Assembly (NCBI GenBank): GCA_027627705.1
Contig: CP091242.1
Coordinates: 1,305,529 to 1,369,528 of the forward strand
Source: Hyphomonadaceae bacterium BL14
GTDB taxonomy: Bacteria > Pseudomonadota > Alphaproteobacteria > Caulobacterales > Maricaulaceae
Length of the DNA: 64,000 nucleotides
Direction of reading: 5' to 3'
Part shown: positions 1 through 64,000 of the stretch, in pieces
Position numbering within the stretch: position 1 is the stretch's first letter
How the letters are laid out: the number at the start of each line of letters is the position of its first letter
Translations under genes and position numbers: made by a program
Notes under the pieces: model-generated
Database searches by the model: none
The model's input: only the letters and a program-made list of their open reading frames with translations
Told to the model about the DNA's origin: nothing

Positions 1-1
1 A

Positions 2-691
2 GGCCTCGACGCGGTGAAGGCCCGGCTGGAAGCGCGCGCAGGCAAGCCCGGCGTGGTCGGCGTCAATCTGGGGGCCAACAAGGATTCGCAAGATCGCGCC
101 GCAGACTACGCGATCCTGCTGAAATCCCTGTCGGGGCTGGCGGATTTCTTCACCCTCAACATTTCCTCGCCCAATACGCCGGGCCTGCGCAATCTCCAGG
201 GCGCGCAGGCGCTCGATGAGCTGATGAATCGTGTCAACGACACGCGCTGGGCCGAGCCGGTCTTCGTCAAGGTGGCGCCCGATCTGGCGCCCGCCGATAT
301 CGATGTCATCGCTGAGGCCGCGTTGCGCCACCGCGTGTCAGGGCTCATCGTCTCCAACACCACATTGGCGCGCCCGGACACGCTGAAAAGCCGTCACCAC
401 GCTGAAGCGGGCGGCCTGTCCGGCGCGCCGCTGAGGGCATTGTCCACGCAAATGGTGCGCGCCTTCTACCGGCGTGTGGGGGCCGAACTGCCCATCATCG
501 GTGTGGGCGGGGTCGACAGCGCCGAGGCCGCGTATGAGAAGATTCGCGCCGGTGCCAGTGCGGTCCAGCTCTATACCGCTTTGATTTATCAGGGTCCGGG
601 ACTGGCCTTGCGCATCCGCGATGGCCTGGCCGCCCTCCTGAAACGCGACGGCTATACACGCCTCGCCGACGCGGTCGGTATGGAGGGGTGA
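2..691 (+). CDS. pyrD: dihydroorotate dehydrogenase (quinone), C-terminal part
   Basis: Class 2 dihydroorotate dehydrogenase, which oxidises dihydroorotate to orotate at the inner membrane with quinone as acceptor (pyrimidine synthesis). The frame is open to the window edge, so the 5' end lies outside; about 229 codons are visible of a family length near 350. Visible motifs are GVNLGANKDS, NISSPNTPGLRNLQ (class 2 catalytic serine region), KVAPDL, SNTT, EAGGLSGAPL and the FMN phosphate-binding GVGGV followed by GASAVQLYTALIYQGP. A GTG at 14 is only an internal codon. The stop is 4 nt before the next small gene, suggesting an operon. Confidence 0.95.
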   Translation, partial: GLDAVKARLEARAGKPGVVGVNLGANKDSQDRAADYAILLKSLSGLADFFTLNISSPNTPGLRNLQGAQALDELMNRVNDTRWAEPVFVKVAPDLAPADIDVIAEAALRHRVSGLIVSNTTLARPDTLKSRHHAEAGGLSGAPLRALSTQMVRAFYRRVGAELPIIGVGGVDSAEAAYEKIRAGASAVQLYTALIYQGPGLALRIRDGLAALLKRDGYTRLADAVGMEG

Positions 692-695
692 GGCT

Positions 696-917
696 ATGAT
701 CGGACTGACGCTTCTCCTGCTGATCGCGGCTGCGGCGCTTTATGTTCTCCTGCAGCCGCACACCCGCGCGCGCAATTCCGCCGCTGAGGACGCCGCCCGC
801 GAAGCGGTGCGCCGGCGCCTCGAACCCGAGGACGAACCCGAGGACGAACCCGAGGACGAACCCGAGGACCGGCCGGGCGATGAGGATGACGGCGGCGCAG
901 CCGGTCCGCGTTCTTGA
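696..917 (+). CDS. small single-pass membrane protein with acidic PEDE repeats
   Basis: A 73-residue protein starting 4 nt after the pyrD stop. Residues 2-20 form a hydrophobic segment (IGLTLLLLIAAAALYVLL), then a basic stretch, then four copies of the acidic tetrapeptide PEDE/PEDR encoded by a 12-bp DNA repeat, ending in a Gly/Asp-rich tail. I do not recognise a family. Position, start and membrane segment suggest a real gene in the pyrD transcript; the antisense ORFs here are repeat shadows. Function unknown. Confidence 0.6.
   Translation: MIGLTLLLLIAAAALYVLLQPHTRARNSAAEDAAREAVRRRLEPEDEPEDEPEDEPEDRPGDEDDGGAAGPRS
822..869 (+). repeat. 12-bp tandem repeat, 4 copies
   Basis: The unit GAACCCGAGGAC occurs four times without interruption. 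Because the unit is 12 bp, copy changes keep the reading frame and would lengthen or shorten the acidic PEDE tail of the small membrane protein. Confidence 0.9.
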
Positions 918-986
918 TCACACCCCGGCGCGCGCCTAGTGTCGCGCCCTGCTTCCAACGGCCTCCCTTTCCAGTCCGGACACACC

Positions 987-1868
987 ATGACCGCCCGCAC
1001 CGCGCCCTCGTTTCAGGACTTGATCCTCACCCTGCACCGGTACTGGGCCGATCAGGGCTGCGCGATTCTGCAACCCTATGACATCGAGGTGGGCGCCGGC
1101 ACACTGCATCCGGCCACCACGCTGCGCTCGCTGGGCCCCAAGCCGTGGCGGGCGGCCTATGTGCAACCGTCACGGCGTCCGGGCGACGGGCGCTACGGGG
1201 AGAACCCCAACCGGCTGCAGCACTATTACCAATACCAGGTGCTCCTGAAGCCCTGCCCGGCGAATATTCAGAACCTGTATCTCGGCTCGCTGGACGCCAT
1301 CGGCATCGACCGCAAGCTCCACGATGTGCGCTTTGTGGAGGATGACTGGGAGAACCCCACCGTGGGCGCCTGGGGGCTGGGCTGGGAGGTCTGGTGCGAC
1401 GGCATGGAGGTGAGCCAGTTCACTTATTTTCAGCAGGTGGGCGGGCTGGATGTGGAGCTGGTTTCGGGCGAGCTGACCTATGGGCTGGAGCGCCTGGCCA
1501 TGTATGTGCAGGGCGTGGAGAATGTCTACGATCTCGATTTCAACGGCGCCGGGCTGTCTTATGGCGACGTGTTCCTGGAGAACGAGCGCCAGCAATCGGC
1601 CTTCAATTTCGAGCATGCCGATGTCGACATGCTGATCGAGTGGTTCAAGGGCGCGGAAAAGCAGTGCATGGCCCTGCTGGCGCTGGACCCGCCTCTGCCC
1701 CTGCCCGCCTATGACTGGTGCCTGAAGGCGTCCCACCTGTTCAATCTGGTCGATGCCCGCGGCGCCATCTCGGTCGCTGAGCGGGCCAGCTGGATCGCCC
1801 GGGTGCGCGAGCTGGCCAAGGGCTGCGCGAGTGCGTGGGTGGCCCATCAACACAAGGACGCGGCGTGA
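987..1868 (+). CDS. glyQ: glycine-tRNA ligase alpha subunit
   Basis: Alpha subunit of the heterotetrameric (alpha2beta2) bacterial glycyl-tRNA synthetase, carrying the class II catalytic core that makes glycyl-adenylate. The start is set at the ATG giving [12 protein letters not shown], matching the usual N-terminus; an upstream GTG at 939 would add 16 atypical residues. Family signatures include [39 protein letters not shown] and FTYFQQVGG. Length 293 residues is normal. The stop codon overlaps the start of the GST-like gene (TGATG), and glyS follows that gene, so the three form a translationally coupled operon. Confidence 0.97.
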
Positions 1869-2464
1869 TGACCGACCTCACCGTCTGGCACGGACCCAAT
1901 ACGCGCTCCACCGGCACGGTGTGGCTGGTTGAAGAGCTGGGCGTGCCCTATGAGCTCAAAAAGGTGGATGTGTTTGGCGGGGCGACGCGCGGGCCGGACT
2001 TCCTGTCGGTGAACCCGGCGGGCAAGGTCCCGGCGATCCGCCATAACGGCAAGACCCTCACCGAGATGGCCGCCATCTCGCTCTATCTGGCCGATGCCTT
2101 CCCGGAAGCCGGCCTGGCGCCCGCCATCGGCGATCCCGAGCGCGCCGACTATCTCTACTGGTCGGTGTTCCGCCCCGGCGTGCTGGAGCCGGCCATCATT
2201 ACGAAGTCTCAGGGCCTGGATGTGGACCCGCGCATGGTCGGCTGGGGCGATTGGGACACGGTCCTGTCGCTGGTGGAGCGGCGGCTGTCCGATGGCGAGT
2301 ATATCCTCGGCGATCAATTCAGCGCGGCCGACATATTGATCGGCGGTGCGCTGGGCTGGCTGAAGCATTTCAAGCTGATGGGCGAAAACTCGTCCATTGA
2401 CCGCTATATCGACCGGCTGCACGCCCGGCCCGCCTATGCGCGCATGCAAGCAACCAATACCTGA
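1868..2464 (+). CDS. glutathione S-transferase family protein
   Basis: A 198-residue GST-fold protein. The N-terminal thioredoxin-like half contains VNPAGKVPAI (the cis-proline glutathione-binding region, about residues 46-55) and LTEMAAISLYLAD; the helical C-terminal half has FSAADILIGGAL. The start is the ATG overlapping the glyQ stop by 1 nt. Insertion of a GST gene between glyQ and glyS is seen in several alphaproteobacteria. Substrate unknown; it may be a detoxifying transferase or a redox-type GST. Confidence 0.9.
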   Translation: MTDLTVWHGPNTRSTGTVWLVEELGVPYELKKVDVFGGATRGPDFLSVNPAGKVPAIRHNGKTLTEMAAISLYLADAFPEAGLAPAIGDPERADYLYWSVFRPGVLEPAIITKSQGLDVDPRMVGWGDWDTVLSLVERRLSDGEYILGDQFSAADILIGGALGWLKHFKLMGENSSIDRYIDRLHARPAYARMQATNT

Positions 2465-2476
2465 CGGACCGGACGC

Positions 2477-4600
2477 GTGGCTGACCTCCTCCTTGAATTC
2501 TTCTGCGAAGAAATCCCGGCGCGCATGCAGGCGCGCGCCGAAGCCGACCTGGCGCGTCTGGTGTCCGCCGCGCTGAAAGACGCAGGCCTCACCTGGGACA
2601 GGCTGGAGGCGTTCTCCGGCCCGCGCCGGATGGGTCTGGCGATCGAGGGCCTACCGCTGAAGACCGAGGCCGTGCGCGAGGAGCGCAAGGGTCCGCGCAC
2701 CGACGCGCCGGAAAAAGCTATTGAAGGCTTCCTGCGTGGCGCGGGTCTCGCCAGCATCGACCAGTGCGACGTGCGCGAGGACAAGAAGGGTGCCTTCTAT
2801 ATCGCCGTGATCGAGACGCCGGGCCGCGACACGGCGGACGTGCTCAAGACTGCCCTGCCCGAGATCACGCGCACTTTCCCCTGGCCCAAATCCATGAAGT
2901 TCGGCGAGGGTGCCAAGGCCCAGCGCTGGGTGCGTCCGCTGCACCGGCTGATCTGCCTGCTCGATGGCCAGGTGGTCCCGGTGGAGGTGTTTGGCCTGAC
3001 CGCCGCCAACATTACCGAAGGCCACCGCATTCACGGCTCCGGCCCCTTCACCGTGACCGGCTTTGCCGACTATGCCGCGCAATTGACATCCAACGGCGTC
3101 ATCCTGACCCGCGCCGAGCGCTGGCAGAAAATTCTGGACGATGCACGCGCGGTGTGCGCGAAGGCCGGGCTGGAACTTATCGAGGATGAGGGCCTGCTGG
3201 ACGAGGTGACAGGGCTCGCCGAACAGCCGGTAGCGGTGATGGGCGATATGGATACCAGCTTCCTCGACCTGCCGCCCGAAGTCATCACCCTGACCATGCG
3301 CACCCACCAGAAATACTTCGCGGTGCGCGACCCCGGGACCGGCGCGCTGGCGCCCAAATTCGTCACCATCGCCAACCAGACCGCCCCGGACGGCGGCGCG
3401 GCCATCGCCGCGGGCAATGCCCGCGTGCTCTCGGCCCGCCTGTCGGATGCGCGCCATTTCTGGGATCTCGACCGCGCCAAGGGCCTCGACGCCATGGCGG
3501 GCGAGCTGTCCAAGGTGACGTTCCATGACAGGCTGGGGACGGTGGCACATAAAGTGGATCGTGTGGCCAGGCTGGCGCGCGAGCTTGCCGAAGTGGTGAA
3601 GGCCGATCCTGACATGGCTGAAATGGCCGCGCGTCTAGCGAAAGCCGATCTCGTCAGCCAGATGGTCTATGAATTCCCGGAGCTTCAGGGCGCGATGGGC
3701 CGATATTATGCGCTCGATGCCGGCCTTGATCTCCAGATCGCGGACGCCATCAAGGACCATTACAAACCCCAAGGCCCGTCTGATGACGTGCCGACCGCGC
3801 CGGTCAGCGCCGCTGTCGCGCTGGCGGACAAGCTCGATACGCTGTTGGGCTTCTGGGCGATTGATGAGAAGCCGACCGGCTCCAAAGACCCGTTCGCCCT
3901 GCGTCGCGCCGCGCTAGGGGTAATCCGGATTTTGTTGGAGCGCGAATTTAGGCTGGCGCTCAAGCAGCTTTTCTCTCCGACTGTGCTCGACTCTGCCGGT
4001 GGTGATGTTGGAGTGCAGGGCGATATGATCGCCAGACGCGACGACCTCCTCGCCTTCTTCGCCGACCGCCTGAAAGTCCATCTGAAGGACGAAGGCATTC
4101 GCCATGATGTCATCGACGCCGTGTTCGCACTCGGCGACGACGACCTTGTGCGCGTGACGAACAAATCCCGCGCGCTGCAGGCTTTCCTGGATGCGCCGGA
4201 CGGGGCGGCGTTGCTGGCGGGCTATCGCCGGGCGGCGAATATCCTGTCTGCGGAGGAGAAGAAGGGGTTTGATCTGGGCGCGGCGGTGGCCGAGGTTCAG
4301 GGCGGCGACGCGTCAAACCTTCTCTCCAGGATCGCCAAGGTCGCCAGCGCGCCTGAAGAGCGCGCCCTCGTGACCGCAATCGCAAACGCGGAGGCTGCGG
4401 CCCAGGCTGCGCTCGAACTGGAAAACTTCTCCGCCGCCATGTCCGCCCTCGCCCAATTGCGCGAACCCGTGGACGCCTTCTTCGAGGCGGTTGTCGTGAA
4501 CGACAAAGACCCTATTGTGCGGCGCAACAGGCTGGTGCTTCTGTCGCGGATTCGCGCCGCGGCGGATGCGGTGGCGGATTTTTCCCGGCTGGAAGGCTGA
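2477..4600 (+). CDS. glyS: glycine-tRNA ligase beta subunit
   Basis: Beta subunit of tetrameric glycyl-tRNA synthetase, involved in tRNA binding. It is 707 residues, near the usual 690-700. It uses a GTG start 12 nt after the GST-like stop; the N-terminus VADLLLEFFCEEIPARM matches the family's hallmark LLLEIGTEELP-like opening. Other conserved stretches are TMRTHQKYFAV, ANILSAEEKKG (near the C-terminus) and the terminal NRLVLLSRIR. Cytoplasmic. The operon glyQ-GST-glyS supports the call. Confidence 0.97.
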   Translation: MADLLLEFFCEEIPARMQARAEADLARLVSAALKDAGLTWDRLEAFSGPRRMGLAIEGLPLKTEAVREERKGPRTDAPEKAIEGFLRGAGLASIDQCDVREDKKGAFYIAVIETPGRDTADVLKTALPEITRTFPWPKSMKFGEGAKAQRWVRPLHRLICLLDGQVVPVEVFGLTAANITEGHRIHGSGPFTVTGFADYAAQLTSNGVILTRAERWQKILDDARAVCAKAGLELIEDEGLLDEVTGLAEQPVAVMGDMDTSFLDLPPEVITLTMRTHQKYFAVRDPGTGALAPKFVTIANQTAPDGGAAIAAGNARVLSARLSDARHFWDLDRAKGLDAMAGELSKVTFHDRLGTVAHKVDRVARLARELAEVVKADPDMAEMAARLAKADLVSQMVYEFPELQGAMGRYYALDAGLDLQIADAIKDHYKPQGPSDDVPTAPVSAAVALADKLDTLLGFWAIDEKPTGSKDPFALRRAALGVIRILLEREFRLALKQLFSPTVLDSAGGDVGVQGDMIARRDDLLAFFADRLKVHLKDEGIRHDVIDAVFALGDDDLVRVTNKSRALQAFLDAPDGAALLAGYRRAANILSAEEKKGFDLGAAVAEVQGGDASNLLSRIAKVASAPEERALVTAIANAEAAAQAALELENFSAAMSALAQLREPVDAFFEAVVVNDKDPIVRRNRLVLLSRIRAAADAVADFSRLEG

Positions 4601-4640
4601 TGCCTTCGAAGGCCGCGGGCAAAAATGATGAGGCCTTGAG

Positions 4641-7307
<2,667 letters not shown>

Positions 7308-7538
7308 TCGCCTTGACTGGCAGGTGACTTAGCCCGTTATTGCGGCAGCGCACAAGCGTTGCCCAATTTTCGCCCAACCTGAACACTATTGACCCGCGGC
7401 TTGGGGCGACATACGTGCTCTCTTAATGGTTCAATCCTTGCACAGGGGTTTCTCGCAAATCCCTGGTGCGGGCCGACGCTTCGAACCCGCTCCGCCCCGT
7501 TGGCGCGGCGCAGACAAAGCGCCAAAGACAGAGGCTTC

Positions 7539-8291
7539 ATGCTGGCTGCCAAAGACCTGATCCGGCGCTCACGTACCGCGCTGAAAGGTGCCGCTGCGAC
7601 AGCGGCGCTCATATTCGTGGCCGGGGCCGTGACCCTGGCACCCGAGCGCGCGCGTGAACAGGATGAGGCTGCGGTGTGGCGCAGCCTGGCCGCCGCCTAT
7701 CTTGAGTCCGGCGACGTGCTGGAATGGGACGCGCCCGCCCAGCTGGTCGCGGCCTCCTACACCGTCGCGCCCGACACCGAGATGGGCGCTGCGGTGGTGA
7801 CCCGCTCGCTGGACGATCTGCGCAGCTTTGACGCGGGACACCTGCAGCGCGCGCGCCTGAACGCCCGCGAGCGCCAGTGTCTGGCCGAAGCCATCTATTA
7901 TGAGGCGCGCGGCGAAAGCTTCGCCGGCCAGCTGGCTGTGGCCGAAGTCGTGCTCAACCGGGTACGCCACCGGGCCTATCCCGAAACCGTCTGCGGCGTG
8001 GTCTATCAGGGCTCCGAGCGCGTCACCGGGTGCCAGTTCTCCTTCACCTGCGACGGGTCGCTGGAGCGCACCGCCCAGGGCCGCGCCTGGCGCCGCGCCG
8101 AGCTGGTGGCCGATCATGCGCTGATGGGGTTTGCCCGGCCGATGACGCGGTCGGCCACGCACTATCACACCACGCAGGTCGATCCGGTCTGGAACGCCTC
8201 GCTGGTGCAGACGCGGCGCATCGGTGCGCACATTTTCTACCGCATTCCCAGCCCGTCTGAGCGCCGCATCCTGAGAGAGCGCGAAGCCTGA
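7539..8291 (+). CDS. SleB-type cell wall hydrolase, membrane-anchored
   Basis: A 250-residue protein with an N-terminal membrane segment (about residues 15-35, TAALIFVAGAVTLA) and a C-terminal Hydrolase_2/SleB-like domain. Typical features are RQCLAEAIYYEARGES (with the candidate catalytic Glu), AVAEVVLNRV, YPETVCGVVYQGS, CQFSFTCDG and the final ATHYHTTQVDPVW plus IGAHIFYR. This family hydrolyses peptidoglycan, acting in the periplasm. The start is the ATG at 7539; the open frame extends further up but with unlikely residues. A perfect hairpin terminator follows. Confidence 0.88.
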   Translation: MLAAKDLIRRSRTALKGAAATAALIFVAGAVTLAPERAREQDEAAVWRSLAAAYLESGDVLEWDAPAQLVAASYTVAPDTEMGAAVVTRSLDDLRSFDAGHLQRARLNARERQCLAEAIYYEARGESFAGQLAVAEVVLNRVRHRAYPETVCGVVYQGSERVTGCQFSFTCDGSLERTAQGRAWRRAELVADHALMGFARPMTRSATHYHTTQVDPVWNASLVQTRRIGAHIFYRIPSPSERRILREREA

Positions 8292-8313
8292 TTGGCTCCT
8301 CACGCCTCAATAG

Positions 8314-8349
8314 ACAAAGCCCCGGAGCAGCGCTGCTCCGGGGCTTTGT
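8314..8349. terminator. bidirectional terminator between convergent genes
   Basis: A perfect 36-nt palindrome with 18-nt arms (ACAAAGCCCCGGAGCAGC on the left) lies between the SleB-like gene (+) and the NSS transporter (-). It can form a very stable hairpin on either strand, ending in CTTTGTC. The same stem and downstream context recur near 32400. Confidence 0.9.
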
Positions 8350-8384
8350 CGTTCTGACGCCGCGCTGAGCTGCGCCGCGTGCGA

Positions 8385-9752
8385 TCAGTCCGTCGCCACC
8401 TCGGTCTGTCCCAGGAAGGGCAGCGGGATGCTGAACGTGTCCGCGAGGCCCGCGATAATGATCAACGCCACGGCGACGGGCGCGATGTAGCGGACGGAAA
8501 AGCGCCAGTAGCCGAAGAAGGCTGTGCTCGCCTGTTCCAGTTCGGTCAGCATGAGCTGGCGCGACACGATCCACCCGGTGAACACCGCGATCAAGAGCCC
8601 GCCCAGCGGCAGCAGGATCGTGCCCGACACCTTGTCCAGAACATCGAAGAACCCGCCCGAGAAGGCCGCGCCCACGCCGAACATGAAGATAATGGCGCCA
8701 AAGAACACCGCCGAGCCGACACGGCCAAAGTCAGTATGCTCCTCGCCAAAGGACACGATCACCTGCAAAAGCGAAATCGAGCTGGTCAACGCAGCGATGA
8801 AGGCCAGGGAGAAGAAGGCGGTGCCCACCCACTGTCCGCCCGGCATCTGCGCGAACACCGCCGGCAGGGTTTCGAAGAACAGGCCAGGACCACCAGCCGG
8901 ATTGAGTCCGAAAGCGAACACGAACGGGAAGATCGCCAGACCGGCAATGATCGCCACCAGGGTGTCGGCGCCGGCGATGATGGCCGCCGACTGGGGCAGG
9001 TTATCATCCCTCCGCAGATACGAGCCGTAGGTGATCATGATCGCCGAGCCCACGCCGATGGAGAAGAAGGCCTGACCAAGCGCCGCAATCAGGGTCTGCC
9101 CGCTCAGCTCGCTGAAGTCGGGGGTGAACAGATAACTCAGCGCCGCGCCCATATCCGCGGTCATCCCGGCATAAACCACCAGACCCACGAGCATCAGGAA
9201 GAAGAGCGGCATCAGGATGGTGACGGCCCGCTCAATGCCTTGCGTCACGCCCATGGACACGATGCCGATGGTCACCACCATGAACAGGCTGTGCCAGCCG
9301 ATCACCGTGGTCGTGTCGCCAGTCAGCTCGCCGAACGCGCCGGCCACCACCTCAGGCGAGGCGTTTACGAACGCTCCCGTGGCGGTCTGGAACACAAAGG
9401 CGGCGACCCAACCGGCCACCACCGAATAGAAGCACAGGATCATCACCCCGCCCGCCATGGCCACCCAGCCGGCGATGGACCACATTTCAGACGCACCGGC
9501 GTCGAACGCCATCTTGCGCGTGGAGCCGACGGCGGAGCGGCGGGCATGGCGGCCCACCGCCAGCTCCGCGATCAGGATGGGAAAAGCGATCAGGATGACA
9601 CAGGCCAGATACACCAGCACGAAAACGGCGCCGCCATTCTCGCCGGCGGTATAGGGAAAGCGCCAGAAATTGCCCAGGCCCACGGACGAGCCGATCGCCG
9701 CCATCAGGAACCCGAACCGCGAGTTCCAGGTAATCGTCCCGCCACCGGCCAT
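8385..9752 (-). CDS. sodium-dependent transporter, NSS (SLC6) family
   Basis: A 455-residue integral membrane protein of the neurotransmitter:sodium symporter family, importing an amino acid or related solute with Na+. The N-terminus carries the family signature (AAIGSSVGLGNFWRFPY, about residues 17-33), then GGAVFVLVYLACV. About 11 hydrophobic segments are visible. Bacterial members often have 11 rather than 12 helices. The substrate cannot be read from sequence. It stands alone, convergent to the SleB-like gene. Confidence 0.93.
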   Translation of the reverse strand: MAGGGTITWNSRFGFLMAAIGSSVGLGNFWRFPYTAGENGGAVFVLVYLACVILIAFPILIAELAVGRHARRSAVGSTRKMAFDAGASEMWSIAGWVAMAGGVMILCFYSVVAGWVAAFVFQTATGAFVNASPEVVAGAFGELTGDTTTVIGWHSLFMVVTIGIVSMGVTQGIERAVTILMPLFFLMLVGLVVYAGMTADMGAALSYLFTPDFSELSGQTLIAALGQAFFSIGVGSAIMITYGSYLRRDDNLPQSAAIIAGADTLVAIIAGLAIFPFVFAFGLNPAGGPGLFFETLPAVFAQMPGGQWVGTAFFSLAFIAALTSSISLLQVIVSFGEEHTDFGRVGSAVFFGAIIFMFGVGAAFSGGFFDVLDKVSGTILLPLGGLLIAVFTGWIVSRQLMLTELEQASTAFFGYWRFSVRYIAPVAVALIIIAGLADTFSIPLPFLGQTEVATD

Positions 9753-9896
9753 GAAGTGATCTCCCCGTTTGACGCCCGGCGCATCCGGTCAAGGACGCGC
9801 GATTCATGCTGAAACCCCGCGATGACAGGGCCATTTGGCGCGGGAGGGTGGGCGATCCGGCGCGCCCGGTCAAGCTGGCGGGCGCCCTTGGTACCG

Positions 9897-11042
9897 CTAT
9901 CCGAACAGACCGGCACCTTTGGGCGGTTCGGCGCCGCGATGCACGTGAGCGCCCAGGATCAGTCCCAGCCCGATCAGGACAGTCATCATCACCGATCCGC
10001 CATAGGAGATCATGGGCAGCGGCACGCCAACCACGGGGAATAGCCCCATCACCATGCCTGCATTGATGAAGACATAGAAGGCGAAGGTGGAGGCCACCCC
10101 CATCACCACCAGGCGCAGGAAAGTCGACTTGCACGATGCGGCGATCATCAGACAGTTCATCAACAGGATGGCGTAGAGCCCCAACACCACGATGCAGCCG
10201 ACAAATCCGAACTCCTCCCCCAGCATGGTGAAGATGAAATCGGTCTGCTTTTCAGGCAGGTAATTCAGGTGAGCCTGGCTGCCCTCCATGTATCCCTTGC
10301 CCGTCATGCCCCCTGAGCCGAGCGCGATCTTGGACTGCATGATCTGATAGCCGGCGCCCAGCGGGTCAGCTTCCGGATTGAGGAAGGTGAAGATGCGCTC
10401 GCGCTGATAATCCTTCAGCCCGTATTGCAGCAGCCCCCAGACGCCGATGGCGCCGAACACCGCGCCCGCGCCGATCACCCGCCAGGACAGGCCGGCCAGG
10501 AATACGATCACCAGACCGGTGGCCGCGATGAGCACGGATGTTCCCAGATCCGGCTGGCGCGACACCAGCAGCACCGGCGCGGCGATCATCATGACCGGGA
10601 TGAGCAGGCCGAACAGGCTGGAGACGCGGTGTTCTTCCAGGTCGTGGTAGTAGCGCGCCAGGGCCAGCACGAGCGCGATCTTCATGATTTCCGAGGGCTG
10701 CATGCGGATCGGACCGATGTCCAGCCAGCGCTTGGCACCCATGGCGACGGAGCCGAAGAACTCCACTCCGACCAGCAGGACCAGGGCACCCAGATAGGCC
10801 GGATAGGCCAGTCCCATCCACAGCCGGGGCGGTGCCAGAGCCACAGTCAGCATCACGGCGAACCCGGCGGCGAAGCGCACGGCGTGGCGCGAGGCGTAGG
10901 GGTCCCACTGCCCGCCTTCCACCGAATACAACATGCCCACGCCGATCATGCCGATCAGAACGATCAGCAGCACCAGCGCCCAGTTGATTTCGTAGAGCTT
11001 CTCGCGCAGGCCGCGCGGCACAGACTGGGTGAAAACGCCCAT
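9897..11042 (-). CDS. rodA: rod-shape SEDS glycosyltransferase RodA
   Basis: SEDS-family peptidoglycan polymerase of the elongasome, working with PBP2. It has 381 residues with about 10 membrane segments. Conserved stretches include RHAVRFAAG, GAKRWLDIGPIRMQPSE (the SEDS signature), RQPDLGTSVLI, the QSKIALGSGG motif and C-terminal GVPLPMISYGGS. It starts 3 nt after the mrdA stop and is the last gene of the mreB-mreC-mreD-mrdA-rodA operon. Confidence 0.97.
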   Translation of the reverse strand: MGVFTQSVPRGLREKLYEINWALVLLIVLIGMIGVGMLYSVEGGQWDPYASRHAVRFAAGFAVMLTVALAPPRLWMGLAYPAYLGALVLLVGVEFFGSVAMGAKRWLDIGPIRMQPSEIMKIALVLALARYYHDLEEHRVSSLFGLLIPVMMIAAPVLLVSRQPDLGTSVLIAATGLVIVFLAGLSWRVIGAGAVFGAIGVWGLLQYGLKDYQRERIFTFLNPEADPLGAGYQIMQSKIALGSGGMTGKGYMEGSQAHLNYLPEKQTDFIFTMLGEEFGFVGCIVVLGLYAILLMNCLMIAASCKSTFLRLVVMGVASTFAFYVFINAGMVMGLFPVVGVPLPMISYGGSVMMTVLIGLGLILGAHVHRGAEPPKGAGLFG

Positions 11043-11045
11043 GCT

Positions 11046-12923
11046 TCAGCCCTCCTGCGCGCTTGTGCGCGTCAGTTCGGCAACCGGCCCAAGACGGCTC
11101 GCCGCAGGGTCGCGCTCCACCAGATCGCGCAGAATGTCGCGCGCCGGGCGTGCCGCGGAGCGCGTGCCGCCCATGCCGTGCTCAACCACCACAGCCACCG
11201 CGTAGCGCGGATTGTCCGACGGGGCGTATCCCACAAACAGGCCATGATTGCGCAGCCGCCAGGGCAGATCGTCCTGATCGCGCACGCCGCGTGCGCGCTC
11301 CTCCGGGGTGATGGAGTAGACCTGGGCGGTGCCGGTCTTGCCGCACATCTGGACGTCCGGCACGCCCAGCCCCGGTTGCAGCGTCCAGTATGCCCCGCCG
11401 CCCGGTTCATTGACCACGCCATGCATGGCCCGGTGCACGGCGCCGACGTGTTCGGGGTCAAAGCCCAGCGCTTCAAACTCGAAGCCCTGCGGACGCAGGG
11501 CCAGCGTCGGCATCACCGCCCTGCCCGTCGCCAGGCGCGCTGTCATCACGGCAAGCTGCAACGGGGAGGTCAGCATATAGCCCTGACCGATGCCGGTATT
11601 GAACGTGTCGCCCGTCGTCCAGGGCTGGCCGCGCCGCGCGCGCTTCCAGGCGGCGCTGGGCACCAGGCCTGACGCGCGATCGGGGATGGGCAGACCGATA
11701 TCGAACAACTGCCCCAACCCGCACCGCACCGCCATTTCACGGATGCGGTCTATGCCGAGCCGGCGCGCCACTTCATAGAAATAGGTGTCGCACGACACCT
11801 TGATCGCATCGTGCATGTGAACATGGCCGTGCCCCTCGCGCCGCCAGCAATGGAACCGGCGATCGCCCAGAACAACGCTGCCCGAACAATGGATGCGCTC
11901 GCTGGGGCTGATCAGCCCATGCTCCAGCGCGGCCATGGAGATCAGGCCCTTGATCGTGGAGGCCGGCGCATACAGACCCGTGGTCGCCTTGTTGAACAGG
12001 GGCCGAAATTCATTGGTGTTGAGCGCGTTGAACTCGCTCTGGCCGATGCCCAGCACAAATGCGTTGGCGTCAAAGCCCGGCGTCGAGGCGAGCACCAGCA
12101 GTTCGCCATTGGTCACGTCCAGAGCCACAGCCGCGGCTGATTCCTGACCCAGCACCTGCATCGCCGTGCGCTGGGCGCGCAAATCGATACTCAGCGGCAC
12201 ATCCCCGCCAGCGCGCGCCGGCACAGACTGTTCGGGCAGCTCACGGATCACCCGGCCGAACGCATTGACCTCCACCTTCAACTGGCCCGGAGCGCCGCGC
12301 AGCGTGCTTTCATTGGCGATTTCCGCTCCGGAGCGTCCGATTCTGAAGCCCGGATGGAGCAGCAGGCGGTCATTGCGCGCCACTTCGGGCGAGGCGACCT
12401 GAACATAGCCGGTGACATGGGACATCACCTGGCCGTGGGGATAGGTGCGCACCTCCCCCACGTCGGGCAGAATACCAGGCAATTCCGGCAGATGCAGATT
12501 GATGCGGGCAAACGTCTCCCAGTCCAGGTCCTCGGCAACAGTCACCGGCTGGAAGCGCGGCGCACGCGCGATCTGGAACAGCAAGCGCTCCATGCGAACC
12601 TCGGTCATCGGCAGATGACGCGCCAGGCGTTCCAGCGCCTGGGCCGCATTACCGGCCTGTTCAGGCACGATGAAGAGCCGATAGTTGTCGCGATTCTCCG
12701 CCAACGGTTCGCCGAACCTGTCCAGAATCCGGCCGCGCACGGGCGGCTGCAGGCGGAAGCTGAACTGGTTGCTGTCAGACAGGGTCCGGTAACGGTCCTG
12801 CTCAAGGATCTGAAGCGTGTAAAGCCGGCCCGCCAGACCCGCGAACATGAGGGCACCGGCACCGCCGAGCAGCATCACGCGCCGGTTAAACCGCGCCTGG
12901 AATTCCTGCTTGTCGCGTCGCAT
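11046..12923 (-). CDS. mrdA: penicillin-binding protein 2, elongation transpeptidase
   Basis: Class B PBP of 625 residues, partner of RodA. It has a short cytoplasmic tail, a membrane anchor (VMLLGGAGALMFAGLAG, about 16-32), a dimerisation/pedestal region with PPVRGRILDRFGEPLA, and a transpeptidase domain. Active-site motifs are SxxK in YAPASTIKGL (Ser near 323), SCD in KVSCDTYFYE, and KTGTAQV (near 528). Periplasmic catalytic domain cross-linking peptidoglycan during elongation. Organised with mreBCD and rodA. Confidence 0.97.
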   Translation of the reverse strand: MRRDKQEFQARFNRRVMLLGGAGALMFAGLAGRLYTLQILEQDRYRTLSDSNQFSFRLQPPVRGRILDRFGEPLAENRDNYRLFIVPEQAGNAAQALERLARHLPMTEVRMERLLFQIARAPRFQPVTVAEDLDWETFARINLHLPELPGILPDVGEVRTYPHGQVMSHVTGYVQVASPEVARNDRLLLHPGFRIGRSGAEIANESTLRGAPGQLKVEVNAFGRVIRELPEQSVPARAGGDVPLSIDLRAQRTAMQVLGQESAAAVALDVTNGELLVLASTPGFDANAFVLGIGQSEFNALNTNEFRPLFNKATTGLYAPASTIKGLISMAALEHGLISPSERIHCSGSVVLGDRRFHCWRREGHGHVHMHDAIKVSCDTYFYEVARRLGIDRIREMAVRCGLGQLFDIGLPIPDRASGLVPSAAWKRARRGQPWTTGDTFNTGIGQGYMLTSPLQLAVMTARLATGRAVMPTLALRPQGFEFEALGFDPEHVGAVHRAMHGVVNEPGGGAYWTLQPGLGVPDVQMCGKTGTAQVYSITPEERARGVRDQDDLPWRLRNHGLFVGYAPSDNPRYAVAVVVEHGMGGTRSAARPARDILRDLVERDPAASRLGPVAELTRTSAQEG

Positions 12924-12966
12924 GCCGCTTGGGCCTCATGCTTAGGGTGGCCACACTCGCGCCAGC

Positions 12967-13491
12967 TTAACCGCCGCGACCGGAATTAAACATGGCAGCG
13001 CGTTCTTTACGCCGTGCAAACAACCATCCCAGCACTGGAAAGACGAGGATGGTCATAATCGTCTCGGTAATCAACGGGGCAGCCCCAGCGGGCACTCCGA
13101 TAGCAGCCGATCCGGCACCCCAGGCGAACCCAAAGGCCAGCAGAGACAGTACGACAAACCGGATGGTGAGCGGGACAAGGTCAGCGGCTCCCTCATCACT
13201 GCGCGGGCGCGCGATCGCGAACGCCGCCAGATAGGCCAGCGCCCAGACACCCATGACACCACCGCTGATCAGGTCCTGCAGGAGCCCTACGAGCAGAATG
13301 ACCGGCGGAGACACGAACCAGGGCCGGCGCACCGCCCAGATGAACAGCGCAATCAGCGGCAAGGACGGCGTCAGGTCCGGCAGCCCGCCCACGCTGGACG
13401 GCGCGGTGTAGAGCACCAGCGCCAGCAGCAGCGACACCATGAACCCGGCGACCGAAGGCCACATCGCGTCGCCATCACGTACCGCGCGCAT
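12967..13491 (-). CDS. mreD: rod shape-determining protein MreD
   Basis: A 174-residue polytopic membrane protein with five to six hydrophobic segments, located directly after mreC (1-nt overlap) and before mrdA. A motif LLVGLLQDLISGGVMGVWAL matches the family. It helps connect cytoplasmic MreB with the periplasmic synthesis machinery. Sequence conservation in MreD is low, so position in the operon is the strongest evidence. Confidence 0.9.
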   Translation of the reverse strand: MRAVRDGDAMWPSVAGFMVSLLLALVLYTAPSSVGGLPDLTPSLPLIALFIWAVRRPWFVSPPVILLVGLLQDLISGGVMGVWALAYLAAFAIARPRSDEGAADLVPLTIRFVVLSLLAFGFAWGAGSAAIGVPAGAAPLITETIMTILVFPVLGWLFARRKERAAMFNSGRGG

Positions 13492-14447
13492 CAGCCCTCT
13501 CCCTCGGAAACCGCTGGCGCGGCGGCACCCGCCCCGTCCTCATCGCGCTCCACCGCCGGGCCCGACAGAAGCTCGCCGACGGCCCCGGCATCAGGTTCGG
13601 CCCCGGGATCGGCGACGGCATCAAACGGCCAGATCCAGACCAGATCCAGGGGCGCTGCGTCGCTGTACAGCGCCACACGCCAGCGCCCCTCACTGTCCAC
13701 GAACGCCTGGCCCACAGGCAGGCCGCGTGGCAGCACATTGTCATCACCGGACGTGACGATGCGGTCACCTACGACCAGGTCCGGCTCGCGGCTGAGATAT
13801 TCCAGGCGGGGCTGGCCGGTATTGTCGCCCAGCAGAAGGGCACGCGCATTGGAGCGGTCCGCCATGACCGCCACACGGCTGTTGAGGTCAGTCAGAAGCA
13901 AGATGCGCGAGGACCTCCGGCCCACATCCACAATGCGCCCGACCAGTCCATACACATTCACAGCCGGGAAGCCCGCGCGCACGCCGGCCTCGGCCCCGGC
14001 CCCCACAAGGCGCGACCGCACGAAGGCGTTGGAGCGGTCCGCCACCGTCCAGGCCGTGATCCGCTCGCCCGCCTCGGGTGCCTGGAGATTGAGAGCTTCG
14101 CGATAGCGCGCATTGCGCTCCTGACCGGCCAGGGCGACATCACGCCAGGCGCGCAGCTCCGAGACCTGCAGCCGCAGCTGACGGTTTTCCTCGGCCAGCG
14201 CCAGCTGGCTGCGCCACCACGGACCGGTATTGGCGAACCCGCGCAAGGGCCGCGCCGCCAGCTCCAGAACCGGCGCAGCCAGATCGTTGAACCCGGCGCG
14301 CAGATTGGCGAGCGGCTGGATGCGCGCATCGGGACGGTCGAGGAAGGCCAGCACAATGGCGATCACAAGACAGGCAATGGTCAGGGTCGGCGCAAAGCGG
14401 ACCCCGTCATCTACCTGCCGTCGCCCGGTCCAGCGCTGCGCCAACAC
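13491..14447 (-). CDS. mreC: rod shape-determining protein MreC
   Basis: MreC of 318 residues: short N-terminus, one membrane helix (LTIACLVIAIVLAFL, about 23-37), a coiled-coil stretch (QLALAEENRQLRLQVSELRAW), then the beta-barrel MreC domain (GLVGRIVDVGRRSSRILLLTD, GDRIVTSGDDNVLPRGLPVG). The tail is Ala/Glu/Gly/Pro-rich and probably disordered. It scaffolds PBP2/RodA in the periplasm. It overlaps mreD by 1 nt. Confidence 0.95.
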   Translation of the reverse strand: MLAQRWTGRRQVDDGVRFAPTLTIACLVIAIVLAFLDRPDARIQPLANLRAGFNDLAAPVLELAARPLRGFANTGPWWRSQLALAEENRQLRLQVSELRAWRDVALAGQERNARYREALNLQAPEAGERITAWTVADRSNAFVRSRLVGAGAEAGVRAGFPAVNVYGLVGRIVDVGRRSSRILLLTDLNSRVAVMADRSNARALLLGDNTGQPRLEYLSREPDLVVGDRIVTSGDDNVLPRGLPVGQAFVDSEGRWRVALYSDAAPLDLVWIWPFDAVADPGAEPDAGAVGELLSGPAVERDEDGAGAAAPAVSEGEG

Positions 14448-14473
14448 TCATCCCCGCTTGCCGCGCTCGTGCG

Positions 14474-15559
<1,086 letters not shown>

Positions 15560-15577
15560 CTATGGTAAAAAATGGCT

Positions 15578-16348
15578 CTAGTCCTTGTGCGATGCTCCGG
15601 GCGTCTTTGCAAGCGCGTCACCCGCTTCCCTGTCAGCCGCCTCGCCGTCCGCCGGACCGGTCAGCCAGCGCCGGGCGATCAGCATGGCACCCAGCCATCC
15701 CCCCGCCGCCAGAAGCGCTGATGCCGCCAGCCACAGACTGCCGCCGCCGACCAGTTCGATCACGCCGCGTCCGGCAAAGGCGACGAGGGCAATTTTGGGA
15801 ATGATGCCAATGGCTGTCCCGGCGAAAAACGCCAGAAACGTCATGCGGGACACGCCGGCGGCCATATTGACCACAATAAACGGCGCGCTGGGCACATTGC
15901 GGATGATCATGCTCGCCCAGAAGCCGTTGCGTCCGACGAATTCCGAAATGCGATTGACCGTACGCCCGCCATAACGGCGCACCACGTCCGCACCGGCAAG
16001 GCGCCCGGTGTAGAAGGTGACGCTGGCCGACACCAGGGTCGCGATCCACGCATAGCCCGACCCGCTCCACGGCCCGAACGCGAGTACGCACGCGGCGATC
16101 AGCGCAAACTGCGGGGCACCGATATAAGCGAGCACCGTGAAGGCCAGAACGGTGGCCGGGAGCGCGTAATACCAGTGGCGTGCGGTCGCGCCGAGCCATG
16201 TATTGATGGCGTCGGAATCCACCAGACCGCTGCGCCCGACCACGAACATGGCCGCCACCAGCGCGAACAGGCCGAGCGATATGACCACCGCGCGTACCGC
16301 GCGTGCGTCCATGTTGGTGAAAAATCGGATCACTGCATCCAACCGCAT
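15578..16348 (-). CDS. VTT-domain (TVP38/TMEM64, DedA-like) membrane protein
   Basis: A 256-residue polytopic membrane protein with the SNARE-associated/VTT domain: an early segment APQFALIAACVLAFGPWSGS, the family's re-entrant stretch around RNVPSAPFIVVNMAAGVSRM, then FAGTAIGIIPK. The start is the ATG at 16348, preceded by GGGAG; another ATG 18 nt upstream is possible. Family members are proposed lipid scramblases or undecaprenyl-phosphate or proton-coupled transporters. Its place next to the cell-wall operon is compatible with a lipid-carrier role but does not prove one. Confidence 0.85.
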   Translation of the reverse strand: MRLDAVIRFFTNMDARAVRAVVISLGLFALVAAMFVVGRSGLVDSDAINTWLGATARHWYYALPATVLAFTVLAYIGAPQFALIAACVLAFGPWSGSGYAWIATLVSASVTFYTGRLAGADVVRRYGGRTVNRISEFVGRNGFWASMIIRNVPSAPFIVVNMAAGVSRMTFLAFFAGTAIGIIPKIALVAFAGRGVIELVGGGSLWLAASALLAAGGWLGAMLIARRWLTGPADGEAADREAGDALAKTPGASHKD

Positions 16349-16399
16349 GCCACTCCCGCCCCGCATGTCCTGATGCGGTCCTTTGCAAGCCCGGCGCCG

Positions 16400-17389
16400 T
16401 CAGCTGCGCCGCGCCGCCCCGGCCCGGATCGCGTCGCCGGCCGCCTCCACAGGATGCGCGGCTGCCGCGTTGCGCCGGGCCATAAGCGTTTTGCGTCCGG
16501 CTTCATAGTCCGCCACCCAGCGCTGCGCAAATGCGCCGGACGTGACGTCTGTCACAATAGCCTCGAACACCGGACGGACCGCCTGGCGGATTGCGCCTTC
16601 AACCTCGTGCGCACCGAATTCGGCTGTGTCAGAGATGGCCGCATACATGCCCGCCATGCCACGATCATGGATCAGATCGGCGATGTATTTGATCTCGTGA
16701 ACCGTGTCGATATACGCCATTTCCGGGCTGATCCCGGCTTGTATCAATGTTTCAAACCCTTCGCGGGCCAGCGCGCAGACGCCGCCGACCAACACCGCCT
16801 GCTCGCCCAGAATGTCGGCCAGTGCCTCTTCGCGGAAGCTGGTCTCGCGGATGCCCGCACGCCCGCAGCCGAGGCCTGCGAGATAGGCCTTGGCCAAATC
16901 TCCGGCCCCGCCGCTGGCGTCCTGGTGCACAGCCCAGAAGCCCAACAGCCCGCCGCCGCGTTCGAACGCAGACCTTACCGCCCCGCCCGGCCCCTTGGCG
17001 GCCGCCAGCACCACATCGGCGTCCGGGGCCGGTTCAATCAGCCCGTAATCGATGGAGAACCCGTGACACAGGATCAGTGCCTGACCCGGCTTGCGGTGTG
17101 GCGCAATATGCTCGCGCCAGATCTCGCCATGAGCCTCGTCGGCGGCCAGCAAGGAGACAATGTCGGCGCGCCGGGCTGCTTCATCCAGGCCCACCACTTC
17201 AAACCCGTCGCCTTCAGCCCGCGCCCGGTTGGGTGATCCCTCGCGCAGTGCCACCAGAATGGCCTGCGAGCCGGTGTCACGCAGATTGAGCGCATGGGAC
17301 CGGCCATGATTGCCATACCCGATAATTGCCAGCGTGCGGCCATGCAGCGGCGCGCGATCAATATCGGCCTCGTAAAGGACGTCGGTCAT
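16400..17389 (-). CDS. ilvC: ketol-acid reductoisomerase, divergent
   Basis: A 329-residue class I-length KARI, the second step of valine/isoleucine synthesis. Visible: Rossmann motif IIGYGNHGRSHALNLRD, cofactor loop LREGSPNRARA, HGFSIDYG, AAKGPGGAVR, and metal-ligand region EEALADILGEQAVL. Departures from the usual sequence are YIDTVHE, where family members normally have Glu at the Asp (one metal ligand), ISDTAE for ISNTAE, and AAKGPG for APKGPG. It overlaps the miaA stop by 4 nt. In many relatives ilvB and ilvH lie between miaA and ilvC; they are absent here. It could be the genuine ilvC or a KARI-like paralogue. Confidence 0.8.
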   Translation of the reverse strand: MTDVLYEADIDRAPLHGRTLAIIGYGNHGRSHALNLRDTGSQAILVALREGSPNRARAEGDGFEVVGLDEAARRADIVSLLAADEAHGEIWREHIAPHRKPGQALILCHGFSIDYGLIEPAPDADVVLAAAKGPGGAVRSAFERGGGLLGFWAVHQDASGGAGDLAKAYLAGLGCGRAGIRETSFREEALADILGEQAVLVGGVCALAREGFETLIQAGISPEMAYIDTVHEIKYIADLIHDRGMAGMYAAISDTAEFGAHEVEGAIRQAVRPVFEAIVTDVTSGAFAQRWVADYEAGRKTLMARRNAAAAHPVEAAGDAIRAGAARRS

Positions 17390-18333
17390 GATGGCGTACT
17401 TTCAAAATTGGCGTCCAGAATGACCTCAAGCTCGGCGCAGGCGCCTTTCGGGTCAAGGCTGGTCATGCGGGCCCAGTCCGGGTGCTGGTTTGAGAACCAG
17501 GTAAATTGCCGTTTGGCGTAACGGCGGCTGTCGCGCTTGGCCGTTTCGATTGCCGCTTCCAGAGGGCAGCGCCCGGCCAGATAATCCAACAGCGGCGGCA
17601 GGCCCACCGCCTTCATGGCCGGCAGGTCCGGCGCGAGTGCGCGCGCAGCGATCATGCTGGCCTCATCCAGCGCCCCGCCTGCGATCATCGCATCAAAGCG
17701 CGCCTCGATGCGGGCATAGAGCGCAGCCCGGTCGGGCAGAATCGCCACGCCCAGCGCGCGGGCCGGATCAATCAGCGGCCGGGTATCGGCCTGCAGCTGC
17801 GACAAGGGACGCCCGCACGCGCGCGCCACAGCAATCAGGCGCATCAGCCTCTGGCGATCGCCCGCCTCGACCCGCGCCGCGCCCGCCGCGTCCAGCTGAT
17901 CTGCCTCGGCGCGCAGGGCCTCGACCCCGCCGCGAGCGTAGAGCGCGTCAATTTCGGCCTGGATTGCATCAGGGATTTCCGGTGCCGGTGCCAACCCTTC
18001 CAGCAACGCCTTGAAATAAAGACCCGTCCCGCCTGTCAGCACGATACGGCGTCCGCGGCTGCGCACATCGGCAATCAGATCGACCGCCAGGCGCGTCCAG
18101 CGCCCCACCGAACACCGCTCGCCCGGGTCAATCACCCCGAACAGGTGATGGGTCACGCCGCCCATCTCGTCGGCACCGGGCCGCGCGGTGAGCACGCGCA
18201 ACCCCTCATAGACCTGAAGGGAGTCGGCATTGATGATCTCGGCGTCCAGGCAGCGGGCTGCGTGAATCGCCAGCGCCGTCTTGCCCGACGCGGTCGGGCC
18301 GCCGAGGAGCACTATGTCACGTTGGCCGCTCAC
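17386..18333 (-). CDS. miaA: tRNA dimethylallyltransferase
   Basis: MiaA transfers dimethylallyl to A37 of tRNAs reading UNN codons. It has 315 residues, normal. Motifs: P-loop LLGGPTASGKTALA (residues 9-22), INADSLQVY, GGTGLYFKALLEG, and C-terminal RRYAKRQFTWFSNQ. It overlaps the protease gene by 4 nt upstream and the ketol-acid reductoisomerase gene by 4 nt downstream, so these genes are probably co-translated. Confidence 0.97.
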   Translation of the reverse strand: MSGQRDIVLLGGPTASGKTALAIHAARCLDAEIINADSLQVYEGLRVLTARPGADEMGGVTHHLFGVIDPGERCSVGRWTRLAVDLIADVRSRGRRIVLTGGTGLYFKALLEGLAPAPEIPDAIQAEIDALYARGGVEALRAEADQLDAAGAARVEAGDRQRLMRLIAVARACGRPLSQLQADTRPLIDPARALGVAILPDRAALYARIEARFDAMIAGGALDEASMIAARALAPDLPAMKAVGLPPLLDYLAGRCPLEAAIETAKRDSRRYAKRQFTWFSNQHPDWARMTSLDPKGACAELEVILDANFESTPS

Positions 18334-19727
18334 CCGCGCAGGGTCTGGAGCAGGTACTGGCCCTGCCGGTTCAACGTCACCAGCACCGGTCCGCTGGCCC
18401 GCGCGGTGTCAGCAAGCTCGCGCGCCTGAGCCAGGCTCTCGACCCGCGTCCAGGCGATTTCTTCGAGCACATCACCCACGCGCACCTTGCCCGCCGCGTC
18501 ACTGGTGGCTTCGACCGCGGTGACGACCAGGCCCTCCGCGTCGGGATGCACACGGTATTGCCGGCGCAGCGCGTCCGTCATGGGTGCCAGGGTCAGCCCG
18601 AACAGGCTGGTGCTTGCCGTTTGGGCGGGAGCGGTCTCGCTCTCATCGCGCAGCCCCGGACGAACCGCCGCCGCCCGCTCGCGCAGGCGGGCGATCTCGA
18701 CATCCAGGGTCAGGGATTCCCCGCGGCGGAACACTTCCAGCCGGACGCGGGCGCCGGGCTCGGTTTCAGCCACGATGCGCGTCAGGCGCCGGTCATCGGC
18801 GACCGCGCGCCCGGCGATCGCCAGAATCACGTCGCCCGCCTGCAAACCACTGGAGGCGGCGGGACCTTCAGGATCGATCCGGGTCACCACCGCGCCACGC
18901 GCCGAGGACAGGCCCATGGCGCGCGCCATGTCCGGCGTCACGGGCTGGACATTCACGCCCAGCCAGCCACGGCGGGTTTCACCATATTCGATCAGCTGAT
19001 CGATAACGGGACGCGCCACGGCGCTGGGCACCGAGAAGGAAATCCCGACACTGGCACCGGTAGGCGAGAAGATGGCGGTATTCACCCCGATGACTTCGCC
19101 ATCCAGATTGAACAGCGGCCCGCCCGAATTGCCGCGATTGATGGACACGTCGCTTTGCAGATAGTCGTCATACTGGCCGCCGATATCGCGCCCGCGTGCG
19201 CTGATCACGCCCACAGTGAGCGAACCGCCCAGGCCGAACGGATTACCGATGGCCACCACCCAGTCGCCCACGCGCGCGGCATCGCTGTCACCGAAAACCA
19301 CGTGAGGCAGCACCTCGCCGGCATCCACGCGCAGCACAGCCAGATCCGTTGCAGGGTCGCGCCCGATCACCTGTGCGGGGAGCACCCGCCCGTCCTGCAG
19401 CACCACCTCGACGGCGTCGGCTTCCTCGATGACGTGGTTGTTGGTGATCACCAGGCCTTCACCGTCAATGATGAAGCCTGAGCCCAGCGAGCGGGCCATG
19501 CGTGGCCCCTCACCGAGCATGTCGTTAAACCGCTCCAGCGGCGAGCCCGGCGGAAACACGGGCAGGCCATCGGCCGCGCCCACGCGCTGGGCTGTGGCAA
19601 TATTGACCACAGCCGGGCTGAGCCGGTCATTGAGGTCGGCAAAGCCTTGCGACGGCTGGCCGAAGGCAGTGCCTGCGGCCGCAAGGGTCAGCGTGACACT
19701 GGCGGCGAGAATGGCAAATGGGCGCAT
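18330..19727 (-). CDS. periplasmic serine endoprotease, DegP/DegQ (Do) family
   Basis: HtrA-type protease/chaperone of 465 residues. Signal peptide MRPFAILAASVTLTLAAA with an AFGQ cleavage site; chymotrypsin-like domain with triad His in ITNNHV (near 98), Asp in ATDLAVLRVD (near 128) and Ser in NRGNSGGPLF (near 202); then two PDZ domains (GWLGVNVQPVTPDMARAMGL; C-terminal EGLVVTAVEATSDAAGKVRV). The start is the ATG that begins the signal peptide. Quality control of periplasmic proteins, next to hflKC as in many alphaproteobacteria. Confidence 0.95.
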   Translation of the reverse strand: MRPFAILAASVTLTLAAAGTAFGQPSQGFADLNDRLSPAVVNIATAQRVGAADGLPVFPPGSPLERFNDMLGEGPRMARSLGSGFIIDGEGLVITNNHVIEEADAVEVVLQDGRVLPAQVIGRDPATDLAVLRVDAGEVLPHVVFGDSDAARVGDWVVAIGNPFGLGGSLTVGVISARGRDIGGQYDDYLQSDVSINRGNSGGPLFNLDGEVIGVNTAIFSPTGASVGISFSVPSAVARPVIDQLIEYGETRRGWLGVNVQPVTPDMARAMGLSSARGAVVTRIDPEGPAASSGLQAGDVILAIAGRAVADDRRLTRIVAETEPGARVRLEVFRRGESLTLDVEIARLRERAAAVRPGLRDESETAPAQTASTSLFGLTLAPMTDALRRQYRVHPDAEGLVVTAVEATSDAAGKVRVGDVLEEIAWTRVESLAQARELADTARASGPVLVTLNRQGQYLLQTLRG

Positions 19728-19804
19728 GGCGGGCTCCGGCGGCAAAGTGTACAGAGACTTAACGCGCTGCGGCATCCCGCGCCAAGGGGACGTCTGCGCG
19801 CGCT

Positions 19805-20002
19805 CTATCCGATCCGGGTCACAAGCGCGACAATCCCCACCCCGGCAGCGACCGCCGCCAGACCGGCCAGACGCAAATGCGCAGGGTCAGCGGCCGACGC
19901 CATGGCGGCCATCTTTTTCATGGAGCCGGGAGCGGCGGCGTAGCATGCGCCCTCAAGCACGCATGCTACGCCAAGCCCGATCAGCAGCCATTCCATCATC
20001 AA
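19805..20002 (-). CDS. DUF2065 small membrane protein
   Basis: A 65-residue protein with two hydrophobic segments (MEWLLIGLGVACVLEGACYA and LAGLAAVAAGVGIVALV), joined by the loop PGSMKKMA with downstream LRLAG. Both the pattern and the position just after hflC (4-nt overlap) are typical of DUF2065. Probably an accessory of the HflKC membrane complex; function not established. Confidence 0.85.
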   Translation of the reverse strand: MMMEWLLIGLGVACVLEGACYAAAPGSMKKMAAMASAADPAHLRLAGLAAVAAGVGIVALVTRIG

Positions 20003-20916
20003 CGCGGCGAAGGGGCCGAGCCGCGTTCGCTGCGGAAGTAACGGAAGAACTCCGAGTCGGCAGGCACGATGATCGGCGTGCCGGCCCGCATCGCTGTCTC
20101 GTAGGCGATCATCGTGCGGTAGAAGTCGGCGAACTCGGGGTCCTGACCATAAGCCGCAGCGAAGATGCGATTGCGCTCGCCATCGCCTTCACCCCGGACG
20201 CGTTCGGAATCGGCGCGGGCATTGGCCAGAATGACCTCCACCTGCCGGTCGGCGTCCGCGCGCACCTCGCGTGAGCGCTGCTCACCCTCGGCGCGGATCT
20301 GCGCCGCTTCCTGCTGACGCTCGGCGCGCATGCGTTCGAACACCTGGGTGGCGATCTGCTGGGGCAGATCGGCGCGCTTGATGCGCGCATCAATGATTTC
20401 AATGCCGAGATCCTGGTTCAGGGCCTGGGTCTCGACCGCCACGCGGATGCGTTCCATCAGCTCGGCGCGCTGGCCGGAGATGATCTCGTTGGACGGCATG
20501 GAGGCGACCACGCCGCGCACCGAGTCGTCCATGATTGCCTGAAGGCGCTGGCGCAGACCGCGCTCGTCGCGCACCGTCTGGAATACCCGCAGCGGGTTGA
20601 CGACCCGGTAGCGCAGGAACGCGTCCACAACGATCCGTTCCTGGTCCGACGCCAGGATTTCAGCCGGGTTGGTGTCGAACTCGAGATTGCGCTTGTCGAA
20701 CATGGTGACAGTGGTCACGAACGGCGTGCGGAAGTGCAGTCCGGCTTCGCTCGGGCGCGGGTTTTGCGGATCGACGATCGCGTTCACCACGCCGACCGGC
20801 TCACCGAAGCGCAACACCAGCGCCTGCTGGCGTTCGGTCACGACGTAGAGCGAATTCATCAGAACGATGACGCCCACAACGACCAGGGCAAGAATGAGGT
20901 AGATGATCGTGCGCAT
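19999..20916 (-). CDS. hflC: protease modulator HflC
   Basis: SPFH/band-7 membrane protein, 305 residues: N-terminal membrane anchor (IIYLILALVVVGVIVLMNSL), then SPFH domain (VVTERQQALVLRFGEP, FDKRNLEFD, DAFLRYRVVNPL) and a helical coiled region (MRAERQQEAAQIRAEGEQ). With HflK it forms a cage around FtsH and modulates its proteolysis. It starts 3 nt after the hflK stop. Confidence 0.96.
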   Translation of the reverse strand: MRTIIYLILALVVVGVIVLMNSLYVVTERQQALVLRFGEPVGVVNAIVDPQNPRPSEAGLHFRTPFVTTVTMFDKRNLEFDTNPAEILASDQERIVVDAFLRYRVVNPLRVFQTVRDERGLRQRLQAIMDDSVRGVVASMPSNEIISGQRAELMERIRVAVETQALNQDLGIEIIDARIKRADLPQQIATQVFERMRAERQQEAAQIRAEGEQRSREVRADADRQVEVILANARADSERVRGEGDGERNRIFAAAYGQDPEFADFYRTMIAYETAMRAGTPIIVPADSEFFRYFRSERGSAPSPR

Positions 20917-20919
20917 GAC

Positions 20920-22071
20920 TTATTGGCCTCCCGTGCGGCCGCGCGACTGGGTCGCGCTGTTCTGGGGGGCCGCACCCCGGTTTTGTCCAAGCCTGTCGAG
21001 CGGAAGGTAAGGCACCGCGCCGCCATCGGCTTCCAGGATCATGAGGTCCGAGCGTCCCAGCACCTGCTCCATGGTTTCGAGATACATCCGCCGGCGTGTC
21101 ACTTCGGGTGCCTGCTGATATTCCGCGTAGATAGAGTTGAAGCGGTCAGCCAGACCGGCCGCCTCGGCGATCACGCGCTCGCGGTAACCGCGGGCCTGTT
21201 CGTCGATACGCGAGGCTTCACCGCGCGCTTCGGGGATGACCGTGTTGGCATAGGCGCGGGCCTGAAGCTCAAGCCGGGTGCGGTCCTGACGCGCAGCGTC
21301 CACATCGCGGAAAGCGTCAATCACCGTCGCAGGCGGGGTTGCTTCTTGCAGCTGGACTTCCAGAACCTGGATGCCGGCCGAGTAATTGTTGAGCGCGGTC
21401 TGGAGAATTTCACGCGCCCGGCGGCCCACTTCGGCGCGGGCCTGGGTGATGATCGGCTGCAGGTCGTTGGTGCCGACCACTTCACGCATGGCGCTTTCGG
21501 CCAGGGCTTTCACTGTGCCCTCGGGATCACGCACATTGAACAGGAAGTCGCGCACGCCATCCGGCTCCGTCAGATCAACCCGCCACTGCACCGTGAAGGT
21601 GATGTCGACGATGTTCTCGTCGCGCGTCAGCATGAGGCTTTCCTGCGGGGTTGTCCCGACGCGGATTTCGCGCACTGTCGTGACCGATTCCAGCTCCACG
21701 GTTTCCACCGGATAGGGCAGCTTCAGACGCAGGCCGGGATCTTCGATACGCTTGAACTCGCCAAAGCGCAGGACCGCACCGGCCTGATCAGCACCGACGA
21801 AATAATAGAAATTGCCCGGCACCGCGACCCAGATGAAGACCGCCGCCACGATGATCAGGCCGGCCAGCCCGCCGCCGCCGCCACCGCGCCCGCCGAACAG
21901 GCCGCCGAGCCATGCCTGGAGTTTGCGCACCGCATCTTCCAGATCCGGTTCCTGTCCACCAGGCCCGCGGCGTGGACCACCCGGTCCGCTTCCCCAGGGG
22001 TTATTGTTCTTGCCGCCGCCGCCAGGCGACCCCCACGGACCACCGCCGCCTGCATTATTATTCCAGGGCAT
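20920..22071 (-). CDS. hflK: FtsH protease activity modulator HflK
   Basis: A 383-residue SPFH protein. The start MPWNNNAGGGGPWGSPGGGG gives the characteristic Gly/Pro/Asn-rich N-terminus; upstream in-frame ATGs are less likely. Membrane segment GLAGLIIVAAVFIWVAVPG, then SPFH domain (AGAVLRFGEF, TRDENIVDITFTVQWRV) and helices with RGEASRIDEQARGYRERVI. Partner of HflC. Confidence 0.96.
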   Translation of the reverse strand: MPWNNNAGGGGPWGSPGGGGKNNNPWGSGPGGPRRGPGGQEPDLEDAVRKLQAWLGGLFGGRGGGGGGLAGLIIVAAVFIWVAVPGNFYYFVGADQAGAVLRFGEFKRIEDPGLRLKLPYPVETVELESVTTVREIRVGTTPQESLMLTRDENIVDITFTVQWRVDLTEPDGVRDFLFNVRDPEGTVKALAESAMREVVGTNDLQPIITQARAEVGRRAREILQTALNNYSAGIQVLEVQLQEATPPATVIDAFRDVDAARQDRTRLELQARAYANTVIPEARGEASRIDEQARGYRERVIAEAAGLADRFNSIYAEYQQAPEVTRRRMYLETMEQVLGRSDLMILEADGGAVPYLPLDRLGQNRGAAPQNSATQSRGRTGGQ

Positions 22072-22207
22072 AGTGTTTTCGTCTCCCGGCATAAAACCCG
22101 TGCGCCGCATCGGAGCGCGCACTGTGATGCAGTATCTGAACGCTCACTGCCTCAGGTTCAAGGGAAACCGGACATGTGACCGGTCACGCCGCGCAGTGAG
22201 GCCCGGG

Positions 22208-22714
22208 TCAAACCCGCTCCAGCACCCGCGCCACAAAGGCGGCATCATCGCCCGCGCCCGCCGCCACGCGCTCAGCCGTGACTTCGCGCCACACCCCCGG
22301 GTCGAGCGCCGGGAAGTGCGAATCGCCCTCGGGCTCCAGATCGACTTCGGTCAGGTAAATGCGCGCCGCGCGGTCCAGCACCGCGGCGTAAATCTGCGCG
22401 CCGCCAATGATACAGATCTCGGATGCGCCCTGCGCCATGGCTGCCTCTTGCGCGGCCTTCAGCGCGGCATCGAGATCGGGCCGGACCAGCGCACCAGGCG
22501 TCTCCGCCAGCGTCCGGCTCACCACGATATTGACCCGGCCCGGCAAGGGCTTGCGCGGCAGGCTGTCCCAGGTCTTGCGCCCCATCACCACCGGCTTGCC
22601 CAGCGTGACCTGCTTGAATCGCTTCAAATCCGACGAAATCCGCCACGGCAGATCGCCGTCCCGGCCGATGACGCCGTTTCGGGCGACGGCGACGACGAGG
22701 GCGATGGGGGTCAA
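22208..22714 (-). CDS. folA: dihydrofolate reductase
   Basis: NADPH-dependent reduction of dihydrofolate, paired with thyA. 168 residues. Motifs: ALVVAVARNGVIGRDGDLPW, the conserved acidic residue in SSDLKRFKQ, VVMGRKTWDSLP, NIVVSR and CIIGGAQIYAAVL. The start is TTG, overlapping the stop of the upstream unknown gene in the form TTGA, so translation is probably coupled to the inserted cassette. A 136-nt gap separates it from hflK. Confidence 0.95.
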   Translation of the reverse strand: MTPIALVVAVARNGVIGRDGDLPWRISSDLKRFKQVTLGKPVVMGRKTWDSLPRKPLPGRVNIVVSRTLAETPGALVRPDLDAALKAAQEAAMAQGASEICIIGGAQIYAAVLDRAARIYLTEVDLEPEGDSHFPALDPGVWREVTAERVAAGAGDDAAFVARVLERV

Positions 22715-23091
22715 AGCGCCATCCGGTAAACGTAGGCGTCTTCAATGTAGACGCCGTCTATCCAGTTTCCTGTGAACCGGGTGCCACTCATGCCATCAAC
22801 CCGCATGAATTTTGACAATGCCCGAACCAGAGGATCGCTAGCAGGAAGCAGTTTTATGTCAGACAGATCGAACGGCGTGGATTGCTGATTGAATGCCCGG
22901 CGGATCTTCAGGAGTTCGTCGGTCACAGCCCCGCCGCTGAAACCTTCAGGCACGATAACGAGCCTCCACCCACCCAGCTCTGAGTAATAATTCCAGAATG
23001 CGGCGCACACAGGATAGCCGTTGGAATCAAGCGATCGCAGCGCCGCCTCGCCTGAGGCAACGCGATCATTCACCAGAACGTCTTGATCCAT
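22711..23091 (-). CDS. unknown 126-residue protein paired with a HEPN gene
   Basis: I do not recognise this protein. It begins MDQDVLVNDR, has a Trp/Tyr-rich centre (FWNYYSELGGWRLVIVPEGF) and no signal or membrane segment, so it is probably cytoplasmic. Its start lies inside the 3' end of the restored HEPN frame (22-nt overlap), and its stop overlaps the folA start. This two-gene layout between thyA and folA looks like an inserted cassette; a toxin-antitoxin or RNase-partner pair is a possible reading. Function unproven. Confidence 0.65.
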   Translation of the reverse strand: MDQDVLVNDRVASGEAALRSLDSNGYPVCAAFWNYYSELGGWRLVIVPEGFSGGAVTDELLKIRRAFNQQSTPFDLSDIKLLPASDPLVRALSKFMRVDGMSGTRFTGNWIDGVYIEDAYVYRMAL

Positions 23092-23490
23092 GCCTGAATT
23101 CCTTCCTTATCGACAGCAGCCGAAACGAACTCTGTGGCCTCCGGACGAGAGATTGTCTCATAACGCGCTGTAATGGACCATGCCCGAACGACCGACCATC
23201 GCACCTCGAACCTCGAACGTTACGTCCTCAACCAGCCTTGCTTGCAGCTGAGCTTTGATGCCGGCAAGCCCAATCAATTCGTCCAACTGGTGCGAATGAG
23301 CGCGCTCAACAATTTTCCTGTCAGGCAAAACACCATCGAGAAAACGATCGCAAATAAGCGCCTTCAGGCTGCACTCGACCGCGATCCCAGCCAGATGAAC
23401 CGCATTGGTGTGCCGATGTGCCTCTAGCAGCATGTGCGCATCTTCTGCATGCATCTCTGCCAGTTGCTGGAACTGCCGCTTTGAGGTCAT
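23070..23490 (-). pseudogene. HEPN-domain protein gene with a single-base frameshift
   Basis: The first frame gives 110 residues with HEPN-like features: MHAEDAHMLLEAHRHTNAVH, LAGIAVECSLKALICDRFL, and near its end RSGMVH, which fits the RX4-6H catalytic motif of HEPN ribonucleases. That frame stops at 23158. A one-base shift near 23160 opens a further 29 codons (YETISRPEATEFVSAAVDKE..., ending KTFW) that read like the missing last HEPN helix and stop at 23070, overlapping the next gene. Either the gene is recently broken or the base is a sequencing error. It begins 8 nt after thyA. Confidence 0.7.
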
Positions 23491-23498
23491 CTAATGCC

Positions 23499-24350
23499 TC
23501 ACACCGCCACCGGTGCCTTGATCGCCGGATGCGGGTCATAGCCCTCCAGCGATATGTGCTCGTACTCCAAGGCGAACAAATCGGTCACTGACGGGTCCAG
23601 CATCAGGCGCGGCGCACGGCGCGGCGTGCGCGACAGCTGCTCACGCACCTGGTCCATGTGGTTTGTGTAGATGTGGGCGTCACCAAACGTGTGAATGTAT
23701 TCACCCGGCTCATATCCCGTAGCCCGCGCCACCATGCACAGCAGCAGCGCATAGCTGGCGATATTGAACGGCACGCCCAGGAACATGTCGGCGCTGCGCT
23801 GGTAGAGCTGCAGGTGCAGGCGTCCGCCCAGCACCTTGAACTGGAACAGGGTGTGGCAGGGCGGCAGGGCCATGGAGGGCACGTCCGCCGGGTTCCAGGC
23901 TGACAGGATCAGGCGGCGGCTGTCGGGCGTAGAGCGAATCGCCTCGAGCAGATCGGCCAGCTGATCGATCTCCCGCCCGTCCGGGCCGGTCCAGCGCCGC
24001 CATTGCTTGCCGTAGACCGGGCCGAGCTCCCCGTCCGCGTCGGCCCACTCGTTCCAGATCGACACCCCGCGCTCCTGCAGCCAGCGCACATTGGTCATGC
24101 CCTTGATAAACCAGAGCAGCTCCACGGCCACGGACTTGAAATGCACCTTCTTTGTGGTCAGGAGCGGGAAGCCACCGGCGAGATCACAGCGGATCTGGCG
24201 GCCGAACACGGCGCGCGTGCCGGTGCCGGTACGGTCGCTCTGGTCTTGGCCGGTCTCGATGATCTCACGCAGGAGGTCGAGATAGGCGCGCTCGGCCGGC
24301 GAGCCTGCAGCGTCGCGGGACAAATCGGGATGAGGGTGGGCCATCGCCAT
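23499..24350 (-). CDS. thyA: thymidylate synthase
   Basis: Methylates dUMP using methylene-tetrahydrofolate; dihydrofolate is recycled by FolA. 283 residues. Visible are [35 protein letters not shown], the catalytic Cys in [14 protein letters not shown] (near 163), [20 protein letters not shown] and the terminal IKAPVAV. The divergent VOC gene starts 188 nt upstream. Confidence 0.97.
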
Positions 24351-24538
24351 AAATCACTCCGCTCGTGTCGAGGCGTCATCTCGGACCGATTCGGCGCCAG
24401 AGGGCGCGCGCTGACAAGAGCTGTGCTGATCAGCAGCGTGGAAAAGCGCCCCGCCCCGGAGCGCCACATCCAGATTCCGCTCGACAGGCTCAAACAGGTG
24501 AGCAATAGTCACTGGGCCAGAACAAAGGGGGTACAACT

Positions 24539-24907
24539 ATGATTGGATACGTAACGCTCGGCAGCCGCGACATCCAGAAGGCAGCGCCTTTCTATGACGC
24601 TCTGGCCAAGGAGCTCGACACTCCGCGCATGATGGAGAGCGACAGCTTCATCGCCTGGGGCAAGCCGGATGGATCGGCTGGCATCGGCCTGACCCTGCCC
24701 TTCAATGGCGAGCCGGCCACTGTTGGCAATGGCGTCATGGTCGCGCTGGCCGCGCGCGACCATGACCAGGTGCGCCGGCTCTACGAGATCGCGATAGCGA
24801 TGGGCGGCAAGTGCGAAGGCCCTCCGGGCCCGCGCGGCGAGACCTTCTATGCGGCCTATTTCCGCGATCCCGACGGCAACAAGCTCAATGCCTTCGTGAT
24901 GGTCTGA
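24539..24907 (+). CDS. VOC family (glyoxalase-like) protein
   Basis: A 122-residue single-domain vicinal-oxygen-chelate protein: beta-alpha-beta-beta-beta start MIGYVTLGSRDIQKAAPFYD and C-terminal YAAYFRDPDGNKLNAFV with the conserved metal-ligand Glu/Asn region. Probably a dimeric metal enzyme or binding protein; the substrate is unknown. Monocistronic. Confidence 0.9.
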   Translation: MIGYVTLGSRDIQKAAPFYDALAKELDTPRMMESDSFIAWGKPDGSAGIGLTLPFNGEPATVGNGVMVALAARDHDQVRRLYEIAIAMGGKCEGPPGPRGETFYAAYFRDPDGNKLNAFVMV

Positions 24908-24936
24908 TCCTCACCCCGCCGGCGGTGGAGCAGGAA

Positions 24937-24977
24937 CAACTGAGAGGGCAATGGCTTCACTAATGCCCTCTCAGTTG
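24937..24977. terminator. stem-loop between convergent VOC and lipoprotein genes
   Basis: Perfect 14-nt arms (CAACTGAGAGGGCA and TGCCCTCTCAGTTG) with a 13-nt loop. It sits after the VOC stop and overlaps the last codons of the convergent lipoprotein gene. Likely a shared terminator or mRNA-stabilising hairpin; no long T run is present. Confidence 0.6.
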
Positions 24978-25283
24978 ATCTCGCAGGGCGTCACAATTGC
25001 GGTATCGATACTGGCGATGGCCGTAGAGACGGGCGGAGTGCTGGGCATTGCGGTTCTGCTCCTGGCAGGCCGTGATCTGGGCCTCGACCTGGCGCTCGCG
25101 CTCCCGGCGCGGTCCGTCACGCTCGGCGGCGGCGCGCTGCTGCTCGGCGTGACGGGCTTGCAGGGCGCGGTGCTCGGGTGTGCCATGATAGCTTTCGCCG
25201 TACCAGGGCCGGCCGTCTGCTGTGGCGGGCAAGCACCCGCCCAGCATCAGGGTGCCCAGAGCCACAATCAGGATGGCTTTCAT
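24960..25283 (-). CDS. small lipoprotein, unknown function
   Basis: A 107-residue protein beginning MKAILIVALGTLMLGGCLPA, a lipoprotein signal peptide with lipobox LGGC. The mature part is charged and Gln/Arg-rich (ALQARHAEQQRAAAERDG), then ITACQEQNRNAQHSARLYGH, with two more cysteines. The ORF extends upstream in frame but the lipobox fixes the start. No family recognised. Confidence 0.7.
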   Translation of the reverse strand: MKAILIVALGTLMLGGCLPATADGRPWYGESYHGTPEHRALQARHAEQQRAAAERDGPRRERERQVEAQITACQEQNRNAQHSARLYGHRQYRYRNCDALRDQLRGH

Positions 25284-25716
25284 TGTCTCGTCTCCACAGT
25301 GTGCCCGACACCTGCACGGCATCTGTGGATCAGACTGACCGCCGCACGATCAGGCTGAAATCCCCTGTTCAGGGGGGGGCATGGACTGATCGCACGGGCA
25401 CACAGGTCAGGGCCCGCAGCACCGCCGCGCCGCAGCTCTGGCGCCGGGTCATCAGCTGCTGCCGCAGCGCGTTGCCTTTGCGTCCGTGATATTCGCGATG
25501 CCCTTAGAGCGGGGCGCGGTGGCGCAGATGCCGGTCTTCATGCTTGCAAGCGCGCGAAGCGCCGCCGCCGCCCTGCCGGTCCGCTTCCCGTAAAGGGACA
25601 TAACCTTTCGCGTTATAGCTGCACGCCAGACGCGCCTGTCGGTTGCATGGCGATGAACACCGTTTCAGTATGCGCTTTCAGGTGTGAGCCCCTAGCCAAC
25701 GGAATTTTGACAGATC
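25284..25716. other. non-coding stretch upstream of the MoxR gene
   Basis: No convincing gene. It holds a short CCCCTG/CAGGGG hairpin at 25362-25375 that runs into a run of eight G, and should contain the promoters of the divergent lipoprotein and the MoxR operon; I could not place them with confidence. Confidence 0.5.
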
Positions 25717-26562
25717 ATGCGATTTGAAGGCACGTCATCCTATGTCGCCACGGACGAGCTCGCCGCTGCCGTCAATGCCGCGATCATTCTGGAGCGCCCC
25801 CTTCTGGTGAAGGGCGAGCCGGGCACGGGCAAGACCGAACTGGCCCGCCAGGTCGCCGATTCGCTCGGCGCACCGCTGCTCGAATGGCACATCAAATCCA
25901 CCACCAAGGCCCATCAGGGCCTGTACGAATACGACGCCGTGGCGCGCCTGCGCGATTCCCAGCTGGGCGATGACCGGGTCCATGACGTCGGCAATTACAT
26001 CCGCAAAGGCAAGCTGTGGGACGCGTTCACCGCGCCCGAGCGCCCGGTGCTGCTGATCGACGAGATCGACAAGGCCGACATCGAATTTCCCAACGATCTC
26101 CTGCAGGAGCTCGACCGGATGGAGTTCAATGTCTACGAGACCGGCCAGACCATCCGTGCCGAGCGCCGGCCGGTGGTGATCATCACCTCCAACAACGAAA
26201 AAGAGCTTCCGGACGCGTTCCTGCGCCGGTGCTTCTTCCACTTCATCGCCTTTCCTGACGAAGAGACGATGGAGCAGATCGTCAAGGTCCACTTCCCCGA
26301 TCTCAAAGGCCGGCTTCTGTCAGATGCGCTGAGCAAATTCTTCGAGATGCGCACCGTGCCGGGCCTGAAGAAAAAGCCTTCGACATCCGAGCTTCTGGAC
26401 TGGCTCAAGCTCCTCCTGGCCGAGGATATTGACCCGGCCGTCCTGCGCGAGCGCGACCCGCGCAAGCTCATCCCGCCCATGCACGGCGCGCTTTTGAAGA
26501 ACGAGCAGGACGTTCAGCTATTCGAGCGCCTGGCCTTCATGGCCCGCCGCGACGGCGGGTGA
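25717..26562 (+). CDS. MoxR-type AAA+ ATPase
   Basis: A 281-residue AAA+ protein of the MoxR/CobS-like group. Walker A LLVKGEPGTGKTELARQ (near residues 30-46), Walker B PVLLIDEIDKADIEFPNDLL, sensor 1 VIITSNNEKELPDAFLRRC. These ATPases act as chaperones that load metal or mature partner complexes, usually with a VWA protein. The VWA gene follows 15 nt downstream, forming the usual pair. The client is unknown. Confidence 0.93.
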   Translation: MRFEGTSSYVATDELAAAVNAAIILERPLLVKGEPGTGKTELARQVADSLGAPLLEWHIKSTTKAHQGLYEYDAVARLRDSQLGDDRVHDVGNYIRKGKLWDAFTAPERPVLLIDEIDKADIEFPNDLLQELDRMEFNVYETGQTIRAERRPVVIITSNNEKELPDAFLRRCFFHFIAFPDEETMEQIVKVHFPDLKGRLLSDALSKFFEMRTVPGLKKKPSTSELLDWLKLLLAEDIDPAVLRERDPRKLIPPMHGALLKNEQDVQLFERLAFMARRDGG

Positions 26563-26577
26563 GCGGAACGCTGCGCC

Positions 26578-27753
26578 ATGTTCCATCGCTTCTTCACCGA
26601 GCTGCGCGTGGCGAAAATCCCGGTCTCCACCCGGGAATACCTCACCCTGCTTGAAGCCCTGCACAAGGGCGCCATCAACGCTGATCTCGACAGCTTCTAC
26701 GCCGTCAGCCGGGCGGCGCTGGTCAAGGACGAGCGGCATTTCGACAAGTTCGACAAGGTCTTCGCCCGTGTCTTCGAGGGCATCGAGGCGCTGGGCGATC
26801 TGTTCAAGGGCGAGGACGTGCCCGAGGACTGGCTCCGCGCCGAGCTGATGCGCCACCTGTCCGACGAGGACAAGGCCGCCATCGAGGCGATGGATTTCGA
26901 CGCGCTGATGGAGACGCTGCAACAGCGCCTGAAAGAGCAATCGGAACGCCATGAGGGCGGCAATAAATGGATCGGCACCGGCGGGAGCAGCCCCTATGGC
27001 CACTCCGGCTGGAACCCGGCCGGGGTGCGCATCGGCGGCGAGTCTCGCAACAAACAGGCGATCAAAGTATGGGAGCATCGAAGGTTCAAGGATCTCGATT
27101 CAGATCGCGAGCTGGGCACGCGCAATCTGAAAGTGGCGCTGCGGCGCTTGCGCCGTTTCGCCCGCGACGGCGCCGCCGAGGAGCTTGATCTCAAGGAAAC
27201 CATCAATGCCACGGCACGCCAGGGTCATCTGGATGTGAAGATGCGCCCCGAGCGGCGCAACGCCATCAAGGTGCTGGTGTTTTTTGACGTGGGCGGGTCC
27301 ATGGACCCGTATATCGATCTGACAGAGCGGCTCTTCTCGGCCGCTCGCTCTGTGTTCAAGAATCTCGAGTATTTCTACTTCCACAACTGCCCGTACGAGG
27401 CCGTGTGGCGCTCCAATCAGCGCCGCCGCCAGGAAGTCATCCCTGTCTGGGACGTGCTGCACAAATACCCCTCCGACTACAAGGTCGTGATCGTCGGCGA
27501 CGCGGCCATGGCACCCAGCGAGATCACCCATCCCGGCGGCTCTGTGGAACACTGGAATGAGGAGGCCGGCGGCGTCTGGCTGCGCTGGATTCTGGAAACC
27601 TACCCCCATGCCGTCTGGCTCAATCCGACGCCGGAAAGCTGGTGGGCACACACCTATTCGGTTCAGCTGGTGCGCGAGATCATCGGGCCCCAGCGCATGT
27701 TCCCTCTGACGCTGGACGGCGTGGACCGGGCGATGAAGGCGCTGGCGCGTTGA
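26578..27753 (+). CDS. VWA domain protein, CoxE-like
   Basis: A 391-residue cytoplasmic protein. Its N-terminal half is helical (FHRFFTELRVAKIPVSTREY), and the C-terminal VWA/CoxE-like half has VLVFFDVGGSMDPYIDLTER, where DVGGS matches the MIDAS DxGxS metal site. Other conserved stretches are FYFHNCPYEAVW and VIVGDAAMAPSEI. It works with the adjacent MoxR-type ATPase, probably recruiting the client protein through its metal site. Confidence 0.92.
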   Translation: MFHRFFTELRVAKIPVSTREYLTLLEALHKGAINADLDSFYAVSRAALVKDERHFDKFDKVFARVFEGIEALGDLFKGEDVPEDWLRAELMRHLSDEDKAAIEAMDFDALMETLQQRLKEQSERHEGGNKWIGTGGSSPYGHSGWNPAGVRIGGESRNKQAIKVWEHRRFKDLDSDRELGTRNLKVALRRLRRFARDGAAEELDLKETINATARQGHLDVKMRPERRNAIKVLVFFDVGGSMDPYIDLTERLFSAARSVFKNLEYFYFHNCPYEAVWRSNQRRRQEVIPVWDVLHKYPSDYKVVIVGDAAMAPSEITHPGGSVEHWNEEAGGVWLRWILETYPHAVWLNPTPESWWAHTYSVQLVREIIGPQRMFPLTLDGVDRAMKALAR

Positions 27754-27819
27754 GGCCCGCGCCCTGCGGTGCCGCGCCCGCTTGGGCGGCGCGCATCGGC
27801 GTCTTATAAGCTTGGCATC

Positions 27820-28173
27820 ATGACTCGCTTTTCGCCCCTGCCCCCTGGACTGGACCTCGACGATCTCGCCGCGCGCACTGCGCCGCAGGCCTGCGAGGAC
27901 ATGGCTGGCGTACGCGATGGCGTGGACCGTCTGGATCGGGCGCTGGTCGCCCTGATCGCCGAGCGCACCCGCTACATGGCCGCCGCTGCCCGCATCAAGC
28001 CGGACCGCGCCGCCGTGCGCGACGAGGCGCGCATCGAAGATGTGGTGGAAAAGGTCTGCCACGCGGCGGCCCAGGCTGGGCTGCCCGTGACGCTGGCCGA
28101 ACCGGTCTGGCGCGAACTGGTCGAACGCTCCATCGCCTACGAGCTGGATACCTTCGACCGCACGCGCGGCTAA
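27820..28173 (+). CDS. chorismate mutase (AroQ type)
   Basis: A 117-residue all-helical protein with the AroQ pattern: GVRDGVDRLDRALVALIAER (the first active-site helix, Arg and Asp) followed by TRYMAAAARIK (catalytic Lys region) and C-terminal VWRELVERSIAYEL. Converts chorismate to prephenate for Phe/Tyr synthesis; some members act in other pericyclic reactions. The start is the ATG at 27820. Confidence 0.85.
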   Translation: MTRFSPLPPGLDLDDLAARTAPQACEDMAGVRDGVDRLDRALVALIAERTRYMAAAARIKPDRAAVRDEARIEDVVEKVCHAAAQAGLPVTLAEPVWRELVERSIAYELDTFDRTRG

Positions 28174-28201
28174 AGACAGCCAGCCCCTCGCAGGCGCGTC
28201 C

Positions 28202-28543
28202 TCAGGCCGCGCGCGCAGCCTTCATGGCGTCCCGCGCGGCACTCGCAGCCGTATTCACAGCCTGCAGCGCGTCCGCATCATGGGGCCGGGTCTCCGCGGC
28301 GGCGCACGCCTCTCCCAGCTGCATGGCCCCGACGCCGCGCGCCGCGCCTTTGAGCGTATGGGCGGCGTCGCGCCAGGCTTGAGCATCACCGGGCGCGGCC
28401 TGCGACATGAGAGCTAGGCACGCCTCGATCTGACTGTCGAGGAGACCGAACAATTCCGCCTCCAGCGCCGCATCGCCGCCGGAATACCTGGCCAGATGGG
28501 CGCGATCGAGCACCTTCAGCCCATCCTGCTCGCCGTCATTCAC
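28202..28543 (-). CDS. Hpt (histidine phosphotransfer) domain protein
   Basis: A 113-residue single-domain Hpt. The phosphorylatable His lies in WRDAAHTLKGAARGVGA (near residue 62), the family signature. It relays phosphate between a hybrid kinase and a response regulator not present here. Its start overlaps the stop of the large S41 protease gene by 4 nt, an odd operon partner. Confidence 0.9.
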   Translation of the reverse strand: MNDGEQDGLKVLDRAHLARYSGGDAALEAELFGLLDSQIEACLALMSQAAPGDAQAWRDAAHTLKGAARGVGAMQLGEACAAAETRPHDADALQAVNTAASAARDAMKAARAA

Positions 28544-31500
28544 TCCTGAGCCTCCAATATGTCGATCAGCGCCGCCACTGCGGCCTGAAGCTGGGCGTCC
28601 TCTCCGCGCGCCGCCTCGGCAGGCGGGTTGTCGACGCGGATGTCTGGCTGCAGCTCCTGGTTCTCCACCGGCCGGTCATCGGGATCCAAGACCGGAAGCT
28701 GGGGGATGCCGAACACCAGATCGCCGGTCATCAAGGTTTCCCACCAGACTGCGGTGCCCGTGCCGGGCACCGGCATGCCCACCAGCGGACCGACGCCGAA
28801 CAGCTGGTAGACATAGGGGAACATGTGGGCGTTGGAATAATTGCCCTCATTCATCACCACGGCGCTCGGCCGTGACCAGCGCTCTTCGGGTGCACCACGG
28901 ATGATCCGGTCGCGCGCCCGCAGCCGGAAGTAATCCTCGCCGGTCAGCAGGGTCAGCAGATCATCATGGAGCCAGCCGCCGCCATTGAAGCGGGTGTCGA
29001 TGACCACCGCCTCACGATGAAAATTGCGGCCCAGCAGCTCGCCATAGACCTGGCGGTAGCCGGCATCATTCATGGAGCGGATGTGGGCGTAACCGATGCG
29101 CCCGCCCGAGGCCTCCTCAACGATCGCGCGCCGGCGCTCGATCCAGCGCTGATAGCGGGCCTGACTCTCCTGCCCCTGGCTATAGGGGCGCACGGTCAGC
29201 TCCCGCGCACGCCCGCCACGCGCAGGCTCTATCGTAATGCGGATGCGCGCGCCCGCGCGGCGGTTCAGCAGGCTGAACGGATTGACGCCTGCCTCCAGCG
29301 CGGTTCCGGCGATGGCGGTGATGCGCGCGCCGGGCCGGATGTCGAAGCCATCCCGGTCCAGCGGTCCGCCAGGCAGAACTTCAGCGATCACCAGACCGGG
29401 GCCATCTGCCGAGAGGTCATAGATCACGCCCAGCGACGCCGTGGAGTCGTTCACATTGCCCGTGTCCTGCGGGCGGAAGCGCATACCGGTATGGCTGGCG
29501 TTGAGCTGGCCCAGCATTTCCGACATCAGCAAGGCAAAATCCCGGCTGGTGGAGACCCCGGCGAGCTTGGGCTCGTAGGCTGCGCGCATGGCCGGCCAGT
29601 CGACGCCGTGGAAGCCGGGATCGTAGAATTTGTCGTCAACCTGGCGCCAGACATGCTCGAACAAATGGGCACGTTCGGAGTCGGCGCGCAGGCTCACTTC
29701 CGCGCTGATCGCCACCGGCGTCACCGTGCCACCCGGCAGGGTAACCTTGCGCAGATTGCCGTCGACCAGAAGGAAGGCGGTGCTGTCGTCAGCCAGCTGC
29801 AGGCTGGCGCTGCGCGCGTTGAGCTGGGCGATGCGCTTGGTTTCGCCCTTGTGCAGATCGTGCATCCACAGATCAAATCCGCCCTCGAACCGGGCAAGAT
29901 AGTAGAGCGCTGACAGATCGGAATTGAGCCGGGCATCAGCCAGCTCAGACGAATGAATGGTCAGGCGCCGGGTGCGCTGCTCCACGGCGTCCAGATCGAG
30001 CTGGGTTGGCCCCTCCAGCGCCGCGCCGATCCAGTTGAAGAAGTCGGCCAGGGCACCATCGCGCTCGCCGGCGTCGTCGCCTTCTTCCATCTCCTCGGCC
30101 AGGGCGCGTTCCTGTTCGGTCAGATTGAACCGGTCCCAGGCCGACTGGGTCAGGAAGCCGGCCATCACGTCCTGCTGGGCACCCCAGCTGCCGTGACTGC
30201 GCGGACCATAACGGTTGGACACCCAGACGATCGCACCGCCGCCCTCATGCCATTGCGGGCTGTAGTCGCCATAGCCGGTCAGCGTGATGTCACGCGGCGG
30301 GGCGGATCCGTCCGCCGGTGCGACGCCGATATTGGCGTAGAAGAAATTGCCCGGCGTGAAGCTCGAGGCGATCCAGCGCGAATCCGGTGACCAGGAGAAT
30401 TGCAGGTCGCCGTCCGAATAGGAGTAATTGAGCTCCGGCCCGAACACGGTGCGGCGATTGCGCCCCTGACGGGTCACGACGCTGATGGCATCGCGGTTCT
30501 CAATGAAAGCGATCAACTCGCCATTCGGGCTGTAGGCAGGCTGGAAGGCTTCGCCGCCGGGCTGGCTGTAGACCAGGCGCTCGCGCCAGGCGGTGGCGGC
30601 GGAAAAGCGCGGCTCGGACGTATCGGTCAGGCTGGTCTCGTAAATCGCCCAGGCCCCGTCGCGGTTGGAGGCGTAGAGCACCGAGCGGCCATCGGGAGAG
30701 AAACTCACCGAGCGCTCCTGCTCGGGGCTGTTTGTCAGGCGCACCGTGGTGGAAAAGTCGGCTGCGGTGACGAACACTTCGCCGCGCGCCACAAACGCCA
30801 GTTCCTGGCCGTCGGGCGACACCGCGAACTCACTGATCCGGCCCGCCACCGGGAAGGGCCGCGGCGCATCGCGCAAGGGCGGCGCTGACAGGCTTACATC
30901 CAGCCGGCGCGGTGCGTCTGCGCGGCGCACGCGATAGATATCGCCGTGCCAGGTGTATACCGCCAGCCCGTCACGGCTGACAGACAGATCGCGCGCCGGA
31001 TGCGGGCCATGGTCCGTCAGCGGTGTGCGCGCACCGGTCTCCAGATCGAGATGATGGACATTGAACGCGCCCCCATCGATTTCGGACAGCAGGAGGAGCG
31101 ATCCGTCATCGGCCCAGGCCGGAGCATGATCGCCGCCGGCATTGACAGAGACATTCTCGTGCGTGCCCGCCGCCAGATCGAACACCCAGACATCGCGGGC
31201 GAAGGAGGACACATCGCGCTGGCGTTCTGTGCTCTCATAGGCGCGTTCCTGGCGATAGGCGATGCGGGTGCCGTCCGGGCTCCAGCGCGCCTCATTGGCC
31301 GGTACGGTGGTGACCATGCGCGGCACGCCGCCGGTGATGGCGATCTCGTAAAGCTCGGGCAAGGCACCGGTGGGGAAATAGCTGGATTGGGCCGACGCGC
31401 CGCGCGCCGAGCTGAACAGAACGCGCTGGCCGTCAGGCGAAAAGTCTGACGGGCGGTCATCAGCCGAATGGTGGGTCAGCCGCGCAATTTGCGACCCATC

Positions 31501-31788
31501 CGCGCGCATGGCGAAAATATCGAGATTGCCGAACCGGTCATTGGCGAATGCGATCATGGATCCGTCCGGCGACCAGACCGGATGCCCGCTCCATCCCTCC
31601 CCTGTGGTGATGGGCGAGGCCGTCCCGCCCTCGGCGCTGACGCGCCAGAGCTGACCGTGAGCGGAAAAGACGATCTGGGTTCCGTCCGGGGACACAGCCG
31701 CGTGGCGCAGCCAATGCTCCGCCACGTCGGCCAGCGCCGCCCCTGTCCAGATTAACGCCGCTGCAAGCCCCGCCAGAATCGCGCGCAT
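28540..31788 (-). CDS. tricorn-like S41 family protease, secreted
   Basis: A 1082-residue protein: signal peptide MRAILAGLAAALIWTGAALA; many PD40/WD40-like beta-propeller repeats (AVSPDGTQIVFS, SPDGSMIAFANDRFG, SPDGRSVLYASNRDG) to about residue 690; a tricorn C1-like region with LNASHTGMRF (Ser-His); a PDZ region (LVIAEVLPGGPLDRDGFDI); and an S41 core with VVIDTRFNGGGWLHDDL and the candidate nucleophile Ser in NEGNYSNAHMFPY (near 985). Likely periplasmic peptide degradation. The length and order fit the bacterial tricorn-related family. Confidence 0.93.
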   Translation of the reverse strand: MRAILAGLAAALIWTGAALADVAEHWLRHAAVSPDGTQIVFSAHGQLWRVSAEGGTASPITTGEGWSGHPVWSPDGSMIAFANDRFGNLDIFAMRADGSQIARLTHHSADDRPSDFSPDGQRVLFSSARGASAQSSYFPTGALPELYEIAITGGVPRMVTTVPANEARWSPDGTRIAYRQERAYESTERQRDVSSFARDVWVFDLAAGTHENVSVNAGGDHAPAWADDGSLLLLSEIDGGAFNVHHLDLETGARTPLTDHGPHPARDLSVSRDGLAVYTWHGDIYRVRRADAPRRLDVSLSAPPLRDAPRPFPVAGRISEFAVSPDGQELAFVARGEVFVTAADFSTTVRLTNSPEQERSVSFSPDGRSVLYASNRDGAWAIYETSLTDTSEPRFSAATAWRERLVYSQPGGEAFQPAYSPNGELIAFIENRDAISVVTRQGRNRRTVFGPELNYSYSDGDLQFSWSPDSRWIASSFTPGNFFYANIGVAPADGSAPPRDITLTGYGDYSPQWHEGGGAIVWVSNRYGPRSHGSWGAQQDVMAGFLTQSAWDRFNLTEQERALAEEMEEGDDAGERDGALADFFNWIGAALEGPTQLDLDAVEQRTRRLTIHSSELADARLNSDLSALYYLARFEGGFDLWMHDLHKGETKRIAQLNARSASLQLADDSTAFLLVDGNLRKVTLPGGTVTPVAISAEVSLRADSERAHLFEHVWRQVDDKFYDPGFHGVDWPAMRAAYEPKLAGVSTSRDFALLMSEMLGQLNASHTGMRFRPQDTGNVNDSTASLGVIYDLSADGPGLVIAEVLPGGPLDRDGFDIRPGARITAIAGTALEAGVNPFSLLNRRAGARIRITIEPARGGRARELTVRPYSQGQESQARYQRWIERRRAIVEEASGGRIGYAHIRSMNDAGYRQVYGELLGRNFHREAVVIDTRFNGGGWLHDDLLTLLTGEDYFRLRARDRIIRGAPEERWSRPSAVVMNEGNYSNAHMFPYVYQLFGVGPLVGMPVPGTGTAVWWETLMTGDLVFGIPQLPVLDPDDRPVENQELQPDIRVDNPPAEAARGEDAQLQAAVAALIDILEAQE

Positions 31789-31889
31789 GGAATTCTCCCC
31801 GTTAAATCAGCGCTGCACGCTGGCATGCCGCGCACATGCGGGCAAGCATGATGCTTGACGCCGGGGCCCGGCGCGGGTCAATTGCCGCC

Positions 31890-32342
31890 ATGACTGACAC
31901 TGAAGACTTCCAATCACGCATCGGCGAGACCCGGCATTCAGACTGGTTCCTGGTGGACCAGGGCCGCGTGAACGGCTTTGCCGACATTACGCTGGATCAC
32001 CAGTTCATCCATGTGGACCCGGAGCGGGCGAAAGCCGAAACCCCGTTCGGTGGCCCCATCGCCCACGGGTTTCTGACCCTGTCCATGCTCAGCCATTTCG
32101 CGGCCCAGTGCCTGCCCGCCTTCCCGGACAAGGCGATCGGCATCAATTACGGCTTTGACAAAGTGCGCTTCCTGAGCCCGGTGCCGGTGGGTGCGCGCAT
32201 TCGCGGCAAGTTCACGCTCGCCAGCGCCGATCAGCGCAAGCCGGGCCAGATCCAGCTTGCCCATGATGTGGCGGTGGAGATCGAGAATTTCCCCACACCG
32301 GCTCTCGCCGCCCGCTGGCTCAGTCTCGTCGTTACCGGCTAG
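31890..32342 (+). CDS. MaoC-like hydratase (hotdog fold)
   Basis: A 150-residue MaoC/R-hydratase. The hydratase 2 motif is DHQFIHVDPERAKAETPFGG (Asp/His catalytic pair) followed by PIAHGFLTLSMLS. It hydrates trans-2-enoyl-CoA substrates, in fatty acid or polyhydroxyalkanoate metabolism. The start is the ATG at 31890 (MTDTEDF); an upstream in-frame ATG at 31836 is less typical. It is divergent from the S41 gene. Confidence 0.92.
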   Translation: MTDTEDFQSRIGETRHSDWFLVDQGRVNGFADITLDHQFIHVDPERAKAETPFGGPIAHGFLTLSMLSHFAAQCLPAFPDKAIGINYGFDKVRFLSPVPVGARIRGKFTLASADQRKPGQIQLAHDVAVEIENFPTPALAARWLSLVVTG

Positions 32343-32399
32343 AATCAGACCGGCACGACAACGCGCCAGGCTGGCCGCGCCACCAGAACCATCCAAATG

Positions 32400-32429
32400 C
32401 AAAGCCCCGGACAATCGTCCGGGGCTTTG
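32400..32429. terminator. bidirectional terminator between MaoC and PopZ genes
   Basis: 13-nt perfect arms (CAAAGCCCCGGAC / GTCCGGGGCTTTG) with a 4-nt loop, between convergent genes. The stem and following GTCGTTC repeat those of the hairpin at 8314-8349. Confidence 0.9.
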
Positions 32430-32453
32430 TCGTTCGGCTTGACGGCAAACGGA

Positions 32454-33080
32454 TCAGCGGCGGCGGCGCGCGATGCGCTCGACTTCCGCCTGGACCTTTT
32501 CTTCGACGATAGAGGGCAGATTGTCATCCAGCCACTTCTTGAGCATCGGACGCATCATTTCACGCACGATCCCTTCCAGGGTCTGCCCCTGATCGGATGA
32601 GACGCGCAGATTGTCTGACAGGGCCGCGAACATGCCAGCCGCAAGGCTTGCCGGCGCAGCGTCCACCAGCAAATCGTCATCGGCGTCGGGCTCAGACACC
32701 GGGGCGGGGCGCGGCGCGGCTGCCACGGGCTCAGGGGCCGGTTCGGGTTCGTCCTCCAGCTCGTCTTCGCGATCAACGATCATGAGATCATCCGCAATCG
32801 CCATCGGTGTCGTGCCGCCGGACAGAGCATCGTCTTCGATGCGGTCGGTCAGTTCCAGAACATCTTCCTCGTCCATCGCCATATCCATCGCCTCGGGCTC
32901 AGGATCGGGTTCAGGCTCCGGCTCGGATGCAGCAGCCTCCGGTTCGGATGAGGCATCGGCCTGCGGCTCCGGAGCGGACTGTTCTGCAGGCTTGGCCTCA
33001 TCATCTTCATTGATGATGCGGCGAATGGAGGCGAGGATCTCCTCCATTGTCGGTTCCTGGTCGGCGCTTTCCTGAGCCAT
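32454..33080 (-). CDS. popZ: polar organising protein PopZ (DUF2497)
   Basis: A 208-residue protein with the PopZ architecture: N-terminal helix EPTMEEILASIRRIINEDDE, a long acidic Pro/Glu-rich disordered middle (residues about 30-140), and a C-terminal oligomerisation helix set (LEGIVREMMRPMLKKWLDDN, LPSIVEEKVQAEVERIARR). PopZ forms polar condensates that anchor the chromosome origin and signalling proteins. Neighbouring tolC and PCMT genes match the Caulobacter order, but the valS that follows there is absent. Confidence 0.93.
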   Translation of the reverse strand: MAQESADQEPTMEEILASIRRIINEDDEAKPAEQSAPEPQADASSEPEAAASEPEPEPDPEPEAMDMAMDEEDVLELTDRIEDDALSGGTTPMAIADDLMIVDREDELEDEPEPAPEPVAAAPRPAPVSEPDADDDLLVDAAPASLAAGMFAALSDNLRVSSDQGQTLEGIVREMMRPMLKKWLDDNLPSIVEEKVQAEVERIARRRR

Positions 33081-33173
33081 AACGATGTCCTTGCTCCGTC
33101 GAGGGGAAACGGTCGCGCCGAACTTAGGCGCTACCGCGCGTCCCTGTCCAGCTTCGGGGACGCCGGATAGACG

Positions 33174-34535
33174 TTAATTCCAAGGAATTAAGTTGAAGTT
33201 AGGCCACCGGGCGCGGCTGTCATCGCCTGTATCGGCTTCCCCGGTGACCGCAAGCCCGAGATCGCGGGCGCTGAGCAGGCCCAATGTCTGCAACAGGCCA
33301 TAGCTGGCGACCGCCAGGTCGCGCTCGGCGCGGACCAGCTCAAGGCGCGAATTGAGCAATTCCTGTTCGGCGTTGAGCACGTCCAGCGTTGTGCGAAGCC
33401 CGACAAAGGCCTCCTGCTCCACACCCTCGAACGCGATCTCGTTGGCGCGCACGGCCTCGCGGCTTGATTCGATCACCGCCTGGGCAGCCAGATAGGTGTT
33501 CCAGGCGTTGGATACCGCCTCGATCACCTGACGGCGCGTGGTCAGACCGGCAAGGCGCGCTTCGTCGGCGGAGGCTTGCGCCTCGCGCACACGCGACTGG
33601 TTCAGCCCGCCGGTGAAGATCGGCACGCTGACGCGCGCCTGGACCGAGGCGGAACCGCGCGCCTGTCCGGAGAACGCCGAATCGCGGCTCTCATTGACAG
33701 ACGCGCTGAGCGACACTTCCGGCAGCATTGTCCCGCGCGCCACCCGGATGCCTTCGCGGGCGGCCAGCTCATTGAACTCCACCGCGCGCAGGTCAGGATT
33801 ATTGTCCAGCGCCAGATTCTGAGCACCCTCCAGCGCGTCGGGCAAACCGGCGCCCGGTCCGATCAGATCCGGCTGAACCGGGTCAACGCCGGTGACGCGG
33901 GCATAGGCAGCCCGGGATGCGGCCAGCGCTGACTGAGCGCCGGACAGCTGGGCGCGTGCGCCGGACAGGCGCGCTTCGGCCTGGGCAACATCGGTGCGGG
34001 TAATCTCGCCCACTTCAAACCGGTCGCGTGCAGCACGCAGCTGCTCGCCAAGCACCTCAACGTTATTGGAGCGGATGGAGACGATCTGCTGATCGCGGGT
34101 TACATTGGCGTGGGCCGACACGGCGTCGAACAGCACGTTCTGCTCCACGGCGCGCAGCCGCTCGCGTCCAGCCTCAAGGCGCGCCTCGGCCGCATTGATC
34201 GAACCGCGGGTACGGCCGCCGCGATAGAGCGGCTGGCTCAATTGAGCCCCCACGGAGCTGGATCCGTCCCCGCCGCCACCAGCGCCGCCAAAGCCGCTTG
34301 CGCCCCAGGTCTCGGATTCCGACAGCGTGGCGCTGGCCGACACGCTCGGCAACATCGCGGATCGCGCCTGCACCAAACCTTCTGTGCTCTGGCGCAAACG
34401 GGCGCGTTCGGCCTGGAGCTGGGGATTGGTGCGGTAAGCCGCTGACAGCGTCTCTTCGAGTGACTGAGACCAGCCCGCCGGGGCGGCCATGGTCATCATC
34501 CCCGCTGCCAGTGCAGAAGTGATCAGATATTTCAT
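33174..34535 (-). CDS. tolC: TolC family outer membrane efflux/secretion protein
   Basis: A 453-residue TolC-like protein: signal peptide MKYLITSALAAGMMTMAAPA, then two repeats with the family hallmark LSAAYRTNPQLQAERARLRQ and NLALDNNPDLRAVEFNELAA, and VGLRTTLDVLNAEQELLNS. Forms the outer-membrane tunnel for type I secretion or RND efflux. A perfect palindrome lies upstream of its start and could be a repressor site. Confidence 0.92.
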   Translation of the reverse strand: MKYLITSALAAGMMTMAAPAGWSQSLEETLSAAYRTNPQLQAERARLRQSTEGLVQARSAMLPSVSASATLSESETWGASGFGGAGGGGDGSSSVGAQLSQPLYRGGRTRGSINAAEARLEAGRERLRAVEQNVLFDAVSAHANVTRDQQIVSIRSNNVEVLGEQLRAARDRFEVGEITRTDVAQAEARLSGARAQLSGAQSALAASRAAYARVTGVDPVQPDLIGPGAGLPDALEGAQNLALDNNPDLRAVEFNELAAREGIRVARGTMLPEVSLSASVNESRDSAFSGQARGSASVQARVSVPIFTGGLNQSRVREAQASADEARLAGLTTRRQVIEAVSNAWNTYLAAQAVIESSREAVRANEIAFEGVEQEAFVGLRTTLDVLNAEQELLNSRLELVRAERDLAVASYGLLQTLGLLSARDLGLAVTGEADTGDDSRARWPNFNLIPWN

Positions 34536-34602
34536 AGCGCCCTCATGCCCTTCGAGCTTGCCCGGTCAAGCTCCTATCTGGTCACATATAACGCAAAAGC
34601 AA

Positions 34603-34621
34603 AAGTGAACAGCGTTCACTT
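34603..34621. promoter_or_regulatory. 19-bp palindrome upstream of tolC, candidate repressor operator
   Basis: AAGTGAACAGCGTTCACTT has perfect 8-nt arms around AGC, 68 nt upstream of the tolC start codon in the tolC-PCMT gap. The form resembles TetR-family operators. No TetR gene is adjacent, so the binder is unknown. Confidence 0.5.
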
Positions 34622-34658
34622 CATTAAATTTTTGCGAGTGTTTCGTCCTGCCCGGTCC

Positions 34659-35312
34659 TCAGAACACGAACCCGGGCTGCGGCTCGAAGCCCGGAAGGAA
34701 AGGCGGCGCAGAATCAAACACCGCGCGCTCACCGATTGAACGCGCCGAGCGTTTGAAAACCGTCGCGCGTCCCACCTCGCCGGAGCGCAAGATCACGACC
34801 AGGCGCCCGCCTTCCGCCAGCTGGTCCAGCCAGGCGGCAGGTGCCTGCGCGACAGCGCCGTTGACGAAGATCACGTCAAACGGCCCCTGTCCGGGCAAGC
34901 CGTCGGCCAGCGGGCCCTCGACAATGACGGCGTTATCTGCACCGGCCGCTGCCAGGCGGTCGCCTGCTTTGGCCGCCATGGCCGCATCGCTTTCCAGTCC
35001 GACGACTGTTTCGGCCAGACGCGCCAGCACAGCGGTGGAGTAGCCGAGCCCACATGCGATATCGAGCACCACTTCAGTGGAGAGAATACCGGCCGCTTCA
35101 GCCAGCTTGGCGAAGTCGCGCGGGCTGAGCATGGCCCGCCCGCCCGGCAGGGCAATCTGTGTATCCGCGTAAGCCCGCCCCATCTGGGATTTGGGTACAA
35201 AGCGCTCTCGGGGTATGGCGGCCATGGCATCCTGCAGACGGATATCCGTCACGTCGCTGGGACGCACCTGGCTATTGACCATGGCGAGGCGGGCCTGGGT
35301 GAAATCGGACAC
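34659..35312 (-). CDS. protein-L-isoaspartate O-methyltransferase-like protein
   Basis: A 217-residue SAM-dependent methyltransferase of the PCMT family, which marks isoaspartyl sites for repair. The GTG start (VSDFTQARLAMVNSQVRPSD) fits the usual N-terminus; further in-frame codons exist upstream. SAM motif I is VVLDIACGLGYSTAVLARL, with DVIFVNGAV as a later motif. The alphaproteobacterial branch next to tolC often deviates from classical Pcm, so its substrate is uncertain. Confidence 0.9.
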   Translation of the reverse strand: MSDFTQARLAMVNSQVRPSDVTDIRLQDAMAAIPRERFVPKSQMGRAYADTQIALPGGRAMLSPRDFAKLAEAAGILSTEVVLDIACGLGYSTAVLARLAETVVGLESDAAMAAKAGDRLAAAGADNAVIVEGPLADGLPGQGPFDVIFVNGAVAQAPAAWLDQLAEGGRLVVILRSGEVGRATVFKRSARSIGERAVFDSAPPFLPGFEPQPGFVF

Positions 35313-35486
35313 GGGGCGCGACCTTGTGGCTGGTCCGGCGGTGCGGACGAAACAGTGACCGCCGCGCTTATATCCCGCCCGCTTCCCGGGCGGCAAGGCG
35401 CGGGGCGAGGCGCATGCAGCGCGCTGCAGTCAAGCGCGTTGCGGGGCGCGCGCTGCTTGGCTATGAAAGGGGTTCTGCTCAGGAGC

Positions 35487-35560
35487 GGCGCCATGGCGGA
35501 GTGGTGACGCAGAGGACTGCAAATCCTTGCACCCCGGTTCGATTCCGGGTGGCGCCTCCA
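35487..35560 (+). tRNA. tRNA-Cys (GCA)
   Basis: 74-nt cloverleaf: acceptor GGCGCCA pairs with TGGCGCC, D arm GCGGAGTGGTGACGC, anticodon loop CTGCAAA with anticodon GCA at 35519-35521, T arm CCGGTTCGATTCCGG, discriminator T and an encoded CCA. Confidence 0.97.
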
Positions 35561-35587
35561 GAGCCCTTCCCCCCGAACCGGCAGCCT

Positions 35588-35944
35588 TCATTCCGCCGCT
35601 GCCGCGTTCGGGTGATCCAGCACACCGGCCTCGATCAGGTGCGGGCGCAGCCGGCCGGTGAAAGCCAGAAACGTCATGCGGTAATCACTGATCAGCGACC
35701 AGAGCGGATGGTCGAACGTGGCGGGCTTGTTGCGCTCCACGAAGGCGTGGCTGACCCAGGCGAAGCCATACCCGAACACCGGAAACAGGATCAGGGCCCA
35801 CCAGGTTTGGGTGACCAGCGCAAACACCAGTGAGGCCGTGGCCAGCACCGTGCCTGCATAATGGAGATAGCGCGTGGGCATCAGCGCGTGTTCACGCAGA
35901 TAATAGGGCCAGAACCCGGCATAGGTATCAGCGCGCTTGGCCAT
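35588..35944 (-). CDS. DUF962/Mpo1-like membrane protein
   Basis: A 118-residue protein starting [20 protein letters not shown] (ATG at 35944; the ORF continues upstream without support). Two to three hydrophobic segments are visible, with family histidines in [26 protein letters not shown] and [10 protein letters not shown]. Yeast Mpo1 of this family is an Fe2+-dependent dioxygenase in 2-hydroxy fatty acid alpha-oxidation; the bacterial role is inferred. Confidence 0.9.
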
Positions 35945-36079
35945 GTGCGTCCCTCCCCTATCGAATGCGGCGGCTTCGACCCGCGCATGCTGTTGAGCGA
36001 AGGCTAGCATGACCGGGCCCCGGCGCGAAACGCCTTGACGGTCAGTGTCCGGCATCATCCGCGAGATCGGGAATTTTCT

Positions 36080-36198
36080 GTTAACGTTAGGGCGGTGTTA
36101 ACCGGTGATTCGGTAAATCTTTACGCGTCTTCCCTCGAAGACACCCCACCATCCACCCAATGCCTTTTCGGGAGCCCCTTCGGCTCCCGATTTTTTTT
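36080..36198 (+). ncRNA. candidate small RNA locus with strong intrinsic terminator
   Basis: On + there is a textbook terminator (stem TCGGGAGCC / GGCTCCCGA, loop CCTTC, then eight T) at 36168-36198, but no + gene upstream: the nearest gene is the oppositely oriented DUF962 gene. Upstream are two GTTAAC hexamers 17 nt apart (36080 and 36097) and a C-rich segment CACCCCACCATCCACCC that could pair with Shine-Dalgarno regions. This suggests a transcript of about 80-110 nt. Its 5' end is a guess. Confidence 0.5.
36168..36198 (+). terminator. intrinsic terminator of the candidate small RNA
   Basis: 9-bp GC-rich stem, 5-nt loop and eight consecutive T. Strongest Rho-independent terminator in the window. 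Confidence 0.9.
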
Positions 36199-36295
36199 GA
36201 CCTGAGGTCCGGCGAGGGTGCAATGGAGTGCCGTGAGCGGCTTGCACGGGGCGCACAGCGTTGCTAAACACCAGCCTCCGTCGCGCACGGTGTAT

Positions 36296-36371
36296 TCCCC
36301 GGTAGCTCAGTTGGTAGAGCAATCGACTGTTAATCGATCGGTCGCTGGTTCGAGTCCGGCCCGGGGAGCCA
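36296..36371 (+). tRNA. tRNA-Asn (GTT)
   Basis: 76-nt cloverleaf: acceptor TCCCCGG with CCGGGGA, D arm GCTCAGTTGGTAGAGC, anticodon loop CTGTTAA with GTT at 36329-36331, T arm GCTGGTTCGAGTCCGGC (one mismatch), discriminator G and an encoded CCA. Confidence 0.97.
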
Positions 36372-36690
36372 TCGCCTGAAGCCATGATTGGCTGTAGCCA
36401 CGGCGGCACTTCAAATTCTTGTTTTCGGGCGGGAAGCCGGCAGGTGCCGGCGTGACCTGGCCTGCGTGCACACGCTCCTGCCTGGCCGGGCTCCTCCCGC
36501 ATGGTGTTGGGCAAGGCCACCGGGTTCGCTCTTGCCGGCATGGCCCATGGCGCTGGCGGCTTGAGGGTGCCTTCAAGGCCCCCTGCGCCATGGCCTTCAA
36601 CACGCGGCCCGCCACACGAACCCGCACAAAGGCATCAGGCTTTGCTCAGGCCGTTCAGGCCATGCGCAGCGGCCGTGCGTCCGGTTTCGG
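36372..36690. other. GC-rich stretch with no supported gene
   Basis: Open frames exist on both strands but none has a recognisable domain, and one runs across the tRNA. It contains short GC-rich inverted segments. I see no gene. Confidence 0.5.
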
Positions 36691-37506
36691 TTATGAACCC
36701 GCCCCGGCAGCCGGCTGCGGCGAACGGCCGCCACCCTCGCCGGCGACGGCACGCCCGGTATCATCAGCGCCCGACCCGCCGCCGTCGTCAAACGATGCCC
36801 AGGCCAACAGGCTGTCTCCGGCCTGTATGGCCAGCCACTGGTAGGGCGTATCCATCACCCGGCGAATTTCGGTATCGGCATTGTCGAGGACGTAGTCGGT
36901 GCCGTCCACATTGAGCACCAACACGGCGTGATGACCCGTCAGCTGTGACCATACGAGCGCCATGCGCATGGTCTGCGGGGCCACGCCGGCCGCCAGCAGC
37001 ATGGCACGCTTTTCCAGCGCATAGTCTTCGCAGTCCCCATAGATCACGCCATGCATGGACAGGGGCAGCGTCCAGTAATCTTCCACCCCCCAGACCTCCA
37101 GATCGGATCGATAGGTGATGGCCTGGTTCACAAAGCTGTTGATGGCGCGTGCCATGTCGAGCGCCGCGCCGGGTTGTTGGACTGTCTCCACGACCGGGAC
37201 CGGGACCGGGACAACCGCCTCGCCCGCCTTGGCATCTGCGGGCGCTCCATCGCCGGCCGTGCGCACGGTCTTGGTTGAGAGATCCGGGGACCTGGCGTCA
37301 CCGAGCTCACATTCGCCGGGGTTGCGAACGCAAAACTCGAACAACCCCATGGGCGCCGCCACCGGCATACCCGGCATGAGTTGCGTCGGCGCGCCCCCAG
37401 TCGTGGCGCAGGCTGTGCAGGCCAACGCTGAGACCACCAGGATCACCGGCTTGCGGATCAGGTTGAAGGCGACAGTGCGCAGCCGCTTGAACAACGTTGA
37501 AGCCAT
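36691..37506 (-). CDS. transglutaminase-like cysteine protease (BTLCP, LapG type)
   Basis: A 271-residue protein with an N-terminal export-type hydrophobic segment (PVILVVSALACTACA), a Pro/Val linker, and a BTLCP domain. The likely triad is Cys in YGDCEDYALEKRAMLLAAGV, His in GHHAVLVLNVDG and Asp in YVLDNADTEI. The relative LapG cleaves periplasmic tails of RTX adhesins to release biofilm cells; here neither a LapD-like receptor nor an adhesin is visible, though a TolC gene lies 2 kb away. The C-terminal tail is Gly/Ala-rich. Confidence 0.88.
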   Translation of the reverse strand: MASTLFKRLRTVAFNLIRKPVILVVSALACTACATTGGAPTQLMPGMPVAAPMGLFEFCVRNPGECELGDARSPDLSTKTVRTAGDGAPADAKAGEAVVPVPVPVVETVQQPGAALDMARAINSFVNQAITYRSDLEVWGVEDYWTLPLSMHGVIYGDCEDYALEKRAMLLAAGVAPQTMRMALVWSQLTGHHAVLVLNVDGTDYVLDNADTEIRRVMDTPYQWLAIQAGDSLLAWASFDDGGGSGADDTGRAVAGEGGGRSPQPAAGAGS

Positions 37507-37855
37507 TTTTCTCTCCCACGGATGACGCGGGAAAGATGGCGTCTAGAAAACAAAACGAAGTCAAAAAAGACGGTTAATCGCAATTAATGCTAATAAAGTT
37601 TTATCGTAATGGTTTTTGTTTTTGAATTCAATGCAACTGTTTCATTTTGAGACAGCTCTTGACTGAATCCGCATCGTGTACAGATGATGCGTGGGCCCTC
37701 ATGACGCGGCAAAGCCCGCGCCGCCATGAGCGGTGCGGGCCTGATCAGATGATTTCAGTAAAAGGGGTAAGCTTCAGCCCGGGAGGCACCAGGCCGTGCG
37801 ATGCGCCGGGCTCGGGACGCTCCTCCAGGAGCGTTGCCCGGGCGCGTATGAGGCG
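37507..37855. other. AT-rich intergenic region upstream of the BTLCP gene
   Basis: No gene. The first 170 nt are markedly AT-rich and should hold the BTLCP promoter. It contains TTAA-N6-TTAA near 37576, one base short of a CtrA site spacing. The far end has a hairpin (37714-37740). Confidence 0.5.
37714..37740 (-). terminator. likely terminator of the 108-residue membrane protein gene
   Basis: 11-bp arms (GCCCGCGCCGC / GCGGTGCGGGC, one G-T pair) with a CATGA loop. On the minus strand it is followed by a short T run (CTTTGCC). It lies about 115 nt past the upstream gene's stop. Confidence 0.55.
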
Positions 37856-38182
37856 TCAGGCCGCGATCATGGTTCGCACGGCGAGACCAAGGGCGATCCA
37901 GAAGCCTGCGCAGACCAGCAACGTCACACCATACGACAGGGCAAGCGGATAGCGCTCTTCAAAGATGTCGCACTCACCGTCGGCGTCACCATGGATGAAC
38001 GCGTCTGCCAGTTGCGCCTGCAAATCGCGCGCGGGCGATAGGCCGGCAGCACCGGGCGCGTCGCCAGCATGACGACTGGCATCCCGGTCAAGGGTCACAT
38101 CAAGGATTGGCTCGAAAGTCCTGGCCGCAGCGTCCGGCGCGGACACGAAATCCATATCGGCAATGCGGCTGGCTCTGGGCAT
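37856..38182 (-). CDS. small protein with C-terminal membrane segment
   Basis: A 108-residue protein, hydrophilic for 80 residues and ending with a membrane helix (LALSYGVTLLVCAGFWIALG, then LAVRTMIAA). An AAGG element lies about 9 nt before the ATG. A tail-anchored topology is likely. No family recognised; coding status rests on the start signal, the helix and the terminator downstream. Confidence 0.55.
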   Translation of the reverse strand: MPRASRIADMDFVSAPDAAARTFEPILDVTLDRDASRHAGDAPGAAGLSPARDLQAQLADAFIHGDADGECDIFEERYPLALSYGVTLLVCAGFWIALGLAVRTMIAA

Positions 38183-38336
38183 GACAGGACCTTTTTGATC
38201 AGTCTACTCAGATCACTATGTATGGCGCAGCCGAATATTTCCTTAAACAGGCGCTTATCAGTTGTTCACCATAAATACCGGTGACCCGCTTGCGCCTGCG
38301 GTCTCGTGCCCTCGCCCGGTCCGGCGCACACCGGGA

Positions 38337-39098
38337 TCACGTGCTGAGGAAGCTGACCCTGCCCGCCATCAGGCAGGCCGCGGTCAGCACGCCGGTCTGA
38401 TAGGCTCCGGTGTCCAGGCCGATCCGGCGCTGATCGGCGAACGGCCCGGGGGCCGGGGTGTGTCCATGCACAATAATGCGTGGCAGCGTGCGGCTATCGT
38501 TCAGGAAGGCGTCGCGCACCCACAGAAGGCTGGCCTCGTCCTGTTGATCGAGCGGGGTCTCGGGATCGACGCCGGCATGGGCGAAGAAATAACATCCGCG
38601 CTCGGCCGAAAGTGCGAGCTGCTGATAGAAAGACAAATGCCCGGTCGGCAGTTGCGCGGCCAGGTCCGCACTGGTCTTCACCCAGCCCGCCTCGTCCAGA
38701 CGGCCCAGGGGCGCGCGCACGCCATAGCTGATCAGCGTTTCGCCACCGCCAAATTGCGCCCAGGACGGTCCGACTTGTGGATTGGACAGGAAGTCGAGCA
38801 AGGTCGCTTCGTGATTGCCCTTCAGGTACGTGCACGTAAACGTGTCGGGAAACGGGTCGGACAGAAGAAAGCTGACCACTCCCGCTGAATCCTGACCGCG
38901 GTCGATATAGTCGCCCAGGAAAATGATTTCAGCCGGGGTGCCGGCTGCGTGATCAATGATGCGCTGTGACAGCCGCTCAAGCAGGTCGAGGCGTCCGTGG
39001 ATATCGCCAACGGCGTAGATCATCTGCTCGGGCGGTGCGGGACGCGGCTCTGTGCTGCCCAGCCAGCGCCGCCACCAGGGCAATGTCGATGCGCTCAT
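38337..39098 (-). CDS. serine/threonine protein phosphatase, PPP-type metallophosphoesterase
   Basis: A 253-residue enzyme with the complete PPP motif series: GDIHGRLD (near 32), GDYIDRGQDS (near 61), LKGNHEA (near 91), HAGVDPETPLDQQ and the late IVHGHTPAPG. Two metal ions in a cytoplasmic domain. Targets may be Ser/Thr phosphoproteins or, given the BY-kinase next door, cell-envelope regulators; that is only inferred. Confidence 0.94.
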   Translation of the reverse strand: MSASTLPWWRRWLGSTEPRPAPPEQMIYAVGDIHGRLDLLERLSQRIIDHAAGTPAEIIFLGDYIDRGQDSAGVVSFLLSDPFPDTFTCTYLKGNHEATLLDFLSNPQVGPSWAQFGGGETLISYGVRAPLGRLDEAGWVKTSADLAAQLPTGHLSFYQQLALSAERGCYFFAHAGVDPETPLDQQDEASLLWVRDAFLNDSRTLPRIIVHGHTPAPGPFADQRRIGLDTGAYQTGVLTAACLMAGRVSFLST

Positions 39099-39143
39099 AG
39101 GCAGGTGCCCGCATCATGGCCGCACCGGACCGGCCGCGGACGG

Positions 39144-41381
39144 TCAGTTCGAATAATATTTGCGATACGAGCGATAGTAATATCCTGACGTGTCATAGCC
39201 ATACCGCGCCTGGGCTTCCATATCGACGCCATTGAGGGTCACCCCCAGCACGCGCGCCTTGGATGCCCGCAGCTCCTGCAGCGCGCGCCGCACAATATTG
39301 ACACTGCTCTTGCGCCAGCGGGCCGTGACCACCACGGCATCGGCCTGGGACGCGATAACGCGGGTATCGGCGACCGCCAGAACCGGCGCTGTATCCAGAA
39401 TAATCTGGTCATAACGCTCGCGCAGCGTATCGAGCAGCTCGCCGAAGCCGCGCGAGCTGAACACGTCCTGAGGCGTGAAGGTCGCATCGCGCAGCGGCAG
39501 GAAATGCAGCGGGGTCGCTTCGTCGGTCGCGATGGCAGCGTCCAGGTCCACCGAGCCGGACAGCACTTCCAGCAAGCCGGCCGGCACATCCGGTGCGAGA
39601 GCCTTCGTCAAAAGGCGCCGGCGCAGGTCGGTATCGACCACGATCACACGCGCACCGGCCATCGCCGATACCCGGCCGAGGCACAGTGACAGGGTTGTCT
39701 TGCCCTCACCGGGCACCGCCGACGTGATGGCGACCACCTGGGCTGTGTCATCGATCGCGCTGACGCGAATGGCCGACTTGATGGTTCGGAAGGCCTCGGC
39801 AAAACTCGACAGCGGTTTATCGACCACGTACTGGCCCGGATCGGCACCGCCGGAATTACCGCCCAGACGCTTGAGCAGACCTGCCTTGATCAAGGGCACA
39901 GAGGCGATGTGCGCAACGCCAAGCTGGCGCTCGATATCGGCTTCGCTGTTCAGGCCGTTATCCAGCATTTCCAGGACAAACACCACGCCCACCCCGGCAA
40001 CGCCTGCCAGAACAAGCCCCAGGGCGAGGTTCAGCATCAGGTTTGGCGCGCTGGGCGCCAATGGCAAGGACGCCGCAGACACGATGCGCGCGTCGGCTTC
40101 GGCGAGGCCATCGGCTTCTGATGTCTGCCGGAAGCGGTTCAGGAAAGATTCAAACAGGGCGCGGCTGGCTTCGGCCTCGCGCTCAAGTTCTCGCAGGCGC
40201 ACAATCGCGCTGTTGTTCTGTGCAAGCTCGCCGCGGGTCTCCGACAGGCTTTGCTCCAGTGACCGCACACGCTGATTGGCGATATTCACCTCATTTTCGA
40301 GGCTCGCAACGATCCGCTGGATCTCGCGGTCAATCTGGTCCTCGATATCGGCCAGCTCCCTCCGCGCCGTCAGGATCTGGGGATGGCGCGGACCGTAGCG
40401 GCTCAGCAGTTCTGCCTGACGCCGGGTTACCTCGGCCAATTGGCGGCGCAAATCCTGGATGGTCGATGAGCGCAGCACCTCGCCTATGGTGTCGGCGCTG
40501 ACGCCGCGATCAAGCTGGCTGCGAACGGCATTGAGGCGTGCCAGCGACTCGGCCCGTTCGGCGCGCTGGATCGCCAGTTGCGAATTGAGGTCGGCGACCT
40601 GTTGCTCGGCGATTGTGGAGCCCTGCGCGTCGATCAACCCGGCCTGTTCGCGGTACTGCGCGACGGCCTGCTCACGCACGCGCACTTCTTCGCGAAGCGT
40701 ATCCACCCGTTCATTCAGCCAGACATTGGCGCGCTCTGTCGCTTCAAACTTCGCCTCCAGCTGGGTGAGAAGATACAGATCGCCATAGGTATTGGCGATG
40801 TCGCGCGCCAGAGATGGGTTTTCCGAGGTCACCGATATATTGACCACGTATGTCAGCCCCGAACGGCGGATGCTGACGGCTTCCTTCAGCGCGCTGATCA
40901 CCCGCTCGCGGACCTGCTGTTCTTCTTCGTCCTGCGCAAGCGCCCGCCCGCCCGCAGGAACGAGGGCGCGCACAAAACCGGCGAGGCTGGACCGGATCGC
41001 GTCCACCAGGCCTGGCTCTTGCAGATCAGCATTGAATTCCGGGACCGAGACCAGATCCATGCGGTCAACCACGGCCCCGACCAGCGCGCGGCTGCGCAGC
41101 ACTTCGGCCTCGGTGTCCACCATCGCTGAATCCGGCGCCATGCCTGACAGGACCGCTTCGATATCAACCACGCGCGCCTGGCGCACATTCAGCAGGACGC
41201 TGGAGACGGCGGTATATTTGGGGGTCATCTGCAAGGTGACGACCGCCACGGTGGTAAACACCAGCGCGCCGACAGCGATGAGGGTCCAGAACCGGCGCCG
41301 GAATACGGTCAGCAATTGACTCAGATCGATGAGGTCATCATCGCTGGAGTCAGGCCGGGACGGAACGGTCGTGTCGGTCAT
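39144..41381 (-). CDS. polysaccharide co-polymerase / tyrosine autokinase (Wzc type)
   Basis: A 745-residue fusion of a Wzz chain-length domain and a BY-kinase. N-terminal DLIDLSQLLTVFRRRFWTLI, first membrane helix, periplasmic Wzz/GNVR region with coiled coils, second helix LMLNLALGLVLAGVAGVGVV, then a cytoplasmic kinase: Walker A SAVPGEGKTTLSLCLGR (near 560), Walker A' VIVVDTDLRRR, Walker B QIILDTAPVLAVAD. The C-terminal tyrosine cluster YGYDTSGYYYRSYRKYYSN is the autophosphorylation site. Controls polymer length and export with the Wza-like protein (HfsA-like role possible). Confidence 0.95.
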   Translation of the reverse strand: MTDTTVPSRPDSSDDDLIDLSQLLTVFRRRFWTLIAVGALVFTTVAVVTLQMTPKYTAVSSVLLNVRQARVVDIEAVLSGMAPDSAMVDTEAEVLRSRALVGAVVDRMDLVSVPEFNADLQEPGLVDAIRSSLAGFVRALVPAGGRALAQDEEEQQVRERVISALKEAVSIRRSGLTYVVNISVTSENPSLARDIANTYGDLYLLTQLEAKFEATERANVWLNERVDTLREEVRVREQAVAQYREQAGLIDAQGSTIAEQQVADLNSQLAIQRAERAESLARLNAVRSQLDRGVSADTIGEVLRSSTIQDLRRQLAEVTRRQAELLSRYGPRHPQILTARRELADIEDQIDREIQRIVASLENEVNIANQRVRSLEQSLSETRGELAQNNSAIVRLRELEREAEASRALFESFLNRFRQTSEADGLAEADARIVSAASLPLAPSAPNLMLNLALGLVLAGVAGVGVVFVLEMLDNGLNSEADIERQLGVAHIASVPLIKAGLLKRLGGNSGGADPGQYVVDKPLSSFAEAFRTIKSAIRVSAIDDTAQVVAITSAVPGEGKTTLSLCLGRVSAMAGARVIVVDTDLRRRLLTKALAPDVPAGLLEVLSGSVDLDAAIATDEATPLHFLPLRDATFTPQDVFSSRGFGELLDTLRERYDQIILDTAPVLAVADTRVIASQADAVVVTARWRKSSVNIVRRALQELRASKARVLGVTLNGVDMEAQARYGYDTSGYYYRSYRKYYSN

Positions 41382-41401
41382 GGTTTCACTTTAAGCCCAG
41401 C

Positions 41402-41430
41402 AAAAAGGCCGCCGCAATGCGGCGGCCTTT
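41402..41430 (-). terminator. hairpin between the outer-membrane gene and the kinase gene
   Basis: Arms AAAGGCCGCCGCA and TGCGGCGGCCTTT form a strong stem. On the minus strand it ends in TTTTTG. It lies 22 nt after the beta-barrel stop and 20 nt before the kinase start codon, so it could terminate or attenuate transcription into the kinase gene. Confidence 0.8.
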
Positions 41431-41452
41431 GACGGTTGCAGTTAACGCTCGG

Positions 41453-42742
41453 CTATCGGCGCAGCACGAGGCTGCACATCACCGAGTTGCGGGTGAAGTC
41501 GCGACCCGCCCCCGCACCGGACGAGGTTTGCTCCATATAGGTGTACGTGGCTCTGACCCCTGCCGAGCGGTTGAGCATGTAGGTCGCGCCCGCATTCGCC
41601 GAAAGACGCTCGTCGGTGCGCGCCACACCCGAGTAATCATCCTCGCCCCAGCGCGCACCCGCGGACAGGATGATATTGCGGCGCAATTCGTGATCGACGC
41701 TCACGCCTGCTTCGGTGTTGAAGTAACCGGCCACACCAGCGATAGCGGCATCCTGCACCGACCGCGACGCATGAGCGGTCACGGTCGTCAGAGGGGTGGG
41801 GAACCACTCCACCATCGCATCAACACTCATACCCGATTGCTTGGCGATGGTTGCGTCGTCGTAGTCTTGCTCGGTGTAACCGATCCCGACAGCACCGCGC
41901 GCCACGCCGCGAATGTCAAAGTCAACACCGCCGTCGAGCGTGTAGCCGCTCGAATTGCGATCCAGACCCACAGCCGGAGGGCTCAGGCGATAATCCTTGT
42001 CGTTCAGGCGCAGGCGCACAAACACCGCCGTGTCCGGGCTGATCGCAGCGTCGGCGCGGAGCGTGGCCCCGTAATCGGTGCGATCACGGAAGTTCTGGTC
42101 GGCAATGCCGCCCCCGAACAAAGGCACGCTGTCATAATCAATCTCGGCATAGGTCAGGCGGGACTGCAGGCGCAGCCGTCCGGACATGTGTTCGCCGCCA
42201 ACAAACGCGCTCAGCGTGTCAAACTCGATCGGTTCGGCGGCCGCGCCGGCAGCCCCGGCCGAGGTGCGCGGCTCGGTCGCGGTGGCGTAGCGCGCACCCG
42301 CGTCAATGAAGCTCTGCCGCTGCAGATCCACGCGGCCGGATGTTCCCACCGTATAGGTGACCGTGTTCTCGTCATCGAACTCGAAATAATTCTTGCTCGT
42401 GAGCGAGGCGTCGAAGGACAGGCCGTGATTGGACCACAGCGTGTTCCCGCTGATGCGCGGGGTCACGGAAAAAGCGGTGTCTGATTGGGCCTGTGTCGGC
42501 GTCGCGAAGACGTTGTCGGTCCATTCCAGATCGGTCTGGAGCTCAGGCCTCAGCACCCAGGCACCGGCGCGCACACCCGCCGCATCGTACTCGGGACGCG
42601 GGCGCTGCATGACCGAGACATTGCGGTCGCGCGAGAACATATTGTCCGGGGTGGTGACCTGGGCGGCCGCGGGAGCCGACACGGCGATCATCCCCACGAG
42701 CGACGCACCGCAGACTGACACGGTTAAAGCTGCTTTATTCAT
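41453..42742 (-). CDS. outer-membrane beta-barrel protein of the polysaccharide locus
   Basis: A 429-residue protein: signal peptide MNKAALTVSVCGASLVGMIA ... SAPAAAQ, then alternating hydrophobic strands typical of an outer membrane barrel (WVLRPELQTDLEWTDNVFAT near the start), ending LVLRR with a terminal basic residue rather than Phe. BBP2/DUF2320-like barrels accompany Wzc/Wza genes in alphaproteobacterial EPS operons and may form a channel or anchor. The start is the second in-frame ATG, which begins the signal peptide. Confidence 0.85.
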   Translation of the reverse strand: MNKAALTVSVCGASLVGMIAVSAPAAAQVTTPDNMFSRDRNVSVMQRPRPEYDAAGVRAGAWVLRPELQTDLEWTDNVFATPTQAQSDTAFSVTPRISGNTLWSNHGLSFDASLTSKNYFEFDDENTVTYTVGTSGRVDLQRQSFIDAGARYATATEPRTSAGAAGAAAEPIEFDTLSAFVGGEHMSGRLRLQSRLTYAEIDYDSVPLFGGGIADQNFRDRTDYGATLRADAAISPDTAVFVRLRLNDKDYRLSPPAVGLDRNSSGYTLDGGVDFDIRGVARGAVGIGYTEQDYDDATIAKQSGMSVDAMVEWFPTPLTTVTAHASRSVQDAAIAGVAGYFNTEAGVSVDHELRRNIILSAGARWGEDDYSGVARTDERLSANAGATYMLNRSAGVRATYTYMEQTSSGAGAGRDFTRNSVMCSLVLRR

Positions 42743-42798
42743 CGTCGCCCCCAATAACTGAACATTCAGACGAACGCGCCACGGCTGCGCGTTGGCTA

Positions 42799-42828
42799 AA
42801 AAGCGCCGCGCTCATGCGCAGCGCTTTT
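42799..42828 (-). terminator. terminator after the Ala/Gly-rich secreted protein gene
   Basis: Stem AAAAGCGC / GCGCTTTT extended by three pairs past a C-A mismatch, loop CTCATG, 10 nt beyond the stop. Followed on the minus strand by a T run (TTTTTAGCC). Confidence 0.7.
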
Positions 42829-42837
42829 GATTAGCTT

Positions 42838-43272
42838 TTAGTAGTCGGAGGAACCGCCGCCTCCACCCGCCGGCGGCGGGGGCGGTGCGGGCGGCGTACC
42901 ACCACCAGCCGGGGCACCGCCAGCCGGCGCCGTTCCGCCAGGCTGCTGAGCGGCAGCGGCAGCAGACGTTGCCGCCGCGACGATCACAGGGTTAGAGGCG
43001 TTGTTCGCCGCGACGGTGGCAAGTGCCATCGTGACTGTGGCGGCGTCAGCGCCAGACGCCGCTACGGCCGCCTGGATGGCCGCCTCGACCTGTTCTTCGG
43101 TGGCGTCTTCGGGCAGGGCATCAACCGCAGCCTGGATCTGGGCGGCGAGCGCCTCGGCCGGGCTCACCTCTTGCTGTGCAGCGAACGCCATGGCGGGCAC
43201 GCTTGCGGCACCGGCCATACCGGCAGCGAGCAGGCCCGCCACCAGGGCTTTTGAAATCATGGTCTTCGACAT
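42838..43272 (-). CDS. secreted Ala-rich protein with Gly/Pro-rich tail
   Basis: A 144-residue protein. Start MSKTMISKALVAGLLAAGMA with an AAGGGG ribosome-binding site; signal peptide ends near AMAFAAQ. The mature part is helical and Ala-rich (AAQIQAAVDALPEDATEEQV, AAIQAAVAASGADAA), then a Gly/Pro low-complexity tail (GGTPPAPPPPPAGGGGGSSD). Its neighbours are the outer-membrane barrel and Wza-like genes on the same strand. No family recognised; an exported structural or anchoring component is conceivable but unproven. Confidence 0.75.
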   Translation of the reverse strand: MSKTMISKALVAGLLAAGMAGAASVPAMAFAAQQEVSPAEALAAQIQAAVDALPEDATEEQVEAAIQAAVAASGADAATVTMALATVAANNASNPVIVAAATSAAAAAQQPGGTAPAGGAPAGGGTPPAPPPPPAGGGGGSSDY

Positions 43273-43501
43273 CGCGTGTCCCCTTTTTGCTCTGCCGCGC
43301 GGACGTAAGTCGACGCAGATGCAGCATTCATACCTATCGTTTACCCCAAGATCGCTGCTGACGCTAGGGCGTACACACAAATTTCACGAATATGCGATCC
43401 GTCGCCGCCGCAACCGTGTTCTGCCGGTCACACTCTCGCTCCGCACGCGCCCGTTGAGGTGTGTCGTGAGCGCACACCGAGCCGGGCTCCCCGGCACCTG
43501 C

Positions 43502-44089
43502 CTAGAAGAAGCGCTCGCCCACACGAATGGTGTCGCCGGGCATGACCCTGAGGGTCGCCGTCATCGGCACGGCGACCTCTTCACTTGCACCCGCGCGCTT
43601 GATGAACACCACGCGGGTGTTGGCGCGGTAGGTGAACCCGCCCGCGCGCGCAATGGCGTTGATGACGGTCAGACCATCCGAATAGGGATATTCGCCTGAG
43701 CTCTCGACCTCACCCATGATGAAGAAGGGCCGGAAATTGATCACTTCGGCGTTGACGCGCGGATCGTTGAGGTAACCATTGCGCAAGATTGTTTCCAGCT
43801 CGGTGCGGAACTCGCGCACCGTCAGGCCGCGCGCGCGCACCTCGCCCACCAGCGGCATCGACACCGAGCCCGAACCGTCGATGACGAACTCGCCCGACAG
43901 GTCTTCCTCACCGAACACCGACACACGCAGCTGGTCTCCCACGCCGAGCGTGTAGACATTCTCGCCCATGACCTGGAGCGCCTCGGTGGTCAGGGTGACC
44001 TCGCCGGCGGCCGGCGTGGTTGCGCCGCACCCGCTGACAACCAGCGCGCCCGCGATCAACGCTGCAAACTGCGATATCGGTATTCTCAT
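43502..44089 (-). CDS. polysaccharide export lipoprotein (Wza/HfsD type)
   Basis: A 195-residue lipoprotein. Signal peptide with lipobox VVSGC (start MRIPISQFAALIAGALVVSG). Poly_export domain (YTLGVGDQLRVSVFGEEDLS, GSVSMPLVGEVRARGLTVRE) and an SLBB domain (FFIMGEVESSGEYPYSDGLT) follow. It is short compared with E. coli Wza (about 380 residues), as in many alphaproteobacteria. Forms the outer membrane or periplasmic export channel with the Wzc-type kinase. Confidence 0.93.
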   Translation of the reverse strand: MRIPISQFAALIAGALVVSGCGATTPAAGEVTLTTEALQVMGENVYTLGVGDQLRVSVFGEEDLSGEFVIDGSGSVSMPLVGEVRARGLTVREFRTELETILRNGYLNDPRVNAEVINFRPFFIMGEVESSGEYPYSDGLTVINAIARAGGFTYRANTRVVFIKRAGASEEVAVPMTATLRVMPGDTIRVGERFF

Positions 44090-44262
44090 GACGTCAACCC
44101 CTGGTGCGATCCCGCCTTGTGTGCGGTGCGTGGACAATACTTTGTATCGAGACCCGCCTGCGTTTCAAGCAAAACCGCGGGCACGACCGCGCCCAGGCGC
44201 GGCCTTAGCCCATTGTGTTCACGCACACGCCTTCACGCACAGTGCGCGCAAGCCCGGCCCGC

Positions 44263-44517
44263 TCATCTGTGACGGTTCATGCCGAGCCACGCCCCGACAA
44301 GCGTGATCGCAGCGCCGGCCACGATAATGGCGTGATCCACGCGCCCCGCCTCGCCGATAAACAGCTCGAGTGCAGCCAGCTGCACCAGGCTGAGCCCGCT
44401 CGCCATCAAGACGGCCGACACGATCATGACGCGCTGATGGTTCACGGCCAGCACCCCGCTCTGCTCCGGACTGAGCCTGGGCTGCAGCAAGCGGCGTGCC
44501 AGAACCGCGCGCCACAT
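44263..44517 (-). CDS. possible small membrane protein with two helices
   Basis: An 84-residue frame with two clear hydrophobic segments (MIVSAVLMASGLSLVQLAAL and DHAIIVAGAAITLVGAWLG) and a basic C-terminus. An alternative overlapping frame (44219-44515) has no such pattern. No good ribosome-binding site is visible, so the call is weak. Confidence 0.4.
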   Translation of the reverse strand: MWRAVLARRLLQPRLSPEQSGVLAVNHQRVMIVSAVLMASGLSLVQLAALELFIGEAGRVDHAIIVAGAAITLVGAWLGMNRHR

Positions 44518-44521
44518 CGGT

Positions 44522-44565
44522 CAGACGGGCAACCAGACGGCCAGACGGGCAATCAGAGGGGCAAG
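44522..44565. repeat. short imperfect tandem repeat, about 12 bp unit
   Basis: CAGACGGGCAAC, then a shortened CAGACGGC, then CAGACGGGCAAT and CAGAGGGGCAAG. Non-coding, between the small membrane protein and the next gene. Confidence 0.7.
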
Positions 44566-44653
44566 CGGCGTTATCGCGCGTGGAGCTGTCAGACAGACGC
44601 CCAGCTACGCCTGGGTGACAGCCCCAGCGCCGCGGCCCGGCCCAGATTTGCGG

Positions 44654-45640
44654 TTACGTCTCGAGCTCGCTCCTGGACAAAACGCGCATCTGGATCCGGT
44701 CGATGTGCGCGCGCCGGATCGCAAAATAGAGGCAGATCGTGAACTCAAGCGGGTTGATGGCGCTGTCGCGATTGGACTTGAAAGGTGAAAGCGGCACGAT
44801 CAGCGTCTCTGACTTAAGGCGTGTGGGCCCCACATATTCAGCCGCCTTGTTCGTCTTGGTCTTGGAATCTGAGGGCTCAAAACTGGGATCCAAAAGGCTG
44901 TTTTCCGTGATCAGCGGCACACGCAGATGCTCGCGCCCGGATGCATCCTCCTTGAACCAGAGCACCATAGCCTTGAAGAACGCCTCAAACGGCTCTCCTT
45001 GAACCAGGCCTGACTTGACATCAGCAAGCCTTGCATTGCGGAAAGGCAAAATCTCGATATCGGGCAGGTTGTTATCCTGGATGAATTGATCCATGTCGAC
45101 CGCCCAGTAATATATTGTGGACGACAGACGATTGGATTTGATGGCAAGGCCTTCATCGCCCAGTGCTATGGAATACTGCGCCGACCCGAAATAGAGCGTG
45201 CGATGGGTCAGCGATTGGGTGATCGCTTGCTCGACGCGCTGGTACTCGGCACGTATCTGCCGCGTCAAAGAGAACTCAACCCACCCCAGGGAAGCAAGGC
45301 CAACGGCCGGCGCAGCGACGCTCCATGCGGTGAGCGCGATCTGCACAGCACTCAACACGCCAAGCCAGTTGAGGCCGAGCTGCGCGACGCCGGAAATGAG
45401 CCCGGTCACCAGCGACAAGATGGCCAATCCTTGCAGACTGGTCCGCAGCCTTGCCAGATCCTTGATCCTGTTGAACGACTTGTACGTGCACCGAACGCTG
45501 ACATCGCCGTCAAATTGCTCCGGAAAAACGTTTCTTACGGCGCTGGAAAACTGCTCGAACTGGGTTTTCGAGTGGCCTTCACCCTGCTCGAACGTGCGCT
45601 CTCCCGGACGCTGGCCCGGGTCCTCAATACGATCTGTCAT
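44654..45640 (-). CDS. unknown membrane protein, YcxB-like C-terminal part
   Basis: A 328-residue protein: hydrophilic N-terminus (MTDRIEDPGQRPGERTFEQG), two membrane helices near residues 80-140 (LQGLAILSLVTGLISGVAQL; AWSVAAPAVGLASLGWVEF), then a cytoplasmic region with TLYFGSAQYSIALGDEGLAI and TIYYWAVDMDQFIQDNN, which faintly resembles YcxB-like domains. Start MTDRIED; an extension upstream is possible. Function unknown; it lies inside the polysaccharide locus but may be unrelated. Confidence 0.7.
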   Translation of the reverse strand: MTDRIEDPGQRPGERTFEQGEGHSKTQFEQFSSAVRNVFPEQFDGDVSVRCTYKSFNRIKDLARLRTSLQGLAILSLVTGLISGVAQLGLNWLGVLSAVQIALTAWSVAAPAVGLASLGWVEFSLTRQIRAEYQRVEQAITQSLTHRTLYFGSAQYSIALGDEGLAIKSNRLSSTIYYWAVDMDQFIQDNNLPDIEILPFRNARLADVKSGLVQGEPFEAFFKAMVLWFKEDASGREHLRVPLITENSLLDPSFEPSDSKTKTNKAAEYVGPTRLKSETLIVPLSPFKSNRDSAINPLEFTICLYFAIRRAHIDRIQMRVLSRSELET

Positions 45641-45670
45641 TGACGATGTCCCCCCTACCCTCATCGTCAA
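45640..45670. promoter_or_regulatory. inverted repeat at the 5' end of the unknown membrane protein gene
   Basis: TTGACGATG and CATCGTCAA are perfect 9-nt arms 13 nt apart, touching the start codon of the minus-strand gene. May be an operator or a 5' mRNA hairpin. Confidence 0.35.
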
Positions 45671-45962
45671 AGATTTTCGTCTTTGGATCAATATCCATCT
45701 GGCAAAATGCAGGCATCAGGCGCGCGCCGGTCATCAAGCTGCTTTGAGCGGATGACCATCTTGCCAACTGACGTCGACCGGACCCGGATCACTTTAAGCT
45801 CAATCGCGCGTTAAACGTCGCGGGCACCCCTTACACAGGCCTCGGACCGGGCTTTGGTGCGGCCTTCGCCCCGGCCCCTTCAGCCACCCGCTTCATCTGG
45901 AATGGGCCTTGCATCGCCTGCCCTCAACGCACGCACAATGCGTCTATCTGGAGCAGGGTATC
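45671..45962. other. divergent intergenic region before the sugar transferase
   Basis: No gene apart from an unlikely N-terminal extension of the sugar transferase. It should carry divergent promoters; I cannot place them confidently. Confidence 0.4.
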
Positions 45963-47447
45963 ATGCAGGGCATCGAGGCAGGCACCGCCGCTGGCACAAC
46001 AGCCAGGCCGCTCGGCCAACACCAGGGCCAACACCAGGACCAGCTCCAGGGCCAGCTTAAATCGGCAAGCCTTCAGTCGATCAAGTCGGCCGCCCTGCTG
46101 TGGGCGGACGTGGCGGCATTCGCGATCGCTGCGGCGGCGGCCTATGTGCTGACCGATGTCCTGCGCGCCGCGGCCGGTTATCCTGCCCTGTCCGACTATC
46201 CGGCAGGCCTCAGCGTGCATTTCGCGATCGTGGGCGCGTTCAGCCTGATCATGCTGGTCTGGCTGCGCTCCAAGGGTCACTACCACCGCCGCGAGGCGCT
46301 GAGCGATCAGCTGCCGTCGATCCTGACGGGCTGCGCGTTGGCAATGCTGGGCGCGGGTGCCATTCAGTTTGCCACGATCGAAGTCGGCTCACGCGTGCTG
46401 ACCGCCACACACTGGCTCATTCTGGCACCCGCGCTGGCGGGCGCGCGCCTGGCCGCGCGTCAGGCGCTCAGATCGGCCGGACTGTGGACCAGCCCGGCCG
46501 TTCTGTTCACCGCAGCGGCCCGATCGGACGCGGTGCGCGAGGTGATCGCCAGGCACGACGCGCTGGGCGTCCACGTGGACAGCGCGATTGCGACCGACGA
46601 CATGGACAAGGCGCGCCTGATCGACGTGATGCGGCGCGCCGCCATCTCGGGCAGAGGCGTGGTCTATGCGCCCGCGCCCGATGAGCACGATCAGCACGAC
46701 GTGATCCGCGCCCTCGTCCTGGAGGGCGTGCCCTTCCTGCTGGCACCCCGGATCGGTCCCCTGCCCACCCAGGCCGAGGTGCTCAACTATCCGCTGGAGG
46801 ACGTGTCCTTCATCGATGTGCGCGACCCTCTGGCACGCCCTGCAGCCAAGATCGCCAAGCGTGTGTTCGACGTGGCCGCATCGGCGGGGCTGTTGCTGTT
46901 TTTGCTGCCGGTTTTGGGTGCCGTGACGCTGGTTGTACGCGCCGATGGTGGGCCGGCCCTGTTCCGCCAGAGGCGCGTCGGCCGCGGCGGGCGGAGTTTT
47001 GACTGCCTGAAATTCCGGTCCATGCAGCTGGACGCAGAGGCGCGCCTGGACAAACTGATCCGCGATAATCCGGCCATCGCGTCGGAGTGGCACGCCTTCC
47101 AGAAACTGCGCCGCGATCCGCGCATCACGCCGGTGGGCTGGCTGATCCGCAAGACCAATCTGGATGAACTGCCCCAGCTGATCAACGTCTTGCGGGGCGA
47201 TATGAGCCTGGTCGGGCCGCGGCCGATGACGCTGTCCCAGATTAGCGCCTACGGCGACTATATGACTGCCTATGCCCGCATGCGCCCCGGCCTGACCGGC
47301 CTGTGGCAGACCAACGGCCGCAACCAGACCACATTTGCCGAACGCGCGCGCCTGGACGCCTGGTATGTGCGCAACTGGTCGCTCTGGCGCGATTGCGTCA
47401 TTCTGGTGCGCACCGTGCGCGAAGTGATCTTCGCACGCGGCGGCTAG
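45963..47447 (+). CDS. polyprenyl-phosphate sugar-1-phosphate transferase (HfsE/WbaP-like)
   Basis: A 494-residue protein that starts the lipid-linked repeat unit. Gln-rich N-terminus (GQHQGQHQDQLQGQL from DNA repeats), four membrane helices (about 30-180), a degenerate Rossmann middle, then the Bac_transf domain: KRVFDVAASAGLLLFLLPVL, DGGPALFRQRRVGRGGRSFD, CLKFRSMQLDAEARL, DELPQLINVLRGDMSLVGPR, RPGLTGLWQTNGR. The ATG at 45963 is chosen; an earlier in-frame ATG exists at 45909. Confidence 0.94.
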   Translation: MQGIEAGTAAGTTARPLGQHQGQHQDQLQGQLKSASLQSIKSAALLWADVAAFAIAAAAAYVLTDVLRAAAGYPALSDYPAGLSVHFAIVGAFSLIMLVWLRSKGHYHRREALSDQLPSILTGCALAMLGAGAIQFATIEVGSRVLTATHWLILAPALAGARLAARQALRSAGLWTSPAVLFTAAARSDAVREVIARHDALGVHVDSAIATDDMDKARLIDVMRRAAISGRGVVYAPAPDEHDQHDVIRALVLEGVPFLLAPRIGPLPTQAEVLNYPLEDVSFIDVRDPLARPAAKIAKRVFDVAASAGLLLFLLPVLGAVTLVVRADGGPALFRQRRVGRGGRSFDCLKFRSMQLDAEARLDKLIRDNPAIASEWHAFQKLRRDPRITPVGWLIRKTNLDELPQLINVLRGDMSLVGPRPMTLSQISAYGDYMTAYARMRPGLTGLWQTNGRNQTTFAERARLDAWYVRNWSLWRDCVILVRTVREVIFARGG

Positions 47448-47534
47448 CCTGCTGCACCCTAGATGACTGGGCTTGCTGTACGCGGCCTTGGCCTCAGGAC
47501 CTTATCGAGGCAACGCCCTGCCGGGCCCAGCCCA

Positions 47535-48536
47535 CTATTGGATCGCGCCACCCCATTGCGGGGCATGGAAGCGCCAGGCGTCGGCGATGATCTGCTCGGC
47601 GCTGGAGCAGACCGGGGTGAACGCCAGCAATTCGGACGCCCGGGAGGTATCAGCCACCAGACGCACTGCGTCGCCGGACCGTCGCGGGGCAAGGGTAAAG
47701 GGAACGGCCCTGCCGGTGACTTTTTCGACCGCATCAAGGATCTCGCGCACCGATAGGCCGTTTCCTGTACCGATGTTGCAAGCAAAGGACTCCCGACCCG
47801 CCAGCAGCAGATCCAACGCCTTGAGATGGGCATCGGCCAGATCCATCACATGGACATAGTCGCGTATGCAGGTGCCGTCCGGGGTTGGATAATCATCGCC
47901 AAAAAGCTTCATGGCTGGACCCAACCCCGCAGCCGCTTTCAGCGCATTGGGAATGAGATGGGTCTCAGGATCATGCTGCTCGCCGATCTCCCCGTCCGGG
48001 CTGGCCCCGCAGGCATTGAAATAGCGCAGGCTCGCATACCGCAAACGGCCCGTTTTCGCTGTATCAGCCAGAAGGTCTTCCACCGCCTTTTTGGTGCGCC
48101 CGTAAACACTGACGGGCGTGCGCGGTTCATCCTCACTGATCGGCACGCGCTCGGGCTCGCCATACACGGCGCAGGTCGACGAGAAGACCAGCGTTGCGAC
48201 ACCGCCTCGGTCCATGGCTTTGAGAAGGCTGACCACGCCGGCGACATTGTTGTCCCAGAATGCCAGGGGCGCACGCTCGCCCTCACCTACCTCGATGTGG
48301 GCGGCAAAATGCATGACCGCATCGGGTTGGTGATCGGCGAAGGCACGATCAAGCGCAACGCCATCGCGAATATCGCCGGTGACCAGAGGCCCCCATTGCA
48401 CAGCGTGGGCATGTCCCGCAGACAGATTGTCAAACACAATCGGGGTGTCGCCGCGCGCCGCCAGCGCCTTGCAGAAATGCGAGCCAATATAGCCTGCGCC
48501 CCCGACAACCAGAATTTTTGCCACGATCTGCCCCAC
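47535..48536 (-). CDS. galE: UDP-glucose 4-epimerase
   Basis: A 333-residue extended SDR epimerase supplying UDP-galactose. NAD-binding ILVVGGAGYIGSHFCKAL, catalytic SSTCAVYGE (Ser/Thr) and YGRTKK (YxxxK), RYFNACGASPDGEIGE and IRDYVHVMDLADAHL, all typical. It is convergent with the sugar transferase, 87 nt apart, without a clear terminator. Confidence 0.96.
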   Translation of the reverse strand: MGQIVAKILVVGGAGYIGSHFCKALAARGDTPIVFDNLSAGHAHAVQWGPLVTGDIRDGVALDRAFADHQPDAVMHFAAHIEVGEGERAPLAFWDNNVAGVVSLLKAMDRGGVATLVFSSTCAVYGEPERVPISEDEPRTPVSVYGRTKKAVEDLLADTAKTGRLRYASLRYFNACGASPDGEIGEQHDPETHLIPNALKAAAGLGPAMKLFGDDYPTPDGTCIRDYVHVMDLADAHLKALDLLLAGRESFACNIGTGNGLSVREILDAVEKVTGRAVPFTLAPRRSGDAVRLVADTSRASELLAFTPVCSSAEQIIADAWRFHAPQWGGAIQ

Positions 48537-49238
48537 TCGCTTCGTACTGGTTCTGACGCGCTTTCTATGCGTGCTTGCCGGGCCAATGCAATCGCTGTTT
48601 CGTGGGTAGAACGTATATTTCTCGTTTGGTTCGCTACCAGTCTTTCAGCGAGGCTGCTTAAGCCATGGGCGCAGGCGATGATCACACTCCACCACAGCGC
48701 GATCTGCTTCTATTGCGCAGCCCTTCAGGCATAAGAAGTCCGACTGCCCACAACAGGAAGCAAGATGCCGCGCAACGCGGCTTTCAAAATGCTGCAAGTG
48801 CGGACTCGTTCACCCAGGTCACGTCACTAGCCAAGGAGCTCATATACACAGAGCCCCTGCTGATTAGCGCCCAATGAGCACGCCTGCGGGGGCCAACCAG
48901 GGTCACCCCTAGTTATAAAATCATTCACCACTAAGCAGTGTGGCACCCCTGTAAGCCTCCAATTTCTCAATTGAATACGAGCGGTAAACGAGTTCGGTGA
49001 GGCAAAAATCGCCCAAAAAGAATAATTGGTTAACAAATTATTGCTTGCAATTTTCGCCCGCTTCGGCTTTTCTCTAAGCCATATGGGCGGTTGGACGTAC
49101 ACGTCTTGCGGGCACGAGACGCTGGTCCAAGGGGGACGCTTCAGAGCCAAAATATTTGTGCGATTGAAGTTTTGATTGCGGCTCGTGTTGCGCCGCAGCA
49201 TGCCGCGGTTTGAGTTGAGGAATGGCGGGGGGCATTTC
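48537..49238. other. 702-nt AT-richer region without a supported gene
   Basis: Only short unconvincing frames. It holds a 22-bp near-palindrome at 49021-49042 and lies upstream of a second sugar transferase, so promoter and regulatory elements are expected. It may also contain decayed sequence. Confidence 0.5.
49021..49042. promoter_or_regulatory. 22-bp AT-rich near-palindrome, candidate operator
   Basis: AATAATTGGTTAACAAATTA followed by TT matches its own reverse complement at 20 of 22 positions, centred on GTTAAC, about 200 nt upstream of the sugar transferase start. Confidence 0.4.
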
Positions 49239-49916
49239 ATGGATGGTTCGGGGTTTGGTGCGACTTTGGTCAGCGATACCGTGTCGGTGACGCGGCACGG
49301 TTGGGTGCAGAGGGCTGCCAAACGTTCGCTGGACGTATGCGCTGCCTTGGGGGGGCTCATTTTTTTGAGCCCCGTCATGCTGGCGATCAGCTTGGCTATA
49401 CGTCTCCACGATGGCGGCCCGGCTGTGTTTGCCCACACCCGCATTGGCAAAGGCGGGCGCTGGTTCAAATGTTTGAAATTCCGCACGATGGTCGTTGATG
49501 CAGAGCAGCGCCTGAGCGATCTTCTGAACACCGATCCTGAAGCAGCCGCAGAATGGGCAAAAGACCAGAAGCTGAGCCGCGACCCTCGCATCACCGCGCT
49601 AGGACGCTTTTTGCGCAAATCCAGCCTCGACGAGCTGCCCCAATTGATCAACATCCTGAAGGGCGAAATGTCGGTGGTTGGCCCCCGTCCGATCGTGGCC
49701 GAAGAGGTGGTTCGCTACGCTGATCTTTTCGAAGCCTACACATCTGTCAAACCTGGCGTGACCGGCCTCTGGCAGGTCAGCGGGCGCAATGATGTGCCTT
49801 ATGAGGCGCGCGTTCGCCTGGACGCGCACTACGCCGCGCACTGGACCGTTCTGGGCGATATCTGGATCATTCTTAAAACCGTGCCTGCCGTGGTGCTGAG
49901 CCGGGGCGCAAGCTGA
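49239..49916 (+). CDS. exopolysaccharide sugar transferase (ExoY type)
   Basis: A 225-residue single-helix polyprenyl-phosphate sugar transferase: AAKRSLDVCAALGGLIFLSP, HDGGPAVFAHTRIGKGGRWF, KCLKFRTMVVDAE, SLDELPQLINILKGEMSVVG and VKPGVTGLWQVSGRNDV. Starts at 49200 or a 49176 GTG are possible, but the ATG at 49239 has GGGGGG 8 nt upstream. A second initiator in the locus suggests two repeat-unit systems or a remnant of an older one. Confidence 0.9.
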   Translation: MDGSGFGATLVSDTVSVTRHGWVQRAAKRSLDVCAALGGLIFLSPVMLAISLAIRLHDGGPAVFAHTRIGKGGRWFKCLKFRTMVVDAEQRLSDLLNTDPEAAAEWAKDQKLSRDPRITALGRFLRKSSLDELPQLINILKGEMSVVGPRPIVAEEVVRYADLFEAYTSVKPGVTGLWQVSGRNDVPYEARVRLDAHYAAHWTVLGDIWIILKTVPAVVLSRGAS

Positions 49917-49957
49917 CTGCCAATCCGGTAGGCAAACGAGAAAGCGCGCCCCTGACC

Positions 49958-50254
49958 ATGTCCGTCTTTATTTTGTCCCAGTATTTTCATCCCGAGCCAA
50001 ACGGCAGCGAGCCGCCGGTGACCGATCTGGCCCCTTGGCTGGCGGGTGCCTGGCATGAATCTGACGTGGTGATGGCCCGGCGTTGCGCGCGCACGGGCTG
50101 CCTTAGCCCCGGTACATATGGCACCCCCGCCCGCGACACGAGCCGTGAGGCGCTTGCTCATCTGGTTCACGACACGCTTCATCGCGGCGTGTTTCATACG
50201 CAGCGCGCTCTGCGGCGCTGGCCAGCCCCTCGCGGCCATGAGGCGCGGTCATGA
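49958..50254 (+). pseudogene. truncated glycosyltransferase (WcaI/WbuB-like N-terminus)
   Basis: The first 40 residues (MSVFILSQYFHPEPNGSEPP VTDLAPWLAG split here for length) are the N-terminus of a GT4 enzyme of the WcaI/WbuB type (usual: LSQYF.PEP...). The rest of the frame does not look like GT, and a neighbouring frame reads RRLLIWFTTRFIAA, a plausible continuation. The 98-residue frame is far shorter than the family's 400. It ends overlapping the NusG paralogue start, so this is a deleted gene. Confidence 0.7.
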
Positions 50255-50829
50255 GCGCCCTTGACTGCGAAGACCGCGCCGACGCTGCGCGCTGGTATCT
50301 GGTCAACACCCAGACCGGGCGCGAGCGCCTCGCCATGGATCATCTCGAACGACAGGACTACCGCGCATTCACGCCCTGGACGCGCAAAACCTTGCGCCAC
50401 GCCCGCAGGATCACCACGGTGCGCGCGGCATTCTTCCCGGGATACGTGTTCGTTGCGCTCGATATGAGCCGCCAGCGCTGGCGGCCCATAGACGGGACGG
50501 TCGGCGTGCTGCGGATCGTGAAGGCGGGCGTCGCGCCGGTCGCAGCGCCGGACGGGCTAGTAGAGGCGTTCATCGCGGCCGGCGATGAGGAAGGTTATGT
50601 CTCCTTTGGGGCGGACCTGGCTGTTGGCGATGATGTGCGCATTACGGCGGGGCCCTTCGAAGAACGCCTCGCCGTGATCGAGGCTCTGCCCGGTCCAGAT
50701 CGCGTGCGCGTGCTACTGGAGTTCATGAACCAGGGCGTGCGCGTGGAACTCGACGCCAGAGACGTGACGACAACAGGCGATGCTCATCGCAGGAGACGCG
50801 ACATACTGGTGACAGGTCTGCGACGGTAA
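50251..50829 (+). CDS. NusG/RfaH-family transcription antitermination paralogue
   Basis: A 192-residue protein with an N-terminal NGN domain (ARWYLVNTQTGRERLAMDHL, AFFPGYVFVALDMSRQRW) and a KOW domain (VGDDVRITAGPFEERLAVIE, MNQGVRVELDARDVT). Housekeeping NusG is normally near secE/rplK, so this is a specialised RfaH/UpxY-like factor suited to long polysaccharide operons. Its start overlaps the truncated glycosyltransferase. Downstream is decayed sequence rather than an operon. Confidence 0.88.
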   Translation: MSALDCEDRADAARWYLVNTQTGRERLAMDHLERQDYRAFTPWTRKTLRHARRITTVRAAFFPGYVFVALDMSRQRWRPIDGTVGVLRIVKAGVAPVAAPDGLVEAFIAAGDEEGYVSFGADLAVGDDVRITAGPFEERLAVIEALPGPDRVRVLLEFMNQGVRVELDARDVTTTGDAHRRRRDILVTGLRR

Positions 50830-51115
50830 GGTGAATAATGACGCCGCGGCCCGTGTCACGGGTTGCGGATGGCGCTCTGGTGGATCATCAAGGGCGCATC
50901 GACAAAACGTTTGGACAGGGTGCCTCGACAAGGCGCTCTGACACAGGCCGCGCGGCGCGGGACAGACCCGCAAGCGCGCCAACAGGCAGACCAGGCCGGG
51001 TGAGGCATGTTTCACCCTGATGGCGGTAGCGTGCCTGAACACCCTCGCCTTGGTGCAGGCAAAACGGGCGCACGACAGCTGTCATGCCGATCCTAGCCAA
51101 AGCTCGATCAAACAC
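50830..51115. other. stretch after the NusG paralogue with no clear gene
   Basis: A 60-residue frame starting near 50838 and others are not convincing. No hairpin or promoter that I can support. Confidence 0.4.
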
Positions 51116-51530
51116 ATGAATGCCGGGACAGACATCACACGGACCCAGACCGGCGCCAGAGCAAGGCGCGCCGTCAAGACGCCTGTCATCAAGCCAGAGT
51201 ATGCTGAGCACCCCAAACCCAAGCGCTATTTAGGCACGGACGGCGTGCGCGGCGAGACCAACAGCTTTCCCATGACGGCCGAGACGGCGCTGCACCTGGA
51301 GATGGCGGCGTCGCGCTATTTCCGCCGGTCCAATGGCGGGCGCCATTCGGTGGTGGTCGGCAAGGATACCCGCCTGTCGGGATACATGCTGGAAAACGCA
51401 CTGACCGCCGGCTTCACCAGCTCGGGCATGGATGTGTCGATTGTAGGTCTGGTGCCGACCCCTGCGGTGGCCACGCTGACACGCTCGCTGCGCGCGGATC
51501 TCGGCGTGATGATCATTGCCTCGCACAATC
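51116..51530 (+). pseudogene. glmM: phosphoglucosamine mutase N-terminal fragment
   Basis: Homology to GlmM residues about 1-105: [59 protein letters not shown] and the catalytic-serine region IASHN. The homology stops at about 51530 where the frame runs into a different gene fragment. The remaining three quarters of GlmM (normally about 450 residues) are absent. A second, intact GlmM must exist elsewhere for cell-wall synthesis. The N-terminal extension before KRYLG is atypical. Confidence 0.85.
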
Positions 51531-51534
51531 TATA

Positions 51535-51690
51535 CAAGGAGAGTGGAGGACATGCGCGAAAGCCCGGCTGTGGAAATCATGGAGCTGATCCGCGACGCCG
51601 GCGGCGATCCTTGCTACAGTGACCCACACGTTCCCGTATTTCCGAAGATGCGCGAGCACAAATTCGACCTATCGAGCGTACCGCTTGATG
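51535..51690 (+). pseudogene. UDP-sugar 6-dehydrogenase C-terminal fragment (WbpA/TviB-like)
   Basis: In another frame than the glmM fragment, [20 protein letters not shown] then [20 protein letters not shown] and [10 protein letters not shown] match the C-terminal domain of UDP-GlcNAc/UDP-glucose dehydrogenases (usual: DDMRESP...YHDPHVP). Only some 50 codons remain. The sequence following (to 51782) is not part of the family. It is joined directly to the glmM fragment. Confidence 0.85.
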
Positions 51691-51697
51691 GGAGGCC

Positions 51698-51781
51698 TTA
51701 TCGGGCGTGCGGGGGAAATGGGGTGGTTTGGGACCGGGCTGGACGGGTCAGTTTGATTAACAGTGAGCGTTATCGGGCGTG
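51698..51781. repeat. 12-bp direct repeat TTATCGGGCGTG
   Basis: Copies at 51698-51709 and 51770-51781, separated by 60 nt, just past the dehydrogenase fragment. May be a mark of a past insertion or deletion. Confidence 0.6.
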
Positions 51782-51848
51782 AAGCTGCCATCGCGAACCC
51801 GCTCGCGTTGAGTCCCCCCCCAATCAAGCGCCTTAAGAAGGTCAAAGA

Positions 51849-52982
51849 ATGCACATGCGGGTAGCACTTATCCACTACTGGCTTGTCGGAATGCGCGGCG
51901 GAGAAAAAGTCATCGAAGCGCTTTGCCGCATGTTTCCGGATGCCGACATCTTTACCCATGTATACAATCCGAAAGCTGTCAGCGAGACCATCCGACGCCA
52001 CCAAGTTTTCGAGACCGGGATCGCCAAACTTCCTTTCGCCCGTAGCCGTTATCAAGCCTATCTTCCTCTGATGCCGGGTGCGCTCGAGAGGCTGGATCTC
52101 AGCGACTACGACCTCGTGATTTCCAGTGAGGCCGGGCCGGCCAAGGGCGTGATCGTGCCACCTGACACGGTTCACATTTGTTACTGCCACTCGCCGATGC
52201 GCTATCTTTGGGACCAGCAGCATATTTACCGTGAAGGAGCCGGGTTTGCGCCGCGCCTTGCAATGGATCTGTTCGGCTCCAGCCTGCGCCAGTGGGATGT
52301 CACGAGCGCGGCGCGGGTCGATCGGTTCGTCGCCAACTCTAACCACGTTGCCAAGCGGATCGAGAAGTACTGGCGTCGTGACTCCGCCGTAGTCCATCCC
52401 CCGGTCGCAGTAGATGATTTCAGTCCCGTTTCCGAAAAGGAGCGAGGGGATTTCTACCTGATGGCGGGGGAGCTAAGGTCCTATAAGCGCCCGGACCTTG
52501 CTATTGAGGCGTTCAACCAACTTGGAAAGCCCCTGGTTGTGATTGGTGGCGCGGATGGCTGGGGTGAGAGGCTAAAGCAGCGAGCAAAGGCGAATGTTAT
52601 CTTTCTCGGCAAGGTTACGTTTGAAGTACTAAAAGACCATATGCGCCGCTGCAAAGCGCTTGTGTTCCCCGGCGAGGAAGATTTCGGCATCATACCGGTC
52701 GAGGTGCAAGCTTCGGGCCGGCCGGTTATTGCCTATAAGCGGGGTGGGGCACTTGATACAGTGTTGGACGGCGAAACAGGACTGCTCTTCGAGGACCAAA
52801 GCGTGGACGGACTGATCGAAGCGATCCAGTCTTTCGAGGTAGCCGGAATGGAGCGGCTCGAACCAAAGCTTATTGCCTTGCATGCGCAAAAATTCAGCGA
52901 GAAAAATTTCATCGCCGGTGTAGGTCAGAACCTCAAGGCAGCCGGGCTTGACCTATCGCTCGAGAATTCATTGCTCGGCTAG
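51849..52982 (+). CDS. glycosyltransferase family 4 (WbaZ-like)
   Basis: A 377-residue retaining GT-B enzyme. N-terminus RVALIHYWLVGMRGGEKVIE, central CYCHSPMRYLWDQQHIYREG, C-terminal nucleotide-sugar motif FPGEEDFGIIPVEVQASGRP and VIAYKRGGALDTV. First intact gene after the decayed stretch and probably the first glycosyltransferase of the new polysaccharide set. Donor sugar unknown. Confidence 0.92.
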   Translation: MHMRVALIHYWLVGMRGGEKVIEALCRMFPDADIFTHVYNPKAVSETIRRHQVFETGIAKLPFARSRYQAYLPLMPGALERLDLSDYDLVISSEAGPAKGVIVPPDTVHICYCHSPMRYLWDQQHIYREGAGFAPRLAMDLFGSSLRQWDVTSAARVDRFVANSNHVAKRIEKYWRRDSAVVHPPVAVDDFSPVSEKERGDFYLMAGELRSYKRPDLAIEAFNQLGKPLVVIGGADGWGERLKQRAKANVIFLGKVTFEVLKDHMRRCKALVFPGEEDFGIIPVEVQASGRPVIAYKRGGALDTVLDGETGLLFEDQSVDGLIEAIQSFEVAGMERLEPKLIALHAQKFSEKNFIAGVGQNLKAAGLDLSLENSLLG

Positions 52983-53008
52983 CAATATGTTGAGCGACGA
53001 GCAACCTC

Positions 53009-53036
53009 TTAGATTTTATTGCGAGGGGCGTAAAAT
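53009..53036 (+). promoter_or_regulatory. weak promoter candidate upstream of pseB
   Basis: TTAGAT and TAAAAT hexamers 16 nt apart in a 118-nt AT-rich gap before pseB. The -35 match is poor, so the pse genes may instead be read from upstream. Confidence 0.25.
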
Positions 53037-53100
53037 GAGAGTGATCAATCCGGCTGCTGTTCGGTAGGGGACTAAAAAGTCTAAAATGGAGAACAAAGCA

Positions 53101-54111
53101 ATGAGTGATAGTTTGTTCGATTATTCAACGGTGCTGCTGACGGGGGGGACCGGATCATTCGGGCATGCATTCGTCCCCGCCGCTCTTTCCAATGCTAAGC
53201 TGAAAAAACTAATCATTTTTTCCCGCGATGAAATGAAGCAGTGGGAAATGGCTAAGCTTTACGGTGATGATCCCCGGGTGCGATTTTTTATCGGGGACGT
53301 GCGCGATCGTGACCGTCTCTCTCGCGCCTTCGATGGCGTGGATTACGTCGTCCACGCGGCAGCGACGAAAATCGTGCCTACGGCAGAGTATAACCCATTT
53401 GAGTGCATAAAGACCAACGTTAACGGCGCGATGAATGTTATCGATTCCGCCATAGACAAGGGCGTGAAGCGTGTTGTTGCGCTGTCCACAGATAAGGCGT
53501 CAAGCCCAATCAACCTATACGGAGCTTCTAAACTGGCCGCCGACAAGCTTTTCGTGTCCGGAAACGCCTACGCTGGAGAGCATGGTACTCGGTTTTCAGT
53601 GGTGCGTTACGGTAATGTGATGGGGTCACGAGGCTCGGTTATTCCCTTCTTTTTATCGATCGCAGATCAAGGTGTCCTGCCGATTACCGATGATCGCATG
53701 ACCCGTTTTATGATCTCGTTGGAAGAGGGCGTTGGGCTGGTTCAACATGCCTTCCATGACATGATTGGGGGTGAGATCTACGTAAAAAAAATTCCTTCGA
53801 TGAAGGTGGTGGATATCGCGCGGGTCTTGGCCCCGGAAGCCCGCCATGAGATCATCGGTATCCGACCAGGCGAGAAGCTTCACGAGCAGATGATCGGAAT
53901 TGAAGACGCGCCTTACACCTATGAATATGATTCGCACTTCAAAATATTGCCCGCAATCAACAAGTGGGCCGACGATCCCTCTCGCATAAGGAATGGGCGC
54001 AAGGTGGCCGAGAACTTTGTCTATACAAGCGATCTCAATTCGGAATGGATGAGCGCTTCAGAGCTCGCTAGTTGGGTGGCTGCGCATCAAGCCAAAATCG
54101 GAGCGATTTGA
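53101..54111 (+). CDS. pseB: UDP-GlcNAc 4,6-dehydratase (inverting), PseB
   Basis: First step of pseudaminic acid synthesis. A 336-residue extended SDR: VLLTGGTGSFGHAFVPAAL (NADP site), then the dehydratase site STDKASSPINLYGASKLAAD (Asp-Lys and Tyr). RFSVVRYGNVMGSRGSVIPF and PGEKLHEQMIG are family stretches. ATG 53101 is chosen because GGAG lies 11 nt upstream; an in-frame ATG at 53086 is also possible. Its stop overlaps the pseC start (ATGA). Confidence 0.95.
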   Translation: MSDSLFDYSTVLLTGGTGSFGHAFVPAALSNAKLKKLIIFSRDEMKQWEMAKLYGDDPRVRFFIGDVRDRDRLSRAFDGVDYVVHAAATKIVPTAEYNPFECIKTNVNGAMNVIDSAIDKGVKRVVALSTDKASSPINLYGASKLAADKLFVSGNAYAGEHGTRFSVVRYGNVMGSRGSVIPFFLSIADQGVLPITDDRMTRFMISLEEGVGLVQHAFHDMIGGEIYVKKIPSMKVVDIARVLAPEARHEIIGIRPGEKLHEQMIGIEDAPYTYEYDSHFKILPAINKWADDPSRIRNGRKVAENFVYTSDLNSEWMSASELASWVAAHQAKIGAI

Positions 54112-55259
54112 TGATCCCATATGGCCGACACATCATCAGCGCTGACGACATCGCAGCTGTTACGACGGTTCTGCGATCAGATTTTCTGACCCAGGGCCCA
54201 GTCTTGCCACGGTTTGAGGCCGCGGTTGCTGAGCGCGTTGGCGCACATCGTGGGCTCGCGGTAAATTCGGCAACCTCGGCTCTGCACATAGCATGCCTGG
54301 CCCTCGGTCTCGGCCCCGGCGATCTTCTTTGGACCTCCCCGATCACATTCGTTGCCTCCGCTAATTGTGGTCGTTATTGCGGAGCGGAGATCGATTTTAT
54401 CGATATTGACCCCGATACATTTAACATTTGCCCCGATGCATTGGAGAAAAAACTTATCGCCGCGGCCCGAGCGGGCCGTTTGCCTAAGGTGATCGTTGCG
54501 GTCCATATGTGCGGCCAGTCTCCGGATATGGCGCGTATCGCCGATCTTGCTCGCGCACACGGGGTACGCATTATCGAGGATGCCAGCCACTCCATCGGCG
54601 CAGCTTACCTTGGCAGGCCGGTGGGCAGTTGCACGCATTCTGATATCACCGTGTTCAGCTTCCACCCCGTCAAGATTATCACCACCGCAGAGGGCGGTAT
54701 GGCGCTGACGAACGATGCGAGCCTTGCCGGGCGGATGGAGCTGCTGCGCAGCCATGGCATTACTCGTCAGGCGGAGTTAATGACACATGTCTCCGACGGG
54801 CCGTGGTATTACCAGCAGCTAGAGCTCGGCTGGAACTATCGCATGACCGAGATGCAGGCCGCGCTCGGGCTGAGCCAGATTGAACGGCTGGACGCTTTCA
54901 TTGCCCGCCGTCGTGCGTTGGCCGATGCATACGATGACGCGCTTGCTGGTTTGCCCCTCCGTCGGCCTGGACGGCAACATGGGGCGGATTCGTCTTGGCA
55001 TCTCTATATTATCCGGCTCGACGACCCGGCTCGCCATCGCGCGGTGTTCGAAGCGCTGCGCGCAGCGGCCATCGGGGTGAACCTACACTATATCCCCGTG
55101 CATCTTCAGCCATACTACCGGGCGCTCGGTTTCGTCCCGGGTGATTTTCCAGTTTCCGAGGATTACTATTCCCGGGCTATTTCGATACCACTACATGCTG
55201 GCCTTACCGACGCGGAGCAGGCTGAGGTCTCGGCTGCCATCTCGAAGGCACTTGCATGA
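54111..55259 (+). CDS. pseC: UDP-4-amino-4,6-dideoxy-N-acetyl-beta-L-altrosamine transaminase, PseC
   Basis: A 382-residue PLP aminotransferase of the DegT/DnrJ/EryC1 type, second step of the pathway. PLP lysine in FSFHPVKIITTAEGG (near 188); earlier NSATSALHIACLALGLGPGD, EDASHSIGAAYLG and late NYRMTEMQAALGLSQIE. The start MIPYGRHII fits; it overlaps pseB by one base and pseF by 4 nt. Confidence 0.95.
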   Translation: MIPYGRHIISADDIAAVTTVLRSDFLTQGPVLPRFEAAVAERVGAHRGLAVNSATSALHIACLALGLGPGDLLWTSPITFVASANCGRYCGAEIDFIDIDPDTFNICPDALEKKLIAAARAGRLPKVIVAVHMCGQSPDMARIADLARAHGVRIIEDASHSIGAAYLGRPVGSCTHSDITVFSFHPVKIITTAEGGMALTNDASLAGRMELLRSHGITRQAELMTHVSDGPWYYQQLELGWNYRMTEMQAALGLSQIERLDAFIARRRALADAYDDALAGLPLRRPGRQHGADSSWHLYIIRLDDPARHRAVFEALRAAAIGVNLHYIPVHLQPYYRALGFVPGDFPVSEDYYSRAISIPLHAGLTDAEQAEVSAAISKALA

Positions 55260-55951
55260 GTATTTGTGTGATCCCGGCAAGAGGCGGTTCGAAGCGGATA
55301 CCTCGAAAGAACATCCGAGAATTCTTGGGGAAGCCGATGATTGCATGGCCGATCCTTGCCTCCATTGATTGCGGCTTCTTCGAACGCATCGTTGTCTCGA
55401 CGGATGATGATGAAATTGCGGAGGTCGCCGAGCGTTTCGGCGCCGAAGTGCCTTTCCGGAGAAGTGCGGACCTGGCTGATGATTACACACCCACGGTTCC
55501 CGTCATCGCCGACGCAATCGCCAGACTTGGCGTGCCGCCGCGTACGCCCGTCTGCTGTCTTTACGCGACCTCGCCTTTCGTTGCTCCTGCCGATCTGTCT
55601 CGAGGCCTAATTCGGCTCGAAGAAACTGACGCTCCATTCGTTTTAAGCGTGACGACCTTCCCTTTTCCAATTCAGCGTGCACTGCGCCGTAGCCGATCGG
55701 GCAATGTGGAGATGTTGCATCCGGAACAGATGCAAACCCGATCGCAAGACCTTGAAGAGGCCTGGCACGATGCTGGGCAGTTCTACTGGGGTCGCGCAAA
55801 AAGTTGGGCAACTAGGCCTTGGGTATTTGATTCTGGCACTCAAGGCGTAGCGGTGCCACGACACAGGGTGCAGGATATCGATACCGAAGAGGATTGGCAG
55901 CGAGCCGAGCGGATGATGCGGGGGCTGCACCAAGAAGGGGTTGGGATTTGA
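55256..55951 (+). CDS. pseF: CMP-pseudaminic acid cytidylyltransferase, PseF
   Basis: A 231-residue nucleotidyltransferase activating pseudaminic acid with CTP: CVIPARGGSKRIPRKNIREF, STDDDEIAEVAERFGAEVPF, LYATSPFVAPADLSRG and QDIDTEEDWQRAE. Overlaps pseC by 4 nt (ATGA) and pseG by 4 nt. Confidence 0.95.
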   Translation: MSICVIPARGGSKRIPRKNIREFLGKPMIAWPILASIDCGFFERIVVSTDDDEIAEVAERFGAEVPFRRSADLADDYTPTVPVIADAIARLGVPPRTPVCCLYATSPFVAPADLSRGLIRLEETDAPFVLSVTTFPFPIQRALRRSRSGNVEMLHPEQMQTRSQDLEEAWHDAGQFYWGRAKSWATRPWVFDSGTQGVAVPRHRVQDIDTEEDWQRAERMMRGLHQEGVGI

Positions 55952-57063
55952 TCGTCGTCTTCCGCGCTGACGCCTCGTTGGATATCGGCACCGGGCATGT
56001 CATGCGCTGCCTAACGCTGGGCCGCGCTTTGCGCGGGGTGGGGGCGGCGTGCCGCTTTGTCACTCGGGCGCTACCCGGCCATCTCGCGGATCGGATCGAG
56101 GATGAGGGGTTTGAAGTGAGCCTGCTGCGCTCTGCGAGCGGAGTTCGACCCGAAGGCCCGCCCACGCATGCACACTGGGCGGGTGTGGACTGGGCCGACG
56201 ATGCCGCCGAGACGCGCGATGCGCTTTCAACTAATCCGGCCGACTTTGTCGTACTTGATCACTACGCGTTCGATGCACGCTGGCAGAAGGCTGTGGGCGC
56301 CCCGGGCACAAGGCTGATGGTCATCGACGACCTCGCCGACAGAAGCCATCACTGTGACCTGATTCTTGACCAGAATTTTGGCCGGGCTCCTGCTGACTAT
56401 GACGGGTTAGTGCCGAAGGACTGCAAACGACTGATCGGACCGCGCTATGCTCTGCTCCGGCCTGAGTTTGCCGAGTTGCGCGCTAGTGCCGTAGCGCGGC
56501 GTTCAAAGAGGCTTGGACCACGTCACCTGCATATCACTATGGGCGGGGTTGATCGGGCCGATGCTACTTCGGTTGTGTTGAAGGCGATCCGGGGTGCGGT
56601 TCTGCCGCCTGACATGCAGATCACGGTGATCATGGGATCGAAGGCTCCTGCACTCGATAGGGTCCTCGCCTTGGTGAGGTCACTCCCATTCCAGTCCGAG
56701 GTCGTGGTCGACTCGGACAACATGGCTGCGCACATGGCTTCTGCCGACCTAGCGATCGGGGCTGGTGGAAGCACGACATGGGAGCGCTGCTGTCTCGGCC
56801 TGCCGAGCATTATAGTAGAGACCGCTGAGAATCAGGCTGGCATCGCGGCCCGAATGGCTGCAGCCGGAGCCGCGTTCGACTGCGGGCCGGTGAATTCGAC
56901 TGATTTTAAATCGAGGCTACAATCCGCACTCGCAAGGGCCCGAGCGCCAGAGAACCTCTCGCGGATGGCGCGCGCGTGCTCGGAGCTGTGTGATGGGCAG
57001 GGGGCCCAGAGGGCTGTAGCACAGATGATGGCTTCTGCCGACTATTCAAAGGCGGCGTCATGA
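55948..57063 (+). CDS. pseG: UDP-2,4-diacetamido-trideoxy-altropyranose hydrolase, PseG
   Basis: A 371-residue GT-B-fold hydrolase releasing the sugar from UDP. N-terminal RADASLDIGTGHVMRCLTLG (catalytic His region), VIDDLADRSHHCDLILDQNF, GGSTTWERCCLGLPSI. The start is TTG overlapping the pseF stop as TTGA; longer versions start far inside pseF and are unlikely. It is longer than Campylobacter PseG (about 274 residues) and may contain an extra C-terminal region. Confidence 0.9.
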   Translation: MIVVFRADASLDIGTGHVMRCLTLGRALRGVGAACRFVTRALPGHLADRIEDEGFEVSLLRSASGVRPEGPPTHAHWAGVDWADDAAETRDALSTNPADFVVLDHYAFDARWQKAVGAPGTRLMVIDDLADRSHHCDLILDQNFGRAPADYDGLVPKDCKRLIGPRYALLRPEFAELRASAVARRSKRLGPRHLHITMGGVDRADATSVVLKAIRGAVLPPDMQITVIMGSKAPALDRVLALVRSLPFQSEVVVDSDNMAAHMASADLAIGAGGSTTWERCCLGLPSIIVETAENQAGIAARMAAAGAAFDCGPVNSTDFKSRLQSALARARAPENLSRMARACSELCDGQGAQRAVAQMMASADYSKAAS

Positions 57064-57602
57064 ACGAGTTCGGGGAGCTAAGGCGTATCGTTAAGGATGA
57101 TCTTGAGCTCATGCGCGCCTGGCGGAACGCGCCGGAAATCTCTTCTAAGATGTACACACGGCACGAAATCTCTGTTGAAGAGCACCAAGCATGGTGGTCG
57201 CGGACACAGGATCGCGAAGACAAGGCCTACTTCATGTATGAAGACGCCGGCGAGCCACTCGGAGTGGTGGGCTTTACGGAGATTGACCGGACCAATCAGA
57301 ATTGTTTCTGGGCGTTCTACGCCAGCCCGGGCGCACCAAGGGGCACCGGGTCGCGCATGGAGCTCCTTGCGCTGGAGCACGTATTCAGAACTCTATACTT
57401 AAAAAAGTTATCATGTGAAGTCCTTGCGTTCAATGAAAGTGTAATACGACTCCACAAAAAATTCGGCTTTCAAAAAGAAGGGGTCTTTCGAATGCATCAC
57501 AAGATAGACGATGCTTACGTGGATGTCGTCCGGCTGGCACTGCTAAGCCACGATTGGGCGGCGGCGCGCGAATCCGCCCTTGCAAAGCTGTCAAATCGCT
57601 AA
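57060..57602 (+). CDS. pseH: acetyltransferase PseH (GNAT)
   Basis: A 180-residue GNAT enzyme acetylating the 4-amino sugar. LMRAWRNAPEISSKMYTRHE, WWSRTQDREDKAYFMYEDAG and the acetyl-CoA side KFGFQKEGVFRMHHKID are typical of PseH. Overlaps pseG by 4 nt (ATGA). Confidence 0.93.
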   Translation: MNEFGELRRIVKDDLELMRAWRNAPEISSKMYTRHEISVEEHQAWWSRTQDREDKAYFMYEDAGEPLGVVGFTEIDRTNQNCFWAFYASPGAPRGTGSRMELLALEHVFRTLYLKKLSCEVLAFNESVIRLHKKFGFQKEGVFRMHHKIDDAYVDVVRLALLSHDWAAARESALAKLSNR

Positions 57603-57614
57603 GGGAACACAGAC

Positions 57615-58658
57615 ATGGTGATTACGATAAACCGTCGCGCTATTGGCACTGGACATCCGCCATACGTGATAGCGGAGCTGTCGGCTAACCATAACGGCGA
57701 TCTCGGCCAAGCTCTGCAGATCATAGACGTGGCGGTAGAGGCCGGCGCGGATGCAGTGAAGATTCAGACCTACCGTCCAGACACAATCACATTGAAGTCC
57801 AACGGGCCAGATTTTCAGATTACTGAGGGCCTATGGGCGGGCCGGACGCTCTATGACCTCTACGAATGGGCCCATACGCCATGGGAATGGCACGCGCATT
57901 TGTTCGCTCACGCTGCCAAGAGAGGAATTACACTGTTCTCCTCTCCCTTTGATCCGACCGCCGTTGACCTGTTGGAGGAGCTTGGAGCGCCCGCCTACAA
58001 GATCGCGAGCTTCGAAGCGGTCGATTTACCTCTGATACAATATGTTGCGTCAAAGGGTAAGCCAATGATCATCTCCACCGGTATGGCCGATCTGGACGAA
58101 ATCAATGAAGCCGTCGAGGCGGCCAGGTCCGCAGGAGCCTCCGATTTGGCGTTACTGCACTGCGTATCGGGGTATCCAGCACCCGCGTCGGATTATAATT
58201 TGGCGACGCTCTCGGACCTCGCGTCGCGTTTTGGTGCGCCAGTAGGCCTTTCCGACCACACTTTAGATAACACGACGGCTATCGCTGCTATAGCGCTGGG
58301 CGCTAGTATTGTAGAGAAACACGTGACTCTTGACCGCACGGGTGGGGGACCCGATGACAGTTTCTCATTGGAGCCAAATGAGCTAAAGGCTCTTTGCACT
58401 GGTGCGCGCACCGCATGGGAAGCAGTAGGAAAGATAGATTATGGGCGAAAATCTAGCGAAATAGCGAATGTAAAGTTCCGCCGCTCCCTATATTTTGTTA
58501 AAGACATGAGCGAAGGTGAAGTAATTACAAAAGAATGTGTCCGCAGTGTCCGACCGGGATATGGCCTTCCGCCTAAAATGCTAAGCTCTCTCCTTGGTAA
58601 GGTAATGAAAAATAATGTTGTAAAGTTTAGCCCAGTCAGCGAGCCTGACATAGAATAA
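57615..58658 (+). CDS. pseI: pseudaminic acid synthase, PseI
   Basis: A 347-residue NeuB-family synthase condensing the hexose with PEP. YVIAELSANHNGDLGQALQI, DAVKIQTYRPDTITLKS, TLFSSPFDPTAVDLLEEL, KIASFEAVDLPLI, GLSDHTLDNTTAIAAIALGA, EKHVTLDRTGGGPDDSFSLE, then a C-terminal SAF domain (RRSLYFVKDMSEGEVITKE). Completes the six-gene pathway. Confidence 0.96.
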   Translation: MVITINRRAIGTGHPPYVIAELSANHNGDLGQALQIIDVAVEAGADAVKIQTYRPDTITLKSNGPDFQITEGLWAGRTLYDLYEWAHTPWEWHAHLFAHAAKRGITLFSSPFDPTAVDLLEELGAPAYKIASFEAVDLPLIQYVASKGKPMIISTGMADLDEINEAVEAARSAGASDLALLHCVSGYPAPASDYNLATLSDLASRFGAPVGLSDHTLDNTTAIAAIALGASIVEKHVTLDRTGGGPDDSFSLEPNELKALCTGARTAWEAVGKIDYGRKSSEIANVKFRRSLYFVKDMSEGEVITKECVRSVRPGYGLPPKMLSSLLGKVMKNNVVKFSPVSEPDIE

Positions 58659-58908
58659 AAATAAAATTTACCAACGCCCTCTATATAGACGCCTTGAAGA
58701 TTGAGGCGAATTGAAAAGCAGTATGGCATTGAGTGCGCATTACGATAATTTTGGGAAATAGCAAGATTGGGCAATTGTTTCGTTATGGGGGCGATAATTT
58801 TTTCTTCCATATATTACTGGGTAATCGAGAATCGACAATGCAGTTTTCGGGATCAACTCTCCGCGCTATGGGTTTCGCAAACGAAGATCCACCTGGACGG
58901 GTCGAAAA
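58659..58908. other. AT-rich gap with a possible 60-residue frame
   Basis: An ORF from 58733 to 58915 (60 residues) overlaps the next gene's start by a few bases. Its second half (STLRAMGFANEDPPGRVEK) looks protein-like but I recognise no family, and its coding status is doubtful. Otherwise no signals that I can name. Confidence 0.35.
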
Positions 58909-60345
58909 ATGGTAATGCTGTCAATCGGCTTTGATTTTGTATGCGATGAGGCGCCTATCTTTGGCTCGATCGCGCGCAGGCTAGCGTCCGATGGTCAATT
59001 TATAAGTGGGCTTACCATGGGAAGGCGGTGGGCAACCTATTGGCAGGACTTTGAGACTGTTTCTGTAGGCGGCGATAACGACTGGAGCATTAGCAAAGTA
59101 GAGTCTGAGCTTGTTAGGATCGAGAAAATATACGGCCCTTATCTGACTTCGTCGCTGCCCGCGCGCGATCGATTTATCCGAAAACTGCCTCGCGATAAAC
59201 AGCGTAGAATTCTGGCCCAAAGTTTCGATGCAGTCGAGCGTTATTTTGACAAATATACTCCGGACATATATTTTAGTAGTGGTATTGCCTATTTATATCA
59301 TATGGTGACCTACGCGGTTGCGAGTACACGTGGTATCCCGCACATATCGATCTCCAGCCCACCGTCGGCGCTACCGGCTTTTATATATAGCGTCACCGCA
59401 AGGAAAGATTATCGCGTTGCGGATAGGCTATTTGAGCCTAAGCATACAATTGAAACCGCGCATGAAGTGCCACTTCAGCAAGTTGAAATTTCGAAAGCGG
59501 CGGATGCCGCCGCTCCGCATTATGAAAAGTACAACAAAAAATCCTTTGGTCGGGCACAGCTTCAACTCAGAGAGCTTATTCTTCGACTGAAATCATGGTA
59601 CCTAGACGGCGTTGGTCGAAGGACTGATGATTACATAACACAGCATCCAATTTGGTATGTTGCTCGCGATATTCGAAAATATTTGAGGCTTATACAGTTA
59701 CAACTACATCCGAAACTATTCGATCGATGTATAGATTACGATCAGCCATTTTCTCTTTTCGCGTTGCAGGTTCAACCCGAGGCGTCAACAATAATCCATG
59801 CGCATTGGCATGATGATCAAACGAGGACCATTGAAAATATTTCGAAATCAATACCAGCTGATCTCTTGCTTTATGTGAAGGAGCACCCGAGCGCTTTTGG
59901 AAATAACTCTCTTCGTTTTTATAATAAAATAAAGGCGCTTCACAATGTTCGCCTCATAAATCCGAGGATTCCGGTCTGTTCCTTATTGGAAAAATCGACC
60001 TGTATCATTTCGTTCGGCGGGACTATCGGTTGGGAGGCGCTTCAGCTTGGTAAACCCAGTTTCACGTTAGGGGATGGATTTTACAACAGGATTTCCGGAG
60101 ATATATTTTGTGATTCTTATGAGATGCTAGCGCAGCAGCTGAGACGCTTCCGCAATAGCTCAAATTATTCTCAAGCGGATGTGGAGCGTTACTCCAAGTG
60201 CCTAAAGGAAGGGCTGTTGCCGGGGGTTTTTGCGCCCTGCTCACTAGCGTACCGCGATATGATTTTATCCGAGGACAATATCAATTTGGTTCTCGCAGGA
60301 ATAAAGCGTATTATTGAGATGGAGCTGCCGGTTATGCGGCGTTGA
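58909..60345 (+). CDS. capsule polysaccharide biosynthesis (Kps-type) glycosyltransferase-like protein
   Basis: A 478-residue protein with C-terminal features of the Capsule_synth family (KpsC/KpsS and relatives): LLYVKEHPSAFGNNSLRFYN, LHNVRLINPRIPVCSLLEKS, TCIISFGGTIGWEALQLGKP and SFTLGDGFYN. No signal peptide. Base composition is clearly lower in G+C than the window's core genes. It may add pseudaminic acid or another keto-sugar; the acceptor is unknown. The start could also be ATG 58915. Confidence 0.8.
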   Translation: MVMLSIGFDFVCDEAPIFGSIARRLASDGQFISGLTMGRRWATYWQDFETVSVGGDNDWSISKVESELVRIEKIYGPYLTSSLPARDRFIRKLPRDKQRRILAQSFDAVERYFDKYTPDIYFSSGIAYLYHMVTYAVASTRGIPHISISSPPSALPAFIYSVTARKDYRVADRLFEPKHTIETAHEVPLQQVEISKAADAAAPHYEKYNKKSFGRAQLQLRELILRLKSWYLDGVGRRTDDYITQHPIWYVARDIRKYLRLIQLQLHPKLFDRCIDYDQPFSLFALQVQPEASTIIHAHWHDDQTRTIENISKSIPADLLLYVKEHPSAFGNNSLRFYNKIKALHNVRLINPRIPVCSLLEKSTCIISFGGTIGWEALQLGKPSFTLGDGFYNRISGDIFCDSYEMLAQQLRRFRNSSNYSQADVERYSKCLKEGLLPGVFAPCSLAYRDMILSEDNINLVLAGIKRIIEMELPVMRR

Positions 60346-60365
60346 GATTTTGTCGGGAGTGTCAA

Positions 60366-61661
60366 ATGGAACCGCTCTTAATTTTCATTAACATTATCGC
60401 TTTATTGTCGGCGAGTTTTGCCTTTAGGAGACCGTTTTTACGCGGGTCGAATCTGCTTATAATGTATTGGTTGCTGATGGTATTTGTTGGCCCAATAGTG
60501 TCTCGTCTTTCGGTCGGCGTCTTCTCAGTCTCCGTGGATAATATTGATAGGGCATCGTTGGCATTATCGCTTGGCTTGATTGTCTTCGCGCTCGGGTTTA
60601 TCGCCACGGAGGCGGTACTTTCTAGGTCCAGGACGGTTTTCAGAACCGATGCGCCTAAGATTTTGAACCTTTCAGCGTTAGGGATCGCGCATCAGAACAT
60701 GAATATATACCACCTGATGATCGGTTTATTGTTTGTTAGCCTGATAGGAATAACCTGGGCAATTCTTGGGGTGGTCCCGCTTTTAAGTGGATCGTCGAAA
60801 TACTTTGTAGAGCAAAGCTCGGCATATTTGTCTCTTCGGCCTATATATACTGCGGGGATACTTGGTAGCTCATTCATGCTTATGTTTAGTCTTTCAAGTG
60901 TTTTCGGAAAACGGAATGATGTAGTAGCGGTAGTTCTGGTTTTGATACTTACGATTTTCTTAGTTGGAACTGGAAAAAGAGGTGCATTGCTGATTCCATA
61001 CTTCGTGACCGCACTTTCCTATGGGTTGCTTTATAGAAATCGTCTAGGCCTTGTGGCGGTCGGCTTATCAGCTGTCGTAGTTGCAGTTATCATTGGTTCA
61101 CCGCTTACTTCAGCAAATTTTGCGCTGGAGCAAACTTTTACGAGGGTAGCAATACATTCGTTTCTTGTAAGCAACCGCGAACTCAGCCTTGTTTTCCAGT
61201 ATTTCGATGGGGATTATTTGTATGGTGCATCCTATGGTGCAGCCCTGACGAGTTTTGTTCCGACAGAATACAATATGATCAAGGACGAGTTTCTTTACGG
61301 TCGCTACACAAGACATATGATGGGTGGTGGTGCGGATTTTGCCGGCGGAATAAGGGCTACATATATTGGTGAGGCATATATTAACTTTGGCTGGCCATTT
61401 ATAATTGTACTTTCATTATTGTTTGGCGGAGCTGTCCGGTTGCTTGAATTCATATGGCTCGATCGAGGGCTTGTTCGTAGATTCGGCATGCTGGGAGCTG
61501 TCTTGTATTATGGGGTCGTGGTGCGGTTGTTGTACGCAGGCTTCTTTGAGGATGGATCAAATATTGTTATGTCACTTATTTTTTTCGGGGTCGCACTGAC
61601 GATATTTTTATTTTGTTTCAAGATTAGATTTTCGTACAGAGTGAACCGGACCTCAATGTGA
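60366..61661 (+). CDS. O-antigen/oligosaccharide polymerase-like membrane protein (Wzy)
   Basis: A 431-residue polytopic protein with about 10-12 hydrophobic segments (LLIFINIIALLSASFAFRRP; MIGLLFVSLIGITWAILGVV) and a large periplasmic loop near the end (FEDGSNIVMSLIFFGVALTI), the layout of Wzy polymerases. The ATG at 60366 has GGAG 8 nt upstream; the earlier TTG 60342 overlaps the previous gene. No flippase gene is visible in the window. Confidence 0.8.
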   Translation: MEPLLIFINIIALLSASFAFRRPFLRGSNLLIMYWLLMVFVGPIVSRLSVGVFSVSVDNIDRASLALSLGLIVFALGFIATEAVLSRSRTVFRTDAPKILNLSALGIAHQNMNIYHLMIGLLFVSLIGITWAILGVVPLLSGSSKYFVEQSSAYLSLRPIYTAGILGSSFMLMFSLSSVFGKRNDVVAVVLVLILTIFLVGTGKRGALLIPYFVTALSYGLLYRNRLGLVAVGLSAVVVAVIIGSPLTSANFALEQTFTRVAIHSFLVSNRELSLVFQYFDGDYLYGASYGAALTSFVPTEYNMIKDEFLYGRYTRHMMGGGADFAGGIRATYIGEAYINFGWPFIIVLSLLFGGAVRLLEFIWLDRGLVRRFGMLGAVLYYGVVVRLLYAGFFEDGSNIVMSLIFFGVALTIFLFCFKIRFSYRVNRTSM

Positions 61662-61889
61662 TTATTTTTAACATTATTGTTCGAATTGACTTACACAGGC
61701 TGGTTGTTCCAACGCTAAGAGATTGCGGGGGCACCTGTTTGCCCAACCCCTGATCCGGGCTGAGACTTAGTGAATTCTGTTCGCCTTTTGCACTTGATCC
61801 CGTTTTGAGGCACGAGGAGGTGGAAGATCCTCGTGTCATACTCCAGGGCGGACTGCGTGGGCCCTGACGCTGTTCGCGTGCCTCCGAAC
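61662..61889. other. AT-rich tail and IS3-adjacent sequence
   Basis: No intact gene; the right part probably belongs to the decayed IS3-type element's flank. Confidence 0.4.
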
Positions 61890-62185
61890 GCGTTCTGTAG
61901 CCGTTGGCGTTGTGCGGACGCTCGGTGTTGTGGTTTCAACACCATTGCTCGCATTTCCCACGTGCGTCGGGAAGATTCATGAATCAGTGGGCGTTCAGGC
62001 ATTCGGCCCGGTTACCGGTCAGGCTTTCAAAGAACGCGTTGTCCGTGGGCTCGCCAGGCCGCGAGAAGTCGAGAACCACCCCGTTCGCATAGGGCCATAG
62101 GTCCAGATCACGGGAGTGAACTCGGGACCCTGATCGGCCCACATGGACTTGGGACGGCCATGCCTCTCGCAGATGCACTCGAGAA
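61890..62185 (-). mobile_element. decayed IS3-family transposase fragment
   Basis: Reading from 62185 downward, one frame gives LECICERHGRPKSMWADQGP and EF, then a one-base shift gives SRDLDLWPYANGVVLDFSRP, GEPTDNAFFESLTGNRAECL and NAH followed by a stop. These match the C-terminal catalytic half of IS3-type OrfB (normally SRDLDLWAYANGV...ECLNAHWF). Further stops are visible beyond, where traces such as RPHNAN remain. No ends recognised; left part lost where the IS256 element begins. Confidence 0.85.
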
Positions 62186-62216
62186 GGGACTGTCAGGAAT
62201 TTCGTGTGTGAGCGGG
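62186..62216. repeat. IS256 left terminal inverted repeat
   Basis: 31 nt beginning GGGACTGTCAGGAATTTCGT; exact reverse complement of 63476-63506. Confidence 0.95.
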
Positions 62217-62226
62217 CGGTTGAACA

Positions 62227-63449
62227 TTACGCTGCCATGGCCTTGATGAAGCGCTCACCGAACAGGATGGCGAACTGTGCCTTGGCCAATGCCCACTCAC
62301 GTGGTGGCATTTTCCACTCTTTCTCGGACCGGTTCAAGATCAGATAGAGCAGCTTGGTGGCGGCATCGTCACTGGGGAAGTGTCCCCTGGCCCTGACCGC
62401 CCGGCGCAGCTTGGCATTCAGGGCCTCGATGGCATTGGTCGTATACACGATCCTGCGAACCTCCTCGGGGAAGGCGAAGAAGGGGATGACCTCGCTCCAC
62501 GCCCGGCGCCAGCTCTGGCCGATCGCGGGATATCGCTGGCCCCATTCGTCGGCCTCGAACGCGGTCAGCGCCTCCTCGGCGGCCTTGGCGTCAACCGCGC
62601 GGTAAATGCCCTTCAGGGAGCCCACCAACGCCTTGCGGTACTTCCAGGAGACGAAGTCCATCGAGTTCCTGAGCAGGTGCACGATGCAGGTCTGAACGAT
62701 CGCTTCGGGGAACACGGCGGTAATCGCGTCCGGGAAGCCCTTGAGGCCATCAACGACGGCCAGCATGATATCTTCCACGCCCCGGTTCCTGAGCTCGTTC
62801 ATGACGCGCAGCCAGAACTTGGCACCTTCATTCTGCTCGATCCACAGGCCCAGCACGACCTTGGTGCCATCGGCCCTCACGCCTAGCGCGATATGGATGG
62901 CCTTGTTGCGCACCATGCCTTCATCGCGGATCTTGACCCGGACGGCATCGAAGAACACCAGCGGATAGGCCTGATCCAGCGGCCGGGCTGCCAGGCGGCA
63001 ACCTCGTCGAGCACGGCGTCGGTGACGGTCGATATCAGGTCCGGCGAGACGTCGATGCCATACAGATCGCGCAAATGCCCGGTGATCTCCCGGGTGCTCA
63101 TACCGCGCGCATACATCAAGATGATCTTCTCATCGAAACCGGGAAACCGGCGCTGATACTTGGCGATCAGCTGCGGATCAAAGCTACCCTGACGGTCGCG
63201 GGGCACCTCGATCTCGATCTTGCCGGTGTCGGTGGCGACGGTCTTGTAGCCATAGCAATTGCGGCTGTTACCAGCTTGCCCATCCTGCCCGAGATGGTGA
63301 TCCATCTCGGCATTGAGCGCGCGTTCGGCCAAGGCCTTCTTCAGTGAATCCAGCAAGCCGCCTTGCTGCAAGGCCGCAGCCGCATCGCCGCCAGCCAGAA
63401 GTTGATCAAGCAAAGCAGACGGGATCGCAGGTTCTTTGCGTCGGGACAT
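62227..63449 (-). pseudogene. IS256-family transposase, frameshifted
   Basis: N-terminal part (63449 to about 62985): [61 protein letters not shown]-terminal part (62958-62227): [16 protein letters not shown] (first catalytic Asp), AVVDGLKGFPDAI (second Asp) and YTTNAIEALNAKLRR (catalytic Glu). The two frames join at about 62984-62992, where one base is missing in the stretch after AAWQ. The restored protein would be about 400 residues, the family size. Confidence 0.92.
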
Positions 63450-63475
63450 AGTGGGACTCCTTCTTACCCATTATA

Positions 63476-63506
63476 CCCGCTCACACACGAAATTCCTGAC
63501 AGTCCC
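63476..63506. repeat. IS256 right terminal inverted repeat
   Basis: 31 nt ending CCTGACAGTCCC; perfect complement of the left end. Confidence 0.95.
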
Positions 63507-64000
63507 GTCGATGGACACATGGTTCTTGTAGCCGAAGGTCGGGATGGCGATATCGATGAGCTTCTTGCCGTCCGCCTTCTCGCGCGCCTTGGCGAACTTC
63601 ACCGTCCAGCGCGCATCACGGTCCTTCTGGCGCAGCTTGGCCGGCTTGTCCTGCCAGTCCTCAGGCACGCGTCCGGCCTTGATGGCGTCCTTCTCGTCCT
63701 GGCGGTTGCGCTGCTTTGGCGCAGCGACCAGCGTGGCGTCGATGATCTGTCCGCCCATCGGGGTATAGCCCGCCTTGCTGATGGCCTGGTCGAGGCGCAC
63801 AAACAGCCGCTACAGCGCCTTCGCCGCGATCAGCGCCTCGCGAAAGTCCCACAGCGTGTTGGCGTCAGGAACCGTATCGCCAAGGCCAAGCCCGCAAAAC
63901 CGCAACCAGCTCAGCCGGTCGCGCACCAGAAACTCTGTCTGCTCCAGAGACAGGCCACGCATCGTCTGCAGGACCAGCATCTTGAACTTCAACACCGAAT
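63507..64000 (-). mobile_element. broken IS5-family transposase, cut by IS256 and by the window edge
   Basis: On the minus strand LKFKMLVLQTMRGLSLEQTE and FCGLGLGDTVPDANTLWDFR, then an in-frame TAG at 63810-63812, then RLFVRLDQAISKAGYTPMGG, IIDATLVAAPKQRNRQDEKD (first catalytic Asp) and TFGYKNHVSID. The frame is the same on both sides of the TAG, so it is a nonsense mutation. The homology stops at the IS256 end, where the remaining C-terminus is lost. Its 5' end lies beyond the window. Confidence 0.9.

Follow-up and report, generated by a model that had tools for sequence, protein, structure and literature searches.

A HEPN gene with a disrupted reading frame and its conserved partner gene between thyA and folA of Hyphomonadaceae bacterium BL14

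Results

In this study, we explored a locus within a 64,000-nt stretch of the genome of Hyphomonadaceae bacterium BL14 (the window), in which two small genes are placed between thyA and folA. Read from the window sequence, all features lie on the minus strand in the order thyA, 8 nt, a HEPN frame, a partner gene and folA. The left neighbour is thyA (thymidylate synthase, 23499..24350; Pfam PF00303, 394 bits), the right neighbour folA (dihydrofolate reductase, 22208..22714; Pfam PF00186, 169 bits), which starts with TTG. The HEPN gene as now read (23158..23490) encodes 110 aa and is recognised by our HEPN profile A7 and by PADLOC; it continues in another frame as a remainder of 49 codons plus stop (23070..23219), the last 22 nt of which overlap the start of the partner gene (23070..23091). 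The partner gene itself (22711..23091) is intact, encodes 126 aa and belongs to the PHROG 5760 family of unknown function, and its stop overlaps the TTG start of folA by 4 nt (22711..22714). This arrangement, which had been described in a previous sequence-only reading of the locus, could thus be confirmed, with Pfam assignments for both flanking genes. The sister species from the same genus (L002) displays the same gene order, with a partner 88% identical to that of the window, an intact first gene of 137 residues and likewise a 4-nt overlap between partner and folA, where the folA start, however, is ATG.

Hits of profile A7 to the window fall into two different frames, at 23161–23490 (profile positions 2–98, 109 bits) and at 23073–23219 (positions 90–138, 51 bits), and the HEPN frame is therefore broken, as the sequence-only reading had recognised. 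About 92 N-terminal residues of the 110-aa frame are in the family frame, while the rest is shifted. The frames cross at 23204..23217, where CCTCGAA is present twice in exact tandem; the resulting 14-mer has a single occurrence on the window plus strand, the repeat is without counterpart in L002, and a DNA alignment with L002 places 7 extra nt in the window around the crossing, which rules out the one-base change near 23160 that had been suspected. The second piece bears the conserved C-terminus of the family and ends 22 nt inside the partner gene, as had been expected of the restored frame. The RX4H motif RSGMVH (about 23173–23190), which had been noted in the sequence-only reading, is located past the crossing in the wrong frame, and the same DNA read in the other frame encodes the W-X4-R-Y of the family. 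The window thus illustrates that DNA translated out of frame can look like a catalytic motif.

Between the window and L002, both HEPN pieces (dN/dS 0.10 and 0.12), the partner (0.09) and folA (0.16) are under purifying selection. Low values on both sides of the shift and in the partner suggest that the damage to the HEPN gene is either recent or an assembly error. We regard it as possible, if somewhat unlikely, that it is purely an error of assembly or sequencing and that the organism has an intact pair, which would fit either of the functional readings discussed below. Such an error may take the form of a short exact tandem repeat, the dN/dS values leave no long period of decay and the relatives L002 and P0128 have intact copies; the 3.03-Mb genome was, however, assembled into a single contig, and mutation, too, commonly produces short tandem duplications. 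The best reading of the window copy is that of a decaying or mis-assembled version of a two-gene module. Since the HEPN frame now terminates 66 nt ahead of the partner start, partner output should also drop if the translation of both genes is coupled.

The R-X4-6-H catalytic motif is usual, although not universal, in the HEPN superfamily. At the expected motif position, all 61 aligned relatives carry W-X4-R-Y and none carries R-X4-6-H, a pattern present elsewhere in 11 of these 61 rows and absent C-terminal to residue 85 in 26 of 26 rows. The motif was consequently rejected for this family as an artefact of the shifted frame, and the argument for a canonical HEPN RNase, made in the sequence-only reading, fails with it. 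Structure comparison shows that the first protein has the HEPN helical fold. The alignment further displays an acidic E-x3-K motif (E39 in 61/61, K43 in 98%) as well as H67 and R107, both invariant in 61/61 rows, with the Arg-Tyr at 107/108. The protein is a HEPN of the AF0298/AbiV-like kind, in which, by the definition of this group (PMC3710099), the motif His is lost, the basic residue is kept and a second conserved His is located N-terminal to the motif. From their conservation, Glu, His and Arg may constitute a possible alternative active site. The window HEPN piece scored below the AbiV cut-offs (17.9 vs. 27.1 bits for PF18728, 16.3 vs. 27 bits for TIGR04498), as did the HEPN proteins of L002 and L003 for PF18728 (HEPN_AbiV; 15.7 and 20.8 vs. 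27.1 bits), and for the family members scanned the Pfam HEPN_AbiV and HEPN models generally stayed below cut-off. Some database relatives carry PF05168, the window piece matches PADLOC PDC-M28A (E 4.6e-12), and the L002 HEPN matches PHROG 5737 (E 1.9e-19).

HEPN and partner form a genuine two-gene module. At 15 of 15 distinct confident partner loci the HEPN gene lies immediately upstream, which excludes the partner being a housekeeping gene found alone, the outcome that would have undermined the earlier proposal that the HEPN protein comes with a partner of its own. The partner lies immediately downstream at 36 of 37 HEPN-profile loci, a count composed of sets of 5, 2, 26, 3 and 1, in which L069–L080 share one identical HEPN sequence, a weak pair on a Lichenicola plasmid is included (partner E 4.6e-6) and the underlying profile itself derives from relatives that carry the pair. 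In each pair examined, HEPN is the first gene. Of 29 distinct pairs, 27 overlap by 22 nt and the other two by 19 nt; that the 22-nt overlap has been kept in distant lineages points strongly to coupled production. Tree distances of the two proteins correlate as well (25 pairs, r 0.68, 0/9,999). Against strict pairing, on the other hand, speak the 4,793 proteins matched by the HEPN profile compared to 325 matched by the 12-sequence partner profile. A solo, intact HEPN gene is found in one genome (G028; L040/L057), again between thyA and folA, with the conserved residues kept and a stop overlapping the folA start by 4 nt, and no partner was detected in this genome at E<=1. Since this HEPN is the sister of the L002 HEPN in the tree (support 97/95), its solo state is more simply explained by the partner having been lost. 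The partner is intact beside a broken HEPN gene in the window and in one E. coli strain, where the HEPN is split.

The partner is confidently predicted to adopt an alpha/beta fold (AlphaFold pLDDT 91) and matches phrog_5760 (E 1.8e-5). In a Foldseek search with the predicted structure, the best rows were HEPN-MNT entries, none with a significant score, and these entries are not listed in the VIA ranking for the partner. The D-h-D-h motif of minimal nucleotidyltransferases (MNT) is absent in 79/79 partners, in which W33 and W42 are invariant, while control MNTs contain GS..DxD in 17/17; a looser nucleotidyltransferase pattern matched 15/79 partners, for which an acidic turn is, by eye, the source. 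Profile comparison by hhalign gave 11.4 for partner against MNT, below the best of 40 column shuffles (14.3) and compared to 15.2 for the unrelated pair HEPN against MNT and 99% probability for two MNT subsets as positive control. The earlier statement that the partner is not an MNT therefore holds with respect to sequence, but MNT-type folds are among its nearest, non-significant structural neighbours. The partner may possibly be a catalytically dead relative of the MNT proteins. A BFVD search gave no match at E<=0.001, and among sequence relatives with solved structures five rows at E<=1 were obtained (three designed SAKe proteins, muskelin and Bte1), none with a stretch passing alone; a second sequence search of solved structures returned no relatives. 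The partner had one match at E<=1 in the genome of the window, so a second copy was rejected, and no PADLOC model was matched except weakly by the E. coli partner (PDC-M02B, E 0.048).

Among 99 relatives, folA was found in 95, and in the best 30 of these 95 loci thyA lies beside folA in 29. The gap between the two genes is shorter than 30 nt in 14 cases and at least 190 nt in 15, the window included. Large gaps hold, among others, this pair, the solo HEPN, a HEPN-type gene of a different kind (Hypoth_Ymh), MazG-like genes or, by eye, small membrane-like proteins. In L031 (G008, same genus), the slot is occupied by a 230-aa Hypoth_Ymh protein (63 bits) with RNGTHH, a canonical-looking HEPN motif. 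MazG-like genes are located between thyA and folA in L004, L010, L046–L049, L051 and L053, where L047 scores above the Pfam PRA-PH cut-off, L004 below it and the others were assigned by eye; a nucleotide-pool operon is plausible for them. In a Brevundimonas MAG (L010), the space between thyA and folA holds, beyond the pair and the MazG-like gene, a further protein (4701–5510) with a match of the HSDR_N type, the N-terminus of restriction enzymes. The HEPN of this study is present in 5 of the 99 relatives (own genome included), in 4 of these 5 in the thyA–folA slot. A single ancient entry of window family and Brevundimonas into the slot is neither established nor rejected, with p-AU of 0.36 (HEPN) and 0.09 (partner).

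The comparison with related genomes proposed in the sequence-only reading recovered the same pair between thyA and folA and elsewhere, namely on plasmids, in phages and in E. coli. The pair is spread over several phyla, and the partner was found on an Acinetobacter plasmid, in Klebsiella phage Kp4864-1 and in viral contigs. Its occurrence is sporadic, with the partner present, own genome counted wherever it was sampled, in 4/99 relatives, in 3/385 genomes of the class and 4/398 of the phylum (partly overlapping genome sets), in 7/348 genomes of the order (one of the seven doubtful) and in 2/321 gammaproteobacteria. Three relatives were found by a scan of genome contigs and eight proteins, the window's own included, by the first protein search with the partner, and with so few relatives recovered these counts are probably too low. 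The pair is present in 189 of 5,426 complete E. coli genomes (3.5%). In the three E. coli regions inspected, all of them lambdoid prophages, the pair is flanked by the replication gene P and by ninE/rusA/Q, and among 60 E. coli matches listed, 59 annotate both genes normally, the remaining strain being the one with the split HEPN. A promoter and terminator scan around the E. coli pair gave no signal above chance. On a Deinococcus plasmid (L022, 4995–6377), the partner is fused to a DUF3800 match, the two occupying the N- and C-terminal parts, respectively, of a single protein of 460 aa. A weak partner-profile match in a 596-aa frame without HEPN (L016, E 9e-4) was set aside as probably spurious. 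A HEPN gene, STM14_3211, is located in a variable region of the Gifsy-1 prophage, and according to the passages of PMC9879122 on this gene its deletion left RtcR activation unchanged.

Discussion

We favour a reading in which the locus is a mobile two-gene module, damaged in the window, consisting of an AF0298/AbiV-like HEPN protein and a small alpha/beta partner, possibly a catalytically dead MNT relative, which holds or directs it, and we consider this reading to have an even chance of being correct. Given the 22-nt overlap, the partner would probably be translated by ribosomes finishing the HEPN gene, and would then bind the HEPN protein and thereby hold or direct it. Once released, the HEPN protein could cut or block RNA, e.g. 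in phage infection, and the module is probably anti-phage.

MNT proteins restrain other HEPN toxins. A more specific version would have a pseudo-nucleotidyltransferase partner, an MNT that lacks GS/DxD and has two Trp residues instead, restrain a HEPN RNase with a relocated active site (Glu39, His67, Arg107), so that the HEPN-MNT system would have been rebuilt in reversed order with a 22-nt overlap as phage defence borne by prophages and plasmids. We regard this version as unlikely, its probability having been lowered by the VIA ranking without HEPN-MNT entries.

Comparably improbable is that HEPN and partner, instead of being toxin and inhibitor, together make up a complex without toxicity which binds RNA or has a regulatory function and which, in phages, might serve lytic growth. 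The missing RX4-6H at the motif position (61/61), the HEPN gene preceding the partner and the persistence of the partner beside a broken HEPN (in the window and in one E. coli strain) would be in agreement with such a complex; the persistence of the G028 HEPN without partner argues against a strict need for the latter, and together with the position in the three lambdoid prophages leaves room for a non-toxic role. However, the sporadic distribution on mobile elements (4/99 relatives, 2/321 gammaproteobacteria) fits conflict genes better, the invariance of Glu, His and Arg points to an active site, and the relatives AbiV and PADLOC PDC-M28A are genes with a role in defence or candidates for one. 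An ordinary HEPN/MNT type II toxin-antitoxin system with an RX4-6H RNase is highly improbable, since, despite the HEPN fold of the first protein and the HEPN-MNT entries in the partner's top Foldseek rows, RX4-6H is absent from 26/26 C-terminal regions and from the motif position in 61/61, D-h-D-h is replaced by two invariant Trp in 79/79 partners, the gene order is reversed and the partner is without sequence similarity to MNT.

A mostly paired family in E. coli makes it testable in laboratory strains of this species whether HEPN proteins without the textbook motif are active. The literature searched, in which subscription journals are thinly covered, yielded no paper describing the pair, and the HEPN passages of PMC13092281 and PMC9519451 likewise do not contain it. 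The module may represent an undescribed candidate defence sub-type. Its two families are contained in the PHROG library as PHROG 5737 and PHROG 5760, to which the E. coli pair belongs with E 9e-96 and 6.9e-90; both are annotated as of unknown function and are not presented as a pair. The PADLOC candidate PDC-M28 resembles the module in its first component PDC-M28A, matched by the HEPN protein, whereas the partner matched no PADLOC model apart from the weak PDC-M02B hit in E. coli; PDC-M28 is a candidate system only, for which a describing paper was not found in the literature searched. HEPN/MNT toxin-antitoxin systems (HepT-MntA, SO_3166-SO_3165) likewise consist of two small genes encoding a HEPN and a small alpha/beta protein, and MNT-type structures are among the nearest, albeit non-significant, folds of the partner. 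In these systems, however, the MNT gene is located 5' of the HEPN gene, while the window family has the reversed order with a 22-nt overlap and lacks both RX4-6H and GS...DxD. For the HEPN protein alone, with marginal sequence likeness, the comparison leads to the AF0298-like HEPN-T (PDB 2hsb) and lactococcal AbiV (PDB 9bj6), with which the window family has the alternative set of Glu, His and Arg in common.
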